Under the pieces are notes generated by a model. The model did no database searches. It saw nothing but the letters and a program-made list of their open reading frames with translations, and was not told the origin of the DNA. From contig JARGPU010000001.1 of the NCBI GenBank assembly GCA_029210325.1, positions 134,126-198,125 of the forward strand: a stretch of 64,000 bases of DNA. Reading direction: 5' to 3'. The first letter of the stretch is position 1. Each line of letters starts with the position of its first letter. The position numbers and the translations under genes are program-made. Below, in pieces: positions 1-64,000 of this stretch. This DNA comes from Alcanivoracaceae bacterium (GTDB taxonomy: Bacteria; Pseudomonadota; Gammaproteobacteria; Pseudomonadales; Alcanivoracaceae).

Positions 1-97
1 GACTAACCCGAAAACCGGCCTCGGTCAGCAGCGCCACCAAGCTGTGCTGCTGGCCCTCTGGTCGCGTCACCAGAATATGCAGTGGTTCGGCCGCCAT
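1..97 (-). CDS. hemD: Uroporphyrinogen-III synthase, N-terminal part (runs off the window edge)
   Basis: Only the first 32 codons are inside the window. They translate to a start of the form [20 protein letters not shown], with the LVTRP...Q motif and following helix usual at the N-terminus of HemD. The enzyme cyclises hydroxymethylbilane, the HemC product, to uroporphyrinogen III in haem and sirohaem synthesis. The ATG overlaps the hemC stop codon by one base (TGATG), so the two are translationally coupled. Assignment rests on this motif and the hemC neighbour; the rest of the gene is not visible. Confidence 0.85.
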   Translation of the reverse strand, partial: MAAEPLHILVTRPEGQQHSLVALLTEAGFRVS

Positions 98-1038
98 CAG
101 CGAGCGTAGACCTCGGCAAGAATCTCTCCAGCTCCTGCCTTAAGTAGTTGCTGCGCCAGATCATGGCCCAGATCAGCCGCCCCCGAACGGGGCGCTCGGC
201 CCTCGACTCGCAGCACCCGGTCGCCCTGCTCGCTGGCCACCAGACCGCGCAGCCATAGCTGGCCGTCTTGTAACTCGGCGTAGCCGGCAATCGGCACCTG
301 GCAGCCGCCTTCGAGAGTCCGATTCATAGCCCGCTCGGCAACCACGCGATCCCAGCTCAGAGGGTCATTCAACGGCGCCAGCAGCGCATGTACCCGCTCG
401 TCTTCACTGCGGCACTCTATGCCCACTGCGCCCTGACCCACCGCCGGCAAACAAACCTCCGGGGCCAGCTCATGACGAATCCGCTCGCCCATTCCCAGGC
501 GCTTGAGACCAGCCGCGGCCAGCAGGATGGCATCAAACTCGCCGCTATCCAGTTTACCCAACCGGGTCTGCACATTGCCGCGCAGGCTGGAAATACGCAG
601 GTCTGGACGGGCCGCTTTTAGCTGCGCGCTGCGACGCAAGCTGGAGGTGCCCACATGGGCGCCAAAAGGCAGGTCGTCAAAGCGCTCATAGGTATTGCAG
701 ACAAACGCGTCACGAGGATCTTCGCGCTCGCAGATCACCGCCAGAGCAAGCCCTTCGGGCAGCTCCATCGGTACGTCTTTCATGGAATGCACGGCAATGT
801 CAGCGCGGCCATCCAGCATGGCCTGCTCCAGCTCCTTGACGAACAGGCCCTTGCCGCCAATTTTCGCCAACGGGGTATCCAGAATGATGTCGCCCTGGGT
901 TTTGATGCGGATCAGCTCAACCTGCAACAACGGGTTCAACACAGTCAGACGCCGCTGGACATATTCAGCCTGCCAGATGGCGAGCGGGCTTGAGCGGGTG
1001 GCGATACGGAGAATATCGGTGCGGGAAGAATCAGTCAT
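97..1038 (-). CDS. hemC: Porphobilinogen deaminase (hydroxymethylbilane synthase)
   Basis: Cytoplasmic enzyme that joins four porphobilinogen molecules into hydroxymethylbilane. The 313-residue length is normal. Visible landmarks are the N-terminal [10 protein letters not shown] strand (residues 11-20), the HSMKDVP motif with the catalytic aspartate at D88, the substrate-binding arginine stretch [11 protein letters not shown] (130-140), LRGNVQTRL (152-160), and [11 protein letters not shown] with the cysteine (C246) that carries the dipyrromethane cofactor. A strong AGAGGGG ribosome site precedes the ATG. It is followed directly by hemD, and algR/algZ lie upstream on the same strand, the order known in Pseudomonas. 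No defect is seen. Confidence 0.97.
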
Positions 1039-1113
1039 ATTGGCCCCTCTGAACAGAGGCGCAAGTGTGCCAGAAAGCGCCCGCCTTGGCTTGCTAGCGG
1101 GCGCCTGGAGACA

Positions 1114-1425
1114 TCAGTTGCCGTACACCACCACGGTAAACTCGGCCAGAACACCAAAGAAGTTCTGCGACTCGTAGTCAACGAAGTGGATTTCGCGAAT
1201 ACCGCCATTACGTGCTGCGGTCTGGATGCTGGCGTCACCGGTGGCAATCAAACCAAGCACCGAGCGAACACTGGCACGACCAACACGCTGCGGTTGCTCT
1301 GGCGCAGCCGTGGCGGTAAACGGTGCCTTAACGTTGGTGTAAATCATCCCGGAAACCGGGCTGGCAGAATAGGCACAACCACCCAGCAGAGCCGTAGCGG
1401 CGAGCAGTACAATTACTTTTTTCAT
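1114..1425 (-). CDS. Small TRL-like lipoprotein
   Basis: A 103-residue protein starting MKKVIVLLAATALLGGCAYS: a lipoprotein signal with the lipobox LLGGC (acylated cysteine at 17). The mature part, with PVSGMIYTNVKAPFTAT near its start and glycine/alanine-rich strands including GLIATGDASIQTAARNGGI, resembles the TRL (tRNA-associated locus) family of small envelope lipoproteins, whose function is not established. A longer frame continues upstream to 1629 but overlaps algR; the chosen ATG has an AGGGGA ribosome site and begins a proper signal peptide. The gene sits between algR and hemC, possibly in the same transcript. Confidence 0.8.
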   Translation of the reverse strand: MKKVIVLLAATALLGGCAYSASPVSGMIYTNVKAPFTATAAPEQPQRVGRASVRSVLGLIATGDASIQTAARNGGIREIHFVDYESQNFFGVLAEFTVVVYGN

Positions 1426-1502
1426 CGGGCAATCCCCTGTTGTTGTTCTGATATCTGGAACCTTCGGGCCACGCCGGACAGGCCGGCGAGCAGCATAGCA
1501 CG

Positions 1503-2243
1503 TCATAATCGCGCCATCATCTTGCGTAATCCAGCCACATGACGACGGCTGACCACCAGCCGCTCCTCCACCCCTTTCAAGCGAACCTGATAGTGCCCCG
1601 CAGTAGCCAGCTCCATACCCTCCAGCCAACCCACGGCCACCAGTGCATTGCGGTGAATACGCACGAAACGCTCGCCAAACTCGTCCTCCAGCTCTTTCAG
1701 CGTGTCATCAATCAGCACCTCGCCATCGGGGTATTTGACCGTGACGTATTTCTGATCAGCGAGGAAGTAGCGAATTTCACTGACCGGCACGAGCTCGATG
1801 CCGCGATGGGTGCGGGCGCTGATATGCCGCCGCTGGGCCGCCCCCTGCGGATCGACTTCCCCTTCCAGAGCATCCAGCCGGCTTCGGCTGATGCCGTGGA
1901 CACGCCCCAAAGCGGTGGCCAGATCCTCCCTGGATACCGGCTTAAGCAAGTAATCGACCGCCTGCACCTTAAATGCCTGCAGGGCATGCTCGTCATAGGC
2001 AGTACAAAAAATCACTGCCGGCGGGTGCTCCAGCTTGAGCAAATGGCGGGCCGCCTCTATGCCATCCATGTCCGGCATGCGGATATCCAATAGCACCACG
2101 TCAGGACGTTTGGACTGGGCCAGAATAACCGCCTCTCGGCCGTTAGCCGCCTCGCCCACCACCTCGGTATCCGGCACTGCTTCCGTGAGCCGCGCCAACC
2201 GGTCTCGAGCCAGCTTCTCGTCGTCGCATACCAGCACCCGCAT
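1503..2243 (-). CDS. algR: LytTR-type response regulator AlgR
   Basis: A 246-residue two-component regulator: an N-terminal receiver domain (about 1-120) with the acidic pair D7/D8, the phospho-acceptor D53 in LLDIRMPDMDG and K101 in YLLKPVS, and a C-terminal LytTR DNA-binding domain (about 138-240; RYFLADQKYVTVKYPDGEVL and FVRIHRNALV are typical). In Pseudomonas, AlgR controls alginate, type IV pilus function and other surface traits. The start codon lies two bases after the stop of the sensor gene algZ, so they form an operon. pilT/pilU lie about 60 kb away in this window, but no direct link can be seen. Confidence 0.93.
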   Translation of the reverse strand: MRVLVCDDEKLARDRLARLTEAVPDTEVVGEAANGREAVILAQSKRPDVVLLDIRMPDMDGIEAARHLLKLEHPPAVIFCTAYDEHALQAFKVQAVDYLLKPVSREDLATALGRVHGISRSRLDALEGEVDPQGAAQRRHISARTHRGIELVPVSEIRYFLADQKYVTVKYPDGEVLIDDTLKELEDEFGERFVRIHRNALVAVGWLEGMELATAGHYQVRLKGVEERLVVSRRHVAGLRKMMARL

Positions 2244-2245
2244 AT

Positions 2246-3289
2246 TCAGTCTCCGTTCTTGAGCGGATAGGTCAAAAGAACATCGTAGTGTTCTGTTGCC
2301 GGCGTCACTTCTACACTGGCACCGCTACCGTGCAGCGCGGCCAGACGCAGGCGAATATTCTCCAGCGCCATCCGGTTGCCCTGATGATCACTGGTCCCGG
2401 GGGGCTTGGGGTTGCTTACCAGAATACGCACCCGGCCATCCTCTTGCCAGACAGCAATCTTTAACAGGCCCCCAGCGGCTAGCGGCTGAATACCATGGTA
2501 AAGGGCATTCTCCACTAGCGGCTGCAGGGTCAGCTGGGGAATGGTGACCTTTCCCGCATCGACGCGAATATCCCACTCAACGCGCAAGCGGTCACCCATA
2601 CGCAACTGCTCTATGCGGATATAGCGACGCACCAGCGAAAGCTCTTGCTCCAGGGTCACCATGCTGCCGGTTTCGCCCAAGCTGGCACGAAACAGACGGG
2701 CAAGATCCTCCACCGCCTGCTCGGCGGCCTCCGGATCGACACTGATCAGCGAGGCAATGATATTCATGCTGTTAAACAGGAAGTGGGGGCGGATACGCGA
2801 CTGCAGCGCCTGAATGCGCGACTGCAGCTCGGCCTCATCTTTCTGCCGCAGCTGCTCCTGAACAAAGAAATAGCGCATCACCACCCCGCCAATAATGGCG
2901 GCAATAGCGGCACTGATGAGCGCCTCACGCACCCAGACCCGGCGATCCATCAGCACTTCACTGGCCATCCAGTCCAGCACCTGGCCGGCCATCAGGCTGA
3001 AGCAAAAGGCGTCAATAACCACCACCATGACCACCACCAGACTGGCCCAGCCCAGCGGCAGCTTGTTGATGGTGGGGCGCAGGCCACACAGCAACGCCGC
3101 GGAGGTCAACGCGACCCATTGAATAAACAGGGAAGAAACCGCCAGCCGCTCGAAGGAGAAATCACTGTAGAGCGCCGCCGTCAGAGTGGTCACCAGCGCC
3201 AGCAGCTGGGCGATCACGACAACCACCAGCACTGAATGGGTGCTGCACAGGTTGGGCAGGAACTGTCGTTGTTGTTGTTCTATGGCCAT
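2246..3289 (-). CDS. algZ: Sensor histidine kinase AlgZ (FimS), LytS/PF06580 type
   Basis: A 347-residue inner-membrane kinase. Four hydrophobic segments fill roughly the first 150 residues, followed by a short coiled stretch ([19 protein letters not shown]) and the His-kinase core with the [15 protein letters not shown] motif that carries the phospho-accepting histidine. The ATP-binding part is marked by [10 protein letters not shown] and [17 protein letters not shown]. The start was placed at the ATG at 3289, with GAGGG just upstream, rather than at an earlier in-frame ATG at 3310. It is co-operonic with algR and divergent from argH, as in Pseudomonas, which supports orthology with FimS/AlgZ. 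Confidence 0.9.
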
Positions 3290-3415
3290 GGCATCCCTCA
3301 TCGGCGACAACTGTTATACCGCACCCGCATTGCCGACGATAGCCGGCGCATGAATCCCGCGCCTGTTCCTTATATACTGCGCGCCCGATGTGCTGATCCG
3401 CCGAGCCTGACCGTC

Positions 3416-4801
3416 ATGACCGATACCCAACAGAACCAGCTCTGGGGTGGCCGCTTCACAGAGTCCACCGACGCCTTTGTCCAGGCATTTACCGCTAGCG
3501 TGAATTTTGACAAGCGTATGTATGCTCAGGACATCCGCGGCTCCATCGCCCACGCCACCATGCTGGCAGAAGCCGGGGTGCTGACCGATGCCGAGCGAGA
3601 TGCCATCATCGACGGTCTGGCCACCATCAAGGGTGAAATCGAACGCGGCGAGTTCCAGTGGTCGGTGGCCCTGGAAGACGTGCACATGAATATCGAGGCA
3701 CGCCTCACCGACCGCATCGGCATTACCGGCAAAAAACTGCATACCGGCCGCTCACGCAACGATCAAGTGGCTACCGATATCCGTTTGTGGCTGCGCGATG
3801 AGATTGATTTTATCGACAGCGAAATGAAGCGCCTGATGGAAGGCTTTCTTGAGCTGGCTGAGCGCGAAGCCGCCACCATCATGCCCGGCTTCACCCACCT
3901 GCAGACTGCCCAGCCCGTCACTTTCGGCCACCACCTGCTGGCCTGGTTTGAAATGGTGCGGCGCGACCGCGAGCGCCTTGCTGACTGCCGCAAACGGGTG
4001 AACCGGATGCCGCTGGGCTCGGCAGCACTAGCCGGCACCACCTATCCAATTATCCGTGAGCGCACCCGCGAGCTATTGGGTTTTGATGAAGTCTGCTTCA
4101 ACTCACTCGATGCAGTGAGTGACCGTGACTTCGCCATTGAGTTTTGCGCTCTGGCCGCACTATGCATGACCCACCTGTCGCGGATGAGCGAAGAGCTGGT
4201 GCTATGGACCTCTGCGCAATTCCAGTTCATCAATCTGCCGGATCGTTTCTGTACCGGCAGCTCCATTATGCCGCAAAAGAAAAACCCCGATGTGCCAGAG
4301 CTAGTGCGTGGCAAAACCGGCCGCGTTAACGGCCATCTGATTGCGCTGCTAACCCTGATGAAGTCGCAGCCGCTGGCCTACAACAAGGATAATCAGGAAG
4401 ACAAAGAGCCACTGTTCGACGCCGCCGACACCTTGAAAGGATGTCTGCGCGCCTTCGCCGATATGATTCCGGCGATCGAACCAAACCGCGAAATCATGCG
4501 AGAGGCGGCGCGCCGTGGCTTTGCCACCGCCACTGACCTGGCCGACTATCTGGTACGTAAAGGTATCGCCTTCCGTGATGCCCATGAAATTGTTGGCAAG
4601 GCCGTAGCCCATGGCGTCGCCACCAAAAAAGATCTGGCTGATATGTCCCTGAGCGAGCTTCAGCAGTTCAGCAGCGAGATCGCTGAAGACGTATTTGATG
4701 TGCTGACACTGGAAGGCTCCGTCAGCGCGCGCAACCATATTGGGGGCACCGCGCCAGAGCAGGTTCGCGCCGCCGTGTCACGCTCCCGCCAACTGCTCTG
4801 A
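3416..4801 (+). CDS. argH: Argininosuccinate lyase
   Basis: Last step of arginine synthesis: splits argininosuccinate into arginine and fumarate. The 461-residue length matches the family. Clear signatures are [20 protein letters not shown] near the N-terminus, [13 protein letters not shown], and the fumarase-superfamily signature [11 protein letters not shown] around residue 281 with the catalytic serine loop. The open frame extends 60 codons further upstream, but the ATG at 3416 gives the conserved N-terminus and leaves a 126-base divergent promoter region to algZ. The arginine made here is also the substrate of SpeA, encoded nearby. Confidence 0.97.
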
Positions 4802-4901
4802 GCTGCGCAAACGACGGCCCCACCGACCAGCAACGGTAGGCAGGGCGCCGTCAGACCGGTAGGATAAACCCCTCAAACCCACGACCGCAGCAGAGATACA
4901 G

Positions 4902-5387
4902 ATGCAAATTGCTGAAAATATGGTGGTATCTATCCACTACACCCTGACCAACAAGGCTGGCGAGAAGGTTGATTCGTCGGTTGAACACGGCGAGCCAATG
5001 GCCTATCTGCACGGCCATGGCAACATCGTTCCGGGACTGGAAAACGCCCTTACCGGCAAAAGCGCCGGTGATAAGTTCGATGTATCCGTCAATCCAGAAG
5101 ACGGCTACGGCGAACATCACGCTGAACTGATTCAGGAAGTTCCGCGGGAAGCTTTCCAAGGTGTTGACCATCTGGAGACGGGCATGCAGTTTCAGGCCGA
5201 CACCGGCGCTGGCCCACGCCTGTTCACCATTACCAAGATCGAAGGCGACACCGTCACCGTAGATGGCAACCATCCGCTGGCTGGCGAAGTGCTGAACTTT
5301 GCTATTGAAGTGACTGCTGTGCGGGCAGCCTCTGAAGAAGAGCTGGAGCATGGCCACGTTCATGGCGAAGGCGGTCATCACCACTGA
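4902..5387 (+). CDS. slyD: FKBP-type peptidyl-prolyl isomerase, SlyD-like
   Basis: A 161-residue cytoplasmic folding catalyst. The FKBP fold is interrupted by the IF chaperone insert as in SlyD: SIHYTLTNKAGEKVDSS and HGHGNIVPGLENALTGK form the isomerase part, then the insert with NPEDGYGEHH and VPREAFQG, then a return to the FKBP strand. The tail is histidine-rich (HGHVHGEGGHHH) but much shorter than the metal-binding tail of Escherichia coli SlyD, so nickel binding is possible but reduced. It stands alone and is followed by a strong terminator. A different FKBP paralogue name is possible. Confidence 0.88.
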   Translation: MQIAENMVVSIHYTLTNKAGEKVDSSVEHGEPMAYLHGHGNIVPGLENALTGKSAGDKFDVSVNPEDGYGEHHAELIQEVPREAFQGVDHLETGMQFQADTGAGPRLFTITKIEGDTVTVDGNHPLAGEVLNFAIEVTAVRAASEEELEHGHVHGEGGHHH

Positions 5388-5423
5388 GTTGACGTGCCCC
5401 CGCAGGGGGGCTGTATCAGCTTG

Positions 5424-5452
5424 AAAAAACGGCCCTTTATGGGCCGTTTTTT
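5424..5452 (+). terminator. Intrinsic terminator after slyD
   Basis: Perfect 12-bp inverted repeat AAAAAACGGCCC / GGGCCGTTTTTT around a 5-base loop, ending in six Ts. It lies 37 bases after the slyD stop codon. The A-run on the other side makes it usable in both directions, so it could also end leftward transcription of the DUF4112 gene. Confidence 0.9.
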
Positions 5453-5497
5453 ATTCAAAGAGTATTACGCAGAAAGGAAACGGGGCTGAAGCCGCCG

Positions 5498-5947
5498 CTA
5501 CAGGATCAACCAAGCCAGCAGTACCACCAGCAGCAATCCGAGCACAACAATCATCACCCACTCTTTCGGCTCCGTAGTTTTCTCCGGAACGATGTGGGAC
5601 TTGATCCAGCCGCGCAGCAATGCAGTATTACGGGTGTTGGCTTTCCAGTAGACGTCGAATACATCGCCGACTACCGGCACCAGCCCCATCACCGCTTCGA
5701 TAATCATATTGCGGATCATCTTGCGCTTCAGCTCTGTGGGCGCACCGATGCGGTTGGCTTCAATCAACACAGGCAGTGATAGTAATAGACCGATAAAGTC
5801 ACCGATCACCGGAATCAAGCCGAGAATCGGATCAACACCGAAACGAATGCCAGTGAACGGAATACTGAACTGCGAATCAGTCATTCTGGAATACTTGTCC
5901 AGACGTGCCAGCGCCTGACGATATTCGTGTTCCTGTCTTTTACTCAA
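5498..5947 (-). CDS. DUF4112 family membrane protein
   Basis: A 149-residue protein of the DUF4112 type, function unknown. The family pattern is plain: RLDKYSRMTDSQFSIP, then GIRFGVDPILGLIPVIGDF, and a second GLVPVVGDVFDVYWKANTRN repeat. A C-terminal hydrophobic segment (WVMIVVLGLLLVVLLAWLIL) is a likely membrane anchor, and two semi-hydrophobic stretches precede it. The start is TTG and sits inside the last codons of speA, overlapping it by 8 bases, so it is probably translated from the speA transcript. No ATG is available close by. Whether it has any role in polyamine metabolism is not known. Confidence 0.8.
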   Translation of the reverse strand: MSKRQEHEYRQALARLDKYSRMTDSQFSIPFTGIRFGVDPILGLIPVIGDFIGLLLSLPVLIEANRIGAPTELKRKMIRNMIIEAVMGLVPVVGDVFDVYWKANTRNTALLRGWIKSHIVPEKTTEPKEWVMIVVLGLLLVVLLAWLIL

Positions 5948-7826
5948 GGTAGGTATACCCCGCTAGGCCATCACTGATTTCCAGCACAAACTGCTGCCGT
6001 TGCTCAACGCTGAGCGAGGCTTTCTCGCAATGGCTGCGCAGGGCATCCAGTAGTTTTTCCGGATCATAATTTACCAGACGCAGTACGCTGCTGACCGTAT
6101 CGCCCAGAATGGCATGGTCAAGCTGCACCTGCCCGGCGGAATCAATTTCCACGTCCACTGAATCCGTATCACCAAACAGATTATGCAAGTCGCCCAGAAT
6201 TTCCTGATACGCACCAACCATAAAGATGCCCAGCTCCGTATCAGCACCATCCGGCATGGGCAGCGTGGTCTCAAGCCCCTCACCATCAACATACTGGTCG
6301 ATCCGACCGTCCGAATCGCAGGTAATATCCTGTAGCACTGCTCGCCGGGTAGGCATTCTGTTCAGCCCGGACAATGGCAAAATTGGAAAAATCTGGTCAA
6401 TGCCCCAGACATCCGGCACCGACTGGAATACCGAGAAATTGACGAAAAGCTTATCCGCCAGCTTCTCGTTCAACTCGTCTAGCAAGGCACGCTGATGCTT
6501 GCGCGACGCATCAAGACGCTCGCGAATGGCAATCTGGCAATTGATATACAGCCGCTCCGCCACAGCACGCTCGCTCAGAGACAGTTCCCCCAGCAGATAA
6601 CGCTGATGAATATCCTGCCAAGCGCCCAGTACGTCTTGATAGGTCTCCAACAGATTGGGGCTGGGGCCGTGCAAGGATTCGTTCAGTTGCCACAGCAACT
6701 GCACTTCCGCAGCGGCCTGCGCCGCCGGTACCGACACCTCACTGACCGACAAAGTCTCACGGTCAATCACATTGGCCAGCAGTACCGCATGGTGCGCAGT
6801 AAGGGCGCGGCCGGATTCAGAAATCACATGCGGATGGGGCAGCCCTGTGCGGTCACACAGCTCTTTCAAGGTCTGCACGATATGCCAGGCATAGTCAGCC
6901 ATGGCGTAGTTCATTGAGCAGTAGGAACGGGACCGAGTGCCCTCGTAATCGACCCCCAAACCGCCACCAACATCCATGGTATCAACCGCCGCACCCAGCT
7001 CACGTAACTCCTGATAGTAGCGAGCCGCCTCACGCATCCCGGCCTTGATGTCCTGAATATTGGCCACCTGGGAGCCGAGATGAAAATGCAGCATGCGCAC
7101 ACAGTCGAGCTTGCCCGCAGCACGGCAGATTTCCACCGCCTCCACCAGCTGCGCTGCCGACAAACCGAACTTGGCCTTCTCGCCACCCGAGTTCTGCCAG
7201 TTACCTTTGCTAATCGACATCAACCGCACCCGCAGACCGATGCGCGGCGCCACGCCCAGATCTTCGGACTCGCGCAGGATCATGGCCAGCTCGGACAGCT
7301 TCTCGACCACAATATTGACTCGGAAGCCGAGCTTCTCGCCCATCAGCGCAAGACGCACGTACTCCCGGTCTTTGTAGCCATTGCAGACGATGGTGCTGCC
7401 GGCGCCACGGGACAGGGCCAGCACCGCCAGCAGCTCCGGCTTGGAGCCAGCCTCCAGGCCCAGCGCCTGATCGCCCTCGGCGCCACGTAACAGCTCAGTG
7501 ACGACCCGACGCTGTTGGTTCACCTTGATCGGGTAAACCGGTGTATAGCCACCCTGATAATCCTGAGCGCTGATAGCGCTACGAAAAGCACCGGCCAACA
7601 TCTTCACCCGATGGCGCAGAATACCGCCGAAACGCACCAGCACGGGGCTACGCAGCCCTTGCTCGCGGCACACCGCCAAGACATCCTCAAGCCGCGCCAT
7701 CGGACCATCATCCGTACCGCACGGACGTACCGTCACATGGCCGTCGGTATCGACACCGAAATAGCCGTCACCCCACCGGTCAACGTTGTAGATTCTCAGG
7801 GCGTCTGCGGTACTCCAGCTGCTCAT
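5940..7826 (-). CDS. speA: Biosynthetic arginine decarboxylase
   Basis: PLP-dependent decarboxylase of the fold-III (alanine racemase-like) group that turns arginine into agmatine, the first step to putrescine and spermidine. The 628-residue length is right for SpeA. The PLP lysine is K101 in YTPVYPIKVNQQ; other marks are the GLEAGSKPELLAVLAL strand, LHFHLGSQVANI, DMGGGLGVDYEGT-like spacing (here DVGGGLGVDYEG), and SESGRALTAHHAVL. The ATG at 7826 is preceded by GGAGGT; an upstream in-frame start at 7865 lacks support. It is divergent from speE across a 193-base promoter region, so both steps of the pathway are side by side. Confidence 0.96.
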   Translation of the reverse strand: MSSWSTADALRIYNVDRWGDGYFGVDTDGHVTVRPCGTDDGPMARLEDVLAVCREQGLRSPVLVRFGGILRHRVKMLAGAFRSAISAQDYQGGYTPVYPIKVNQQRRVVTELLRGAEGDQALGLEAGSKPELLAVLALSRGAGSTIVCNGYKDREYVRLALMGEKLGFRVNIVVEKLSELAMILRESEDLGVAPRIGLRVRLMSISKGNWQNSGGEKAKFGLSAAQLVEAVEICRAAGKLDCVRMLHFHLGSQVANIQDIKAGMREAARYYQELRELGAAVDTMDVGGGLGVDYEGTRSRSYCSMNYAMADYAWHIVQTLKELCDRTGLPHPHVISESGRALTAHHAVLLANVIDRETLSVSEVSVPAAQAAAEVQLLWQLNESLHGPSPNLLETYQDVLGAWQDIHQRYLLGELSLSERAVAERLYINCQIAIRERLDASRKHQRALLDELNEKLADKLFVNFSVFQSVPDVWGIDQIFPILPLSGLNRMPTRRAVLQDITCDSDGRIDQYVDGEGLETTLPMPDGADTELGIFMVGAYQEILGDLHNLFGDTDSVDVEIDSAGQVQLDHAILGDTVSSVLRLVNYDPEKLLDALRSHCEKASLSVEQRQQFVLEISDGLAGYTYLE

Positions 7827-8019
7827 GGCACCTCCAATCAATAATGACACGCAGTATAGACGCACAGGGCCGCCAGTAGCAGCGGCTTGCGCATTGAAAA
7901 CGCCAACCGCCAGATGGTAAGGAATTGGTCATTTATTCAGGCTAGAATGCGCCCCGTTTACTGCCCCTCCCCCGGGACATGCATTGCGCCTGATCAGGCA
8001 AGCACACGAGGTACCCCCG

Positions 8020-8871
8020 ATGACCGAATCCCGCTGGTTTATTGAACATTTCGACTCCGCCGGCACCGCCTTTGGCCTGCGTTTAACCAAGAAGCTGGAA
8101 CAAGTGCAGACCGCATACCAGCATATCGAGATGTGGGAAACCGACACCTTCGGCTATCTGATGACCATTGATGGCTGCACCATGGTCACCAGCCGCGACA
8201 ACTTCCTTTATCACGAGATGATGTCGCACCCGGCCCTGTTTGCCCATGCTGACCCGAAGCGAGTAGTGATTATCGGTGGTGGTGACTGCGGCACCCTGCG
8301 CGAAGTGCTGCGCCACCCCGGTGTCGAGAAAGCCACTCAAATTGATATCGATGAGATGGTCACCCGCATGTCCGAGAAATATTTCCCGGAATTATGCGAG
8401 TCCAATAACGATCCCCGTGCCGAACTACTGTTCATTGACGGCGTGAAGTGGATGCAGGAATGCGAAGCCGGCAGCGTTGATATAATCATCGTCGACTCCA
8501 CCGACCCGGTGGGCCCCGCTGAAGGCCTGTTCAAGGCCGACTTCTTCCGTGACTGTCACCGCGTGCTGCGCGACGGCGGCATCATCGTCCAGCAAAGCGA
8601 ATCACCGCTACTGCACGCTGACACCATCATCAAGGACTTACACGCCAACATGCGCGAGGCGGGTTTCACCAGCACCCAGACCCTGCCGTTCCCACAGCCG
8701 GTTTATCCGTCGGGATGGTGGAGCTGCACCATGGCAGGCAAAGGCTGTGATGTTGGCAGCTTCCGCCGTGATGCGTCTGCAGCCAAAACTTTTGAAACCC
8801 AGTACTACACCGCCGGCATTCATGAAGGTGCGCTCCAATTGCCGCCGTTTATGAAGAAGGCGCTAGGCTAA
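8020..8871 (+). CDS. speE: Spermidine synthase
   Basis: Aminopropyltransferase moving the aminopropyl group of decarboxylated S-adenosylmethionine onto putrescine. The 283-residue protein has the Rossmann motif GGGDCGTLREV (87-97), the acidic nucleotide-ribose contact QIDIDEMV (108-114), and the catalytic loop IVDSTDPVGPAEGLF with D159/D162. The second glycine-rich loop position is C90 where family members usually have glycine, a small and probably tolerated change. The start at 8020 has GAGGT upstream. The stop overlaps the stop of the convergent SDR gene by four bases. Confidence 0.95.
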   Translation: MTESRWFIEHFDSAGTAFGLRLTKKLEQVQTAYQHIEMWETDTFGYLMTIDGCTMVTSRDNFLYHEMMSHPALFAHADPKRVVIIGGGDCGTLREVLRHPGVEKATQIDIDEMVTRMSEKYFPELCESNNDPRAELLFIDGVKWMQECEAGSVDIIIVDSTDPVGPAEGLFKADFFRDCHRVLRDGGIIVQQSESPLLHADTIIKDLHANMREAGFTSTQTLPFPQPVYPSGWWSCTMAGKGCDVGSFRRDASAAKTFETQYYTAGIHEGALQLPPFMKKALG

Positions 8872-9695
8872 CCGCTCGCCGATTGTCCCGCTGCCTTCAA
8901 TGCCTTACGGTAAGTCGCTCCCGTTAGCGCTGCCGAGAATGCACGCGGGACAAAGCGGGACGAGAACAACTGCAAGCGGTTAAATTTCCCTGGCACATAG
9001 AGCCTGCGGCGGGCTGCCATAGCAGCCAGTCCCTGGGCAGCGCAAGAAACTACATCCTGAAGAAACATGGTGTTCTCGAAGTAGCGAAGATCACTATTGT
9101 GCGCCATGGGCGTGGCGATGCCGCCCGGCGAAAAAACCGTGATCGATACCGCCTCCCCTCGCAGCTCCTCCGATAGACTTTGACCAAAGTTCGTCAGGAA
9201 CGCTTTGCTGCCCGCATAAGCCGCCTGATACGGCACCGGCATCATTCCGGCCATACTGCTCACCAACATGATTCCCCCATCAATGCCTTTGCCGGCAAAG
9301 TAAGGCACGAAGTTATTAACCAGCCATACAACTCCGATCAAATTGGTTTGCAGTAGGGTTTCAAAGCGCTCCCAGGAAAGATCCTGATGCTTGCCGAAAT
9401 GAGTAATGCCGGCGTTAAGAATAACGCCGTGGATTTCATGCTCAGCAGTCGCCTCATGGAACACACGCTGCACATCTTCATGCCGGGAAAGATCTGCAGC
9501 GATCACCTTGCAACGAACGCCATGGGCCTGTTCCAGCTTGGCTGCCAAATCAGATAGGCGATCAGCTCGCCGCGCCACTAGTATCAGGTTGGCCCCATAC
9601 TCGGCAGCGAGCTGGTTTGCCATTTCTTCACCAAGCCCGGAGGACGCACCTGTTACCAGCACCCAACGCTGGCGAAAATTTAGTTTAGCTGCCAT
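8868..9695 (-). CDS. Short-chain dehydrogenase/reductase
   Basis: A 275-residue classical SDR. The cofactor loop is TGASSGLG (15-22), ILNAG follows at about 92-96, and the catalytic set is S146/S147, Y160 and K164 in YQAAYAGSK. After the core there is a basic, hydrophobic C-terminal stretch (FNRLQLFSSRFVPRAFSAAL) that may touch the membrane, as in SDRs acting on long-chain or sterol-like lipids. The substrate cannot be read from sequence. It lies 18 bases after the FAD-oxidase gene on the same strand and so is likely co-transcribed with it, facing almA across a shared promoter region. Confidence 0.88.
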   Translation of the reverse strand: MAAKLNFRQRWVLVTGASSGLGEEMANQLAAEYGANLILVARRADRLSDLAAKLEQAHGVRCKVIAADLSRHEDVQRVFHEATAEHEIHGVILNAGITHFGKHQDLSWERFETLLQTNLIGVVWLVNNFVPYFAGKGIDGGIMLVSSMAGMMPVPYQAAYAGSKAFLTNFGQSLSEELRGEAVSITVFSPGGIATPMAHNSDLRYFENTMFLQDVVSCAAQGLAAMAARRRLYVPGKFNRLQLFSSRFVPRAFSAALTGATYRKALKAAGQSASG

Positions 9696-9713
9696 TCCAT
9701 TTCCTTCTGATAT

Positions 9714-11276
9714 CTAGCGCGGCTTGACGGAAATGCCCAGCCGGTCAGTAACCTTGCCATCGAACGTACCCTTGTTAAAACGCCGGAACTGAGTGATCCA
9801 GTCGTTCCACTTCGGATACAGCGCCCATGCCTCAGCGCTACCTTGCAGTAGCTTCAAATCCAGCCCCCAATGTGGCCGCGCTGAGAACTCGTCGCGCATG
9901 GTGCGCTGGTAAGTCTTAAGCAAACTCTGAGCACCGACAGTATCCGCCAGCATTATCACTTCCATAAACATGGAATCACGGCCCTGCTGCATGGCAATAA
10001 AGTTGTCCGTGCTTTTCACAAACCTAACCGCGATCGGACCGGTGTGAGGAATGCCCTGGGCGAGCATTGACTCGGCAAGGCTGAAGGATCGTTCGATGGC
10101 TGCCACCGTGTCACGAATATCAAAGCCCGCCTCGATAGCAATGGCATCGGTATAATTGACCACGCCGATATTGAAAACCCGATAAGAGACATTGGTAAAG
10201 TTGTCATCCCGCTGAGTGTCCAGCGTGGTTTCCAGAATCGTCGGAGCCAAGCTCGGGAAGGTGCTGAGAATCCACGCCAACGGTTTTTCGAACAGGGTAA
10301 TTAGCCCGGAGACAAGCTCGGTACCCGGCTGGCCACGTTGAGACTGTGGCTGCTCCGGCAGCGGCGCATAAGAACGGTAACGCTCCGTCACTAGCACCGA
10401 GTGGCTGCCGTCAGCGGTGGCATAGGGGCTATATTGCAGCTCCCAGTGCTCCGGCGATGCACGATCCGCATAAACCGGCTGACCGGCAATCAGTCGTTCG
10501 ATGGCACCGCCTGGCGCTGACAGATCCTCCCAGGTGGTCTTCCAGCGCTTCTCCCGCAACCAGAACTTGCGATCTGTTTTCAGGGTCACGGCATACACCA
10601 CACCCATGGAACCAATGGCAACGCGCGCCGCATTAAAAGCATCGTCATCCTGAATCAGCTCAACCGGAATCCTGCGGTTTTCTTCCAGGTAGCCAGGCCA
10701 AGTGGCGGGGTTAGTAATGCCATTATTCGGCTCGATCTGCATCATGCGGCCACGCTCACCGACAACCTGCAAACTGACGATCTGATCCGCCATCGGGCCG
10801 TACTCCAGGCCCGAACCATGGGTGGCGGTCATCATCACGCCAGCAATGGTCTGACCGTCATAGCCGCCCATATTGATCAGTGCGCGGCCATTGGCATCGA
10901 GGAACGCATTCAGGTCCTTGACCCTGATGCCGCTCATCACCCGGGCCAGCGTCGGATCGCCGGCGTCCTTAAGGCGACTGCGATCCAGTGCCAACGGCTT
11001 GTTCAGCTTCTCCGGTGTAAACAGCACATCCCGGGTAATAGCCACCTCTGAGGCCGAGTGGCCAGAACCGGTCATACGCACACGCTTGCCAGCCCGGCTG
11101 GCCCGTCCGACATAGTCCACCAGCTGGGCAGCGCTGTCGGGCTGCAGCAAATATTGGGGTTCCACCGATTCAGTCTTGGTCCAGTTCTCCCAGTAACAAC
11201 CGGACATCAGCAACAGCAGGGACAGCGTGGCGCCGCGCGCCAGCATGGTGGGAAGGGAAACGGTCATGATATTCAT
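9714..11276 (-). CDS. FAD-linked oxidase lipoprotein (aldonolactone oxidase/VAO-like)
   Basis: A 520-residue flavoprotein with a lipoprotein signal: the lipobox LLLMSGC puts the acylated cysteine at about residue 27, so the mature enzyme is probably anchored outside the cytoplasm. The FAD-binding type 4 domain (about 40-215) shows the RMTGSGHSASEVA pyrophosphate loop and TATHGSGLEYG; the C-terminal half resembles the D-arabinono-1,4-lactone oxidase domain, ending with HWGLDLKLL and YPKWNDWITQFRRFNKGTFD. No covalent-FAD histidine is certain, though H in the GSGHS loop is a candidate. Substrate unknown: sugar lactone or bulky alcohol oxidases share this fold. Export is unusual for the family. 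Pairs with the downstream SDR. Confidence 0.82.
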   Translation of the reverse strand: MNIMTVSLPTMLARGATLSLLLLMSGCYWENWTKTESVEPQYLLQPDSAAQLVDYVGRASRAGKRVRMTGSGHSASEVAITRDVLFTPEKLNKPLALDRSRLKDAGDPTLARVMSGIRVKDLNAFLDANGRALINMGGYDGQTIAGVMMTATHGSGLEYGPMADQIVSLQVVGERGRMMQIEPNNGITNPATWPGYLEENRRIPVELIQDDDAFNAARVAIGSMGVVYAVTLKTDRKFWLREKRWKTTWEDLSAPGGAIERLIAGQPVYADRASPEHWELQYSPYATADGSHSVLVTERYRSYAPLPEQPQSQRGQPGTELVSGLITLFEKPLAWILSTFPSLAPTILETTLDTQRDDNFTNVSYRVFNIGVVNYTDAIAIEAGFDIRDTVAAIERSFSLAESMLAQGIPHTGPIAVRFVKSTDNFIAMQQGRDSMFMEVIMLADTVGAQSLLKTYQRTMRDEFSARPHWGLDLKLLQGSAEAWALYPKWNDWITQFRRFNKGTFDGKVTDRLGISVKPR

Positions 11277-11645
11277 CCTGTGCCCGCGTAAACGGGTCTA
11301 TTGTTGTTATTACCCCGCCAGATCAACGTCTGGGCCATTCCTGAAACTAAGCAAGCGATGCTTACTTATCTCCTCGGGCGGGTAAATAGGACGAAGGTAC
11401 CAAAAAAGAATCAGGGCTTGCCGAGACCTCCCAATGCGGCCTTGAGCATCAGACGGCACTCCACCAATAGGGGGCCCATTTGCTCCTCCGCCAGGGAGCG
11501 GCCTCTTTCGCCACAGGCCCCGGCGACCGAGCCAATTTGTCATCCCGGCCAGTGCAGACCCATGAAAGGCCCATAATGACCTTCGTCATATCGGGCCACG
11601 CCGGTAAGGTCATCCCATCTGAACCTGACATTGGCGAGTGTAAGC
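11277..11645. other. Divergent promoter region between the FAD-oxidase and almA
   Basis: A 369-base gap without a credible gene; the short frames in it lack ribosome sites and family features. It must hold the promoters of both divergent genes. The only clear structure seen is the palindrome at 11348-11364, listed separately. A GGCGAG sequence precedes the almA ATG. Confidence 0.6.
11348..11364. promoter_or_regulatory. Palindromic operator candidate upstream of almA
   Basis: TAAGCA-N5-TGCTTA, a perfect 6-bp inverted repeat with a 5-base spacer (17 bp in all), in the divergent region. Its size suits a dimeric repressor such as a TetR- or GntR-type protein. No candidate regulator gene is adjacent, so the binding protein is unknown. 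Confidence 0.4.
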
Positions 11646-13214
11646 ATGGCCATCGATACCGTAGACGTGATCATCATTGGCGCCGGCCTGTCCGGCATTG
11701 GCGCGGCGGTACACCTTAAGAAGGACTGCCCGAACAAGACTTTCATGATTCTGGAGGGTCGCGACGCCATTGGCGGCACCTGGGATCTGTTCCGCTACCC
11801 GGGAATCCGCTCCGACTCCGACATGTTTACCCTCGGCTATAACTTCAAGCCCTGGACCGAGCCCAAGGTTATTGCCGACGGCCACCTGATCCGCAACTAC
11901 ATCAACGAAACCGCGGACGAGTACGGTGTACGCCGTCATATCCGCTTTGGTCACAAGGTGGCCAACGCCGAATGGTCCAGCGATGAAGCCCTGTGGACCC
12001 TGACGGTGCAGAAGAAGGATGGCAGCGAGTCCAAAGTGCGCGGCAACTTCCTGATCAGCTGCACCGGCTACTACAACTATGCGGAAGGCTATACCCCTGA
12101 CTTTCCCGGCCGCGATGCCTACAAGGGCACCTTTATTCACCCGCAGCACTGGCCGGAGAATCTGGATTACACCGACAAGAACGTGCTGATCATCGGTAGT
12201 GGCGCCACCGCCGTCACCCTGCTGCCAGCCATGACCGACAAAGCCAAGCATGTCACCATGCTGCAGCGCTCACCGTCCTATGTGGCGACGGTGCCGCAGG
12301 AAGACCCGATCTCTGTTCAGCTACGCAAGGTTCTGCCGGAGAAGATGGTGTATCACCTTGCCCGCGGCCGTAACGTTGCCCTTCAGGCGGGCATTTACCG
12401 CCTGTCCAAATCGCAGCCCAAGTTTATGAAGAAGGTGCTGCTCGGCATGGTCGAGAAGCAGCTCGGTAAAGACGGCGATATGAGCCACTTCACCCCCAGC
12501 TACAATCCGTGGGACGAGCGTCTGTGCGCGGTGCCCAATGGCGATCTGTTCAAGGTGATTCGCAAGGGCAAGGCGTCCGTGGTTACCGATCATATCGATA
12601 CCTTTACCGCAGAAGGCATCAAGCTCAAGTCCGGCAAAGAGCTGAAGGCGGACATCATCATCAGCGCCACTGGCCTGTCTCTGCAGCTGCTTGGCGGCGT
12701 CAACGTAGCAGTGGATGGCAAGCCCATCGACATCACCAAGTCCATGTCCTATCGCTCGCTGATGCTATCGGATGTGCCGAATGCGGCGATGATCTTCGGC
12801 TACACCAACGCATCCTGGACCCTGAAGGCGGATATCAGCAGTGAGTACCTGTGCCGTCTGATGAATCACATGGACAAGACGGGTGTACGTCAGGTGACCC
12901 CGCGTCAGCGTGATCCGAATGTATCTGAGTCACCTTTCCTCGATATGCAGTCCGGCTATATCCAGCGCGCCAAGCACATCTTCCCGAAACAGGGAAATAA
13001 GGCGCCATGGGCCACAAAGCAAAACTACTTCTTCGATCTGGCCCAGTTGCGCTACACCAAAATCGATGACGGCATTCTCGAGTTCCGTAACCCGCCCGCG
13101 GCAGTAAAGGCCGCGCCAACTCCGAGAGCCGCGCCGAAAAAAGCGGCGAAAAAATCCGGCACGACTGCCAAGCGCGGCAAGGCAACTACTGAGAAAGCGT
13201 TGAAGCAGGCCTGA
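11646..13214 (+). CDS. almA: Flavin-containing monooxygenase, AlmA-like (long-chain alkane oxidation)
   Basis: A 522-residue NADPH/FAD monooxygenase of the AlmA group, which in Acinetobacter and Alcanivorax supports growth on long-chain n-alkanes. First Rossmann motif IIGAGLSGIG (10-19) binds FAD; EGRDAIGGTWDLFRYPGIRSD is typical of this group; the monooxygenase fingerprint appears as YKGTFIHPQHWP (159-170), with Y for the usual F; the NADPH Rossmann motif is LIIGSGATAV. The last 35 or so residues form a lysine/alanine/proline tail (RAAPKKAAKKSGTTAKRGK) not needed for the fold. The ATG at 11646 is preferred over an upstream TTG at 11631. A terminator follows. Substrate range is inferred from the family. 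Confidence 0.88.
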   Translation: MAIDTVDVIIIGAGLSGIGAAVHLKKDCPNKTFMILEGRDAIGGTWDLFRYPGIRSDSDMFTLGYNFKPWTEPKVIADGHLIRNYINETADEYGVRRHIRFGHKVANAEWSSDEALWTLTVQKKDGSESKVRGNFLISCTGYYNYAEGYTPDFPGRDAYKGTFIHPQHWPENLDYTDKNVLIIGSGATAVTLLPAMTDKAKHVTMLQRSPSYVATVPQEDPISVQLRKVLPEKMVYHLARGRNVALQAGIYRLSKSQPKFMKKVLLGMVEKQLGKDGDMSHFTPSYNPWDERLCAVPNGDLFKVIRKGKASVVTDHIDTFTAEGIKLKSGKELKADIIISATGLSLQLLGGVNVAVDGKPIDITKSMSYRSLMLSDVPNAAMIFGYTNASWTLKADISSEYLCRLMNHMDKTGVRQVTPRQRDPNVSESPFLDMQSGYIQRAKHIFPKQGNKAPWATKQNYFFDLAQLRYTKIDDGILEFRNPPAAVKAAPTPRAAPKKAAKKSGTTAKRGKATTEKALKQA

Positions 13215-13540
13215 TTTATTCAGCGTCAAATCATAACAAAAAGCCCTGGCAACGCCGGGGCTTTTTGTTTCCTCTTACTGCAGGAGCTTATGAGGCCCGC
13301 CTAGCGAGAATTGAGCCCCCATCTCATTGCTAAACTAATGCTTTTCGGCCTCCGCTACGACTTTACTCCTAAAGCAATCCAGCCCTAGTTCAAGCAGTTT
13401 TCGATTTATCGCCGCTCGTGGCCTCTATTGTTAGCATTCTGTCACTTTTCGAATCTCTCCTTTTCTTATAGTTGCCTCACTAATAACCATTAGGATCGAC
13501 GGTACACGCCGGAAAAAAACAATAATTAAAAGGAAACCCC
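13215..13540. other. AT-richer intergenic region before the HD-domain genes
   Basis: A 326-base gap with the almA terminator at its left end and the promoter of the HD-domain pair at its right. The base composition drops here and stays lower to about 15.7 kb. An AAAAGGA ribosome site precedes the next gene. No other gene or clear operator seen. Confidence 0.5.
13235..13269 (+). terminator. Intrinsic terminator after almA
   Basis: Inverted repeat AACAAAAAGCCC / GGGCTTTTTGTT with an 11-base loop, 20 bases after the almA stop and followed by T-rich sequence. Confidence 0.88.
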
Positions 13541-14398
13541 ATGGAATCGAAAGTCACGAAAAATAATGATTGCGCCATTCCGTGCAACGATCCCGAAAGC
13601 ACCAACTCTTCTTCTGGCAATCTACTTGGCAAAGCGGCAGCTGGCATCGCAGTAGGTGCAGCAGGTCTGGGTGCAGCAGGCAAAGCCGATGCCTTCTTCT
13701 GGAACCCTAGCCGTGTGATCCTGCCTGATGCTCCAGCCCCATGCACGGGTGTCTGCGCCCCCCAGGCAACCGAGTTTCAAACCATTATCGATAATGAAGC
13801 TAAAACCAGGTTCAGGCGCATGGATTGGAGCAATCCTTTAGACTGGCTCGTCATTGCAAACTCTTCATCGAAACTGCATAAAATAAATGCCCACAAAGCG
13901 GTTATCAACTTATTAACGCAGTGCCAACGTTATGCGTTTGGAATGCCGGTCAATGTCTTGCAGCACTGTTTGCAAACGGCCACGCGAGCAGCGAGAGCGA
14001 ACGCCAGCGATGAAATGGTTCTGGCTGCATTGCTGCATGATGTCGGCATCGCTATTTCTTATCCTGGCCATGCACAGATATCCGCTTCGATTATTCGAAG
14101 CTTTGTATCTGAAGCTGTGTATAAAACCGTGCTGCATCATCACGAATTCGAATTGGCACACTATGGTCACAGGATTGGGGAGTCGACGACGATGCGTGAC
14201 CTGTACCTGAATGAACCTTGTTATGCCACCGCAGTGAAATTTGTTGATGAGTGGGTGCAGGTGTCTTACGACCCTAACTACAATAGCTATACGCTAAGTG
14301 AGTTTAAGCCGTTAATTCAAGCAACATTTGCGGAACATGACACAGAAACTCTGAACGTGACGATGACTGATTGTTTTAGAGAGCAGCCGGCATACTAA
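13541..14398 (+). CDS. HD-domain protein of the PhnZ/COG4341 type, probably exported (paralogue 1)
   Basis: A 285-residue protein of no assigned function. The N-terminal 50 residues include a glycine/alanine-rich hydrophobic run (KAAAGIAVGAAGLGAAG, 31-47) ending near ADAFF, like a signal or membrane segment. The rest has the metal-binding pattern of HD oxygenase-like proteins (PhnZ, myo-inositol oxygenase relatives): H142 in LQHCLQTATRA, H166-D167 in ALLHDVG, H177, H199-H201 and H207 in HHHEFELAHYG, and D236 in VKFVDEW. That ligand set could hold two irons. Base use is AT-richer than the flanking genes, suggesting acquisition. The second paralogue starts 11 bases downstream. Hydrolase rather than oxygenase activity is possible. 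Confidence 0.75.
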   Translation: MESKVTKNNDCAIPCNDPESTNSSSGNLLGKAAAGIAVGAAGLGAAGKADAFFWNPSRVILPDAPAPCTGVCAPQATEFQTIIDNEAKTRFRRMDWSNPLDWLVIANSSSKLHKINAHKAVINLLTQCQRYAFGMPVNVLQHCLQTATRAARANASDEMVLAALLHDVGIAISYPGHAQISASIIRSFVSEAVYKTVLHHHEFELAHYGHRIGESTTMRDLYLNEPCYATAVKFVDEWVQVSYDPNYNSYTLSEFKPLIQATFAEHDTETLNVTMTDCFREQPAY

Positions 14399-14409
14399 AG
14401 GACTTACCA

Positions 14410-15285
14410 ATGAGTAACGCTAACGAGAAAAATAAAGATACATCCTTGGGTGAGACAAACGATGCTGGTTCATATGACTACTTCGGGGATAGCTTCTATA
14501 AGAAGGACCTGCAGACCATGCTGCTGGAAAAGGAGTGCATAGAAAAGTCCCAACGTTTTGGACTGTCACGCCGTCGTTTTATGACGAGTTCTTTTGGGGC
14601 TGTCGCTGCGACCAGTATTTTTGGGCAGATAGCGGGCTTTTCCAGCAGGGCCGAAGCGATGGACGGATTTGTTTCGCCTTCAGAGGATCTGTACCAGTCT
14701 GTTGCTACAACGACAAGCTTTACCCGGCTTGATCAAAGCACCGCAGCGGATTGGACGATCATTGAAAACGCGGTACGAGCGCAGAGTCAGGGCGTAGTCA
14801 ACACCATCAAGAACATGATTAACGCCTGTCGCGGTTACCATCTGGGCTTTGGGCCTGATCAATTCACCCACATGACACAAGCGGCCACGCGAGCAAAGCG
14901 TGACAACGCATCTGATGAAATGATTCTTGTGTGTTTGGTTCATGATCTGGGTAAGGTGATCTCTAACCTGGCGCATCCCGACATTATTGCCGGTATCGTG
15001 CGTCCTTATGTATCCGATGGTTCGTACTATCTGCTGCGTCATCATATGGAATATCAATGGAAGCACTACGGTCACTATATATTCAAGCCTACCAATGGGC
15101 GACAGCGTTATGTTGGTGAGTCGTGGCATGCGGATGCCGTTAGATTCAGTGATGAGTATGATCAGAAGGCGTTTGATCGATACTACCGTACGGACCCCAT
15201 AGAAGCATTTCTGCCATTGGTAGAGCAGTTCTTTGGGACAGACAATCCGAGAAAAAATATGACTCACCAAATTTGCTTTGGTTAA
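14410..15285 (+). CDS. HD-domain protein of the PhnZ/COG4341 type with Tat signal (paralogue 2)
   Basis: A 291-residue paralogue of the preceding protein. Residues 53-85 form a twin-arginine signal: SRRRFMTSSFGAV, a hydrophobic run and FSSRAEAMD as a likely cleavage region, preceded by an unusually long 52-residue leader. Tat export fits a protein that acquires metal in the cytoplasm. Putative metal ligands are H154 in FTHMTQAATRA, H178-D179 in LVHDLG, H189, H211/H212 in LRHHMEYQWKHYG and D248 in RFSDEYDQKAFD; the YDQ-AFD...Y...P motif is common in COG4341 proteins. It shares an operon with paralogue 1. The pair may form a hetero-oligomer. Reaction unknown. Confidence 0.78.
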   Translation: MSNANEKNKDTSLGETNDAGSYDYFGDSFYKKDLQTMLLEKECIEKSQRFGLSRRRFMTSSFGAVAATSIFGQIAGFSSRAEAMDGFVSPSEDLYQSVATTTSFTRLDQSTAADWTIIENAVRAQSQGVVNTIKNMINACRGYHLGFGPDQFTHMTQAATRAKRDNASDEMILVCLVHDLGKVISNLAHPDIIAGIVRPYVSDGSYYLLRHHMEYQWKHYGHYIFKPTNGRQRYVGESWHADAVRFSDEYDQKAFDRYYRTDPIEAFLPLVEQFFGTDNPRKNMTHQICFG

Positions 15286-15694
15286 TCGTACCCGTACGTT
15301 CACCCGTACTTTGGGTCATCGCAAAAACTGGCCGCGGCTCAATGACGAGGTCATACCCAGTAAGTATAATAATTCAAGACACCCATTAATTCGTACACAG
15401 CATACATCGCGACAAGACTGCACAGCGGAGCTATTGATTGCTTATTTTTATAGGCACTTCAAGTGGACAAAGCCGAGCAGATTGAATTGCTAGCGTGCAA
15501 GAACCGATCACAATTACAACCGCTTAGGTTTTTATCTTCAAATATTTCATTAACCATGAGTGTCGGCTCATGCCTGACGGTAACGTTCTAGATGTTGATA
15601 AAAATTCGATAGTTGATTCTTATTGATTTATTGGTGAGCCCACCAGGATTTGGTATTGGGGGGCCCACCAGGATTTCAGCCTGAAACCAAAGGA
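15286..15694. other. Long 3' intergenic region after the HD-domain pair
   Basis: A 409-base AT-rich gap between convergent transcription units. No protein gene is supported; the frames present have no ribosome site or family likeness. It contains the 14-bp direct repeat listed separately and the small palindrome TTTCAG-C-CTGAAA at 15674-15686. No classic terminator with a T-run was found. Confidence 0.5.
15638..15676. repeat. Two 14-bp direct repeats
   Basis: GCCCACCAGGATTT occurs at 15638-15651 and again at 15663-15676, 25 bases apart start to start. The spacing is two and a half helical turns. It lies just beyond the stop of the haem peroxidase gene. It may be a duplication scar or a remnant of a short repeat family; no function is evident. 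Confidence 0.7.
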
Positions 15695-18445
15695 TTATTT
15701 GTCTTCGTGACGCTGGTGCTTGAAGAAGATACCAGTGTCACCGAAGTGCGAGGTGGTGAACGGCGACATCGTCTTTAGCGAGCCCACCTTCACGGCACTG
15801 GCACGACGCTCATTGGCATAACGTCTGGTCACCCACGGGAAGATCGATGTTCTGATATTCCGGTCGGTGGCGTACACGTCATATACCGTGGTGCCGGCCG
15901 GCAGTTCGGTCAGGTCATCACGGAAATCATGGGCAGCACTGCTAAAGCGATTACGTACTTCACTGGTCGGAACGAAGTAAATCTGGGTCGGCGACTTCAC
16001 CGTGCCTACCGCACTGCCGTCCTGATTCACTTCCGCCATGTCATCAACACGCAGCAGGGTGGGCTTCGAGGTGACTAGCGAGAAGATCAGGCTGGTGCCC
16101 AGCGACTCGTTCACTTCCTGCTGCACATACTGCGACAGTTCGTTGGCGAAGTAGTTGTAGTTACTACCCTGACCGGTCAGGGTGTAAAGCGCCGAGACGT
16201 TCTCGGAGGGCTTGCCATCTACGAATGCCTTCCACGCCAGACCCGGTGCAAAACCACGGTCCGACGGATCACCAGTGACAGACAAGCGCAGCAGACCGCA
16301 TTGGTTGCCTTTGAACAAACCGGTGAAGCTGTGGTTTGCCGTCGGCACAAAGCTGACTTTCGCCATCGCGCCATACGGGTGCAGCGGCTTTTCATAACCC
16401 GGCGGGCTGACGTCGGTGCGATCCTTCACTTTCTTCCAAAGAATGCTGTCGATCAGACCCAGCACATCAATCGGTACCAATGCCGGACGCTCACCATCGG
16501 CGTATTCGGTACGCATCGCACCGTTCACCCACAGATGTTCCTGTTTGTCGCATCCGTTCCATGACTCATAGTCATCCGGAATATTCAGGCCCCACGGCTT
16601 AAACGCATTATCGACGCCAACAAGGCTTGACCGCAGCTGCGGGAAGTGACGGCGCAGCACATCCACCATGGTGTTGTCGTTGACCCAGTCCAGACCTTCC
16701 TGGGTATACACACCCGGACGGAAGTCCTTGGTAAAGAAGCGGTCAGTCATCAGACGGCGCGAAGCGTTCATGATAAAGATCTGGAACGCGGTCTCACCAA
16801 AGCCGAAGCCTTCGGGACGCACGGTTTCGGCCAGCTGACCGACCATGGCATCGATCATCTCGATATCGTTGTTGTAAATCCGCTTCAGCTCGGCCAGCAC
16901 TTCCGGGTCCGTGGTCAGATCCTCGAATTTGGTGATCGGGTTCAGGCCGATCTGGCGGCGGAATTCGTTGTAGCGCGGCACGCCACGCTCGCGATCACGA
17001 ATCACATCGATGACAGCAAGGTCGATATTGCCGGCGAACGGTACCGACAGGTTACGCAGGAAGTTCGGGTAGTTCTTCAGTGTCAACGCACCCGGATTGG
17101 TGATACCGAACGAGTACCACAGACGCTCCGGTCGCTCGACACCAAGCATGCTCTCGGCATCGCCGTCACGGGTGTCCTCAATCGGAATCTGCCGGGCGAC
17201 CACATTGGAGCCGATGTCATAGACGTCAATGTTGTCACGCATCAGCGGGTGCATCCGGTACACGGCAACGAATTCTTCCGTCAGCGTATAGGGCACGCCG
17301 TAGTTGTTAGGCTCGGTCGAACCGACAATGCCGGCAAGCGCATGGTCAATGGAGCCGGAACCGACACCGTCCGAAAACATCGGGTTGAAGCCGAGCAGCA
17401 TGGAAACAAAGGAATCTGTCTTCTGCAGATCCTCATAAAGCATTTCCACTTCACCCTGATACTTGTCACGCAGCTCGCCGTCGCCGAGCAGGCCCCACCA
17501 GTTGGCGTACATGGCACGCTCGGTCACAGGGTTGGCAATGATCGCCGGGGTCCACTCCACCGTGTGGATTTTTGCCATCAGCGCCGAGTTGATCAGACGG
17601 GCACGGTCATAAACCCACTGATCACTCATGCCGGGGTATTTGCTGTTAAGCATATCGGCAATCGCATTGTGCTCACGCACGAACAGCTGATGCAGCATGC
17701 TCAAACCCACCCACCAGTTCTCGCTGAAGCCGGTGATCGGTACGCCACCGAACAGGCCGGTCGGCAAGGTGCCGTCGCTGTTGATCTTCAGCTTGCCGCC
17801 AACGAACGCACGAATTTCGTCATTGGTTGCCTTGTCGCTACCGTAGATCTGCGAGCCATCCCACCAGTGGGTATTCTCGTTTATGTAGGTTTCCGGCTGG
17901 CCGGCTTCTGCATCGGTGCGGGTCGGGTCGGGCAGCGTACGCTTGATCGTCAATGATCCGGAACCCAGCGGATCGCCGGCCGGCAGCGGCACTTCAATGG
18001 CATTGTCCGTGGTGCCTGGCCCATGATCGAACCAGTCGTGGGTCATGAACTGAATCCACGAGGCGGCGATAAAGTTAAGCGATGCCGCCGGCTTGAACTC
18101 GTCACGGGCCATCAGATTGTTACTGATGTCACGGGGGTTCGGTGTCAGCAAGGTATCGGTTTCACCGCGGCTTGCCTCGCGTGCAACGTTGCGGCCGAAG
18201 CGAATATTGGCCGCACCCTCTGCCGGGTTCGACAGAATATTACAGGTGCCGTCTTCCGTACGGGCGGTCAGGCTGCGCTCATCACAGACGATCTCGGCAT
18301 TGCGCGCCTGCCAGTTTTCAACATCAATCAGATTATTTTCAAACAGCTGTTCCCGCTCGGCCGCCAGTGTCAGCAAGCCAGCGACAATGCCGAGCGTGCC
18401 AAACTTGGTCAGAGCGGGCCAGGTTACCCATACGGATGCGGCCAT
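15695..18445 (-). CDS. Animal-type haem peroxidase, alpha-dioxygenase-like, with a C-terminal extra domain
   Basis: A 916-residue protein of the animal haem peroxidase superfamily. Residues 14-29 are hydrophobic and could be a membrane anchor or signal. The distal haem histidine is H136 in FMTHDWFDHG; THWWDGSQIYGSD (192-204) and LHQLFVREHNAIADML (251-266) are superfamily signatures; EFVAVYRMHPLM (391-402) holds the proximal histidine H399. HDW...DH and VYRMHPL match plant and bacterial fatty-acid alpha-dioxygenases better than mammalian peroxidases, so lipid oxygenation is a reasonable inference. About 250 residues after the catalytic core are not recognised. AGGAGAG precedes the ATG. The palindrome at 18557-18575 lies about 110 bases upstream. 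Confidence 0.85.
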   Translation of the reverse strand: MAASVWVTWPALTKFGTLGIVAGLLTLAAEREQLFENNLIDVENWQARNAEIVCDERSLTARTEDGTCNILSNPAEGAANIRFGRNVAREASRGETDTLLTPNPRDISNNLMARDEFKPAASLNFIAASWIQFMTHDWFDHGPGTTDNAIEVPLPAGDPLGSGSLTIKRTLPDPTRTDAEAGQPETYINENTHWWDGSQIYGSDKATNDEIRAFVGGKLKINSDGTLPTGLFGGVPITGFSENWWVGLSMLHQLFVREHNAIADMLNSKYPGMSDQWVYDRARLINSALMAKIHTVEWTPAIIANPVTERAMYANWWGLLGDGELRDKYQGEVEMLYEDLQKTDSFVSMLLGFNPMFSDGVGSGSIDHALAGIVGSTEPNNYGVPYTLTEEFVAVYRMHPLMRDNIDVYDIGSNVVARQIPIEDTRDGDAESMLGVERPERLWYSFGITNPGALTLKNYPNFLRNLSVPFAGNIDLAVIDVIRDRERGVPRYNEFRRQIGLNPITKFEDLTTDPEVLAELKRIYNNDIEMIDAMVGQLAETVRPEGFGFGETAFQIFIMNASRRLMTDRFFTKDFRPGVYTQEGLDWVNDNTMVDVLRRHFPQLRSSLVGVDNAFKPWGLNIPDDYESWNGCDKQEHLWVNGAMRTEYADGERPALVPIDVLGLIDSILWKKVKDRTDVSPPGYEKPLHPYGAMAKVSFVPTANHSFTGLFKGNQCGLLRLSVTGDPSDRGFAPGLAWKAFVDGKPSENVSALYTLTGQGSNYNYFANELSQYVQQEVNESLGTSLIFSLVTSKPTLLRVDDMAEVNQDGSAVGTVKSPTQIYFVPTSEVRNRFSSAAHDFRDDLTELPAGTTVYDVYATDRNIRTSIFPWVTRRYANERRASAVKVGSLKTMSPFTTSHFGDTGIFFKHQRHEDK

Positions 18446-18556
18446 GATATCTCTCCTGAGTTACTTTGTTTTTATGTTGCCGACGCAGCCGCGCCGACGA
18501 TGTCCGGTTTACCAGAGCGCATTAGTGCACAGGAGAAAAAACCTTTCAAAGAATGG

Positions 18557-18575
18557 CCCCCTCCTCGCGAGGGGG
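18557..18575. promoter_or_regulatory. Palindromic operator candidate upstream of the haem peroxidase gene
   Basis: CCCCCT-N7-AGGGGG, full site CCCCCTCCTCGCGAGGGGG. It is 112-130 bases upstream of the peroxidase start. A 19-bp site with identical half-sites and spacer length lies at 21366-21384 upstream of the cytochrome gene, with 15 of 19 positions the same. The MalT/LuxR-type regulator gene lies between them and is the obvious candidate for binding. Confidence 0.6.
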
Positions 18576-18628
18576 TGAATGACATTGCCTGATGTCAGGG
18601 AAAAATCAGATGGCCTGCTGAAGGATAG

Positions 18629-21295
18629 CTATCTAGTACGAACGGCCGATTCAAGATAATCAGAATGGACAATCGCCTCAGCACGCGTGGATACACCGAG
18701 CTTGGCAAAGATATTTTTCAGGTGCCACTTGATCGTTGACAATGCCACGCCGGTACTCTCGCTGATCGCCTGGTTGGACAGGCCGCGACGCAGAAGCTGC
18801 AGGATTTCCTGTTCCCGCTGGGTCAGAACGGCATCGTCAGCCTCTACGACAGAGACCCCGGCAGGCTGGCTCAGCAGATCGCTGAACATCTCCAGATACA
18901 ATGGCGACACCTTGATCAGGCCGGCCTTAATCGCCGCCATCAGCAACTCGCCAAGCCCCGGCGCTTCGTCAAATACCGTGCGACTCACGCACTCCTGGCC
19001 ATGCTCGGCAAAGATTCGCCGTAACCATTCCATCGCCTGCTGATCCTGCCCTTGCAAGGACAGCAGGACGGCCTGATTGGCCTCGACCACCACCAGCCGC
19101 GCCATCACCCTGTCTCTGCGCAGAACCGTGGCCAAACGCGCCAACAGCTTGCTGGCATCGTTGTATTGATGCCGGGCACGCAGCCACAAGGCCGTCGCCA
19201 GTCCATAGCGCTCCCAGCCCTCGTCATAAGCAAGCGGATGATCCCATACTCCGCGCGCCAGGCGTCGCCCAAGCTGATACTGGTCGGCTACCCGGGTCAC
19301 CGATTGCAGATCAGCGGCAAAGGCCTGACGCATACTTTCATGCGCCAGTTGCGCCACAAAGCGATCATACAGGCCCAGCTGCAACACCCTGTCGAGGTGC
19401 AACATCAAGCGCGTGGCACGATTTTCTTCGCCGCGAATATGCAGCACTCGCACCAATGTCAAATAAGCCGCATTAATCACTTCGGTGGCACAGGCAGAGC
19501 TCACCAGCGGCACCAGCTCTTCACAAAGCTGAAACGCATCATCGAGCATGTTCTGTTCATAACGCACCACTGCCATAGCCGTGGCGGCGTTAACCCAGGC
19601 CGGGCTCAATCGCCGGCCCTGATCATGACGCCAGAAAAGGTCCGTTGCGGCCTGCACACTCTGGCTCATCCTTCCCGAGTTACGGTCGCAGAGAACCAGA
19701 ATCAGATCGGCATAACTTTCCAGAAAGTGATAGCCAAGCTGGGACAGAATATCCTTTGCCCGCTGGGCATGTTCAAGCGCCGCAGGGAACTCGGCGCGCA
19801 AAAGGTGGTGGTAGGCAAGAATCGCAAGAGAGAAGGCGCGAATGTCGTGTTGCGACACCGCGTCCATCAGCATCGCGCGATCAGCACTGATGCGGAAATT
19901 GGTTTCATTCTGGAACAACTGCAGCATGACTTCGAGAAACGGGCCATGACTGTGTTCGGCGAAGCGGCCGGTGATTTGCTCACCTGGAACCGACTCCAGC
20001 AAGTCCATGTAGTAACGGGCCTGATTAAACTTGCGGGTCAGGATCAGTCCGCATATCAGCAGAAAGCCGAGATCACTGTTGCGAACCACCTGCTCTTCCG
20101 GCAGCTCCGATACCCAGCGGATCAGCGTTGGCAGCTCACCGGCCTTGGACCAATGATCACAACAATCCTGCAGCATGCCCATAAAGAGGTTGTTATCACC
20201 GCTACACTGGACATGCTGCAATGCCGCTTCATGCTCACCAGCGGCCATCAGCCAGCTGGCAGCAAGACGATGCAGCTCCGGAACCCGCTGCGGCGCCTCG
20301 ACCTGCAAACGATTTCGCAGAAACTCCTGGAACAGGCCATGAAAGCGATGCCAGCCAGACTGCTCTGGCAACGGCTGGATAAACAGCTCGCGGGTCAGCA
20401 GGCTTTCGATAATCAGCCCGGCATCATTGCGGCCGGTCAGGATGTCGCACAATGCCGGGCAGAAGCGCTCGGTAATCGAGCTGCACAACAGCAAATCACG
20501 CTCCAGCGGCGGCAAGTCACGCAGCACAACCTGGGCAAAGTATTCGATCAGCGCCGGATGGCTGGCACTGAACGTCAGGGCATCGCGGGCGTCGCGGTGA
20601 TCATGCGCCAGCAAGGCAAAGCGGATACCCGCCAGCCAGCCCTCGGTCATCTGCATCAGCTGGCTGATATCAGCCTCGGTGAGTGGACGCTGCAGGGTCA
20701 GCTCCGCCAGCGTTTTCAGCTCCTCCGCAGACAGGTCCAGATCATCTCGATCGATCACCCGCAGCTGATCGTTCAGTTGCAACCGCGCCAGCGGCAGATC
20801 CGGCTGCACTCTTGAGGACAGGAGCACCCGGACATGGGTCGGCAGCTTGTCGACCAGCTGGGCAAACACTTCTTCTGTGAGGGTGCTTTTTACCAACTGG
20901 AAATCGTCCAGCACGATCACCAGCGGCGTACTGACCTGATGAAACGACTGCAACAGCGATTCCGCCACCGCATCGGCCGGCAGGGCAACATCGGCAACCA
21001 GCTGGTTATAGGAAAAGGTATCGAAGGCCGGCACCGCCCGACGCAGCGCCTCGAACCAGTGACGGAAAAACACCACCGGGCTGCTGTCGCTGGCTGATAA
21101 CGGCAGATATACCGTGGTCTTGTCGTCGCTGTGCACCAGCCATTGCGTCAGCAATGTTGATTTTCCACTGCCCGCAGGCGCCAGCAACAGCGTCAACGGC
21201 GCACCGGTACTGGCATCGAGTAACGTCAGCAGCCTGTCTCGTACGATCAGCCTGCTCTCGACAACGGAATAACTTCCTTTTTTCCATGAGGGCAT
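18629..21295 (-). CDS. MalT/AlkS-like ATP-dependent LuxR-family transcriptional activator
   Basis: An 888-residue LAL-type regulator. An N-terminal STAND ATPase has the Walker A loop LAPAGSGKST (39-48) and the Walker B strand VIVLDDF, then a helical TPR-like sensor region over the middle 500 residues, and a C-terminal LuxR helix-turn-helix (about 822-885; LTQREQEILQLLRRGLSNQA, LSTIKWHLKNIFAKLGVSTR). Length and order match MalT and AlkS, the alkane-responsive activator of Pseudomonas putida. The inducer here is unknown; the neighbouring oxidases suggest a hydrophobic substrate or product. The gene lies between the haem peroxidase and cytochrome genes, each with a matching palindrome upstream. 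The ribosome site is weak. Confidence 0.88.
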   Translation of the reverse strand: MPSWKKGSYSVVESRLIVRDRLLTLLDASTGAPLTLLLAPAGSGKSTLLTQWLVHSDDKTTVYLPLSASDSSPVVFFRHWFEALRRAVPAFDTFSYNQLVADVALPADAVAESLLQSFHQVSTPLVIVLDDFQLVKSTLTEEVFAQLVDKLPTHVRVLLSSRVQPDLPLARLQLNDQLRVIDRDDLDLSAEELKTLAELTLQRPLTEADISQLMQMTEGWLAGIRFALLAHDHRDARDALTFSASHPALIEYFAQVVLRDLPPLERDLLLCSSITERFCPALCDILTGRNDAGLIIESLLTRELFIQPLPEQSGWHRFHGLFQEFLRNRLQVEAPQRVPELHRLAASWLMAAGEHEAALQHVQCSGDNNLFMGMLQDCCDHWSKAGELPTLIRWVSELPEEQVVRNSDLGFLLICGLILTRKFNQARYYMDLLESVPGEQITGRFAEHSHGPFLEVMLQLFQNETNFRISADRAMLMDAVSQHDIRAFSLAILAYHHLLRAEFPAALEHAQRAKDILSQLGYHFLESYADLILVLCDRNSGRMSQSVQAATDLFWRHDQGRRLSPAWVNAATAMAVVRYEQNMLDDAFQLCEELVPLVSSACATEVINAAYLTLVRVLHIRGEENRATRLMLHLDRVLQLGLYDRFVAQLAHESMRQAFAADLQSVTRVADQYQLGRRLARGVWDHPLAYDEGWERYGLATALWLRARHQYNDASKLLARLATVLRRDRVMARLVVVEANQAVLLSLQGQDQQAMEWLRRIFAEHGQECVSRTVFDEAPGLGELLMAAIKAGLIKVSPLYLEMFSDLLSQPAGVSVVEADDAVLTQREQEILQLLRRGLSNQAISESTGVALSTIKWHLKNIFAKLGVSTRAEAIVHSDYLESAVRTR

Positions 21296-21365
21296 AATCT
21301 TTTCTTCTTATTATGGTTGTCCATCTGCACAAACGTTAGCACAAACGTACTGAAACTGTATGTGA

Positions 21366-21384
21366 CCCCCTACTCAGGAGGGGG
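21366..21384. promoter_or_regulatory. Palindromic operator candidate between the regulator and cytochrome genes
   Basis: CCCCCT-N7-AGGGGG, full site CCCCCTACTCAGGAGGGGG, in the divergent region: 61-79 bases before the cytochrome ATG and 71-89 before the regulator ATG. It matches the site at 18557-18575. MalT-family boxes are also G-rich, which is consistent but not proof. Confidence 0.6.
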
Positions 21385-21444
21385 CGACTTTGACTTTCAC
21401 AAGGAGCAAGGTCTGTCCTCGGCTAACCCCTTCCGGAGCAGACA

Positions 21445-23763
21445 ATGAAAACAACATCACGACTCGGAATGATCGCCGCCCCGCTGCTATTGGCAGGTTG
21501 TCTCGGCGAGTCGGTCGGCGAATTTCCGAAACAGGAAAAGCTTTGCGATTTTGACGCCGCCCGCGAGGCAGTGCGCGCTGCCTCAGCGGCGCATTTCCCG
21601 CAGCCACAGGTCAGCGAGATGCTGGTGAACGGTTCCCCGGTCTGGTCATCGGGCAGCCCCGGCGCCGCTATCGTCCTGCGTCCGCGCGATCTGGTGACCC
21701 TGCGCGGCAGCGGTTTCGGTGGTGGCCCGGATATCGACTTCAGCAAGATCATGATCGGCAACACCCGGGTACTGGAAACCGATTTGCGCATGTTCGAACA
21801 GCGCCTCGATCTGGGCAAACAGGTCAACTTCGAGATCCCGCAAACTCACAGCACCTGGGACAAGGACATCGTTACCTGGCAAGACGACGAAGTGACATTC
21901 CATGTGCCCGAACATGCCAGCGGCGGACCGCTGAAGCTGCAGGTGCAGAAGCGTACCGGCTGGCTCGAATCCATGATTCGCCCCGGCGAACCGCACAACG
22001 TGATTGATGCGCAAACCGCCCGCATTACCGACCCGGAGTTTTCCCACGAGTGCGACGTGGTTTCCCTTCTCAGCGAGGAAACCAAAGCGATCACGCCGAT
22101 TGATGTCAGCGTCGATAATCCGGCAATGGATTCCTTGCTGCGTTACGGTCGCGAAATTTTCTGGTCCTATGATTTCAACGTCGGCCTCGCCCATTCGGTG
22201 CGCAACCTCGACTGGACCAAAATCTTCAACTACAAAACCCGCGATCCGATTACCCGCAATATGGCCGATCCGAACCTGCTGTTCGGTGCCCACAAGACCA
22301 ACCCGGCGCAGGTGCCGGACGAAGCCTGGAAAGAGGTTTATTTCGATCCCTACCCGCAGCCCAACCCGATCCCGGGATTGCTGACGGTGGAACCGCAGCT
22401 CACCAGGGGCAATACCCGTGACAGTGGCTGGGTTGGCTATCGCTACGCAGAGTCGAGCCATCCTTATGTCGGCCGCGGCGAGCGTATCGGTTTCAACTGC
22501 GCGTCCTGCCACGGCTACCAGATCAGCTACGAAGCCGCGCCGGGCGAACTCGTCACCCGGGTGTTCCCCGGCTTGCCGAACCCGCGCTGGAGCATGAAAT
22601 GGGCAGTACTGGGCGACAAGCTCGGCACCACCACGGCCACTTTTGATGGCATCAGTGCGGAAGAGGCGGGGCCGAGCTGGGCATCCGGCAAGGCGAAGAT
22701 CGACAAGACCATGCTGCTGTACCACATGCCCGCCGGCACCGGTGAACACAACATCGTTCGCCTGTCTGATGAAGGCAGTAAAACCGACAACGACTATCAG
22801 TTCTCACCGATCGTGATTCCGAACGTCACCAACTACATGGCGATCCGCCGATCACTGTCACACACCGAGTCCTATGTCGGTTTTGAAGGCTCCTACATTC
22901 ATTCCGAAGAACCGGATGGCGCCACCGGCTCGATGAACAAGCAAGGACTGCAGGCACTGACGGCTTACATGACCACGCTGGACGAGCACGACAGCGATCT
23001 GATCAACGTCGGCTTGTATCGCTGGCTGAAGAGCACAGGCCAGCTCGGTGCACAAACCGGCAACGTAGCCATCAGTGAAGGCGAGTTTGTTTCACAGGGC
23101 TGGCAGAACTTCGCTGGCGTACAAGGTGCCGTCAATACCGGTCAGGCTGCCTATGATCGTGACTGCGGCAGTTGCCATAACGATCATCTGGGCGCCAACA
23201 CCAACGAGCGTATGTTCCGCCTGGATGAAGTCGGTCGCTTCTTTGCGCCGACCATCTACCAGAAAGATCAGCAATCAATCCGCGCCAGCTTCCTGCGCAA
23301 CATGTACTGGGTGCAGTCACGCGGCCTGCTGAGCGACGGCCACGTGCGCAACATGGAAGATCTGGTCGATCCACAGCGCTGCCAGACCGGCTCGCCGCTG
23401 TATAACCAGTACTACACCCTGCATGCGCCGGCGCGACCACCACTGGGCAGTGCCGACCAGCCGGCCAACTGGCCGGACCTGAACCGCAAGGGTGATGTGT
23501 TCCGCGTGCCGCGCAGCGACGAGAAATGGTTTGATCCGGTGCCGGCGCAGCGTAACCGCTTTATCGAACGGCACAAGTACTTCAGCAAAGTCGGCTGGGA
23601 CAGCAAACACTACTACTGGGATTACCAGAAAATGCGCGCCGAGTATGGCCCGGCAGAGATGGGCACGCCCGGCCCGATCGGTCTGCCGGCCACACCGCAT
23701 CCTTGGTGCGCGGCCAGCAGCAGCGACGTGATGCCGCTGGTTCAGTACGTGTTGACGCTTTAA
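21445..23763 (+). CDS. Large two-haem cytochrome c lipoprotein (RoxA-like?)
   Basis: A 772-residue exported protein. The signal MKTTSRLGMIAAPLLLAGC gives a lipobox with the acylated cysteine at 19. Residues about 60-170 look like an IPT/TIG-type beta domain (RPRDLVTLRGSGFGGG). Two c-type haem sites follow: CASCH at 352-356 and CGSCH at 574-578, some 220 residues apart. Two widely spaced CxxCH sites in a protein this size recall the RoxA rubber oxygenase and MauG/CcpA di-haem families, but the family was not settled from sequence. It could oxidise, or accept electrons from, products of the nearby peroxidase. The gene is divergent from the regulator gene and ends with a UUCG terminator. Confidence 0.72.
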   Translation: MKTTSRLGMIAAPLLLAGCLGESVGEFPKQEKLCDFDAAREAVRAASAAHFPQPQVSEMLVNGSPVWSSGSPGAAIVLRPRDLVTLRGSGFGGGPDIDFSKIMIGNTRVLETDLRMFEQRLDLGKQVNFEIPQTHSTWDKDIVTWQDDEVTFHVPEHASGGPLKLQVQKRTGWLESMIRPGEPHNVIDAQTARITDPEFSHECDVVSLLSEETKAITPIDVSVDNPAMDSLLRYGREIFWSYDFNVGLAHSVRNLDWTKIFNYKTRDPITRNMADPNLLFGAHKTNPAQVPDEAWKEVYFDPYPQPNPIPGLLTVEPQLTRGNTRDSGWVGYRYAESSHPYVGRGERIGFNCASCHGYQISYEAAPGELVTRVFPGLPNPRWSMKWAVLGDKLGTTTATFDGISAEEAGPSWASGKAKIDKTMLLYHMPAGTGEHNIVRLSDEGSKTDNDYQFSPIVIPNVTNYMAIRRSLSHTESYVGFEGSYIHSEEPDGATGSMNKQGLQALTAYMTTLDEHDSDLINVGLYRWLKSTGQLGAQTGNVAISEGEFVSQGWQNFAGVQGAVNTGQAAYDRDCGSCHNDHLGANTNERMFRLDEVGRFFAPTIYQKDQQSIRASFLRNMYWVQSRGLLSDGHVRNMEDLVDPQRCQTGSPLYNQYYTLHAPARPPLGSADQPANWPDLNRKGDVFRVPRSDEKWFDPVPAQRNRFIERHKYFSKVGWDSKHYYWDYQKMRAEYGPAEMGTPGPIGLPATPHPWCAASSSDVMPLVQYVLTL

Positions 23764-23779
23764 CTCTTATCGGGCACTT

Positions 23780-23805
23780 GGGGCGCTTCGGCGCCCCTTT
23801 TTTTT
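23780..23805 (+). terminator. Intrinsic terminator after the cytochrome gene
   Basis: GGGGCGC / GCGCCCC stem closed by a TTCG tetraloop, then eight Ts. It starts 17 bases after the stop codon. Confidence 0.93.
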
Positions 23806-23811
23806 GCCTTG

Positions 23812-24411
23812 TCAGTGCGGCGCAGTACTGCGCACCAGCGCCTTGCCGGTTCTCTGATAGCGGGCCAGAAAATCCTCCGCCTGCCATTCCTGCGGATACA
23901 ACTCGGAAAGATCACGCTGCATTTTCATAAACAGGTGCGCCGTCATGGCCGCATCCGCCAACGCCCGGTGATGCTGGCCCTCCACCGGAATTCGGTGCAG
24001 TTCCACCAGCGTCGCCAACTTGTGGTTGGGCGCCCACGGATAGAGTCGGCGACCGATCAACACCGTGCACAAAAATTCACTGGAGCAAAGGCGACCGCAC
24101 AGGTCCAGCTCATACTCCCAAAAGCGCCGATCAAAACTGGCGTTATGGGCAACCAGCGTGGCATCGCCAACAAACTCGTGAACCTGCGTCATGACCTCAT
24201 CAGGCGACGGTGCAGTGCGCACCATGGCTGGGGTAATGCCCGTCAGCGCAGTGATAAATCGCGGCACCCGGCCGCCCGGGTTCATCAGACTTTGCCAGCT
24301 GGCAACAATCTCATCACCCTCCACTATCACCGCCGCCACTTCCAGAGCACGACCACCCTGCCCAGGCATCAGGCCATTGGTTTCAAAATCGATTACGGCA
24401 TAGCGGTACAT
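23812..24411 (-). CDS. DEDDh-family 3'-5' exonuclease (DnaQ-like)
   Basis: A 199-residue stand-alone exonuclease domain like the epsilon subunit or RNase T. Exo I motif is VIDFET with D8 and E10; exo II is AHNASFDRRFWE; exo III is HHRALADAAMTAHLF with the histidine that marks the DEDDh group. These acidic residues bind two metal ions. It acts in the cytoplasm on 3' ends of DNA or RNA; it lacks the polymerase-binding tail of DnaQ, so it is probably not the replicative proofreader. It is convergent with the cytochrome gene and has no operon partners. Confidence 0.87.
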   Translation of the reverse strand: MYRYAVIDFETNGLMPGQGGRALEVAAVIVEGDEIVASWQSLMNPGGRVPRFITALTGITPAMVRTAPSPDEVMTQVHEFVGDATLVAHNASFDRRFWEYELDLCGRLCSSEFLCTVLIGRRLYPWAPNHKLATLVELHRIPVEGQHHRALADAAMTAHLFMKMQRDLSELYPQEWQAEDFLARYQRTGKALVRSTAPH

Positions 24412-24487
24412 GTCAGCGAGCTACTATCTGATTGATAGGCCGCTACCTTAGCAAAGCGGGCCTTTCCCATACAGACCGCATGGTCAC

Positions 24488-24501
24488 TTGATCCAGATCA
24501 T
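24488..24501. promoter_or_regulatory. Fnr/Anr-like box upstream of ompW
   Basis: TTGATCCAGATCAT matches the Fnr/Anr consensus TTGAT-N4-ATCAA at nine of ten fixed positions. It is 58-71 bases before the ompW ATG, a distance that suits activation under low oxygen. ompW of Escherichia coli is known to respond to FNR. Confidence 0.6.
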
Positions 24502-24558
24502 TAGCTAACCCTGTGGCAGGCGCACACTAGCCCCAGTTATCACGAAGAGGAAGATATC

Positions 24559-25200
24559 ATGAAAGCTTTGCGCCCCACCCTGCTCGCCTTAGCTGTGTCC
24601 TGTCTCGCCGCCCCAGCTCTTGCCTACGAGGCTGGTGATGTGATCGTTCGCTTCGGCCCCGCCTTGGTGGCCCCGGACAGCAGCTCCGACCCGGATCTGG
24701 TTGAGGTCGACAACGGTGTCGGCTTTGGTATCAGTGCCACCTATATGGTGCATAACAGTGTTGGCGTTGAACTGCTGGGTGCGCTGCCCTTCGAGCATGA
24801 CTTGAACGGTAGTGGCGGCCTGGCTGGTGTCGATGTGGGCTCCACCGAGCATCTGCCGCCGACCCTGCTGGTTAACTATTACCCGAATGTCAGCGAGAAA
24901 TTCCAGCCGTATGTGGGCGTGGGTTTTAACTACACCATGTTCTTCCGTGAAAAAACCGACCCGGAACTGGATGCCGCACTGGGTGGCAACACCGACCTGC
25001 GCTTGAGCGATTCAACTGGCATCGCCTATGAAGCCGGCTTCGATATTCCGATGAGCGACAACATGATGTTCAGCGCCAGCATCTGGAACGTCGCCATCGA
25101 CACCACCGCTCGAGTAACGGTGAACGGCGCTCCTGCGGCAAAGATTGATGTGGAAATCGACCCATGGGTATACATGGTAGGCATCGGCATAAAGTTCTGA
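24559..25200 (+). CDS. ompW: OmpW/AlkL-family outer-membrane protein
   Basis: A 213-residue eight-stranded beta-barrel precursor. The signal peptide MKALRPTLLALAVSCLAAPALA is cleaved before YEAGD. The mature protein starts with DVIVRFGPALVAP, has the PPTLLVNYYPN and QPYVGVGFNYTMF strands diagnostic of OmpW, and ends with VYMVGIGIKF, a terminal phenylalanine as required by the Bam machine. OmpW proteins, including AlkL of the alkane operon, pass small hydrophobic molecules across the outer membrane, which fits an oil degrader. An Fnr-like box lies upstream and a terminator follows. A specific alkane role is inference. Confidence 0.93.
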   Translation: MKALRPTLLALAVSCLAAPALAYEAGDVIVRFGPALVAPDSSSDPDLVEVDNGVGFGISATYMVHNSVGVELLGALPFEHDLNGSGGLAGVDVGSTEHLPPTLLVNYYPNVSEKFQPYVGVGFNYTMFFREKTDPELDAALGGNTDLRLSDSTGIAYEAGFDIPMSDNMMFSASIWNVAIDTTARVTVNGAPAAKIDVEIDPWVYMVGIGIKF

Positions 25201-25223
25201 TTCATCAGTCAGTGCTGAGAATA

Positions 25224-25256
25224 AAATCGGGCTATCTTGTGATAGCCCGATTTTTT
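25224..25256 (+). terminator. Intrinsic terminator after ompW
   Basis: Perfect 13-bp stem AAATCGGGCTATC / GATAGCCCGATTT with a TTGT loop, followed by three more Ts. It lies 23 bases after the ompW stop. Confidence 0.93.
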
Positions 25257-25354
25257 AACCGGTAAAAAAACAAGCTCTACCTAGCGCTGTTTTTCCCTAT
25301 GGGCAGCCCCGGCCCGCCAGGAGGTTGGACGCCGCATCTCAAACCAAGCTGAGT

Positions 25355-25801
25355 TCACCCTGAATAGACATTCAGGACCATATGGCTGATCACTACATAA
25401 CGGAAAAATTTACCCACAGACACCAGAATAAGGAACCATAGCAACCGGATACGCAAAACGCCTGCAATAACCGTCAGTGGATCACCAATGATGGGAACCC
25501 AGGCAAAACAAAGGGAAAACATGCCGTACTTACGAAACCGCTGCTCTGCCCGCTCAAAGTCATCTTGTGAAATTCTCAGCCATTTCCGAACCATAACCAG
25601 GCTAGCCCAATAGCCAAGAGCATAGTTAGCAAGCGAGCCCAACACATTGCCGAGGGTTGCCACCATTACCAGAGTAGTGGGCGATAGCCCGCTCAGCAAT
25701 AAAGCGCTTAACACCACCTCGGAACTTAACGGCAGAATTGTCGCCGCCAGAAATGCGGCAAAGAAGAGACCTCCGTACCCCAGCTCGGAAAGGTATTCCA
25801 T
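25355..25801 (-). CDS. YqaA-like membrane protein (VTT/DedA-related)
   Basis: A 148-residue inner-membrane protein with four or five hydrophobic segments. The N-terminal LSELGYGGLFFAAFLAATIL, PLSSEVVLSALLLSG and the GNVLGSLANYALGYWAS motif are typical of the YqaA branch of the VTT/DedA superfamily, whose better-known members move lipids or affect membrane homeostasis. Function here unknown. It begins the AT-richer patch that continues through the next two genes, and it lies 37 bases downstream of the APC permease on the same strand, so the two may share a transcript. Confidence 0.85.
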   Translation of the reverse strand: MEYLSELGYGGLFFAAFLAATILPLSSEVVLSALLLSGLSPTTLVMVATLGNVLGSLANYALGYWASLVMVRKWLRISQDDFERAEQRFRKYGMFSLCFAWVPIIGDPLTVIAGVLRIRLLWFLILVSVGKFFRYVVISHMVLNVYSG

Positions 25802-25838
25802 CTTCTACCCGCGAATCTGATCGCGCATATTGCCGCTG

Positions 25839-27146
25839 CTAGACACCGGCTTGCACTCGGCTGCCGGAGTAAAACCATGAGCCAGCGGTAAGCAACGCAT
25901 AAATTACCAGAATGAAGATTAACTGCTGAGGCTGACTATTAAACTCATAAAACAGAATGAGCACTGCGCCAGACAGAAGACCGAAGAATGAAAGAACAGT
26001 AGTGGATGTTGATGACTTGGTTAAATGGCGGATCTTGAAATTGGCAAAAGCCATTAGTAGAGATACCAATAGAAAAGTGACGCTGCCAAATTCCAGAATA
26101 ACCTGAAGGCTGCCAACAAGAACCAGTAAAAACGCAAGCAGGGACATGCTCATAATCGCAAAGACAGGAATATTATTGACTCGCCTTGCAAGAACTTTTG
26201 GAAAGTAGCCATCTTTAGCTATCGCGGCCATCTGTCTAGAGGCACCAAATACGGTTCCGCTGATAGCACTACTAGTGGCTAGCAGCGCGCCCAGAATAAC
26301 CACATCCGACCCCCAGCGCCCCAGTATCTCCCCCGCCCCGGCAGCAAGGGCATACTCCTGATTTTGTATGATTGCTTCAAAGGGAATTGCCAATATCGCG
26401 CCAATGGAAATAACAACATAAATTAGCATGGCCAAAAATAGGGCCGAGTAAATTGCCCTGGGTATGTTCTTCTCCGGCTCCTCCATTTCATTAACAGCGT
26501 TTATAACCAACTGGAAACCTTCGTATGCCACGAACGTAATAGAGGCCACAATAAGTATTGATAGTACGCTGGTGTCGTTATTGTTCTGAAGCAATACGGG
26601 AATGGTCGTTTGCCCATTGCTCATTAGAACGAAGGAAATAATCACAAGTATCACTAGCTTGGTATAAACCATCAGGTCTTCAATTTTGCCCATTCCTTTT
26701 ACACTCCAGATATTGATGAGCATAAAAGTCAGGATTACCGCCCCCGCAACAAACTTTCTAGCCCACTCACTGTCGGCGAATGGCATACTACTGATGGCAT
26801 AAGATGCAAACGTGTAGGCGTACAAAGCAAGAGTGCTTATATAGCCGAACATAACCCACCAACCAATCAGGGAAGCCGCAAAACTGGATCCAGGGAAGGT
26901 TCTTTTATAAAAGGAGTAGCTCGCCCCTTCATCTTTATAATAGACCCCCAATTTTATATAAGAGTACGCCGCAAGGGATGCTATCAACCCACCAAGAATG
27001 ATTGCTAGTGGGGTGAAGACTCCAATCATAGAAACAGAGATGCCCAGGATTGTGAAAATCCCACCACCCACCATGCCGCCAAGTGCAATGGCAATGAGCT
27101 CAAGAATGCCAAGAGACTTATTTCGTTTTCTATGGACAGATTTAAT
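25839..27146 (-). CDS. APC-family amino acid permease, start codon uncertain
   Basis: A secondary transporter with about eleven or twelve membrane segments; GGGIFTILG in helix 1 and the YEGFQLVINAVNEMEEPEKNI motif are typical of APC amino acid/amine permeases. The first ATG in frame (27074) would cut helix 1 in half. The open frame continues upstream and encodes KSLGILELIAIALGGMVGGG, the expected start of helix 1, but contains no ATG, GTG or TTG before the stop at 27168. An ATT at 27144-27146 with AAGG eight bases before it is the best candidate start. Either a rare start codon is used or the gene lost its start. AT-richer than its neighbours; substrate unknown. Confidence 0.72.
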   Translation of the reverse strand: MKSVHRKRNKSLGILELIAIALGGMVGGGIFTILGISVSMIGVFTPLAIILGGLIASLAAYSYIKLGVYYKDEGASYSFYKRTFPGSSFAASLIGWWVMFGYISTLALYAYTFASYAISSMPFADSEWARKFVAGAVILTFMLINIWSVKGMGKIEDLMVYTKLVILVIISFVLMSNGQTTIPVLLQNNNDTSVLSILIVASITFVAYEGFQLVINAVNEMEEPEKNIPRAIYSALFLAMLIYVVISIGAILAIPFEAIIQNQEYALAAGAGEILGRWGSDVVILGALLATSSAISGTVFGASRQMAAIAKDGYFPKVLARRVNNIPVFAIMSMSLLAFLLVLVGSLQVILEFGSVTFLLVSLLMAFANFKIRHLTKSSTSTTVLSFFGLLSGAVLILFYEFNSQPQQLIFILVIYALLTAGSWFYSGSRVQAGV

Positions 27147-27354
27147 GTGGCTAGCCTTGTATGTGGTCTACTTCCCAAGCAAGCGAAATAATTTTATTCG
27201 CCACCGTAAGAAACACCTGAAGATACCGCGGGGCTTTTCGGGCAGTAACTGTCAACTAAAATACGAAAACAGGACCTGAGTTGCTGTCTGCACAGGCGGC
27301 GGCACCCGCTTACTAGATCACTCAAAGGTCCACGCTTCGCCATCAACCCCAGCC

Positions 27355-27546
27355 CTATTTGACTTTTAATATTCCAAGCAGCACGCAGATCGCTCCGCCT
27401 ATCATTGCCGCCCAAGCCTCGACTGGAGCACCACTATTAAAAGCTCGGCTTATTTTTGAGCCTGCCGAGTTAAACACATCATAGCCCCAGTACATCAACA
27501 GAGCCCCTGCGATAATAAGCACAACCCCAATATACTTATTCTTCAT
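27355..27546 (-). CDS. Small DUF3185-like membrane peptide
   Basis: A 63-residue protein with two hydrophobic segments: KYIGVVLIIAGALLMYWGYD at the start and AAMIGGAICVLLGILKV at the end, with a polar FNSAGSKISRAFN link. Layout and length match the DUF3185 family of unknown function. The ATG is well placed after a purine-rich AGGGGT. It is upstream of the APC permease on the same strand, separated by about 200 bases without a gene. Confidence 0.68.
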   Translation of the reverse strand: MKNKYIGVVLIIAGALLMYWGYDVFNSAGSKISRAFNSGAPVEAWAAMIGGAICVLLGILKVK

Positions 27547-27585
27547 TTTACCCCTCCATCCTTCCGATTTTTTATAACCGTGAAC

Positions 27586-28491
27586 TCATACGCGGCCAGC
27601 CAACAATAACGCCCGCAGCCATCGATGTCCCGGATCACCATCCAGATCCCGGTGCCAGTAGAGGTGCATTGCCATAGGTGGCATTTGTAGTGGTAGCGCC
27701 GCTGATACAAATTGCTCACCCGCCAGCTGCTCAGCCAGCACCGCCGGCAATGTCAGCATGAGGTCCGTCGCCGCCACCACTTCCATCGCTGCCTGGTAAT
27801 GCTGGCAGCGCAAAGTAATTGCCCGTTGGTGGCCGGCCTGTGCCAGCCCAAAATCCTCCAGCCCTGGACCACGGCGGCGCGATGACACCAGCACATGGCC
27901 TGCGCTGAGGTAGTCAGTCAACGTCATGGCCTTTCCCGCCAACAAATGTCCGTGGCGCATCAGCACTACCAGGGGGGACTCAACCAACGGCTGCTGGCAA
28001 ATATTACCGGACACCGGCAACTGCACGTCCATGGCCAGATCAAGGCGGCCAGCGGCAAGTTCGCGCAGGGTATCGCGGCGAGCTACGGTGAGTGACTGCA
28101 CCTCAATGGCTGGCGCGTCCGTCAGCAGCTTGCGCATTAGAGGGGGCAGCACGCAGGCCTCGAGGCCATCGCGCAGACCCAGTACGAAGGTGCGACGGGC
28201 GGAGGCCGGATCAAAACCAGGTTCGCTGGACAGGCAGGCCTGTAGCCCTGTAAGCGCTTCACGTACCGGGCCAATCAGACTGCGCGCCTTGGCGGTGGGG
28301 GCCATCTGCCGGCCCCGCCGCACGAACAGCTCATCATCAAGGCGGTCGCGTAGCCGGGCCAGTGCATGGCTGACCGCCGGCTGGGTCAGGTTCAGGCTGC
28401 GCGCGGCGGCGCTAATACTGCCTTCGCGGACGATGGCATCGAACACCACAAAGAGGTTCAGGTCGATTCTGGATATATTCGCGTCACGCAT
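27586..28491 (-). CDS. LysR-family transcriptional regulator
   Basis: A 301-residue regulator. The winged helix-turn-helix (about 8-66: DLNLFVVFDAIVREGSISAA, LNLTQPAVSHALARLRD) is of the NodD/SyrM-like subgroup; the rest is the periplasmic-binding-protein-like effector domain. It is divergent from the acyl-CoA dehydrogenase operon, and a T-N11-A palindrome lies between them, so it probably controls that operon and itself. The effector is likely an acyl-CoA or a hydroxy acid of the pathway, but nothing in the sequence fixes it. Confidence 0.9.
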   Translation of the reverse strand: MRDANISRIDLNLFVVFDAIVREGSISAAARSLNLTQPAVSHALARLRDRLDDELFVRRGRQMAPTAKARSLIGPVREALTGLQACLSSEPGFDPASARRTFVLGLRDGLEACVLPPLMRKLLTDAPAIEVQSLTVARRDTLRELAAGRLDLAMDVQLPVSGNICQQPLVESPLVVLMRHGHLLAGKAMTLTDYLSAGHVLVSSRRRGPGLEDFGLAQAGHQRAITLRCQHYQAAMEVVAATDLMLTLPAVLAEQLAGEQFVSAALPLQMPPMAMHLYWHRDLDGDPGHRWLRALLLAGRV

Positions 28492-28508
28492 AGTTAGTAA
28501 TGCACACT

Positions 28509-28523
28509 ATTCATTAGATGAAT
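28509..28523. promoter_or_regulatory. LysR-type operator candidate (T-N11-A)
   Basis: ATTCAT-TAG-ATGAAT, a perfect 6-bp palindrome fitting the T-N11-A rule for LysR sites. It sits 18 bases from the LysR start and 77 bases before the acyl-CoA dehydrogenase ATG, in the divergent region. Confidence 0.6.
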
Positions 28524-28599
28524 GAGTAGAGCCTGCCATAGACTCGGCCTCACTAGAACAACTATCACGGAACTAACTAGCAGCCAGGCGGAGACAACC

Positions 28600-29808
28600 A
28601 TGGAATTCAGCCTTTCCCCGAAAGCTCAGGACTATTACGACCGCGTCAAACGCTTTATGGACGAGCACGTCACTCCGGCGGAGGAGGCCTATCACCACGA
28701 GCTGCAGGGTCTGGACAACAAATGGGTGGTGCTACCGCTCATCGAACAACTGAAAGCCAAGGCCAAAGCGGAAGGCCTGTGGAATATGTTCTTGCCGGAC
28801 GACAAGCTCGGAGCCGGTCTATCCGTGACCGACTATGCCTCAGTGGCCGAGCTGACCGGGCGCTCCGCCATTGCTCCGGAGATCTTTAACTGCAATGCGC
28901 CCGATACCGGCAATATGGAAGTGCTGTATCACTACGGCAGTGATGAGCAAAAGGCCCAGTGGCTCACTCCGCTGCTGGCTGGCGAAATCCGCTCTGCGTT
29001 CTGCATGACCGAACCGGGTGTTGCCTCATCCGATGCTACCAATATGGCGGCCACGGCAAAGATTGACGGCGATGAGGTGGTGCTGAACGGCACCAAATGG
29101 TGGAGCACCGGCGTTGGCCACCCGAATTGCAAGGTGCTGATCTTTATGGGGCTGACCGATCCGACTGCGAATCGTCATGGCCAACATTCAATGGTGCTGG
29201 TGCCGCGGGACGCCCCCGGGGTTAAAGTGACCCGCATGCTCACCGCCATGGGCATGTATGACGAGCCCTACGGCCACGGCGAAGTGGAGTTCACCAATGT
29301 CCGCCTGCCGAAAAGCGCCATCATCGCTGGTCCCGGCCGTGGTTTTGAAATTGCTCAGGGCCGCCTTGGGCCTGGCCGTATTCATCACTGCATGCGACTG
29401 ATCGGCTTGTCTGAGCTGGCACTGGAGTTGATGTGCAAGCGCGGCACCGAGCGAGTCGCTTTTGGTAAACCGCTGGTTAATCTGGGCGGCAACCGCGAGC
29501 GCATTGCCGAAGCACGCATCATGATTGAACAGGCTCGCTTGCTGGTACTCAAGGCTGCGTGGCTAATTGACAGCAAAGGCGTATTCGCCGCCATGAGCGA
29601 GATATCGCAGATCAAAGTAATCTGCCCTAACGTGGCACAAAAGGTCGTTGATATGGCCATGCAGATCCATGGCGGCGGCGGCATGAGTCAGGACTTCCCG
29701 CTGGCGGCTGCATGGACCGCAGCGCGCGCACTGCGCCTTGCTGACGGCCCAGATGAAGTGCATCGCGGCCTGATTGCGAAGTTTGAGTTGATGAAGTACA
29801 AGAACTGA
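28600..29808 (+). CDS. Acyl-CoA dehydrogenase, ACAD10/11-like
   Basis: A 402-residue FAD enzyme. Standard landmarks are FCMTEPGVASSDATN (flavin contact), the C-terminal QIHGGGGMSQDFPLA and RLADGPDEVHR. FNCNAPDTGNMEVL and GPGRIHHCMRLIG place it with the ACAD10/11-like group, whose members act with an APH-type kinase on 4-hydroxyacyl-CoAs. The ATG at 28600 has GGAG upstream; an earlier in-frame ATG lies in the promoter. First gene of an operon with an SDR, a kinase, a histidine phosphatase and a second SDR; LysR-controlled by inference. A 15-bp stem-loop separates it from the next gene. Confidence 0.9.
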   Translation: MEFSLSPKAQDYYDRVKRFMDEHVTPAEEAYHHELQGLDNKWVVLPLIEQLKAKAKAEGLWNMFLPDDKLGAGLSVTDYASVAELTGRSAIAPEIFNCNAPDTGNMEVLYHYGSDEQKAQWLTPLLAGEIRSAFCMTEPGVASSDATNMAATAKIDGDEVVLNGTKWWSTGVGHPNCKVLIFMGLTDPTANRHGQHSMVLVPRDAPGVKVTRMLTAMGMYDEPYGHGEVEFTNVRLPKSAIIAGPGRGFEIAQGRLGPGRIHHCMRLIGLSELALELMCKRGTERVAFGKPLVNLGGNRERIAEARIMIEQARLLVLKAAWLIDSKGVFAAMSEISQIKVICPNVAQKVVDMAMQIHGGGGMSQDFPLAAAWTAARALRLADGPDEVHRGLIAKFELMKYKN

Positions 29809-29828
29809 TCGGCCCTGTCCCTTCGCCC

Positions 29829-29861
29829 CTGAAAGCGATCCTGCAGCAGGATCGCTTTCAG
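29829..29861 (+). terminator. Intra-operon stem-loop after the acyl-CoA dehydrogenase gene
   Basis: Perfect 15-bp inverted repeat CTGAAAGCGATCCTG / CAGGATCGCTTTCAG with a CAG loop, 20 bases after the stop codon. The bases after it (GACGTTTTGCC) hold only four Ts. It may act as a partial terminator or protect the upstream mRNA, giving more dehydrogenase than downstream proteins. Confidence 0.65.
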
Positions 29862-29902
29862 ACGTTTTGCCTTTTCGAAATTATATCGATGGAGAACAAC
29901 AA

Positions 29903-30709
29903 ATGTCGCAACGTGTTCTGATTACCGGTGGCGCCTCCGGTCTCGGTAAAGAGCTGGCCAAGCAGTATCTGAAAAGCGGCGCCCGGGTTTTGATCACCGA
30001 TATCAATGAGCAACGTGGCAACGAGGCAGAGTTCGAGCTACGCCCATTGGGCGAGGTGCATTTCGTTAAAGCCAGCACCACTATTGATGACGACTGGAAT
30101 GCTTTACTTGAGTGGGCCATAGAAAAGTGGGATGGCCTGGACGTGCTGGTCAACAATGCAGGCGTGGCCGCCGGCGGCAGGATCGACAAGATCAGCATGG
30201 AAGACTGGGACTGGATTATCGACATCAATCTGAAAGGCGTAATCCGTGGCTGTCGCACCTTTGTACCGCTGTTTAAAAAGCAGAACAGTGGCCATATCGT
30301 CAATATTGCCTCCCTGGCAGCGGTGGCCAACGCGCCAACCATGAGTTCCTATAACGTCACCAAAGCTGGTGTGGTGTCGCTGTCCGAAACGCTGCGACAC
30401 GAACTGGCACCCTATGGCATTCACACCACGGTGGTATGTCCGAGCTTTTTCCAGACCAACCTGGCAGAGAGCATGCGCACCCCGGAGGCAGGCATGGATC
30501 AGACCGTGCGCAAACTCTTGTCCGGCGGCAGGCTGTCCGCCGAGCAAGTGGCAGCAAAAATTTTTCGGGCACAACAGAAGCAACGCTTCCTTGAGCTGCC
30601 ACACACTGAGGGCAAAGCACTGGCGCTGATCAAACGTTATGTACCTGCGCTGTATAACTATGGCCTGGCCGACTCCGGCCGACGTTTCCACAAGAAGCTG
30701 GAGAAGTAA
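29903..30709 (+). CDS. Short-chain dehydrogenase/reductase
   Basis: A 268-residue SDR with the cofactor loop TGGASGLGKELA near residue 8, NNAGVAAGG, the catalytic serine in NIASLAAVANAP and the YNVTKAGV tyrosine-lysine pair. GGAG lies ten bases before the ATG. The C-terminal RYVPALYNYGLADSGRRFHK stretch resembles that of SDRs near fatty-acid genes. Within the operon it could reduce or oxidise a keto or hydroxy group of the acyl substrate. One base separates it from the kinase gene. Confidence 0.88.
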   Translation: MSQRVLITGGASGLGKELAKQYLKSGARVLITDINEQRGNEAEFELRPLGEVHFVKASTTIDDDWNALLEWAIEKWDGLDVLVNNAGVAAGGRIDKISMEDWDWIIDINLKGVIRGCRTFVPLFKKQNSGHIVNIASLAAVANAPTMSSYNVTKAGVVSLSETLRHELAPYGIHTTVVCPSFFQTNLAESMRTPEAGMDQTVRKLLSGGRLSAEQVAAKIFRAQQKQRFLELPHTEGKALALIKRYVPALYNYGLADSGRRFHKKLEK

Positions 30710-30710
30710 C

Positions 30711-31784
30711 ATGGCGGGCAATAAGGCTCTGCTGGACAAACCTCGCGAGGTTCGCGAGGAGGAACGCTTTGATATCGCCGCCATGGATGGTTGGCTCAAA
30801 CAGCAGCTACCTTCACTGCAAGGCACTCCAACCATCAAGCAGTTTTCTGGCGGCGCTTCCAACCTTACCTATCTGCTCAGCTACCCGGAACAGGATTTGA
30901 TTCTGCGCCGCCCACCGTTTGGCCATAAGGCCAAGGGCGCCCACGATATGGCCCGCGAGTTTCGTATCCAGCAATCGCTGAAGCCGGTCTATCCGGCGGT
31001 GCCTACCATGGTGGCGCTATGCGAAGACCACGCGGTGATGGATTGTGATTTCTATGTTATGGATCGCATCAAGGGGATTATTCCTCGGGCTAATTTGCCC
31101 AAGGAACTGAACCTCAGCGAAACGCAAACCCGACAACTATGTCATGGCGTGATCGACAAACTGATCGAGCTACATCAAGTGGACTATCAGGCAGCCGGAC
31201 TGGACCATATTGGCAAGGGTGGTGGCTACGTTAAACGACAGATTACCGGTTGGTCTGATCGTTACGACAAATCGAAAACCTGGAATGTGCCGGGCTGGAA
31301 AAGCGTACGTGATTGGCTTCGCGCCAATATGCCGGACGATGTCGGCACGGTAATTATTCACAACGACTACCGTATGGATAATCTGGTGCTGGATGCCGAT
31401 GACCCACAAAATATTATCGGTGTACTGGACTGGGAGATGGCGACACTAGGTGATCCGCTAATGGATCTGGGCAATACATTGGCATATTGGGTACAGGCGG
31501 ATGATGATCGCATCAATACGCTGTTGCGCCGACAGCCAACCCACCTGCCCGGCATGCTCACTCGTCGCGAAGTAGTGGAGTACTACTGTGACAAGATGAA
31601 CCTCAAGGCGGATAACTGGACCTTTTATGAAGTCTACGGACTGTTCCGTCTGGCCGTGATCGTCCAGCAGATCTACTATCGCTATCATCACAAGCAGACG
31701 CGCAACCCTGCATTCAAGCATTTCTGGTTGTTTAATCACTACCTGCAGCACACCTGCAAAAAAGTCATCAAGGGCAAGCGCTGA
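30711..31784 (+). CDS. APH-family phosphotransferase (ACAD10/11-associated kinase)
   Basis: A 357-residue kinase of the aminoglycoside phosphotransferase/choline kinase fold. GGASNLTYLL is the nucleotide loop, the catalytic loop is IIHNDYRMDNLVLD, and the metal-binding aspartate is in VLDWEMATLGDPLMDLG. Operon position beside an acyl-CoA dehydrogenase points to acyl-CoA hydroxyl phosphorylation, as shown for LvaA of Pseudomonas putida and the kinase domain of human ACAD10/11, not to antibiotic resistance. The ATG starts one base after the SDR stop; the phosphatase gene starts one base after its own stop. Confidence 0.9.
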   Translation: MAGNKALLDKPREVREEERFDIAAMDGWLKQQLPSLQGTPTIKQFSGGASNLTYLLSYPEQDLILRRPPFGHKAKGAHDMAREFRIQQSLKPVYPAVPTMVALCEDHAVMDCDFYVMDRIKGIIPRANLPKELNLSETQTRQLCHGVIDKLIELHQVDYQAAGLDHIGKGGGYVKRQITGWSDRYDKSKTWNVPGWKSVRDWLRANMPDDVGTVIIHNDYRMDNLVLDADDPQNIIGVLDWEMATLGDPLMDLGNTLAYWVQADDDRINTLLRRQPTHLPGMLTRREVVEYYCDKMNLKADNWTFYEVYGLFRLAVIVQQIYYRYHHKQTRNPAFKHFWLFNHYLQHTCKKVIKGKR

Positions 31785-31785
31785 T

Positions 31786-32472
31786 ATGGCAGTGATATAT
31801 CTGATTCGTCATGGTCAGGCATCATGGGGAAAGGCGGACTATGACGAGCTTTCTGCCACCGGTGTTGCCCAATCGCAGCACCTTGGTGGCGTGCTGCTGA
31901 AGCGCATCGGCCGGCCAGACATGATTGTTGCCGGCAATATGCGTAGACATAAGCAAACTGCGGAGCATGTTCTGACTCATATGGGATTATCGGCGGAATG
32001 GCGCGTCGACCCAGGCTGGAATGAATATGATCATCAGGAACTGATCATTCGCCAGAACCCTAAATATAAAAGCCGTACTTATATGATGGCGGACATGGCT
32101 CGAACACTGCGGCCAAAAGATGCCTTTCAGGAGTTCTTTGAGCAGGCTCTGGATCGCTGGGTGTCTGGCGTACATGACAGCGACTACAAGGAAACCTGGC
32201 CCATGTTCCGCCAGCGCATAGATGAGTCACTTAATAGCATCGTTAACTATCAGGTGGATAGCTCAATGGTGTTCACATCCGGCGGGGCTATTTGCGCCAC
32301 CGTAAAAAGACTGTGGAATATGCCAGACGGCGAGTGGCGCAAACTCAATCGGGTGGTAGCTAATGCCTCGGTAACCAAGATTGTGGTTGGTCGTCGCGGC
32401 ATGCATTTGAGCACCTTTAACGACCATGGACATTTCGAAGGCGAACATCGTCGCCTGCTTACCTATCGCTAA
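31786..32472 (+). CDS. Histidine phosphatase family protein
   Basis: A 228-residue protein of the phosphoglycerate-mutase-like superfamily. The phospho-accepting motif LIRHGQASWG (R8-H9-G10) is intact and MRRHKQTAEHV supplies the second arginine. The usual second catalytic histidine (SHGG) is replaced: the motif reads VFTSGGAI. That change occurs in some subgroups, so activity is still possible. In this operon it could remove phosphate from a 4-phosphohydroxyacyl product or reset the kinase substrate; this is inference. Tightly coupled to the kinase gene. Confidence 0.85.
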   Translation: MAVIYLIRHGQASWGKADYDELSATGVAQSQHLGGVLLKRIGRPDMIVAGNMRRHKQTAEHVLTHMGLSAEWRVDPGWNEYDHQELIIRQNPKYKSRTYMMADMARTLRPKDAFQEFFEQALDRWVSGVHDSDYKETWPMFRQRIDESLNSIVNYQVDSSMVFTSGGAICATVKRLWNMPDGEWRKLNRVVANASVTKIVVGRRGMHLSTFNDHGHFEGEHRRLLTYR

Positions 32473-32484
32473 CAGGAGACAACA

Positions 32485-33231
32485 ATGCGCAAGACCATTC
32501 TGATTACTGGCGCCAGCTCCGGTCTGGGCCGTGGCATGGCCCGTGAGTTTGCAGCAATGGGTCGCAATCTGGCGCTATGCGCCCGACGCACCGATCGACT
32601 TGAGGAGCTGAAGCTTGAGCTGGAAAGCAAACATAGCAATATCAAGGTTTCGATTAAAGCGCTGGATGTACTGAATTACGATCAGGTGTTTGAGGTGTTC
32701 CGCGAGTTTCGCGAAGAGTTTGCTAGCGTTGACCGGATTATCGTCAACGCCGGCATGGGCAAAGGCCAGCCCCTCGGCACCGGCTACTTCTGGGCCAATC
32801 GACAAACTGCGGAAACTAACTTTGTTGCGGCGCTGGCGCAGTGTGAGGCGGCCATGGAAATTTTTCGAGCGCAGAACGATGGCCACCTGGTAATGATCTC
32901 ATCCATGAGCGCCATGCGTGGCATGCCCAAGAACCTGACCACCTACGCCGCCACCAAGGCGGGCGTGGCATCGCTGACCGAAGGCATTCGCGCTGAAATG
33001 ATTGGCAAGCCGATCAAGGTTAGCACCATCTATCCGGGCTATATCCGCTCGGAAATTAACGAGAAGGTGAAGAACACGCCATTTATGGTCGACACTGAAA
33101 CCGGCTGCCGGTTGCTGGTTAGGGCCATTGAAAAGGAATCCGCCGAAGCTAGCGTGCCGCGCTGGCCATGGGCAGTGATGGGCTTCTTGATGCGCAATCT
33201 GCCCCTTAAAATGATCAGCCGAATGTCCTGA
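32485..33231 (+). CDS. Short-chain dehydrogenase/reductase
   Basis: A 248-residue SDR ending the operon. TGASSGLGRGMA is the cofactor loop; VNAGMGKGQPLG, a serine in MISSMSAMRGMP and the YAATKAGV pair complete the active site. The last 25 residues (WPWAVMGFLMRNLPLKMISRM) are hydrophobic and basic, suggesting membrane association. AGGAG lies eight bases before the ATG and twelve bases separate it from the phosphatase. Substrate not readable from sequence. Confidence 0.88.
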   Translation: MRKTILITGASSGLGRGMAREFAAMGRNLALCARRTDRLEELKLELESKHSNIKVSIKALDVLNYDQVFEVFREFREEFASVDRIIVNAGMGKGQPLGTGYFWANRQTAETNFVAALAQCEAAMEIFRAQNDGHLVMISSMSAMRGMPKNLTTYAATKAGVASLTEGIRAEMIGKPIKVSTIYPGYIRSEINEKVKNTPFMVDTETGCRLLVRAIEKESAEASVPRWPWAVMGFLMRNLPLKMISRMS

Positions 33232-33237
33232 TGTCCC

Positions 33238-33615
33238 TCAATCGCTAACAGCTTCCACGCGTAAAGTGTGCGGGGAGCTGTTGCGATGACTAATAGCAAA
33301 CTTGAGCTGCCGAGCACCAACACCCTCCCCTAACGTTGCCATGCAGATCCGGTGGCCGATCTGTGCATCAAAGCCGACGCTATGAATATCCCGGATTGCA
33401 TCCATGGCAGCTTGCGGATGCTGGACGGAGGTTACGGTACGGAGCTGCCTCAGCACCGCAGCGGCATCACAACGGGGCACGCTGTCATCAACCACCAGAC
33501 TTCTCTGCAGCCAGAATGCCAGTGGCATCATTAACAACGCCAGCATCATTGCCCCGCCGATACGTATTACCCTTTCCGGGTCAGCGCGGTTCACAGGATG
33601 ATCTGAAGCAGTCAC
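33238..33615 (-). CDS. Hypothetical single-pass membrane protein
   Basis: A 125-residue protein not recognised. Residues about 17-38 (IRIGGAMMLALLMMPLAFWL) form one membrane segment after a short polar N-terminus; the rest is probably periplasmic and includes two cysteines (VPRCDAAAV, HRICMATLGEG), which could form a disulfide. The start is GTG with a strong GGAGGG ribosome site, supporting a real gene. It is convergent with the SDR gene, six bases away. Confidence 0.65.
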   Translation of the reverse strand: MTASDHPVNRADPERVIRIGGAMMLALLMMPLAFWLQRSLVVDDSVPRCDAAAVLRQLRTVTSVQHPQAAMDAIRDIHSVGFDAQIGHRICMATLGEGVGARQLKFAISHRNSSPHTLRVEAVSD

Positions 33616-33748
33616 TCTGCACCCTCCTTATGCCTGTTATTCCATCCCTGAGCCATCCCGGCCCACAGGATCGGTTACCATCAGCGGTAACCATTATGTA
33701 CTTTAATTCGGAACTTATAGTTATCCCTGCGGTGCTAGCGTTAGCGGC

Positions 33749-34180
33749 ATGGCGACTCATCTTGAAAAACTTCAGTTCAGCGAACGCTTACAACAATCCC
33801 TGTTGAAGGCCGGGGTTTCTACGGCTAGCCCGACGGCTTTAACACGCAAGTTCAATGTGCTGTCGCCAGACTCCGTGGTGTCACCACAGGCCGTGCGCCG
33901 CTGGCTTGAGGGCACCTCCATTCCCTCTCAAGACAAGCTGGTGGTGCTGGCCCGCTGGCTGAAAGTATCACCGGAATGGCTGCGCTTCGGGGACGCCAGC
34001 CGCACACCTGCGGATGCCAGGGAGACGGCCCGCGAACACCCGGCGGAGTACGATGCTCGGGCGCTGACCACGATGATCGAACTACTTTCCGTGGAAAACC
34101 GTGAAGCACTCGCAAGAATCATCACGGCTTTACTGGATAGCGAAGGGAAGACCGCCGGGAGAGCAAAAAAGCGACCATGA
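33749..34180 (+). CDS. Helix-turn-helix DNA-binding protein (phage-repressor-like)
   Basis: A 143-residue protein. The N-terminal 70 residues read as a lambda-repressor-type helix-turn-helix: FSERLQQSLLKAG, then VVSPQAVRRWLEGTSIPSQD and KLVVLARWLKVSPEWL. The C-terminal part is a helix (LLSVENREALARIITALLD) and a basic tail, perhaps for dimerisation. It has no peptidase domain, so it is not a LexA/CI-type self-cleaving repressor. Target and signal unknown; upstream is a short region with the gene for a hypothetical membrane protein facing away. Confidence 0.78.
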   Translation: MATHLEKLQFSERLQQSLLKAGVSTASPTALTRKFNVLSPDSVVSPQAVRRWLEGTSIPSQDKLVVLARWLKVSPEWLRFGDASRTPADARETAREHPAEYDARALTTMIELLSVENREALARIITALLDSEGKTAGRAKKRP

Positions 34181-34318
34181 TTACGGCGCTTTCCTACATA
34201 GATCTCTTCCAATGGCTTACTCAGCACGAGAGATAGCTGCTCACGGCTGTTATTCTCTGCCATCATGCTGTTGAAGGCAGACGGCATAACCACAACAACA
34301 AAAGCCATGAGGAAGCCG

Positions 34319-35011
34319 ATGCGCAAGATCGTCTGGGTCGCTCTGCTCGTTCTGTTACCAGCTCTGGCCAGCGCCAATGAATGGCGTCAGGTACGCAGTG
34401 CCACAGAGCGCACTGATGTGGATGTCTGGGTCAAGCCGGTTGAGGGCAACCCCCTCAATGCCTTTCGCGGCCGCATTGAGGTGCCCTATCCCATGTTGAC
34501 GGCAATCGCCGTGCTAGCTGATGTGGAGAACTTCCCCAAGTGGGTTTTTCAGTGCCACGCCGCCCGGCTGGTACCGGAAGCCGGCGACGATATTGCCTAT
34601 ATCCACATCAAGGGAATATGGCCGGTGTCCGACCGTGATGGTGTCGCTCGCACCCGGATCACTCAGGACCCGCTAACCCTGACCACCGTGCTGCATACCG
34701 TGGCAGCCCATGGCCTGATTGACGAGATACCTGGCACCGTGCGCCTGCCAGCTCTGGATAACCGCTTTATTCTGCAGCCGTTAGCCGATGGCTGGACCCG
34801 AATTACCTTTGAAACCTTCGTTGATCCCGGTGGCATGATCCCTGGCTGGCTGGCTAACCTGGTCGCTACCCGCGCCCCGCTGACCACACTGCAGAAGATG
34901 CACGAACGCATGAAGATGCCACGCTACCAGCTGGACAGTGCCGATCAATTGCCCATCCATTTGCCGGGCACAGAAGAGATGATATTTCCAGGCGGCGCAC
35001 CTGCTATCTAG
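34319..35011 (+). CDS. Exported START-domain lipid-binding protein
   Basis: A 230-residue protein with a signal peptide (MRKIVWVALLVLLPALASA, cleaved before NEW) and a START/SRPBCC fold: VDVWVKPVEGNPLNAFRG, VLADVENFPKWV, the IKGIWPVSDRD turn and WTRITFETFVDPGGMIPGWL are typical of bacterial START proteins. These carry or sense a hydrophobic ligand in the periplasm. The ATG at 34319 has AGGA upstream and begins the signal; an earlier in-frame ATG at 34307 is possible. Ligand unknown. Confidence 0.85.
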   Translation: MRKIVWVALLVLLPALASANEWRQVRSATERTDVDVWVKPVEGNPLNAFRGRIEVPYPMLTAIAVLADVENFPKWVFQCHAARLVPEAGDDIAYIHIKGIWPVSDRDGVARTRITQDPLTLTTVLHTVAAHGLIDEIPGTVRLPALDNRFILQPLADGWTRITFETFVDPGGMIPGWLANLVATRAPLTTLQKMHERMKMPRYQLDSADQLPIHLPGTEEMIFPGGAPAI

Positions 35012-35021
35012 GCCGTGGCGC

Positions 35022-35936
35022 TTATTCTAGCGCCGCGCTCCATTGGCGCAGCTCACCCGCATCCACCGCTTCGGCAAACTCGCCAATCCAGAGGGCGATG
35101 ATGTCTGCATGACTGAGTGGCACCCAGTGACTGGCATCTATGTCACGGCGATATAACTGTGGCACCCACTCATGCAAATCTTCGAACAGCTGGCTGCCAA
35201 CGTAGTTATCGCCAGTTGGCACAATCAGTTGCACCGGTGCTGCCGCATAGCGTGGTTGCGGGCTTAGCAGCTTTGACTGAAAGTTAGCCCGATACAGGTT
35301 GACGCCAAATTGGCCATCCTTGGTTTGGGTCGGGTTTGCCGCGGCTTCTCTTACGCCTTCACGCCTCTGCAAATACGTCGGCCACCACTTGCCCAGCCCC
35401 AGCCTCCACGACAGCGGTGGAATCACCGGCAACTGGAAAAACATGATGTACCAGGATGACAACAGCTGCCTGAGTGCCTTGCGCTGTTCACGCCAGGACA
35501 AACTGGTGAAGCGTTTACGCATCCAAAAGCCGATGTGATCAAGGCTCGGCCCAGAGATAGTGGTGAATGACAGGATGCGTGATTTGAGCGGCTCAGTAGT
35601 CACCGACTCCCAGCTCTGAATCGAGCCCCAGTCGTGGCCAGCCAGATGAAACTGGCGGCCGGGAATCAACCCATCAACCACCGCCAGCAGATCTCGCGAT
35701 AGCTGCTCCATGCGGTAATCCGACAGCTTCGCCGGCACATCGGAACCGCCGGCACCGCGCACATCGTAGGCAATCACATAGAAACGATCTGCCAGCCGCT
35801 CAGCCACCGGCTGCCAGACTTGGTGGTTGTCCGGGTAGCCATGTACCAGCAGCAACGGCATATGGCTCGGATCACCCCAGCTGCGCACCAGCAACGAGAT
35901 ACCGTTAGACAGGACTTGCGTGGTGGCGATATGCAT
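35022..35936 (-). CDS. Alpha/beta hydrolase (epoxide hydrolase-like)
   Basis: A 304-residue alpha/beta-fold hydrolase. The nucleophile elbow is AGHDWGS with aspartate D102, as in epoxide hydrolases and haloalkane dehalogenases rather than serine esterases. The oxyanion motif is HGYPDNHQVW (32-41), YDVRGAGGSD follows, and the catalytic histidine is in DASHWVPLSH. An epoxide substrate fits the hydrocarbon-oxidising context but is not shown. The ATG at 35936 has GAGG upstream; the frame extends 42 codons further without support. Convergent with the START gene. Confidence 0.85.
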   Translation of the reverse strand: MHIATTQVLSNGISLLVRSWGDPSHMPLLLVHGYPDNHQVWQPVAERLADRFYVIAYDVRGAGGSDVPAKLSDYRMEQLSRDLLAVVDGLIPGRQFHLAGHDWGSIQSWESVTTEPLKSRILSFTTISGPSLDHIGFWMRKRFTSLSWREQRKALRQLLSSWYIMFFQLPVIPPLSWRLGLGKWWPTYLQRREGVREAAANPTQTKDGQFGVNLYRANFQSKLLSPQPRYAAAPVQLIVPTGDNYVGSQLFEDLHEWVPQLYRRDIDASHWVPLSHADIIALWIGEFAEAVDAGELRQWSAALE

Positions 35937-36056
35937 GAGGCCCTCAGCGAAACTACGATGCCCAAAGCATAATGACATTCGTCGGTGATATGGTTGACCG
36001 GAATGGCGCCGGATTTGTGCAGCCGGGTCACCCCCGTCAGGATTGGCAAACCAATA

Positions 36057-36090
36057 AAACAAAAAGGGCGCCCGAAGGCGCCCTTTGTTT
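36057..36090 (-). terminator. Intrinsic terminator after amtB
   Basis: On the minus strand: GGGCGCC-TTCG-GGCGCCC followed by TTTTTGTTTT, 22 bases after the amtB stop codon. Confidence 0.93.
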
Positions 36091-36111
36091 TGCTGTGTTG
36101 CTTGTCAGCGA

Positions 36112-37386
36112 TTACTTGTTGCCGCTGCTGACAAACTCCGGGTAAGCCTCCATGCCACACTCGGACAGATCCACACCGCCGTACTCTTCTTCCTCAGACA
36201 CCCGGATACCCATGGTGGCCTTGAGGATGCCCCAGACAACCAAGCTGGCGACGAAGACCCAGACGAAGATGGTGGCAGCACCGATCAACTGACCGCTGAA
36301 GCTCGAGCCATCGTTGGTGATCGGCACCAGCAGCAGGCCCAGCAAACCAACTACACCGTGAACCGAAATGGCACCAACCGGATCATCAATTTTCAGCTTG
36401 TCCAGAGTGATTACCGAGAACACTACCAGTACACCACCGAGGGCACCGAAAATGGTGGCCTGCAGGGCAGTCGGCGTGGACGGTTCTGCAGTGATCGCTA
36501 CCAGACCGGCCAGAGCACCGTTGAGCAGCATGGTCAGGTCAGCCTTGCCGAACAGCAGGCGGGCAGTAACCAGCGCAGCAATTGCACCACCAGCCGCTGC
36601 AGCGTTGGTGTTCAGGAACACCATGGCAACCGCGTTGGCATTAGAGATGTCGCCCAGTTTCAGAACCGAACCGCCGTTGAAGCCGAACCAGCCCATCCAC
36701 AGGATCAGGGTACCCAGTGCAGCCAGCGGCAGGTTGGCGCCCGGAATGGCGTTCACCGAACCGTCTTTGCCGTACTTGCCTTTACGAGCGCCAAGCAGCA
36801 GTACACCAGCCAGAGCGGCAGCAGCACCAGCCATGTGAACGATGCCTGAACCTGCAAAGTCACTGAAGCCGAGGTCGCCAAGGTTGTACATGCCGAATAC
36901 GTCGTTGCCACCCCAGGTCCAGCTGCCTTCCAGCGGGTAGATAACGCCGGTCATGACTACTGCGAAAGCCAGGAAAGCCCAAAGCTTCATACGCTCAGCC
37001 ACTGCACCGGAGACAATCGACATCGCAGTGGCAACAAACACCACCTGGAAGAAGAAGTCAGAGGCACCTGAGTAGATAGAGCCGCCACGGAAGCCGTCTT
37101 CGCGGGCAGCAAAATCACCCAGCACAGCATCGGCATCAACGTCGGCAATACCCGACAGGAACAGATCACCGCCATACATGATTGCGTAGCCGCACACCAG
37201 GTACATGATACTGGCGACCGCAAACAGAGCGACGTTTTTAGTCAAGATCTCAGTTGTGTTTTTGGCACGGACGAGGCCGGATTCCAGCATAGCGAAGCCG
37301 GCCGCCATCCACATAACCAGCGCGCCGCACACCAGGAAGTAGAAGGTGTCGATAGCGTACTGTAGTTCGTAAATGTTGTTTTCCAC
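36112..37386 (-). CDS. amtB: Ammonium transporter
   Basis: A 424-residue inner-membrane ammonia channel with eleven helices. MAAGFAMLESGLVRAKNT is the conserved first-helix region, DFAGSGIVHMAGAAAALAG holds the signature with a pore histidine, and ISVHGVVGLLGLLL the second. There is no cleaved signal; the start MENNIYELQYAIDTFYFLV is direct. It is downstream of glnK in the usual glnK-amtB order with a 96-base gap; PII protein docks on AmtB to close it when nitrogen is plentiful. Expression is probably from the sigma-54-like promoter before glnK. Confidence 0.96.
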   Translation of the reverse strand: MENNIYELQYAIDTFYFLVCGALVMWMAAGFAMLESGLVRAKNTTEILTKNVALFAVASIMYLVCGYAIMYGGDLFLSGIADVDADAVLGDFAAREDGFRGGSIYSGASDFFFQVVFVATAMSIVSGAVAERMKLWAFLAFAVVMTGVIYPLEGSWTWGGNDVFGMYNLGDLGFSDFAGSGIVHMAGAAAALAGVLLLGARKGKYGKDGSVNAIPGANLPLAALGTLILWMGWFGFNGGSVLKLGDISNANAVAMVFLNTNAAAAGGAIAALVTARLLFGKADLTMLLNGALAGLVAITAEPSTPTALQATIFGALGGVLVVFSVITLDKLKIDDPVGAISVHGVVGLLGLLLVPITNDGSSFSGQLIGAATIFVWVFVASLVVWGILKATMGIRVSEEEEYGGVDLSECGMEAYPEFVSSGNK

Positions 37387-37482
37387 GGTGTAACCCTCCA
37401 GATGGACACGTCAAATCGTTGGCATGGATCGTGACGTTTTTTGTGCAGCCCTGAGACTGCAAACCGTTTTGGCGTCAGGCGG

Positions 37483-37845
<363 letters not shown>

Positions 37846-37926
37846 TCACCGGCGTCGTACCTGTTCCGAATCGAGGCGGTGCCCCATTCCAGTCTTCAGA
37901 GGTTTCCCCCTGCTTGCCTCGCTAAA

Positions 37927-37943
37927 CGCACGATCCATGCCAA
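37927..37943 (-). promoter_or_regulatory. Sigma-54-like promoter before glnK-amtB
   Basis: On the minus strand, TTGGCATGGATCGTGCG fits the -24/-12 consensus: GG and GC are separated by ten bases and TTGGCA is intact at -24; the -12 half is weaker (GTGC for TTGC). It is 106-122 bases before the glnK ATG. glnK-amtB operons are commonly NtrC/sigma-54 dependent. Confidence 0.55.
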
Positions 37944-38123
37944 TAGATAAAATGCGTGTTTTTTCATAGGGTTGAGAAAAAACGCCGAAGCATGGCCTCG
38001 GGTTCTCGCCCGATTATAGCGCACGATTACGGTGCACTCCCCAAAATGGTGCAACTCTTTTCTGCAAGGATGCCGTGCTAACATGAGCGCCCTAACAAGA
38101 TAGCCAGTGGACGTGCCGACATC

Positions 38124-38372
38124 ATGACAGACCAACCCTTTATCGACCGACTGGTGGCGGAGCTGGGCCGCCACCTGCCCGCCGGACTGGAACAGGTAAG
38201 GGGCGAGCTGGAACGCAGCGCCCGCGCGGTTCTGCAGGAAGGCATCAGCCGGCTGGACCTGATTAGCCGCGAGGAATTTGATATCCAGCAGCAAGTACTG
38301 GGCCGCACCCGGGAGAAGCTGGAAGCGCTGGAGAAAGAAGTGGCCGAACTGGAGCGTCGTCTGACCCCGTGA
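38124..38372 (+). CDS. ubiK: Ubiquinone biosynthesis accessory factor UbiK
   Basis: An 82-residue protein of the BMFP/YqiC family, a coiled-coil trimer that assists the Ubi metabolon in aerobic ubiquinone synthesis and can bind membranes. FIDRLVAELGRHLP, a first helix, and EEFDIQQQVLGRTREKLEAL, the long coiled coil to the C-terminus, are typical. Its stop overlaps the GTG start of the ankyrin gene by four bases. In many gammaproteobacteria it sits between glnK and comM, as here. Confidence 0.92.
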   Translation: MTDQPFIDRLVAELGRHLPAGLEQVRGELERSARAVLQEGISRLDLISREEFDIQQQVLGRTREKLEALEKEVAELERRLTP

Positions 38373-40252
38373 AGCTGCTGCCCGCCATCGCCGGACTGGT
38401 TTTTGCCGGACACCTTGCCGCCGCCGAGGACCCACTGTGCGCCGGAGAGGAAGCTCTGGCGGCACAACCACTGGAAACTCTGGTCGAGGATGCTCTGGTT
38501 CTGCACCGTCTGCTCGACTGCCCCCTGAGTGCCGACGCCATTGCCCCACAAGCGTGGCCCGCACGTCTGCTCGACGCCGGGGTCAGTGCTGAGCAAACCG
38601 ATGAGAACGGTCGTAGTGCTCTGCATATCTCCCTGCAACAACTCGCTGACAATCCCGCACAGGCCCCCTTTTATCAGGACACTGCACTGCTTTTGCTTAG
38701 CCGCGGCGCCGCGGCCGGTCTGGCCGACAATCAGGGGGTTCAACCGCTGCATCTGGCCAGTGCCGAAGCGGACGGTCGAGTCAGCGCTGAGCTGATCGCC
38801 TTGGGTGCCGACCCGCTCAGCCAGGATGGAGACGGCCACCATGCCCTCAACCATGCCGTACTCCACCCCGACAACAGCACAACCTTTGCCCTGCTGCTGA
38901 ATACTGCCGCCGGTGATCTCGGCGACGAGGACCGGGAGCTGTTAATAGAGGCACTAATTCAAGGGCAGCGGGCTGACTTGCTTCATCAGCTACTGATCCG
39001 CTTCCCCACCACCGAGCTGGACCCAGTGGATGCCAGCCGGGCTCTTGCTCAGCTGCTTTGGCAAGGCGCGTCGGCGGAAAGTGCTGAGCGTTTCTGGCGA
39101 GCTGGGGCTGACGCCCTGCTGGTATTCAGTCAGGGCGGCGGTGATCTGGCATGGCGACTGGCGACTCAGGGCCATCACCAACAGCTGGACTGGCTGCTGG
39201 CCGGCGGCTTCCCCCTGAATGAGCTCCCGGAAAGCGGCTTTCCACCGCTATTTTTTGCCAACGAACAGGCCACATCCCGACTGCTGGCCCGTGGCGCCGA
39301 CCCCAATCTGGACTCGCGCCAACACGGCACTCTAGCGGCAGCTTTTATTACTCCTCCAGCACCCTTCGATCAGGGGGGCGTATCGTTGGACGACAATCGT
39401 CTCAAGCAGCTATTGGATGCTGGCCTACAGGCGGATCGCCGCGACAATCAGGGCATGACAGCGTTAGAGCGGGCACTGGACGGTGACCAGTTATGGCTGG
39501 TTCAAGCTCTGCTCAAAGCAGGTGCCGACCCGACCCGCACCATAACTAGCGAGCACTCACTTCTGCCCAAGGCTTTAGCGACAGGACGGCTACCCGCCAT
39601 TCAATCCATCATCCGCGGGCTGCCCGATGTTGCTGACCGGCACCCCCTGCTACTGCTCGACTATGTTGGCAGCGAACAGCCCAGCGGGGAAATCGTTGAG
39701 GCGCTGCTGGTCGCCGGCCTGTCACCGGATATGGCTGGTGCCGAGGGAGAAACCGCGCTGCTGCGCGCTGCCAGACTGCAGCGCTGGCCACTTGTCGACC
39801 TGCTGCTTCGTTATGGTGCAGACCCGCAACGGCTTAACGGGCAGGGCTGCTCACTGCACTGCTATAGCTGGGCCATGCCCGAGTCACTGCAACGCAAATG
39901 GGTCGCTAAAGAGCCACCCGGCTGGCAATGGCCCGTCATGAGCGCGCGACCGGCGGCGTTCTTTGCCCTGAGCCTATCGCCCATGCTGGCACTGTGGCTG
40001 GCGGTGACGGGCATCGCTCTGGCCCTGCGTCGGCCGATGTGGCCATCGCTGCTGTGGATGCTGGCCAGCGGCACCGGCACCATTCTGATTAGCAGTGCCA
40101 TGCTGTATCAATGTGACCCTTGCCTGATAAGTAATCCGGCCGGCCAGCATTACCTGGCCATGGTTATAGCGGCCTTGCTGTTTGCCATTGGCCCATGGCG
40201 CAAGCGGCTAGCTGCGCCGGCCAAGCTCCCAACGGAGCGCCTTCCACAGTAA
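38369..40252 (+). CDS. Exported ankyrin-repeat protein with C-terminal membrane segments
   Basis: A 627-residue protein. A GTG start overlaps the ubiK stop (GTGA) and begins a signal peptide (KLLPAIAGLVFAGHLAAA). Ankyrin-like repeats run from about 60 to 510: NGRSALHISLQQLADNP, NQGVQPLHLASAEADGR, GDGHHALNHAVL, NQGMTALERALDGDQLWLV, GETALLRAARLQRWPLVDLL. Three hydrophobic segments follow (about 530-615) with a cysteine pair YQCDPCL. It would therefore hold the repeats in the periplasm. Binding partner unknown; its place between ubiK and comM gives no functional hint. Confidence 0.75.
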   Translation: MKLLPAIAGLVFAGHLAAAEDPLCAGEEALAAQPLETLVEDALVLHRLLDCPLSADAIAPQAWPARLLDAGVSAEQTDENGRSALHISLQQLADNPAQAPFYQDTALLLLSRGAAAGLADNQGVQPLHLASAEADGRVSAELIALGADPLSQDGDGHHALNHAVLHPDNSTTFALLLNTAAGDLGDEDRELLIEALIQGQRADLLHQLLIRFPTTELDPVDASRALAQLLWQGASAESAERFWRAGADALLVFSQGGGDLAWRLATQGHHQQLDWLLAGGFPLNELPESGFPPLFFANEQATSRLLARGADPNLDSRQHGTLAAAFITPPAPFDQGGVSLDDNRLKQLLDAGLQADRRDNQGMTALERALDGDQLWLVQALLKAGADPTRTITSEHSLLPKALATGRLPAIQSIIRGLPDVADRHPLLLLDYVGSEQPSGEIVEALLVAGLSPDMAGAEGETALLRAARLQRWPLVDLLLRYGADPQRLNGQGCSLHCYSWAMPESLQRKWVAKEPPGWQWPVMSARPAAFFALSLSPMLALWLAVTGIALALRRPMWPSLLWMLASGTGTILISSAMLYQCDPCLISNPAGQHYLAMVIAALLFAIGPWRKRLAAPAKLPTERLPQ

Positions 40253-40362
40253 CCCTGCATAGTACTGACAACGATTCCCGCCAATCACTGACCCGCCACA
40301 ACGGTTATCAAGTACGCGTCGAACCCAGAGCACCATCGACACTCCTGAAAACAGGAGGACCT

Positions 40363-41847
40363 ATGGCCATCTCGCAGGTATTCAGTCGCGCCCAACTCGG
40401 CATCCATGCGCCGCCGGTAAGAGTGGAAACCCATCTTGGCCCTGGGTTACCGGCCTTTACCATCGTTGGCCTGCCCGCCACCGCGGTACGCGAATCCCGT
40501 GACCGGGTGCGCTCCGCCATCGTCAATGCCGGCTTTCCTTTTCCGCAGACCCGTATCACCGTCAACCTGGCCCCGGCAGATCTGCCCAAGGATGGCGGGC
40601 GATTTGATCTACCCATTGCACTGGGTATTTTGATCGCCAGTGGCGAACTGTCCGGCAAGGCTATCGATGGCCTGGAGTGTATTGGCGAGCTGGCGCTAAA
40701 CGGTGCATTGCGCGGTGTGGTGGGGGTGTTGCCGGCGGCATTGGCCTGCGCTCGTGCTGGTCGCGCCCTGCTACTGCCCGAAGAGAATGCTGAGGAAGCC
40801 AGTCTGTGCCGCGGTGCTTCAGTGCTCGGCGCCAACGGCCTACAGGCTGCCTGCGCCCACCTTAAAGGAGTCACTCCACTATCTCCGACCAGCCCGCCTG
40901 CCATGCCGGCCGCCGATAGCGCCGGCCCCTGTTTATCAGACGTCCGCGGTCAGGCGCAGGCGCGACGTGCTCTGGAAATCGCCGCCAGCGGCGGCCATTC
41001 CCTGCTGCTGTGTGGCCCGCCTGGCAGCGGCAAAAGCCTACTCGCCAGTCGCCTGCCAGGCCTGCTGCCTCCCCTTGATGAGCAGCAGGCTCTGGATGTG
41101 GCAGCGATTCATTCGCTGCAGCGGCCCAGACCGCCGGCACAGTTCTACCTGCCGCCGTTTCGCGGCCCCCACCACACCGCCTCCGCCATTGCCATGGTCG
41201 GTGGTGGCAGCTATCCGCGCCCCGGGGAAATTTCCATGGCCCACCACGGAGTTTTGTTTCTTGATGAAATTCCTGAGTTCGACCGGCGCGTGCTCGAGGT
41301 GCTGCGTGAACCGTTGGAAACCGGGGAAGTCAGCATTGCCCGCGCCGCCCGGCAAACAACCTTCCCGGCATGCTTTCAGCTTGTTGCTGCCATGAACCCC
41401 TGCCCCTGCGGTTATTTCGGCGACCCCCAGCGCAGTTGCGGCTACAGCTGCGAAAAAGCGCGGCGCTATCAGGCCAAGCTATCCGGCCCCCTGCTTGATC
41501 GTATTGATCTGCACCTGGAGGTTGGCTCCGTTAAGCCCGATGAGCTGGTATCACTGCGGCCAGGGGAGGCCAGCGGCCCAGTTCGCGAGAGAGTGCGCGT
41601 TACTCGTCAGCGCCAGCTGTCCAGACAGGGGAAGCTCAACCAGCAGCTGAGCAGTAACGAACTTCAGGCCATAGTCGCCGCCCATGGCGCCTGGCTAAGT
41701 GATGCGATGCAACGCATGGCGTTATCCGCCCGCTCCCTACACCGAACCCTGCGCGTAGCGCGCACGCTGGCAGATATGCAAGAAAAAGCGCAAGTCTCCA
41801 CTGCTCATCTTGCTGAGGCACTCAGTTACCGGCTGAGCCAACCCTGA
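40363..41847 (+). CDS. comM: YifB/ComM family AAA+ ATPase
   Basis: A 494-residue hexameric helicase-like ATPase that aids branch migration of incoming DNA in natural transformation. The N-terminal Lon-like domain begins AISQVFSRAQLGIHAPPVRV; the Mg-chelatase-type AAA+ core has Walker A LCGPPGSGKSLLASRLPG, Walker B GVLFLDEIPEF and the MNPCPCGYFGD cysteine signature; C-terminal helix LSYRLSQP is standard. The ATG at 40363 follows AGGAGG; an earlier in-frame start lacks support. The window also has pilT/pilU, so competence is possible. Confidence 0.94.
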   Translation: MAISQVFSRAQLGIHAPPVRVETHLGPGLPAFTIVGLPATAVRESRDRVRSAIVNAGFPFPQTRITVNLAPADLPKDGGRFDLPIALGILIASGELSGKAIDGLECIGELALNGALRGVVGVLPAALACARAGRALLLPEENAEEASLCRGASVLGANGLQAACAHLKGVTPLSPTSPPAMPAADSAGPCLSDVRGQAQARRALEIAASGGHSLLLCGPPGSGKSLLASRLPGLLPPLDEQQALDVAAIHSLQRPRPPAQFYLPPFRGPHHTASAIAMVGGGSYPRPGEISMAHHGVLFLDEIPEFDRRVLEVLREPLETGEVSIARAARQTTFPACFQLVAAMNPCPCGYFGDPQRSCGYSCEKARRYQAKLSGPLLDRIDLHLEVGSVKPDELVSLRPGEASGPVRERVRVTRQRQLSRQGKLNQQLSSNELQAIVAAHGAWLSDAMQRMALSARSLHRTLRVARTLADMQEKAQVSTAHLAEALSYRLSQP

Positions 41848-41869
41848 GCCAGAACCAATAAACCAATAC

Positions 41870-42514
41870 TCAGCGCACCAAAGACGCCACCAAGCCCAGG
41901 TCCACTGCCCTGAGGGTGGCTTCGGCGCGAGAGTTGACCTGTAGCTTTTGGTAGATGGTTTTCAAATAGCCGGCTACGGTGTGCTGAGAAATGCCCAGCA
42001 TCTCGCCCGCTTTACGCACACTGTAGCCTCGGGCAATGAGCGTCAAAACCTGCTCCTCCCGCGGAGCCAGCCGCACGGTTTCCTCTGGCACCGGTTTGAA
42101 TACACCAAGTAGCTTACGAGCAATAGCAGCGCTAAGCGGAGGACGGCCGGCAAGAATACCGCGCAGATGCAAAACGAACTCTTCCTCTGGCTCATCCTTC
42201 AATAGATAGCCATCCGCTCCGGCATGCAGGGCAGAAAACAGATGGTCAGAGTCATCAAAAATTGTGGTCACAACGCAGGTGCACTCCGGGCGCACTTTTT
42301 TCAGGGCGCGGATAATGTCGATGCCGGAACCATCGGGCAGGCCCAGGTCTACCAGCGCCAGACAGGGCGGGCGATCAGCCACGGCCAGCAAGGCGGCAGC
42401 CCGGTTCTCAGCAGTTCTCACCACACTGTCCGGGAAATGGCTGTGTACCAGACGGGTCAGCCAGACCTTCACATCAACCACGTCTTCTACAAGTAAAATA
42501 TCACTGCAGTCCAT
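41870..42514 (-). CDS. NarL/FixJ-type response regulator
   Basis: A 214-residue regulator with a receiver domain (phospho-acceptor D56 in LVDLGLPDGSG, K in LLKDEP) and a C-terminal LuxR-type helix-turn-helix (APREEQVLTLIARGYSVRKA, ISQHTVAGYLKTIYQKLQVN). The start was set at the ATG 42514, with GGAAGAG upstream. It is divergent from the histidine kinase gene at 42637 and almost surely its partner. Targets unknown. Confidence 0.9.
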   Translation of the reverse strand: MDCSDILLVEDVVDVKVWLTRLVHSHFPDSVVRTAENRAAALLAVADRPPCLALVDLGLPDGSGIDIIRALKKVRPECTCVVTTIFDDSDHLFSALHAGADGYLLKDEPEEEFVLHLRGILAGRPPLSAAIARKLLGVFKPVPEETVRLAPREEQVLTLIARGYSVRKAGEMLGISQHTVAGYLKTIYQKLQVNSRAEATLRAVDLGLVASLVR

Positions 42515-42636
42515 TTGCTCTTCCGTTGTCGTGACTTTTTCCACAGAATCCCGATGATGGCACGGTGCCGCGTCGCCACCTACCCCCATAAATGCGGGTG
42601 GTGTGCTTTGATATCAGTAAGACAGGAAGCCTACTT

Positions 42637-44799
42637 GTGTTCAATCCTTCTCCCCGCCTGACCGTGACCCTCAGCGGCCTGCTCGCCCTGTGCATACTAC
42701 TGTTCAGCATAAGCACCGCACTGTCGCTGCCCTGGACCGGGATCAGCTGGTCTGCTCATCCTGATGGCGGGCTAACCGCTCGGAGCGTGGATAACCGGGG
42801 ACCGAATGCTGGCACATTCACCGACGGCATGCGGATCACTGGCTTTCAAACGGCAAAACAGTACATCGACGCCAACGCCGTTCTGCTGATTGAAGAGCCG
42901 GATGTGCTGCCGACATACGCCGAGTACAACCAACTAATTAACGACAGCAGAGGCCTCGCCAATGCCGCCAGCGGCGGCAGCCTTTCAGTGGTCAGCGACA
43001 GCGGCGAACAGCTTGCTCTGGCCACCAGCGCGCGGCCGCTCCGGTCGCTGCCATTGCTGTTTTGGCTGCAGGTGGCGTTCGGCATGATTGGTGCTATGAC
43101 GGGAGCCATTGTCTGGAGCGTACGTCTACGCAGTCGGCCTGCCGCCCTGTACTTCATGACAGGCATTGGCTATCTGATTTTCGCTCCCGCCGCTGCGGTA
43201 TACAGCACCCGGGAGCTGCTAATTGACGGTGATCTGTTTCGCACCCTGTCCATCGCCAATCACTTCGGCGCGCTATTCTTTACCGCCTCACTGACCAGCC
43301 TGCTATGGCATTACCCGATCCGCATCGGCCGCTTTCCCATTGCGTCGCTATGCTATCTGGTTGCCGCACTGACATGGGTCTCTGACACCCTGCAACTAAC
43401 CGCCACCAGCGCACAGTTTCATCTGTCCGTGCTGGCTATTTTTGCCCTCAGCTTTGTGTTCGCCTTTTTCCAGTGGCTGGGCACCCGTAGCAAGCCGGCG
43501 GACCGTGCTGCTTTGCGCTGGTTTCTTCTTTCCATCTATCTTGCCACCGGCCTTTTCGCCGGCGTCATTATTATTCCTGCCGCGTTGGGCACCGCTCCGC
43601 CCGCTTCTCAGGGTGTAATGTTCGGAGCATTTCTGATCATGTATATCGGACTGGCTTTCGGCATTACCCGCTACAAACTGTTCCAGCTGGAGCGCTGGTG
43701 GTTTTCTATCTGGGCATGGTTTCTTGGCGGTGTCTCCGTAATCGCCATTGACCTACTGCTGGTCAGCTTTCTGGCACTTTCAAAACCGATTGCATTGAGC
43801 CTTGCGGTTGCGCTGGTGGGCTGGATCTATTTTCCACTGCGTCAGTGGCTATGGAGCAAGCTGACTAGACGGCGAGGAAGAACCATTGAGGACTGGCTAG
43901 CTCAGGCCATGCCGCCAATGGTTTCTGCTTCACACACCAACCAGCTCGGCAACGCACTTCAGCAGTCGGCCGCCGCTGTATTTAACCCACTGGACATGAC
44001 CGAAACGGAAGGCCGGCTGGCCAAGCCAACAATCACCGACAATGGGCTTTGCCTGCAGCTACCCAGCCCGGCAGACCATACTGTTTTGCGGTTGCATCAT
44101 GCGGATCAGGGCGCCCGACTTTTTACCGCCCGCGACATTGAAGCCGGCTCGCTGATTCTGCAATTGTATCGTTTGGTGGCAGAGTCGTTGAGCGCTCATG
44201 AAATGGGTGTACGCAGCGAGCGCGATCGCATCCGTCAGGATATCCATGATGATCTGGGCGCCAAACTGCTCACCCTGTTACACCGCAGCAACTCCGCTGA
44301 CGAACAGAAACTGGTACGGGATGCCATTCGCGATCTGCGTGATCTGCTTAGCACCATGGAGACTCTTGCACTATCACTGGACGAGGCAGCCTTGCAGTGG
44401 GAGCAGGAAGCACGCCAACGTTGCGACGCCGGCGGTGTATCACTGGAGTGGCACTCTTCGCTGGTATCTCTGGACACAGAGATTGATCAACGACGTATCG
44501 CTGACCTGACCAGAATTATCCGCGAGGCGGTTAGCAACGCACTGCGCCATGCCTCCCCATCAGTGATCCGAATCAAGGTCTCGGAACGGGAGGACTCGCT
44601 GGCAATATCAGTGGAAAATGACGGTCTCGGCCAGGATAGAGAGAGCACTCATGAGGGGCGCGGGATTGGCATTATCAAACAACGGGCCACACGCCTTGGT
44701 GGCGTGGCGGGAGTAGGTGCTCAGCAGGGCCTGTGGTGGGTCAACGTGCGCGTGCCGCTGGATGGCAATGACAGAGCGGGAGACTCCCTCCCGCTCTGA
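42637..44799 (+). CDS. Membrane sensor histidine kinase (HisKA_3 type)
   Basis: A kinase of about 720 residues. One membrane segment near the N-terminus is followed by an extracytoplasmic region with a PDZ-like look (DGMRITGFQTAKQYIDANAV), then seven or so hydrophobic segments, and the NarX-type kinase core: RDRIRQDIHDDLGAKLL carries the phospho-accepting histidine, REAVSNALRHAS is the N-box and GRGIGIIKQRATRLGG the G-box. The GTG at 42637 has AGGAAG seven bases upstream; an ATG at 42592 is possible but has no ribosome site. It pairs with the divergent NarL-type regulator. Signal unknown. Confidence 0.86.
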   Translation: MFNPSPRLTVTLSGLLALCILLFSISTALSLPWTGISWSAHPDGGLTARSVDNRGPNAGTFTDGMRITGFQTAKQYIDANAVLLIEEPDVLPTYAEYNQLINDSRGLANAASGGSLSVVSDSGEQLALATSARPLRSLPLLFWLQVAFGMIGAMTGAIVWSVRLRSRPAALYFMTGIGYLIFAPAAAVYSTRELLIDGDLFRTLSIANHFGALFFTASLTSLLWHYPIRIGRFPIASLCYLVAALTWVSDTLQLTATSAQFHLSVLAIFALSFVFAFFQWLGTRSKPADRAALRWFLLSIYLATGLFAGVIIIPAALGTAPPASQGVMFGAFLIMYIGLAFGITRYKLFQLERWWFSIWAWFLGGVSVIAIDLLLVSFLALSKPIALSLAVALVGWIYFPLRQWLWSKLTRRRGRTIEDWLAQAMPPMVSASHTNQLGNALQQSAAAVFNPLDMTETEGRLAKPTITDNGLCLQLPSPADHTVLRLHHADQGARLFTARDIEAGSLILQLYRLVAESLSAHEMGVRSERDRIRQDIHDDLGAKLLTLLHRSNSADEQKLVRDAIRDLRDLLSTMETLALSLDEAALQWEQEARQRCDAGGVSLEWHSSLVSLDTEIDQRRIADLTRIIREAVSNALRHASPSVIRIKVSEREDSLAISVENDGLGQDRESTHEGRGIGIIKQRATRLGGVAGVGAQQGLWWVNVRVPLDGNDRAGDSLPL

Positions 44800-44810
44800 T
44801 TGCGCGCATT

Positions 44811-45683
44811 TCAGACGGCGTGTTCGAGAAGCTCTGGACGGTTTAGCATACGTGCCAACTTTTCCAGCCCCTGCTGACGTAACTGACTGCTATCTTTTTT
44901 CGACGGGTGAAAATCACGCTTGAAGTAGGCCAAGTAAGACGGCCCCAGACGACGCAACCAGCCCGGCTTGCCCAGCAACCAGTTGAAGCCTTTCATTACC
45001 GAGCGAAAATCCGTCTTGTCATCCATCTCCGCACGCAGCTGGAAGTAATGGAAAATGGTGAAGCCAACGAACTCCACAGTGGTGACCGCCATCTCGCTGG
45101 TACGGGTCCAGTAGCTACCCACCTGATCCTGATAGACATCAAACGCCACCGCCTTGTGCTCGCTCTCTTCAACGGCATGCCACAACCAGAGGGGCAACAT
45201 GCGCTGGTCCATGCCTTCGAGAAATTCAGGCCGTTCCAGAATCAGCTCGGCGAGCATGGCGGTGAAATGTTCCAAGGCACAGGTCTTGGCAAGCTGCCGT
45301 TCCGGCGATAACACCTTACTCTGCATCTTCAGACCATTAAGAACAAAATCAGATACCTTGCCGGTAGGCACGCCGCGCTCTTCCATAAAGGCATTGAAGA
45401 CTTCGTGCTCATTGCCATGGTGCGCCTCCTGACCAATAAAGCCCTTTACCTGCTCCTTGAGCTGCGGGTCTGTGAGGTTTTTCTGGAAGTGGCGCACGGA
45501 GCGAACGAAGAAACGCTCGCCCTCAGGAAAAGTGCAGGACAGCGCAGTCAGCAGCAGGGTCTTGAACTGATCGCCCCCGAACCAGTACCGCTCAATGCCT
45601 GGGTCGAATTGGAAATCCATCTTACGCGGCTGGATATCACTTTTATTGGTACGGCGCATGGCTGTCTGGGCGCGGGCATTCAT
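44811..45683 (-). CDS. Metal-dependent hydrolase, PF10118 family
   Basis: A 290-residue protein resembling the PF10118 family of predicted metal-dependent hydrolases. Conserved histidine/glutamate helices are visible: FIGQEAHHGNEHEVFNAFM and WLWHAVEESEHKAVAFDVYQ, a pattern like ferritin-type di-metal proteins; FPEGERFFVRSVRHF precedes them. The reaction is not established. The ATG at 45683 follows AGGAG. Genes of this family are numerous in hydrocarbon and lipid degraders, which fits the setting. Stand-alone gene. Confidence 0.85.
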   Translation of the reverse strand: MNARAQTAMRRTNKSDIQPRKMDFQFDPGIERYWFGGDQFKTLLLTALSCTFPEGERFFVRSVRHFQKNLTDPQLKEQVKGFIGQEAHHGNEHEVFNAFMEERGVPTGKVSDFVLNGLKMQSKVLSPERQLAKTCALEHFTAMLAELILERPEFLEGMDQRMLPLWLWHAVEESEHKAVAFDVYQDQVGSYWTRTSEMAVTTVEFVGFTIFHYFQLRAEMDDKTDFRSVMKGFNWLLGKPGWLRRLGPSYLAYFKRDFHPSKKDSSQLRQQGLEKLARMLNRPELLEHAV

Positions 45684-45840
45684 TGGCGTACTCCTGTGGC
45701 TGATCCGCAATACCCAAAGTATGGGCCGTCACTGAGCAGACATTCAGGGCATTTTGTGCCAATCCGGAACAGCTGTTCCAGAAATTCTGGCTTTTAAGAG
45801 CAGACTTCCCGGCGTTAGCGCAAGTCCCACCGCACGAAAA

Positions 45841-46200
45841 TCAAAATCCTTCCTGCTTGAGATAGCGCGGCGCACTTTCCCGGACGCGCTGCAGGGTTAG
45901 TTGCCACAGCAAATCACGCAACGGCGCACTGTCCTTAGCCTTGCCCTCCCGAATCCGTGCGGCGAGAAGCCGAGATAGCTGAACATGACTACCTGACTCA
46001 GCCAACAATTCCGCCAGCAGTGCCTGTTCCTGCTGTTCAGCCTGACTGCCATTGACCAACTGACGACGGGCAATGCCAATAGCATTCAAAGCCATACGCA
46101 GGGCGTACTGCTGACCGGCCGGAACAGACGGCAGCACCTCATCACGCAGCAGCACAGTCACCGTATCAAGCAGATTAATTCCATCCGGTTGAATGCGCAT
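45841..46200 (-). CDS. DUF6285 protein (LvaB-like kinase partner)
   Basis: A 119-residue, mostly helical protein of the DUF6285 type: LLDTVTVLLRDEVLPSVPAG at the start, YALRMALNAIGIARRQL, and LRDLLWQLTLQRVRESAPRY near the end. In the levulinate operon of Pseudomonas putida a small protein of this kind, LvaB, is needed with the kinase LvaA. Here it is the last gene of the operon, four bases after the APH-type kinase gene, supporting the same role. LvaB equivalence is inference from size, family look and position. Confidence 0.8.
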   Translation of the reverse strand: MRIQPDGINLLDTVTVLLRDEVLPSVPAGQQYALRMALNAIGIARRQLVNGSQAEQQEQALLAELLAESGSHVQLSRLLAARIREGKAKDSAPLRDLLWQLTLQRVRESAPRYLKQEGF

Positions 46201-46204
46201 AGTT

Positions 46205-47209
46205 CTAACCCTCCAGCCCGGTCATACGCAGGATATGTAATTCCAGTTCGGGAACGATATGCGCGGTTAAAGCCAACTCCAGGGATGGCTCCGCTGCGGA
46301 CAAATGTCTTTCACCCTGCTTGATGGCGATCATTGCCCAGCGCAGGTGGGCAAAGACTTCCCAGTAATACACTTGCTCAGCGGTAAGCTTACGACCCGAC
46401 ACTTCCTGATATCCGGCAAACAGATCGTCGCGGTGGCCAATGCCGCCCACCGCATACTCATCACCTTGCTGACCGAAACGCCAGCAACGGGCGCATAGCC
46501 AGCCCAGATCTTCCAAAGGCTGCGACCAACCGGTGAACTCCCAGTCCAGTACAGCGGTGAGGCCGCTTTCATCCACCATATAGTTGCCAGTGCGGAAATC
46601 GCGATGCACCAGGCACAACGGCTCCTGCTCCGGCATGTTTTCCTGCAGCCAGTTCAAGCCCCACTCGAGCGCCGGAAAAGCACTGTGATACTGATCTAGA
46701 AAAGAGCGTGCGTTATTGATGAACTCGCAGGCCGGATGGACCTCCGGCAAGGGCAGAAAATCCAGGTCATCACGGGGCGGTTTAATGGCGTGAATGCTAG
46801 CCAGCTCACGTCCCAGTTGGCGGGTCAGTGCGGGGCGGTCTTTTGCCAGAGACAGATCACGCACCAGCTTGTGCCCCGCTGCAGTGCCGCCAGCACGACG
46901 CATGATAAAAAAATCACGGCCAAGCACCGCCGGATCACCCAGCCAAAGTGGGCCAGGCACGGTGACACCATTGGCAAAGGCAGCTTTCAGCAGGGCGAAC
47001 TCCTGCTGTCGGGACAAACTGTCGGATACCGATGAGGGAGCATCGCAGCGAATTACAGCAGCAATGACTTCATCACCCAGATCAATGTCTGCCGCCCAGT
47101 TTTCCTGAATGGCACCACCGGAAAGCGCCCGCACATTACTGATCTGTACAGGCTTTCCGGTTTTTACGCCAAGCCAATCGGCAATGGCTTTGTGCTCCTC
47201 TGCCTGCAT
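46205..47209 (-). CDS. APH-family phosphotransferase (LvaA-like)
   Basis: A 334-residue kinase. GGAIQENWAADI is the glycine loop, LVHRDFRTGNYMVDE the catalytic loop, and AVLDWEFTGWSQPLEDLGWL carries the metal-binding aspartate. Operon position between an acyl-CoA dehydrogenase and a DUF6285 gene points to phosphorylation of a hydroxyacyl-CoA. Its ATG overlaps the dehydrogenase stop by one base (TAATG). Paralogous to, but clearly different from, the kinase at 30711. Confidence 0.9.
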   Translation of the reverse strand: MQAEEHKAIADWLGVKTGKPVQISNVRALSGGAIQENWAADIDLGDEVIAAVIRCDAPSSVSDSLSRQQEFALLKAAFANGVTVPGPLWLGDPAVLGRDFFIMRRAGGTAAGHKLVRDLSLAKDRPALTRQLGRELASIHAIKPPRDDLDFLPLPEVHPACEFINNARSFLDQYHSAFPALEWGLNWLQENMPEQEPLCLVHRDFRTGNYMVDESGLTAVLDWEFTGWSQPLEDLGWLCARCWRFGQQGDEYAVGGIGHRDDLFAGYQEVSGRKLTAEQVYYWEVFAHLRWAMIAIKQGERHLSAAEPSLELALTAHIVPELELHILRMTGLEG

Positions 47210-48411
47210 TACACGCCCCAGTGGAAGAAGTCTGCCTTCTCCTTCAAGTAGGCGCGCGACAACACCATTTTGTGGATCTCACTGGCACCATCGACAAGCC
47301 GGGCCTGCCTCGCATAACGATAAATCCATTCAAGCAAAGTATCTTTTGAGTAGCCGCGAGCGCCACATAACTGAATAGCAGTATCCGCCGCCTTGTGAAG
47401 CGTATCAGCCACGTGAATCTTGGCGATGGAAATATCGGTGCGGGCAAAGTCCCCCTGATCAAGCTTCCAGGCAGCCTGCATGGTCAGCAGACGGCCAATC
47501 TGGATGTCCTTGGCCACATCGCCGAGCATCCATTGCACACCTTCATGTTCGGATAGAGTGGTGCCAAAGCTCATGCGCTTTTCCACATAGCCAGCGGCTT
47601 CTTCCATGCAACGTTTCGCCAATCCCAGCCAGCGCATACAGTGCGTCAAGCGTGCGGTGCCAAGACGAATCTGGGTGACCTTAAGACCATCACCAATGTT
47701 CAGCAATCGCTGGCTGTCCGGGATCACCAGACCATCAAACTTGAGCTCGCAGTGACCGCCATGCTCTTCCGGCCCCATGATCCCAATACGCCGGACAACT
47801 TCCCAGCCAGGCTGATCCGCATCAAACAGAAAGGCAGTCAGCCCCTTGCGAGGGTCATCAGACGTTTTCGCGATCAGAATAAAAATCTGCGCCCCTTCAG
47901 CTCCCGTGATAAACCATTTGCGCCCACGAATAATCCAGTTATCCCCCTCACGGGTGGCGCTGGTATAGGTCAGCGACGGATCGGAGCCACAACCACCATC
48001 CGGCTCGGTCATGGCAAAAGCAGAACGCATCTTGCCGTCAATAATGGGCTGCAACCAGCGGGCTTTCTGCTGTTCAGAAAGAATCTTGTTAAGCACGATC
48101 ATGTTGCCATCATCCGGCGGTGCGCAGTTAAACGCTACCGGGCCGAATGGCGAGCGCGCCGCTTCTTCATACAGGGCCGCCATGCCCACCACACCCACAT
48201 CAAGGCCGCCATACTCTTTGGGCACCTGAAAACCCCATAGACCCGCCGCTTTTGCCTTCACTCGCAATGCTGCGACCACATCTTCGCTGAGGTTTTCGTG
48301 CTCGTCGAAGTTGCTCTTGTCTTGCTCCAGCGGGATAACTTCGCTGACAACAAATTCGCGTACTTTTAGTCGCAGTTCTTCAATATTTTGCGGCAGCGAA
48401 AAATCCATCAT
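47209..48411 (-). CDS. Acyl-CoA dehydrogenase, ACAD10/11-like (LvaC-like)
   Basis: A 400-residue FAD enzyme with FAMTEPDGGCGSDPSLTY, LCGARGYSKDTLLEWIYR near the end and LVDGASEIHKMVLS carrying the C-terminal signature. FNCAPPDDGNMIVL and GTARLTHCMRWLG match the same positions of the paralogue at 28600, placing both in the ACAD10/11-like group that removes a phosphate from 4-phosphoacyl-CoA. Two ATGs in a row (48411, 48408) follow AGGAGAAC. Seven bases after the SDR gene. Confidence 0.9.
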   Translation of the reverse strand: MMDFSLPQNIEELRLKVREFVVSEVIPLEQDKSNFDEHENLSEDVVAALRVKAKAAGLWGFQVPKEYGGLDVGVVGMAALYEEAARSPFGPVAFNCAPPDDGNMIVLNKILSEQQKARWLQPIIDGKMRSAFAMTEPDGGCGSDPSLTYTSATREGDNWIIRGRKWFITGAEGAQIFILIAKTSDDPRKGLTAFLFDADQPGWEVVRRIGIMGPEEHGGHCELKFDGLVIPDSQRLLNIGDGLKVTQIRLGTARLTHCMRWLGLAKRCMEEAAGYVEKRMSFGTTLSEHEGVQWMLGDVAKDIQIGRLLTMQAAWKLDQGDFARTDISIAKIHVADTLHKAADTAIQLCGARGYSKDTLLEWIYRYARQARLVDGASEIHKMVLSRAYLKEKADFFHWGV

Positions 48412-48418
48412 GTTCTCC

Positions 48419-49177
48419 TTACAACGACGAGCACAGGTGGCCGCCATCAACAGCAATAATTGAACCGCTCATATAGGCAGAGGCATCGGAAGCAAGCATC
48501 AGCAGCGGGCCGCTCATTTCCTGCATCTCACCAGTACGACGCATTGGCACACGCTTGATCTGGCTTATACCGGCCTCAGTTTCCAGCCAGTCGCTGTTGA
48601 TCTCGGTACGAAAGAATCCCGGGCAAATAGCATTGCAGCGAATGCTGTGACGAGCGTAATCAAGGGCAATGGATTTGGTCAGCTGGATCACCGCCGCTTT
48701 CGAGGCAACGTAGGCGGGCAACTGGGCGCCCACACGCAGACCAAGAATCGAAGAAATATTGATCAGGTTGCCGGGGCGGTTATCCCGGCGCCACTGGCGA
48801 ATAGCAAACTTGCTCACTGCCCAGACACCTTTCAGGTCGGTATCGACAACCGCGTCCCAGTCTTCCTCATCCAGACCGTCACAGGTGCCAACACGATTGA
48901 TGCCCGCATTGTTGATCGCCACATCAATCTCCGGCATGGCGCTGAAAGCCTCTTCAACACTGGCATGACTGGACACGTCCATAGGCAGAACCACGGCATG
49001 ACGACCCAGCGCCCGGACCGCTGCCGCAGTTTCCTCCAGCTTCTCCACCCGCCGGGCTGCCAGCACCACATCCGCGCCGGCGCCGGCCAGCACCTTGGCG
49101 AAATGAGCACCAAAGCCGCTGGAAGCACCAGTAATTAGCACGCGTTTGCCACTCAGGGAGAACAGGTTATCAGTCAT
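48419..49177 (-). CDS. Short-chain dehydrogenase/reductase (LvaD-like)
   Basis: A 252-residue SDR, first gene of the operon. TGASSGFGAHFA is the cofactor loop, INNAGINRVG, ISSILGLRVGAQ and YVASKAAV give the active site, and DASAYMSGSIIAVDGGHLC is the classic FabG-like C-terminus. In the lva pathway an SDR reduces the 4-keto group to 4-hydroxy; the same is proposed here. GAGGG lies upstream of the ATG at 49177. The promoter region to rep is 169 bases. Confidence 0.9.
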   Translation of the reverse strand: MTDNLFSLSGKRVLITGASSGFGAHFAKVLAGAGADVVLAARRVEKLEETAAAVRALGRHAVVLPMDVSSHASVEEAFSAMPEIDVAINNAGINRVGTCDGLDEEDWDAVVDTDLKGVWAVSKFAIRQWRRDNRPGNLINISSILGLRVGAQLPAYVASKAAVIQLTKSIALDYARHSIRCNAICPGFFRTEINSDWLETEAGISQIKRVPMRRTGEMQEMSGPLLMLASDASAYMSGSIIAVDGGHLCSSL

Positions 49178-49346
49178 CACAGGGCCCTCAAGGTCAGAGA
49201 CGGTCCGCACCGCGGACTCATAGAGGGCCGACGTTAAAGGACGCTCCCGCCGGCAACAAGGACGGAATCGCTCAGTACTCCGGACGCTGGTGTCAGCGGC
49301 TGGCCTTGAGCTGGTATCATGGCGGCCCGCTGAAGGAACCCCCGCT

Positions 49347-51368
49347 GTGAGCCGCCTTAATCCCCGTCAACAGGAAGCCGTTAACTGGACCGATGGACCG
49401 CTATTGGTGCTGGCCGGCGCCGGCTCGGGCAAAACCAGTGTGATCACCCAGAAGATTGCTTCGCTGATTCAGGAACGCGGCATGCAGGCGCGTCATATTG
49501 CCGCAGTGACCTTTACCAACAAAGCGGCCCGGGAGATGAAGGAGCGGGTGCTGAAGCTGGTGGCCCGTGAAGACGCCCGCGGCCTGATTGTCTCCACCTT
49601 CCATAATCTTGGCCTGCGCATCCTGAAAACCGAAATGGCCGCGGTCAAGCTACGCAGCGGCTTTTCCATTCTTGATCAGTCCGACAGCCGTGAACTGATG
49701 CGCGAGCTACTGCATCGCGGCGAGTCCGAGCGCGACGCCCAGGCGGTGGAGTTTTTCCAAAGCAAAATCTCACAGTGGAAAAATGATCTGGTGACCCCGG
49801 AGCAGGCCATGTCCGGCGCCGACTCGGAAGAGCTACAGCGTGCCGCTATTACCTACGGCGAATACAACCGCATGCTGCGCGCCTGTAATGCAGTCGACTT
49901 TGATGACCTGATCCTGCTGCCGGTGTTGCTGTTTCGTGAGCAGCCGCGAATTCTGGAGAAGTGGCGCAACCGCATCCGCTATCTGCTGGTGGACGAGTAT
50001 CAAGATACCAACGGCTGTCAGTACGAGCTAGTCAAGCAGTTGGTAGAACCGCTCAACAAGTTCACCGTGGTGGGAGACGACGATCAGTCGATCTATGCCT
50101 GGCGCGGCGCAAAGCCGGAGAACCTGGCTCAGTTGCAAACCGACTTTCCTGATCTGAAAGTGATCAAGCTGGAGCAAAACTATCGCTCCACCGGGCGCAT
50201 TCTCAAGGCCGCCAACGCGGTGATTGCCAACAACCCGCACGTTTTCGAAAAGTCACTATGGTCGGATTATGGCTACGGCGATCCGATCCGGGTGATGTCC
50301 CTGCGCGACGAAGAAGCGGAGACCGAATGGATTGCCGGCGATATCATCCATAAACGTCTGACCAAAGCGTTGAAGTGGAAGGATTTTGCCGTGCTTTATC
50401 GGGGTAATTTCCAGTCTCGCTTGCTGGAGATGAAGTTCCAGACCATGCAGGTACCGTACAAGGTATCTGGTGGACAAAGCTTCTTTGCCCGCACCGAGAT
50501 CAAGGATCTGATGTGTTATCTGCGCCTACTGGTTAATCCGGATGACGACAACGCCTTTCTGCGCATTATCAACACACCACGCCGTGAGATCGGCCCGGCA
50601 ACGCTAGAAAAGTTGGCCAATTGGTCGGTCAAGCGTGGCCAAGGCATGTATCACGTGTGTGACGATCTGGCCCTGGACGAAGCACTTGGCGGCAAAGCGG
50701 CGGCGCGACTGCGGGAGTTCAAAAGCTGGCTGGACCACAAACGCCAATACTGTTTTAGCGATAACAGCCTGCAGGCAGTAAAAGAACTGATCAGCGATAT
50801 GGATTATGAAGGCTGGCTTATTACTCAGGCCAGTAGCCCGCGTATCGGTGAAAAGAAAGTCGAGAATGTCGGCCAACTGGTGGCCAGTATTGAACGCATG
50901 CTTAACAGGCAGGAAGAGGAGGATGACAGTTCCGACCTTGAGGCTGTTATCCGCAAACTTGTTTTAATCGACATGCTGGAGCAGCAAGAGGAAGAAGATG
51001 ATTCCGATCGCGTGCAAATGCTTACCTTGCATGCCGCCAAGGGTCTGGAATATCCCCATGTCTATATGATGGGTGTGGAAGAAGAGCTGCTGCCACACCG
51101 AACCAGTATTGAAGAAGACAGTATTACCGAGGAACGCCGGCTGATGTACGTCGGCATTACCCGGGCCCGCGAAAACCTGACCATGACACATGCACTGTCA
51201 CGTAAACAATATGGTGAGCGTATCGATACCGCGCGCAGTCGTTTCGTAGAAGAAATGCCTGCAGACGATATCGATTTTCAGGGAGAAGGTGTACAGGTAG
51301 ACGAATCGAAGACCGAGCAAGTAGCAGAAGACACTCTGGCAGCGATCAAAGCCATGCTCAATCGCTAG
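49347..51368 (+). CDS. rep: ATP-dependent DNA helicase Rep
   Basis: A 673-residue superfamily I 3'-5' helicase that clears proteins ahead of the replication fork; length equals that of Escherichia coli Rep. Motifs in order: LNPRQQEAV (Q motif), GAGSGKT (I), TFTNKAA (Ia), DEYQDTN (II), GDDDQSIYAWRGA (III), QNYRST (IV), LHAAKGLEYPHV (V) and ITRAREN (VI). The start is GTG with AAGGAA upstream, which gives the conserved N-terminus; an earlier in-frame ATG adds 19 unlikely residues. A terminator follows. Confidence 0.96.
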   Translation: MSRLNPRQQEAVNWTDGPLLVLAGAGSGKTSVITQKIASLIQERGMQARHIAAVTFTNKAAREMKERVLKLVAREDARGLIVSTFHNLGLRILKTEMAAVKLRSGFSILDQSDSRELMRELLHRGESERDAQAVEFFQSKISQWKNDLVTPEQAMSGADSEELQRAAITYGEYNRMLRACNAVDFDDLILLPVLLFREQPRILEKWRNRIRYLLVDEYQDTNGCQYELVKQLVEPLNKFTVVGDDDQSIYAWRGAKPENLAQLQTDFPDLKVIKLEQNYRSTGRILKAANAVIANNPHVFEKSLWSDYGYGDPIRVMSLRDEEAETEWIAGDIIHKRLTKALKWKDFAVLYRGNFQSRLLEMKFQTMQVPYKVSGGQSFFARTEIKDLMCYLRLLVNPDDDNAFLRIINTPRREIGPATLEKLANWSVKRGQGMYHVCDDLALDEALGGKAAARLREFKSWLDHKRQYCFSDNSLQAVKELISDMDYEGWLITQASSPRIGEKKVENVGQLVASIERMLNRQEEEDDSSDLEAVIRKLVLIDMLEQQEEEDDSDRVQMLTLHAAKGLEYPHVYMMGVEEELLPHRTSIEEDSITEERRLMYVGITRARENLTMTHALSRKQYGERIDTARSRFVEEMPADDIDFQGEGVQVDESKTEQVAEDTLAAIKAMLNR

Positions 51369-51394
51369 CACCAGCTTTAAAGAGCACCAATAAG

Positions 51395-51419
51395 AAAGGG
51401 CGCCGTAGCGCCCTTTTTT
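51395..51419 (+). terminator. Intrinsic terminator after rep
   Basis: AAAGGGCGC / GCGCCCTTT stem with a CGTA loop and a run of seven Ts, 26 bases after the rep stop. The A-side also serves leftward transcription poorly. Confidence 0.92.
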
Positions 51420-51431
51420 ATTTCGCCGAAA

Positions 51432-51887
51432 TTAGCGACTTTGACTAACCATGTATTCCACAGCCGCCTTGATCTCATCATCAGAGCAATCCATGCACAT
51501 GCCTTTCGGCGGCATGGCGTTGAAGCCCTCGATGGAATGTTTCACCAGCGTGGCCATGCCCTGACCAATACGCGGCGCCCAGGCCGCCTTATCACCAACT
51601 TTCGGCGCACCAGCAGCGCCGGTAGCATGACAGGCCATGCAGGCACCGTTGTAAACCGCATCACCGGCACGGGGACCAGCAGCCACTTCAACCGCAGCGG
51701 GACCACCACAGTCTTCACCCTCTACACAGACCGTGCCCACCGGGCTAAGGCGCTCGGCAATAGCGCGATCACTGAACGTGGAACGCTCACCCAGCGGGTA
51801 CGGGGAGATTTCCTTGGTGCTCTTGGCCATTACGACGCCGGACGCCAAAAGGGCGGACAGGGCTGCAGTTACAATCAGCTTTTTCAC
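51432..51887 (-). CDS. Cytochrome c5 family protein
   Basis: A 151-residue exported monohaem cytochrome. The GTG start has GAGGTAAC upstream and begins the signal KKLIVTAALSALLASGVVMA. The haem site is CMACH (83-87) after YNGA, the distal methionine is likely in FNAMPPKG, and MCMDCSDDEI supplies the extra cysteine pair typical of cytochrome c5. It transfers electrons in the periplasm to a terminal oxidase or other acceptor. A long non-conserved stretch lies between signal and haem domain. Another GTG/ATG further upstream is unlikely. Confidence 0.92.
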   Translation of the reverse strand: MKKLIVTAALSALLASGVVMAKSTKEISPYPLGERSTFSDRAIAERLSPVGTVCVEGEDCGGPAAVEVAAGPRAGDAVYNGACMACHATGAAGAPKVGDKAAWAPRIGQGMATLVKHSIEGFNAMPPKGMCMDCSDDEIKAAVEYMVSQSR

Positions 51888-51959
51888 GGTAGTTACCTCT
51901 CTATGCCTGGATCGGCCGGGGCCGTAGTCGGGCGGCATTATACCCACGCCGCGTATGGA

Positions 51960-54521
51960 TTACAGCTCATCCAACACCAGAGCCGGTAAAGCGAGAGTGA
52001 AACGGCTGCCTTCACCCGGCTGGCTGGCCAACAGCATACGGCCACCATGGCGACTGGCCACCAGCCCGACAAAGCGCAGGCCAAGCCCTTTGCCATCTTC
52101 CTGCAGCTGGCTAAACAGTTGTGACTGACGGTTCGGTGCAATACCCGCACCGCGGTCGCGCACCTCGCAACATACCTCACCGTTGTCCAGATATAGCCGC
52201 ACGTCCACGGAACTACCCGGCACGCTGTGGCGCACCGCGTTGCTAAGCAAATTGACAAGAAGCCGGGTCAGCAGCTCATGATTGCCTCGCACCCAGACCT
52301 GATCTTCATCACGGTAATCCACCCGAATGGCTACCTCCGCCACCTCGGCCTGCTCATGCAGTTGCTCCACGGCACTTTCCACCACCGACAGCATGTCCAG
52401 ATCAATCATGTCGATCTGCAGCATGGACTCCAGCCGAATAAGTTGCAGGAACTGTTCGGCCACGCCCAGATTACGACGGGCATGAACATCAAGCTGGTCA
52501 AGGAAATCCGGCAAACGGGTACCGCCCGGGCTCTGACGCATTTTCTCTGTTAGCGCCAGAATAGAAATCATCGGTGAACGCAGATCGTGGGACAGGAAGT
52601 GGAGCAACTCCGCGCGGGTTCGGCGTACCCGCACCAGTGCTGTGATATCGCTGATCTGCAGGGCAATCACCTGACCAATCTGGCCACCGGCATCGACCCG
52701 ACTGAGCGCCAGTAGCAGGGACTCACCATGACGCCCTGGCAGCTCAACTTCGACCCTCCCCTGCGCCATGGCGGAGGCCAGCAAATCGCTCCAATGGCTA
52801 TCATCCAACCTCAGGTCGCGGGCCAGATCGAGCAAATGCCAGCCGCTCAGGGAGCGCCCCTGTAACCCCAGCACATCGAGTAGTCGGGTGTTGGCCAACA
52901 GCACCTCGCCGCAGGCGTCCGCCAGCAACACTCCCTGATCCAGTTTCGTCAGAGCGGCGTGCAGGGCCCGAGTCAGGCCACGCTGACGGCGCTCGGCACC
53001 GCTAATACTGTCCACCAACCCAGCCACTGAACGCAGCGCCGCTGCCCGAGTCGGTGCCGGCGCCGACACTCTGGCGAGCATGGCGTGCACCGTTGTCTCC
53101 ATTTGCTGGGCCAACTGGGGGCTACGCCACAGTACGCTCAGCTCAAGCCGATCATTGCCGCGATTGAACAGGTAATGACTGGCCGACTGACCTTGCCAGC
53201 TGGTGTCTTCCACTGGCTCGCCGCCAGTTAGCAGGCTGCCAGCGGTGGCACGATTTTCCAGCCGCCAGGCACGCACCGGCAGCGCCCCCAACATGCGTAG
53301 CAACGGCGCGGTGTCGGCGGGCTGCATCAAACGGCCACTATGCTCGCCGGGGCGCATCATCTGCCTGACCATGCGCTGCAGATAATCGAAACTGTATTCA
53401 AGCCGCCGCCACGTCCACAGCGGCCCTGCGGCAAGCACGGTGGCTATTGTCGCCGCCGGCGACCACCAGATTTCGCTACGCAGCAAAACCATGCATAACA
53501 CCAATGCCGCCACCAGCAGCGCGCCGATCAAAGGCAGCCCCCAGCCCGGCCGACAAAATGGCAGCAGCAGGGGCGCCAGCGAAGCAATCAGTACGCTTAT
53601 CAGCACACTGACCAGCGGAGAGGCATCGCTGATCAGTTGATCACCCAGCAGGCCATCCAGCACCCGCGCATGAATCTCCACTCCCGGTACCAGCAGGTCT
53701 CCATAACGGGGCGTTTTGAAGCTGTCCCCCAGCCCTTCTGCGGTGACGCCGATCAGCGCTATACGCCCCTCAAGCAGTTCCGCCGGCACCCTGCCGTCGA
53801 TTAAATCCACCGCAGAAACTCGTGGATACTCGCCCTGACTGAATGGGATACGCCGGGGGTACTCGCGAATATTCAGTCTGGCGCCGCTGTCGCCACGCTC
53901 ACGCCGCTGGTACTGGTAAGCCATTAAAGGCGCCTCGTCCTCCAGCAGGGCCAGACCGATATGTGGCCAAAATGCCTGCCCAACGCCGGAGCGCAACCAT
54001 AGGCTGCGCACCACGCCATCGCTGTCCATGGCCAGATCAACATGGCCGAGCCGATGGGCCACTTCAGCAAATTCACGCCAAGGCAGCCCTTCAACAGTCT
54101 GGCCGCCGCGCAACTGCTCAACATGCACCGGCAGATAGACACGACCATGTCTGGCCAGCGCCTCGGCCAGCAACCGATCGCTATCAGGTCGGGCGGCGTC
54201 AGGCCCAGAGATCAGGAAGTCCGCCAGCACCGCGCGGGCACCATAGTTATGCAGTTGGTTCACAAGCGCCGCATGGACAGCGCGATCCCACGGCCAGGGA
54301 CCAATCTGGCGCAGGCTGAATTCATCAATGGCAACGATAAGAATGTCGGGGTGTGGTTCCGCCGAAAGAGTCCCGGACAGGCTGTCATAGAGCCGCCGAT
54401 CAAGAGAAGACAGGGCGCCACTGCCTGCCAGTATCGCGCAAAGCAGCCCGAGCAGGACGGTAATCGTCAGATGCTCTAGGTGAAAACGGAACAACAGGCG
54501 ACGCAATAGCAGATCGGCCAC
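51960..54521 (-). CDS. CHASE2-domain sensor histidine kinase
   Basis: An 853-residue membrane kinase. A first membrane helix (about 18-36) leads to an extracytoplasmic CHASE2 domain (about 40-310; LIVAIDEFSLRQIGPWPWDR, and VDLIDGRVPAELLEGRIALI with GVTAEGLGD), then three membrane helices (about 310-370), a PAS-like region, the dimerisation domain with phospho-histidine H645 in FLSHDLRSPM, and the ATPase domain (LVNLLSNAVRHS, DRGAGIAPN, GKGLGLRFVGLV). It is 81 bases after the OmpR-type regulator on the same strand. CHASE2 ligands are unknown. Confidence 0.92.
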   Translation of the reverse strand: MADLLLRRLLFRFHLEHLTITVLLGLLCAILAGSGALSSLDRRLYDSLSGTLSAEPHPDILIVAIDEFSLRQIGPWPWDRAVHAALVNQLHNYGARAVLADFLISGPDAARPDSDRLLAEALARHGRVYLPVHVEQLRGGQTVEGLPWREFAEVAHRLGHVDLAMDSDGVVRSLWLRSGVGQAFWPHIGLALLEDEAPLMAYQYQRRERGDSGARLNIREYPRRIPFSQGEYPRVSAVDLIDGRVPAELLEGRIALIGVTAEGLGDSFKTPRYGDLLVPGVEIHARVLDGLLGDQLISDASPLVSVLISVLIASLAPLLLPFCRPGWGLPLIGALLVAALVLCMVLLRSEIWWSPAATIATVLAAGPLWTWRRLEYSFDYLQRMVRQMMRPGEHSGRLMQPADTAPLLRMLGALPVRAWRLENRATAGSLLTGGEPVEDTSWQGQSASHYLFNRGNDRLELSVLWRSPQLAQQMETTVHAMLARVSAPAPTRAAALRSVAGLVDSISGAERRQRGLTRALHAALTKLDQGVLLADACGEVLLANTRLLDVLGLQGRSLSGWHLLDLARDLRLDDSHWSDLLASAMAQGRVEVELPGRHGESLLLALSRVDAGGQIGQVIALQISDITALVRVRRTRAELLHFLSHDLRSPMISILALTEKMRQSPGGTRLPDFLDQLDVHARRNLGVAEQFLQLIRLESMLQIDMIDLDMLSVVESAVEQLHEQAEVAEVAIRVDYRDEDQVWVRGNHELLTRLLVNLLSNAVRHSVPGSSVDVRLYLDNGEVCCEVRDRGAGIAPNRQSQLFSQLQEDGKGLGLRFVGLVASRHGGRMLLASQPGEGSRFTLALPALVLDEL

Positions 54522-54602
54522 AATCGGAGTCCTTTCCCGGCTCGGATAACACCTTTATGTAGTCCGAACCGGGAACAGAATGCAACGATAGAATGCCAGA
54601 TA

Positions 54603-55304
54603 TCAGTTCGCCACGGCCTCCAGACGGTAACCATGCTGGTATACCGTTTTGATTCGATAGCCGTTTTCCGGCCGAATATGCAGGCTGCGGCGGATACGGC
54701 TGACATGGACATCCACGGTGCGCGACTCAATCGGCGTCATGATGCCCCAGACTTTTTCCAGTAAATGGCCGCGCGACAGCAGCTTGCCCACGTTCTGGAA
54801 CAGGTAACAGGCCAGCTCGAAGTCCTTGTCTGTCAGCTTGACCACTGCCCCCTCAACGGAAATAGTGCGGCGACCACGGTCGACCTGCCATGGGCCCAGG
54901 CTGAAGCTGTCTTCCTGATGGGAGTCTTCAATACCTGCACGACGGCCCAGCGCAGCAATGCGGGCCAGCAATTCAGCCTGTTTGACAGGCTTGACCATGT
55001 AATCGTCGGCCCCCTTGCCCAATGCCCCGACAATGGACGCCTCGTCGTCTCGCTGGGTTGCGAATAGCACTGGCACCCGATCGCCCGCGCCGCGGACTTC
55101 TTCAAGCACACTGACACCGGACATATCCGGCACTTCCCAATCAAGCAGCAGCAAATCAAAGCTGTCACGGCGCAACAACGTCATTAACTCACGGCCGTTG
55201 CTACAGTGGGAACAGGAATGCCCTGCACCGGTCAGCCAATGGCGGACCAGTTCGGCCTGAGCGGGATCATCTTCCAGATACGCTATTCTCAATCGACTCT
55301 CCAT
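54603..55304 (-). CDS. OmpR-family response regulator
   Basis: A 233-residue regulator with a receiver domain (E11/D12/D13, phospho-acceptor D55 in LLLLDWEVPD, K in YMVKPVK) and a winged-helix DNA-binding domain (about 135-230; LTDKDFELACYLFQNVGKLL, SRTVDVHVSRIRRSL, GYRIKTVYQHGYRLE). It is directly upstream of the CHASE2 kinase gene and its evident partner. The FecR and Slam-like genes a few kilobases away are possible targets. Confidence 0.93.
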   Translation of the reverse strand: MESRLRIAYLEDDPAQAELVRHWLTGAGHSCSHCSNGRELMTLLRRDSFDLLLLDWEVPDMSGVSVLEEVRGAGDRVPVLFATQRDDEASIVGALGKGADDYMVKPVKQAELLARIAALGRRAGIEDSHQEDSFSLGPWQVDRGRRTISVEGAVVKLTDKDFELACYLFQNVGKLLSRGHLLEKVWGIMTPIESRTVDVHVSRIRRSLHIRPENGYRIKTVYQHGYRLEAVAN

Positions 55305-55510
55305 GACCGGGCAGATAGCAAGGCCAGCCCTCAGCGAAGAGTAGCCAAATGACCAATCAGTCGCTGGAAAAAATTGTAAAATGGAAACGCCTTTAAGTCT
55401 CCAGCGGACAGATGGGCAGCATTTTTGCCGTGCCGGTGGACGCTATGAAGGCAAAGCCGCTATCATTCGCGGCCCGGCTACCTGCCGGGTCTTGCAAAAC
55501 GATGATTTCC

Positions 55511-55587
55511 GCACCCGTAGCTCAGCTGGATAGAGTACTGCCCTCCGAAGGCAGGGGTCACAGGTTCGAATCCTGTCGGGTGCGCCA
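55511..55587 (+). tRNA. tRNA-Arg (anticodon CCG)
   Basis: A 77-base gene including an encoded CCA end. The acceptor stem GCACCCG pairs with CGGGTGC; the anticodon arm CTGCC-CTCCGAA-GGCAG shows CCG, reading CGG codons; the T arm is CAGGTTCGAATCCTG. It is read rightward and lies between the OmpR regulator and the truncated metallo-beta-lactamase gene. Confidence 0.97.
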
Positions 55588-55600
55588 TTCAAACAGCGGT

Positions 55601-55909
55601 TTAGCTGTTTCGCTTCAAATAGCCTTCCGCCAACTGCCGCAGCCGCTCACGGCCAAAGCTGGGATCGTGTCCAGCGTGGACAATGTTCGCTGGCAAATCG
55701 AGTAGCCGCTGCATGGTTCGACAGTAGTCCTGAATATCAGATTCGGGGAAACCATCCAGCAGTGGCCCACCATAAACAGCATCACCGGAAAACAGGGTAC
55801 CGCTCGCCGCTTCCCACAGGCCGATACTGCCCGGTGAATGACCGGGCAGATGCAGCACCTCGAAGCAGCGATCACCCAGATCAATCATCTGACCTGCCTG
55901 CAGCGGCAA
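55601..55909 (-). pseudogene. Metallo-beta-lactamase-fold hydrolase, N-terminal part missing
   Basis: The open frame encodes about 102 residues: the C-terminal half of an MBL-fold hydrolase, with FEVLHLPGHSPGSIGLW, a metal-binding histidine and the metal aspartate in TLFSGDAVYGG, and HAGHDPSFG with the last histidine. The N-terminal half with the HxHxDH metal motif is absent, and the frame meets a stop codon at 55922, so it lacks half of the metal site. No remnant of the missing half is seen before the methyltransferase gene. A TTG start at 55909 is the only one available. Most likely a deletion remnant at the tRNA-Arg. Confidence 0.75.
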
Positions 55910-56035
55910 TCGTGGCGCCTGTTACAAGCATTAGACGGCCCTCTGCCATGGAGGCTTAGCCTCATTTAAGTCAAAGAAATCAGGTTGAAGAAATCGCCAG
56001 TTTTTCGCCGCTGCCCAGCGGGTTAGCATGGGCCA

Positions 56036-56683
56036 ATGACCTGCCCCCTTTGCCACGACAATGACAGCACCCACTTCGCCAACGTTGACGATCGCGACTA
56101 CTTTCGCTGCCGCCGCTGTCAGCTGACCTTTCTCACTCCTGAGCAACGGCCGGATGCGGCGGCCGAGCGGGCCCACTACAACCTGCACGAAAATGACCCT
56201 GCTGACCCACGCTACCGTGACTGGCTGGCTCAACTCGCCACGCCACTTGATAAGCAGCTGGCCGCTCCATCAAAAGGGCTCGACTATGGCTGCGGACCTG
56301 GGCCGGCGCTAGCGCAGATGATGCAAGAACGGGGCCATAGCATGGCTGTTTATGATCCGATTTTTGCTCCGGACACTAGCGTACTGCATCAACAGTATGA
56401 CTTTGTCACTTGCACAGAAGTGGTGGAACACTTCCATCAGCCCGCACGAGAGTTCGAACTACTTACAAGTCTACTCACACCACGTGGTGTACTGGCCATC
56501 ATGACCAGTCTGCTGGATGAGGGTGTTGATTTTTACAAATGGCACTATCGACGGGACCCAACTCACGTTTGCTTCTACCGACGGGAAACCTTTGTCTGGA
56601 TTGCGAAGCATTACCACATGAACACGCCCGATGTGATTGGCAGTTCAGTGGTATTTCTGGGCCATAAAAAAACCGCCACATAA
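56036..56683 (+). CDS. SAM-dependent methyltransferase with N-terminal zinc ribbon
   Basis: A 215-residue class I methyltransferase. The N-terminus has a CPLC...FRCRRCQ zinc-ribbon pattern (C3, C6, C25, C28). The SAM-binding motif I is GLDYGCGPGPALAQMM, and CTEVVEHFHQPAREFE corresponds to the motif after strand 4 (VEH is common in the UbiG/Methyltransf_23 group). Substrate unknown. A terminator follows the stop codon directly. Confidence 0.87.
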   Translation: MTCPLCHDNDSTHFANVDDRDYFRCRRCQLTFLTPEQRPDAAAERAHYNLHENDPADPRYRDWLAQLATPLDKQLAAPSKGLDYGCGPGPALAQMMQERGHSMAVYDPIFAPDTSVLHQQYDFVTCTEVVEHFHQPAREFELLTSLLTPRGVLAIMTSLLDEGVDFYKWHYRRDPTHVCFYRRETFVWIAKHYHMNTPDVIGSSVVFLGHKKTAT

Positions 56684-56696
56684 ATGGCGGTTTTTT
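56667..56696 (+). terminator. Intrinsic terminator at the end of the methyltransferase gene
   Basis: AAAAAACCGCCA / TGGCGGTTTTTT stem with a 6-base loop; it begins inside the last codons of the gene and overlaps the stop. Usable in both directions, so it may also end the leftward FecR-protein transcript. Confidence 0.9.
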
Positions 56697-56722
56697 AATG
56701 TGCAAACTCCAATCAGGCTAGA

Positions 56723-58996
56723 TCACTGCCCTATGATGACTCCTCCAACCGACTCTTTTTCGAAAAGAGCAGTGCCATAATAAGACTCTGTGTTGTAGTT
56801 GTATGAAACACCACCAACCAGCGCCTCAGCCTGAGCGCCGGCAAAAGTGCCAGTCAAAGAAGCAAACGGCAGCTGATCAATAGCGTTATTCAAGCCGATC
56901 CCACTCGGCCCATAAAGGTCAGACAAAGATCCGCTGCCTGCCATCACGGTACCGCTTATATCCAGCTCAACATTGATGCCGCCGCTAAACAGATTGTCAA
57001 AATCCACCTCGACGAAAGAGCCGCTCAATACTGCAAGGTCCGCTGTGGCGCCATTCACTTCTGCCAGCGGCGTGCCACCAACAAAATTGTACTGGTAGAC
57101 CCCGGTCAGGCCGATCGACTGCACCATAGTTTCTGACAATGGCGTGCTGGCCACCATGTAATGCCAGTCGGAAAGCGGCGTACTGGCATTTTCAAAGTCA
57201 TCAACTACGTCATAGTTGGCTTTGTCCCAGATACCCCAATAAACCTCCGTGGCAATCCCACTGGCGGGGTCGCCGGGAGAGTTATATATAACAATACCAT
57301 CCTGCTGATCCGGGGATGCACTGCCACCCGTGGCAGTATAGGTTGTACTGAACTCACCAAAAATCAACTCATCCGCAAACACGCCGTTGCCATTTTCGTC
57401 GATCCCCATGTCAAAAAAATCTGGAATGGTAGTGACTTGTGCAAAGCCATCAGAGAGGATCGAAACACCGCCAAAAATCCTCGCTGGTATCAGCTCGCCC
57501 TGAAACGCAAGGGTGCCGTAATAGGACAGGGAGTTTTCGAAGTCATCAATGGTCAGCGCACTAATAATACCCTCCGCCTCCTGCCCTACGAAGCTGCCGC
57601 CAATGATGCCCGACAGTGACGAAAAGCCGCTCACGGGGCTCAGATACATGCCGGCGTTATAAAAGACGTCTATATCATTGGTACCAACCAGACGAGCTAT
57701 ACCGGAACCATTATCAACACTGATATCAACGGCCATCTCAAGAGTACCGAAATCGACGGTGATACGGCCCTTATCAACCGTTGCCATGGCCGAACTGGGC
57801 AGACCACTGCTGCTATCCATCGCATTCAACTCGGTGCCGCCGACATAGTTATAAGCATAGCGGCCGGTCAACCCCAGCGCTGCAAGCTCGCTGCTACCAC
57901 TTTCCAGGGCATTGTCGGCGAACATATAGTGCCAAATACCTGTGTCGGTGAGGGATGAACCAATATCGTCAAAAGCCTCAAAGTTGCCTGCCGTCCAAAA
58001 CCCCCAATGCACTTGGGCCGCCATACCTTCGACGCCCTGGATTTGCAGGTACTGGGTGCCACTAACTGTGCCTGTGCCAGAAAGATCATAGGGAACCGCG
58101 GTCTCCCCGTTCTGCGCATCAAGGGTCATGGCATCGACATAACGGCCCGCGTCTTCGCCAGTCCAGGACAGGTTACCTGACAGGGCCCGGCCGCCTTTGC
58201 CACCAAATGCGCCCACACCGGATACGGTGCCGGAGAACGGCACCGGTGTTTCACTTTCAGCATCTCCAAGGTTATCGACAATTTGATCCTGCTCATCTTC
58301 AATTAAATCGCGAACAGTGAGACCATCGGCATCGTCGCCTCCCAGGCCAGCAAGCGCCTCCGACTGGAACAATTCAGCCAGCTCCGGGGCCAGCTCTGGT
58401 GTAGATTTTGGACCGGCAACACGCACAACCTGACCAGGCGTGACGATCCTCGAGCCTGCTTCGTTGCTGACCTCTACCTGACCTTCCTCAAGATAAACAT
58501 AAGTACCCGGCTGCAGACTGGGAAATTCCGCCAAGCCTTCTTCCGGCACATGAATAACCTGATAGGTGGTACCACGAATACCGATAGTGGCCACAGAAGT
58601 GCCTTGAGAAACGTTGCCTGGGTAACGAGCGCCGATGGCGCCGGTCACCGATCGCATCCAACCGCTAATTAGCCGGCCCGCTTGCTCATAGACGTCTGCT
58701 TCTTCATCAAAACGCTGACGCTGAATATGGTAATCGGAACTGCTGCGTAGCGCGGTCAGCGCACCATCAGTCATACGCAGCTGGGCAATACTATTATTAC
58801 CCGTTATTACCCGATCGCCTTCATGGAACACCGAACCGGTACCGGCACCACGGGAAGAGTCGCTTGCATCAACAATCGACACCGTGCCGCGAGCAAAAAG
58901 AATGCGTCCTGCTTCTGTTGCAGCATGGAGCGGCAGTGACACTAGCCAGAGCAACAATACCGGCAGAGAAAAGTTGAAAAAACGCTTGGCATTCAT
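56723..58996 (-). CDS. Exported FecR-domain protein with a duplicated TbpB-like barrel module
   Basis: A 757-residue secreted protein. A type I signal (MNAKRFFNFSLPVLLLWLVS, to LHA at 25) is followed by a FecR domain (about 30-195; DRVITGNNSIAQLRMTDGAL, ATIGIRGTTYQV, YVYLEEGQVEVSN). A linker leads to two similar modules: about 310-500 and 565-747. Each runs VHWGFW/VYWGIW, WHYM, GLTGxYxYNxVGGT, a beta stretch and GSFVGQEAEG/GTFAGAQAEA then SYYGT. This order recalls the C-terminal barrel of TbpB-like Slam substrates. There is no lipobox, so it would be released or surface-held. It lies 14 bases after the Slam-like gene. No sigma factor or TonB receptor is near, so it is not a FecR-type anti-sigma protein. 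Confidence 0.82.
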   Translation of the reverse strand: MNAKRFFNFSLPVLLLWLVSLPLHAATEAGRILFARGTVSIVDASDSSRGAGTGSVFHEGDRVITGNNSIAQLRMTDGALTALRSSSDYHIQRQRFDEEADVYEQAGRLISGWMRSVTGAIGARYPGNVSQGTSVATIGIRGTTYQVIHVPEEGLAEFPSLQPGTYVYLEEGQVEVSNEAGSRIVTPGQVVRVAGPKSTPELAPELAELFQSEALAGLGGDDADGLTVRDLIEDEQDQIVDNLGDAESETPVPFSGTVSGVGAFGGKGGRALSGNLSWTGEDAGRYVDAMTLDAQNGETAVPYDLSGTGTVSGTQYLQIQGVEGMAAQVHWGFWTAGNFEAFDDIGSSLTDTGIWHYMFADNALESGSSELAALGLTGRYAYNYVGGTELNAMDSSSGLPSSAMATVDKGRITVDFGTLEMAVDISVDNGSGIARLVGTNDIDVFYNAGMYLSPVSGFSSLSGIIGGSFVGQEAEGIISALTIDDFENSLSYYGTLAFQGELIPARIFGGVSILSDGFAQVTTIPDFFDMGIDENGNGVFADELIFGEFSTTYTATGGSASPDQQDGIVIYNSPGDPASGIATEVYWGIWDKANYDVVDDFENASTPLSDWHYMVASTPLSETMVQSIGLTGVYQYNFVGGTPLAEVNGATADLAVLSGSFVEVDFDNLFSGGINVELDISGTVMAGSGSLSDLYGPSGIGLNNAIDQLPFASLTGTFAGAQAEALVGGVSYNYNTESYYGTALFEKESVGGVIIGQ

Positions 58997-59010
58997 GATG
59001 AACCTCCGTG

Positions 59011-60345
59011 TCAGAAGTAACGTGTCAAAGACACGCTGCCACTGGTTTGATCAAAGGTGTAAGTGGTGATATTCGAGTCCTGATTACGGTATTGCACGCG
59101 CGCACGCAAATTCCAGACACGCTGGAAGGTTTTGTCCCAGTTAAGTCCGATCAGAACGCGATCATCCTTGCGGACCTTGTCGAGCGGTGCTACCGCGCCA
59201 TAGATTTTCGTGTATTCCGAATGTGAAAAACTCACATCCCCGACCAGCCTCTCGGAGGGGCGGTACATCCATGCCGCCGAGCCAGTGAGCGAGGCGCGGA
59301 GTGTGTCCCCTCCCGGACGAACGTCATTTTTGGCCGCTTCGTACTCAATGGCCACATCGCCACTAAGCTGCCAAGATGGGGTGAGGCGATGGCGGATGCC
59401 TGCGCGGATGCGGGACATCAAGTTATCGTACTGGTCATTTTCAAACTGCATGTTGCGCAGGCCGAGCGTAAGTAGAGTTCGAGTCTCCGCGCTACGCTGA
59501 TGACGCCACTCTGCATCCGCGCCAAAATAGGTGTAGTAGTGTTCGCCATCCAGCTGCAGATACCCCACGTCTCCGCCTACAGCCACTTCACGCTGGCCAT
59601 CCAGGTCACGACTCCACTCTGCACGGCCACCAATAAAGTTCTGATCAAACTGGCTAGCATCTTTGTTTATATTTTCATGGCCATCAAAACGCTTGGCTTG
59701 AGTATTTGCTGAAAAGGTCAGGCGCTGATTCGCGGGCCTATCGATTTGCTGGCGTACTCCTGCAGCGATCTGAGCATAAGGCGCTGCTATCTCGTCAACA
59801 TTTACAAGCGCAAAGCCGAAATCCTTCGGGTAACTCCCCGCGTTATCGTCAAAGCCAGCTTCCGCAGTAACGAAGGCAATCCGCTTTTTCAGACGACGGG
59901 CCTCATCTGCCAGACCAAGCTGCTGGCGCAACTGGGCAATCTGCTCGCGAGCCGCTGGCGGCGGGTTCTGCCCATCCAGAATATCCAACTCCCGGCGAGC
60001 CGCTTCACCCAGATTCAGGCGCGCATAGGCCGTCGCCAACTCAAGGCGAGCGGCGGCATGGCTCGGCTTCTGTGCCAGCACCCGCTCCAACGCGAACATT
60101 GCTCGGCCAAATTTACCGGCCCGGTTGGCCGCCAGGCCCAGCCAGTAATCGAACTGGATATCGCCCGCATACTGGGCTTCCTCAGCCTGCAGGGCAGCAT
60201 AGGCCGCTTCGGCATTGCCTGCGGCGAGTTCATTTTTTGCGGCGGAGATCAGTGCGCTCGGGTCAGCCAATGCTGCCTGTACGGAAAAAGCAGCGGCTAT
60301 TAGTGACGAGACGAGAAAACGGAGAAACGGTCGGTTCACAATCAT
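59011..60345 (-). CDS. TPR plus outer-membrane barrel protein, Slam (DUF560)-like
   Basis: A 444-residue outer-membrane protein. The signal runs MIVNRPFLRFLVSSLIAAAF to ALA. TPR-like helices occupy about 30-150 (NELAAGNAEAAYAALQAEEA, GRAMFALERVLAQKPSHAAA), and the rest is a barrel of about fourteen strands ending SGSVSLTRYF, a terminal phenylalanine. Order and strand motifs (AEAGFDDNAGSYP, FTGxF-like starts, QLSGDVAIEYE) match surface lipoprotein assembly modulators (Slam/DUF560), which move TbpB-like proteins to the surface. The ATG at 60345 has AGGAAG upstream. It is the first gene of an operon with the FecR-domain protein, its probable cargo. Confidence 0.8.
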   Translation of the reverse strand: MIVNRPFLRFLVSSLIAAAFSVQAALADPSALISAAKNELAAGNAEAAYAALQAEEAQYAGDIQFDYWLGLAANRAGKFGRAMFALERVLAQKPSHAAARLELATAYARLNLGEAARRELDILDGQNPPPAAREQIAQLRQQLGLADEARRLKKRIAFVTAEAGFDDNAGSYPKDFGFALVNVDEIAAPYAQIAAGVRQQIDRPANQRLTFSANTQAKRFDGHENINKDASQFDQNFIGGRAEWSRDLDGQREVAVGGDVGYLQLDGEHYYTYFGADAEWRHQRSAETRTLLTLGLRNMQFENDQYDNLMSRIRAGIRHRLTPSWQLSGDVAIEYEAAKNDVRPGGDTLRASLTGSAAWMYRPSERLVGDVSFSHSEYTKIYGAVAPLDKVRKDDRVLIGLNWDKTFQRVWNLRARVQYRNQDSNITTYTFDQTSGSVSLTRYF

Positions 60346-60493
60346 GGCTTCCTGCCCTGCAGGTTCGGTTTTCGGAGCCACTAATATAGACCTCCATGCC
60401 CGGCACTGAAACACCCGGGGGGAGATCCAGCAAAAAGCCTGCCATCTAGTTGGACAATCGGCCCGGGGTCGGAGTCCCCTAGGCCGAGGCCGA

Positions 60494-61615
60494 TCAGTCG
60501 GTGTCCTGCAAGCTCAGTCCACGGGTGGACGAATCCAGAGAAGTCGCATCGGTTTCCGCACCCAGCTTGATCATCAGGCGCAGGTCGTTGGGCGAGTCGG
60601 CGTGCAAAATAGCATCTTCGTAGGTGATCTCGCCGGCCGCATAGAGGTCATACAGGCACTGATCAAAGGTCTGCATGCCCAAATCACGGGAGCGACGCAT
60701 CAGCTCCTTGATCAGGTGCACCTCGCCCTTGCGGATATGGTCCTGCACCAGCGGCGTATTCAGCAGCACTTCAATAGCCGCGCGGCGGCCCTTGCCATCC
60801 GGGGTCGGAATCAGCTGCTGCGCAACAATTCCCTTCAGGTTCAATGACATATCCATCCACAGCTGATCGTGACGATCCGCCGGGAAAAAGTGAATGATGC
60901 GATCCAGCGCCTGGTTAGCGTTGTTGGCATGCAGGGTCGCCAGCGCCAAGTGGCCGGTTTCAGCGAAGGCCAGAGCATAATCCATGACCTCCCGTGAACG
61001 GACCTCACCGATCAGGATCACATCCGGGGCCTGACGCAGGGTGTTTTTCAGCGCCACTTCGAAGTTTTCCGTATCCAGCCCCACTTCGCGCTGGGTAACA
61101 ATGCAGCCGGCATGCTGGTGAATAAATTCGATCGGATCCTCAATGGTGATGATGTGGCCTTTGGAATTCTTATTACGATAGCCAATCATCGCTGCCAGCG
61201 AAGTGGATTTACCGGTGCCGGTAGCGCCCACAAAGATCACCAGACCACGCTTGGTCATGGCCAGCTCTTTGATGATCGGCGGCAGACGCAAGTCGTCCAC
61301 TGAGGGAATCTTAACCTCGATGCGACGTAGCACCATGCCAACCAGATTTCGTTGATAAAACGCCGACACCCGGAAGCGGCCGATGCCACGGGCAGAAATC
61401 GCGAAGTTACATTCCTTTGATTCAAGAAACTCCTTACGCTGCTTCTCGGTCATCACACCAAAAACAATATCCCGGGTCATATCCGGGGTCAGTGCGGTCT
61501 TGGTCACCGGCACCACCTTGCCGTTAATCTTCATGGATGGCGGCACACCGGCGGTGATAAACAGATCCGAGCCACCCTTTTGCACCATGACCTTGAGAAG
61601 ATCTTCAAATTCCAT
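60494..61615 (-). CDS. pilU: Type IV pilus retraction ATPase PilU
   Basis: A 373-residue hexameric ATPase, PilT paralogue, that helps PilT retract type IV pili. The Walker A loop is GATGTGKSTSLAAMIG, the Asp box IITIEDPIEFIH, Walker B VILIGEVRSREVMDYAL and the His box GHLALATLHANNA. The unusual C-terminal tail after LMIKLG is longer than in PilT, as in PilU. Start MEFEDLLKVMVQKGGSDLFI is family-like. It lies 29 bases after pilT, a normal pilT-pilU operon. Confidence 0.95.
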   Translation of the reverse strand: MEFEDLLKVMVQKGGSDLFITAGVPPSMKINGKVVPVTKTALTPDMTRDIVFGVMTEKQRKEFLESKECNFAISARGIGRFRVSAFYQRNLVGMVLRRIEVKIPSVDDLRLPPIIKELAMTKRGLVIFVGATGTGKSTSLAAMIGYRNKNSKGHIITIEDPIEFIHQHAGCIVTQREVGLDTENFEVALKNTLRQAPDVILIGEVRSREVMDYALAFAETGHLALATLHANNANQALDRIIHFFPADRHDQLWMDMSLNLKGIVAQQLIPTPDGKGRRAAIEVLLNTPLVQDHIRKGEVHLIKELMRRSRDLGMQTFDQCLYDLYAAGEITYEDAILHADSPNDLRLMIKLGAETDATSLDSSTRGLSLQDTD

Positions 61616-61644
61616 TGTCTTGCCCTGCTCTCAGTGGATCAGTA

Positions 61645-62679
61645 TCAGAAATTTTCCGGGGTTTTTGCTTTTTCACGGGCGACTTCCCGGGACACCACAC
61701 CTTTTTGCACCAGGTTCTGCAAACACTGATCCAGCGTTTGCATACCAATGGCTGCGCCGGTCTGGATTGCTGAGTACATCTGCGCCACTTTATCTTCACG
61801 AATCAGGTTACGGATCGCCGGGGTGCCAATCATGATTTCATGGGCTGCCACCCGGCCACCGCCATTCTTCTTCAGCAGAGACTGGGAAATAACCGCCTGC
61901 AGCGACTCTGACAACATGGAACGCACCATGGACTTCTCTTCTGCCGGAAACACGTCTACTACCCGGTCAATGGTTTTTGCGGCGCTGGTGGTGTGCAGCG
62001 TACCGAATACCAAGTGCCCCGTTTCCGCGGCGGTTAACGCCAGCCGAATGGTTTCCAGATCTCGCATCTCGCCCACCAGAATAATATCCGGATCTTCCCG
62101 CAGCGCTGAACGCAATGCTTCAGCAAAACCAAGCGTATCGCGATGCACTTCACGCTGGTTAACCAGGCACTTTTTCGATTCGTGAACGAATTCAATGGGG
62201 TCCTCAATGGTCAGGATGTGTTCGTAACGAGTGTTGTTAATGTAATCGATCATCGCCGCCAGAGTAGTCGACTTACCCGAGCCGGTTGGCCCGGTTACCA
62301 ACACAATACCGCGCGGCGTTTCGGAAATTTTCTGGAACACCTTGCCCATGCCCAAATCTTCCATCGATAACACTTTCGAAGGAATGGTCCGGAACACCGC
62401 GCCGGCGCCGCGGTTCTGGTTAAATGCGTTAACCCGGAAACGAGCCACGCCAGGCACTTCAAAGGAAAAGTCGGTTTCAAGAAATTCCTCGAAATCCTTA
62501 CGCTGCTTGTCGTTCATGATGTCGTAAATGAGCGAGTGGACTTCCTTGTGCTCAAGCGCCGGTAAATTGATGCGCCGGACGTCGCCGTCAACCCGGATCA
62601 TGGGGGGCAGACCTGCCGACAAGTGAAGGTCAGAGGCACCATTTTTGGCACTAAAGGCAAGCAGTTCGGTAATATCCAT
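61645..62679 (-). CDS. pilT: Type IV pilus twitching motility ATPase PilT
   Basis: A 344-residue retraction motor, the length of Pseudomonas PilT. MDITELLAFSAKNGASDLHL is the canonical start, chosen at the ATG 62679 over an upstream in-frame GTG/ATG. Walker A is GPTGSGKSTTLAAMID, Asp box ILTIEDPIEFVH, Walker B IILVGEMRDLETIRLAL, His box GHLVFGTLHTTSA, and the C-terminal MQTLDQCLQNLVQKGVVS is the AIRNLIRE-following helix. Operon with pilU; divergent from yggS. Confidence 0.97.
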   Translation of the reverse strand: MDITELLAFSAKNGASDLHLSAGLPPMIRVDGDVRRINLPALEHKEVHSLIYDIMNDKQRKDFEEFLETDFSFEVPGVARFRVNAFNQNRGAGAVFRTIPSKVLSMEDLGMGKVFQKISETPRGIVLVTGPTGSGKSTTLAAMIDYINNTRYEHILTIEDPIEFVHESKKCLVNQREVHRDTLGFAEALRSALREDPDIILVGEMRDLETIRLALTAAETGHLVFGTLHTTSAAKTIDRVVDVFPAEEKSMVRSMLSESLQAVISQSLLKKNGGGRVAAHEIMIGTPAIRNLIREDKVAQMYSAIQTGAAIGMQTLDQCLQNLVQKGVVSREVAREKAKTPENF

Positions 62680-62795
62680 GGCGACCCCGGGAAAATATAA
62701 AGTAGTTGAAGGGGCAACCTGATTTGCCCCTTTGTTATTATCCGCCGGCGACTCACTCACACCATCGCCCGAGAGGCTAAAGGTACCCCGTCACC

Positions 62796-63500
62796 ATGGG
62801 CCATTCAATAAGCGCTACACTTGCAGGCCGCTTCCAGCGCGTCGGCGAGCAACTTGAAGCCGCCTGCCTGGAAGCCGGCCGGCCTGCCAGTGACGTGTCC
62901 CTGATTGCGGTCAGCAAGACCCGGCCCGCCGACGAAGTGGCTGCTCTGGCCGATCTGGGCCAACGAGATTTTGCTGAAAACTACCTGCAGGAAGCCCTCG
63001 ACAAGATCAGCATTCTGGCTGAGCGGGGTTTGACCTGGCACTTTATCGGCCCGATCCAGACCAACAAGACCCGCGATATCGCCGCCAATTTCGACTGGGT
63101 TCACTCAGTTGACCGGGACAAGGTGGCAAGGCGTCTTAATGACCAGCGGCCGCCGGATCTGCCCCCGCTGAACGTCTGCATTCAATTAAATATAGACAGT
63201 GAAGACAGTAAGTCCGGGGTCAGCCCCAAACAGGTTGCGGCGCTTGCGCAGCTGATAGCAGGCTTGCCGAGGCTGCGCCTGCGCGGCCTGATGGCCATTC
63301 CCCGGGCAGATGCAGAGGATCGCGGCCGAGCCGCCTTTCGCCGACTTGCCATGACACTGTCATCTGTCGGCAATACAATGTCCGGCCTTGATACGCTCTC
63401 CATGGGCATGAGCGACGACTTTGATGTCGCCATTGCCGAGGGCGCCACCCATATTCGTATTGGCACCGCCCTGTTCGGGCCGCGCCCCGCCAAACCCTGA
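62796..63500 (+). CDS. yggS: YggS family PLP-homeostasis protein
   Basis: A 234-residue fold-III PLP-binding protein without catalytic activity of its own, helping vitamin B6 balance. VSLIAVSKTRPADEV holds the PLP lysine K41, DFAENYLQEALDK, WHFIGPIQTNKTRDI and the C-terminal LSMGMSDDFDVAIAEGATHI and RIGTALFGPR are conserved. AGGT lies before the ATG. It is followed 11 bases on by proC; yggS-proC next to pilT is common in gammaproteobacteria. Confidence 0.95.
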   Translation: MGHSISATLAGRFQRVGEQLEAACLEAGRPASDVSLIAVSKTRPADEVAALADLGQRDFAENYLQEALDKISILAERGLTWHFIGPIQTNKTRDIAANFDWVHSVDRDKVARRLNDQRPPDLPPLNVCIQLNIDSEDSKSGVSPKQVAALAQLIAGLPRLRLRGLMAIPRADAEDRGRAAFRRLAMTLSSVGNTMSGLDTLSMGMSDDFDVAIAEGATHIRIGTALFGPRPAKP

Positions 63501-63511
63501 GGACAATCCAG

Positions 63512-64000
63512 ATGGCACAGCAGATCATCGGCTTTATCGGCGCCGGCAATATGGCTACTAGCCTGGTCGGCGGCATGATCAGCAAGGGTATCCGCCCGGC
63601 ACGTATCTGGATGAGCGACGTCAGCCAGGACCGATTGGACGAACTGTCACGCCAGCATAACGTCCATGTCAGCACCGAAAATGAAGAGATTGCCCGGCGG
63701 GTCGATGTACTGGTGCTGGCGGTAAAGCCCCAGGTAATGGAGGCGGTTTGTCTGGCCCTAAAAGCCGCATTGGGAGATCGCCAGCCGCTGATCATCTCTA
63801 TCGCCGCTGGGGTTACCGTGGGCAACTTGAAAGGCTGGCTGGGTGATCTGCCCGTGGTGCGCTGCATGCCCAATACGCCAGCCTTGGTACAGGCCGGCGC
63901 CACTGGCCTATACGCTGATCCTTCCGTGTCCGCCGAGCAAAAAGAACTTGCAGGTCAAATACTTGCCAGCGTTGGCCTGACCTTCTGGTTTGATCAAGAA
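63512..64000 (+). CDS. proC: Pyrroline-5-carboxylate reductase, N-terminal part (runs off the window edge)
   Basis: The first 163 codons of the last enzyme of proline synthesis, which reduces pyrroline-5-carboxylate with NADPH. The nucleotide motif IGFIGAGNMATSLVGGM is at residues 5-21, DVLVLAVKPQVM follows, and VRCMPNTPALVQAGATGLYA is the conserved NTP region. A GAGGA ribosome site precedes the ATG. Co-transcribed with yggS. Confidence 0.96.
   Translation, partial: MAQQIIGFIGAGNMATSLVGGMISKGIRPARIWMSDVSQDRLDELSRQHNVHVSTENEEIARRVDVLVLAVKPQVMEAVCLALKAALGDRQPLIISIAAGVTVGNLKGWLGDLPVVRCMPNTPALVQAGATGLYADPSVSAEQKELAGQILASVGLTFWFDQE

Follow-up and report, generated by a model that had tools for sequence, protein, structure and literature searches.

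Activators of the LuxR/MalT type acting at inverted repeats provide the closest described parallels to the locus considered here. According to the part of PMC7567727 available to us, the MalT site in Actinoplanes is TCATCC-N5-GGATGA, and its 3' end lies 34.4 +/- 1.0 bases from the transcription start site. The available part of PMC8784404 describes, for AlkS in P. putida, a 20-bp inverted repeat which is present both at the target promoter and at the promoter of its own gene, giving positive feedback. In a window of 64,000 nucleotides (the whole stretch of DNA analysed) the gene for a regulator of this broad type lies between two 19-bp palindromes, beside genes for a homologue of fatty-acid alpha-dioxygenase and for a two-haem lipoprotein. 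The regulator has the same domain plan as MalT of Actinoplanes sp. SE50/110 and of Escherichia coli, and the half-sites have a common GGA core (GGATGA in MalT, GGAGGG in the window), but it differs from MalT in half-site, spacing, targets and equivalog score. AlkS of Pseudomonas putida GPo1 and Alcanivorax borkumensis is a LuxR/MalT-type activator with its 20-bp inverted repeat upstream of the target promoter, and is likened to the present case by repeat size and placement. Unlike AlkS, the window regulator would act on genes for an alpha-dioxygenase homologue and a lipoprotein with two haems. On comparison of sequences, we consider it highly probable that the two palindromes are operators of the activator predicted to be encoded between them. 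The general type, an activator of the LAL (large ATP-binding LuxR-type) kind with an inverted-repeat operator, is ordinary; the instance is real and conserved, has unusual targets and is undescribed as far as the searched literature shows, a literature largely without subscription papers having yielded nothing on this operator or on how bacterial alpha-dioxygenases are regulated.

The palindromes and the regulator gene

The main features of the locus are as follows, the first gene also being called the peroxidase gene below.

15695-18445, minus strand: fatty-acid alpha-dioxygenase homologue (An_peroxidase), 916 aa; aligned residues ~20-619 and a C-terminal extension
18557-18575, no strand: site 1, 19-bp dyad CCCCCTCCTCGCGAGGGGG, candidate operator of the alpha-dioxygenase-like gene; dyad kept in orthologous upstream regions
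18629-21295, minus strand: LAL-type (MalT/AlkS-like) regulator, 888 aa; N-terminal AAA-type ATPase and C-terminal GerE/LuxR helix-turn-helix (HTH)
21366-21384, no strand: site 2, 19-bp dyad CCCCCTACTCAGGAGGGGG, between the divergent regulator and cytochrome genes and a candidate operator of both
21445-23763, plus strand: two-haem c-type cytochrome, 772 aa; CASCH at 352, CGSCH at 574 and a weak IPT/TIG match

Both palindromes of the form CCCCCT-N7-AGGGGG, at 18557-18575 and 21366-21384, are present where the preliminary description had placed them. It had counted 15 of 19 bases as equal between the two sites, for which a recount gives 16 of 19, and had called arms and spacer identical, which holds for the arms CCCCCT and AGGGGG but not for the seven-base spacers, equal at only four positions. 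Its statement that there was no third full copy can be extended to the whole genome (3,027,771 bases, 99.85% complete), in which the exact pattern occurs twice, both copies being those described here, and a reversed control pattern does not occur. With independent bases, 0.47 exact matches are expected per genome, with a probability of 0.08 of two or more, and 0.0002 pairs of sites within 2.8 kb. When up to two mismatches were allowed, 40 places were found in the own genome as against 61 for the reversed control, and three in the window alone as against 2.98 expected. Near-matches are therefore not in excess over the control, and only the two exact sites stand out. The sole site with one mismatch in the own genome (contig C20, position 14815) falls within an open reading frame (ORF). 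From the dyad centre to the start codon there are approximately 121 bp for the peroxidase gene, 70 bp for the cytochrome gene and 80 bp for the regulator gene.

Domain profile matches bear out the 888-residue LAL-type regulator previously reported between the sites. Its N-terminal P-loop ATPase matches AAA_16 with 35.6 bits (cut-off 32.6) and AAA_22 with 34.9 bits (cut-off 27), and its C-terminal HTH matches GerE with 56.1 bits over residues 823-877 of 888. The MalT-like TPR region, at 31.4 bits, is below the cut-off of 45, and against the NCBI MalT equivalog model the protein scores 267.8 bits and does not reach the cut-off of 537. Judged from its ATPase and HTH, the regulator is of the LAL kind.

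Conservation of the genes and of a looser dyad

Among the 193 genomes searched, the own genome (G000) included, the regulator was found in 30 at E<=1e-60 (three of these just 24-26% identical), the peroxidase in 36 at E<=1e-20 and the cytochrome in 13. Wherever the regulator reached at least 33% identity it was adjacent to a peroxidase and/or cytochrome gene (27 of 27 genomes; in G045 in two contig fragments). Three Moraxellaceae MAGs (L021-L023) have all three genes in a cluster; in L022 the contig ends within the peroxidase gene. Clustering of ORFs from 39 loci gave 28 for the regulator, 26 for the peroxidase and 17 for the cytochrome, with the next family at 7, a count that overlooked the regulator present in L129. 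Five loci came from a scan of named genomes, one match being distant and partial. Among 369 genomes sampled from the class, the own genome alone had the peroxidase at E<=1e-150.

The palindrome of the preliminary description is rarely kept upstream of orthologues in its exact form, but a looser dyad is, in every upstream region with an adjacent regulator. Exact CCCCCT-N7-AGGGGG occurs in 32 of the 193 genomes and at the locus only in G000 and G006; it occurs once each, off-locus, in eight family members (G001, G012, G018, G028, G033, G034, G037 and G042). Five genomes of other families (G074, G078, G079, G143 and G170) hold 8-103 exact copies, nearly all of those listed having an A/T-rich CTTT..AAAG centre; they resemble CCCCCTTT-N-AAAGGGGG palindromes, and are probably a dispersed repeat of a different kind. 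As the exact pattern is seldom at the locus and is also found off it, the exact form is not the conserved unit. The refined dyad is approximately CCCCCTCC-N3/4-GGAGGGGG, in which the inner bases are conserved and the spacing varies by one base: the two half-sites of the window have a gap of 3 bp, those of peroxidase-linked loci in the family mostly one of 4 bp.

For 45 target genes, upstream stretches of at most 350 nt were scored for this dyad with a consensus built after the first orthologous upstream regions had been seen. Each stretch was counted back from the first residue that aligns with the window protein, which in some genes lies as many as 27 residues into the coding sequence. A score of at least 11 was reached in all 32 target upstream regions with an adjacent LAL gene (21 peroxidase and 11 cytochrome, including L143, whose LAL is only 28% identical), and in none of the 12 in which the LAL gene was absent, broken or not adjacent, or the peroxidase short and divergent. 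Random 350-nt windows of the same loci, some of which may hold true sites, reached this score in 72 of 3000 cases. The scored rows share descent, and as such 32 of 32 is a strong association and not 32 independent events. The 12 comprise two peroxidase orthologues without a regulator, two short divergent peroxidases and eight cytochromes, five of these without an adjacent regulator and three with the regulator broken or not found. The peroxidase orthologues of G147 and G174 are 67% identical to that of the window, and in these genomes there is no LAL at E<=1e-60 and the dyad is below threshold. Sub-threshold cytochrome upstream regions include L031 (10.5, a degraded dyad), L032 (9.5, a half dyad) and L035 (8.0), and in G010 a half dyad is left beside a cytochrome gene without a LAL gene. 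The cytochrome-adjacent regulator at L031 (contig C3 of G003, near 9006-9879) has broken reading frames and the dyad there is degraded, as if operator and regulator were decaying together. The 45th upstream region, in neither group, is that of the L021 peroxidase (169 nt, score 11.5), where the LAL gene is about 3 kb away within the cluster; the peroxidase upstream regions of L022 and L023 are cut off and were outside the scoring. Four loci scanned apart (L076, L086, L088 and L090) have the dyad, with scores of 12.0-12.5, and the partial genes at L097 and L098 have none in the DNA examined, G044 (L097) holding a site at position 3443 of contig C103.

A strict pattern, CCCCTNC-N3/4-GNAGGGG, was counted over 46 family genomes and occurs 38 times, of which 19 are upstream of the peroxidase gene, one is at site 2 of the window and 18 are elsewhere. 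It is found upstream of the peroxidase in 19 of the 21 family genomes with this gene, the window genome and G002 deviating at inner bases. The concern that the site might be frequent elsewhere is answered by the two exact copies in the own genome and by the 18 off-locus strict matches in the family, as against 19 matches of the reversed control. Three of these 18 were inspected. Reading of the ORFs around inspected matches in G001, G192, G028, G031 and G036 placed none beside a regulator, peroxidase or cytochrome gene, and they were set aside as background, G192 excepted. In that genome (L151, contig C26, 5608-5626) an exact 19-mer, the reverse complement of site 2, lies within a long A/T-flanked hairpin between divergently transcribed dapA-like and HD-domain genes, and may be a chance occurrence, a terminator or a further target.

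In a tree of 37 regulators the 22 that are peroxidase-linked form one group with support of 100/99, and the cytochrome- or trio-linked regulators sit outside it and are not shown as one clade; given long branches and a broken row (G003), the deep order of this tree is not to be read. G005 and G016 each hold two regulators, one peroxidase-linked and one cytochrome-linked, and in these genomes the regulon seems to be divided between two regulator paralogues using similar dyads. Both target genes of the window genome seem to be served by a single regulator, which is of the cytochrome-linked kind.

Promoter geometry and alternative explanations

Of 22 peroxidase upstream regions, 13, all from the own family, have an extended -10 element, TGnTAGAGT, that begins 30.5-33 bp past the dyad centre on its downstream side and is visible as an aligned block. 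An extended -10 at this standard spacing is missing in the other nine, site 1 of the window among them. The distance from the start of a -10 hexamer to the start site is usually 12 bases, and on this assumption the 3' end of the dyad falls near -33 in the 13 promoters. This estimate of ~33 for relatives of the window is close to the 34.4 +/- 1.0 of MalT, and the predicted geometry is activator-like. Two candidate promoter elements were located in the window itself.

18520-18531, minus strand: TGTGCACTAATG, possible weak -10 of the alpha-dioxygenase-like gene, in a form common to G002
21333-21341, minus strand: TGCTAACGT, candidate extended -10 for transcription of the regulator gene, at 37 bp from the site 2 centre

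The idea that site 1 of the window stands one helical turn further from its -10 (~42 as against 31.5 bp) was dropped, this -10 being too weak to support the claim. An extended -10 facing the regulator gene is found in 7 of 15 divergent regions, 30-49 bp from the dyad (37 bp in the window, 36 in G002, 30 in G006, 49 in L021-L023 and 43.5 in L143). Because it is present in only these seven, and at varied distances, control of the regulator by itself through site 2 is plausible but irregular. The small candidate regulon originally proposed, with peroxidase and cytochrome as partners of the LAL regulator, is supported by these data, with the regulator itself added as a possible target.

In the mechanism that we infer, a signal, perhaps derived from a fatty acid or lipid, would trigger the activator, which would bind as an oligomer to inverted half-sites (approximately CCCCCTCC and GGAGGGGG) separated by 3-4 bp and adjoining the core promoter on its upstream side. 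RNA polymerase would thereby be recruited at promoters that have an extended -10 but lack a good -35 box. Through site 1 this would raise expression of the fatty-acid alpha-dioxygenase-like enzyme, and through the shared site 2 that of the two-haem lipoprotein and probably of the regulator itself.

It is improbable that the regulator instead acts on the dyads as a repressor. Sequence does not fix the sign of regulation, and the available part of PMC9628970 describes negative regulation by a LAL of Streptomyces, but in 13 promoters the dyad is upstream of the extended -10 and not over the predicted start site, and both MalT and AlkS are activators according to the parts of PMC7567727 and PMC8784404 at hand. 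Slightly less probable again is recognition of the dyads by a different, unlinked transcription factor, with the adjacency of the regulator being coincidental. Gene linkage does not amount to binding; however, no upstream region without an intact adjacent LAL gene or with a divergent target reaches the threshold (0 of 12, those of G147 and G174 included), G003 combines a broken LAL frame with a degraded dyad (10.5), and only half a dyad remains in G010, which has no LAL gene there, and such weakness or absence of the dyad where the regulator is missing argues against another factor. Least probable of all is that the dyads are RNA hairpins, which would either end the regulator transcript by intrinsic termination or attenuate the gene downstream, for although site 1 lies between the regulator and peroxidase genes on the same strand, short stretches folded alone give -15.5 (site 1) and -13.3 kcal/mol (site 2), and a terminator scan accepts site 1 with the tail CCATTCTTTG, this tail is broken, with no uninterrupted T run longer than 3, the scan yields two terminator-like sites where shuffled sequence gives a mean of 2.8, there is no Rfam match in the window from 15000 to 24500, the dyad lies between divergent genes in 15 of 32 upstream regions (11 cytochrome, 4 peroxidase), and in 13 peroxidase upstream regions a candidate -10 is downstream of the dyad, which would not then be part of that transcript.

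The two candidate target genes

The gene downstream of site 1, initially described as encoding a haem peroxidase, is indeed there and has an An_peroxidase match, but its identity is amended to a homologue of fatty-acid alpha-dioxygenase. The nearest solved relatives of the 916-residue protein in the PDB are alpha-dioxygenases (E 1.4e-116 to 6e-108), other peroxidases matching at 1.2e-33 or weaker. Residues ~20-619 align to nearly the whole of the known enzyme, represented by 4kvj/4kvl and 4hhr and by cyanobacterial CalDOX (E 1.4e-116). We take 4kvj and 4kvl to be structures of the rice enzyme and 4hhr of the Arabidopsis enzyme. Chain 4kvl has F at the position of the aligned Tyr in 4kvj, and is presumably a Tyr mutant, which fits the F seen there in the alignment. 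Eight active-site residues (H136, H294, T299, F392, Y396, H399, F557 and R564) are all present and are identical in 16 of 16 aligned sequences, covering the catalytic Tyr, the proximal and distal His, the carboxylate-binding His, Thr and Arg, and two Phe by the Tyr; their rice-enzyme names, from the available part of PMC8720084, were carried over by hand through the alignment, in which the chain is numbered three higher. By these comparisons the protein is a homologue of fatty-acid alpha-dioxygenase and a predicted enzyme. Its AlphaFold model is too poor for use (mean pLDDT 42.2). Unlike known alpha-dioxygenases, the window homologue bears a C-terminal extension of ~300 residues, for which (residues 620-916, window 15695-16588) no Pfam family matched and the PDB gave no convincing hit (best E 0.008). 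The extension is conserved across 16 aligned alpha-dioxygenase homologues. Bacterial alpha-dioxygenases are known from several phyla and are poorly understood outside plants, as far as the accessible text of PMC8720084 goes.

The two-haem cytochrome c gene reported downstream of site 2 was recovered at 21445-23763, with two CxxCH motifs. The N-terminus of its product contains LLAGC, which we take to be a lipobox and so a lipoprotein signal. In 17 aligned relatives at E<=0.1, a cytochrome c match is present in all 17 and TIG in 14, and a weak CCP_MauG match (best E 0.027) in four. The NCBIfam di-haem peroxidase model gives the window protein 20.5 bits against a cut-off of 150, no match to solved di-haem enzymes in the PDB was found with either the single sequence or a profile, and the AlphaFold model is too poor for use (mean pLDDT 47.8). 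RoxA and PA2077/PA2078 are likewise large proteins with two CxxCH motifs, spaced by 199 residues in RoxA and 245/235 in PA2077/PA2078 according to the available part of PMC4496055, as compared with 222 in the window protein; kinship with RoxA or with the fatty-acid di-haem enzymes PA2077-PA2078 is a lead only. A second relative of the cytochrome, 59% identical and without an adjacent regulator or dyad, is encoded elsewhere in the own genome (L039, contig C13, 8469-10808).

A wider reading of the locus, which we hold tentatively and at somewhat less than even weight, is that of a dedicated, autoregulated regulon for fatty-acid alpha-oxidation in the Pseudomonadales. Here a LAL subfamily acting at a C/G-rich dyad of its own would control a tailed bacterial alpha-dioxygenase and a two-haem lipoprotein that work in a common pathway, and in some genomes duplication of the regulator would have left each copy in charge of one enzyme, with almost identical operators. 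Within the family the dyad, a short sequence, is near-unique per genome. Such an activator/operator pair, if defined, could be used to learn directly when alpha-oxidation is employed by bacteria, and would tie this process to a two-haem lipoprotein that is so far uncharacterised; it would also be a natural example of a regulator that was duplicated while its operator was retained.

We note some further genes around the alpha-dioxygenase-like gene. A flavin-binding monooxygenase gene is present at window 11631-13214. Among the loci compared, only that of G002 also has it next to the peroxidase gene, with 93% identity over 485 residues. Two tandem HD-domain/MIOX-like proteins with 35% mutual identity are encoded at 13541-15285, convergent to the alpha-dioxygenase-like gene, and the first of these has weak similarity, over 63 residues, to the HD protein beside the G192 site.
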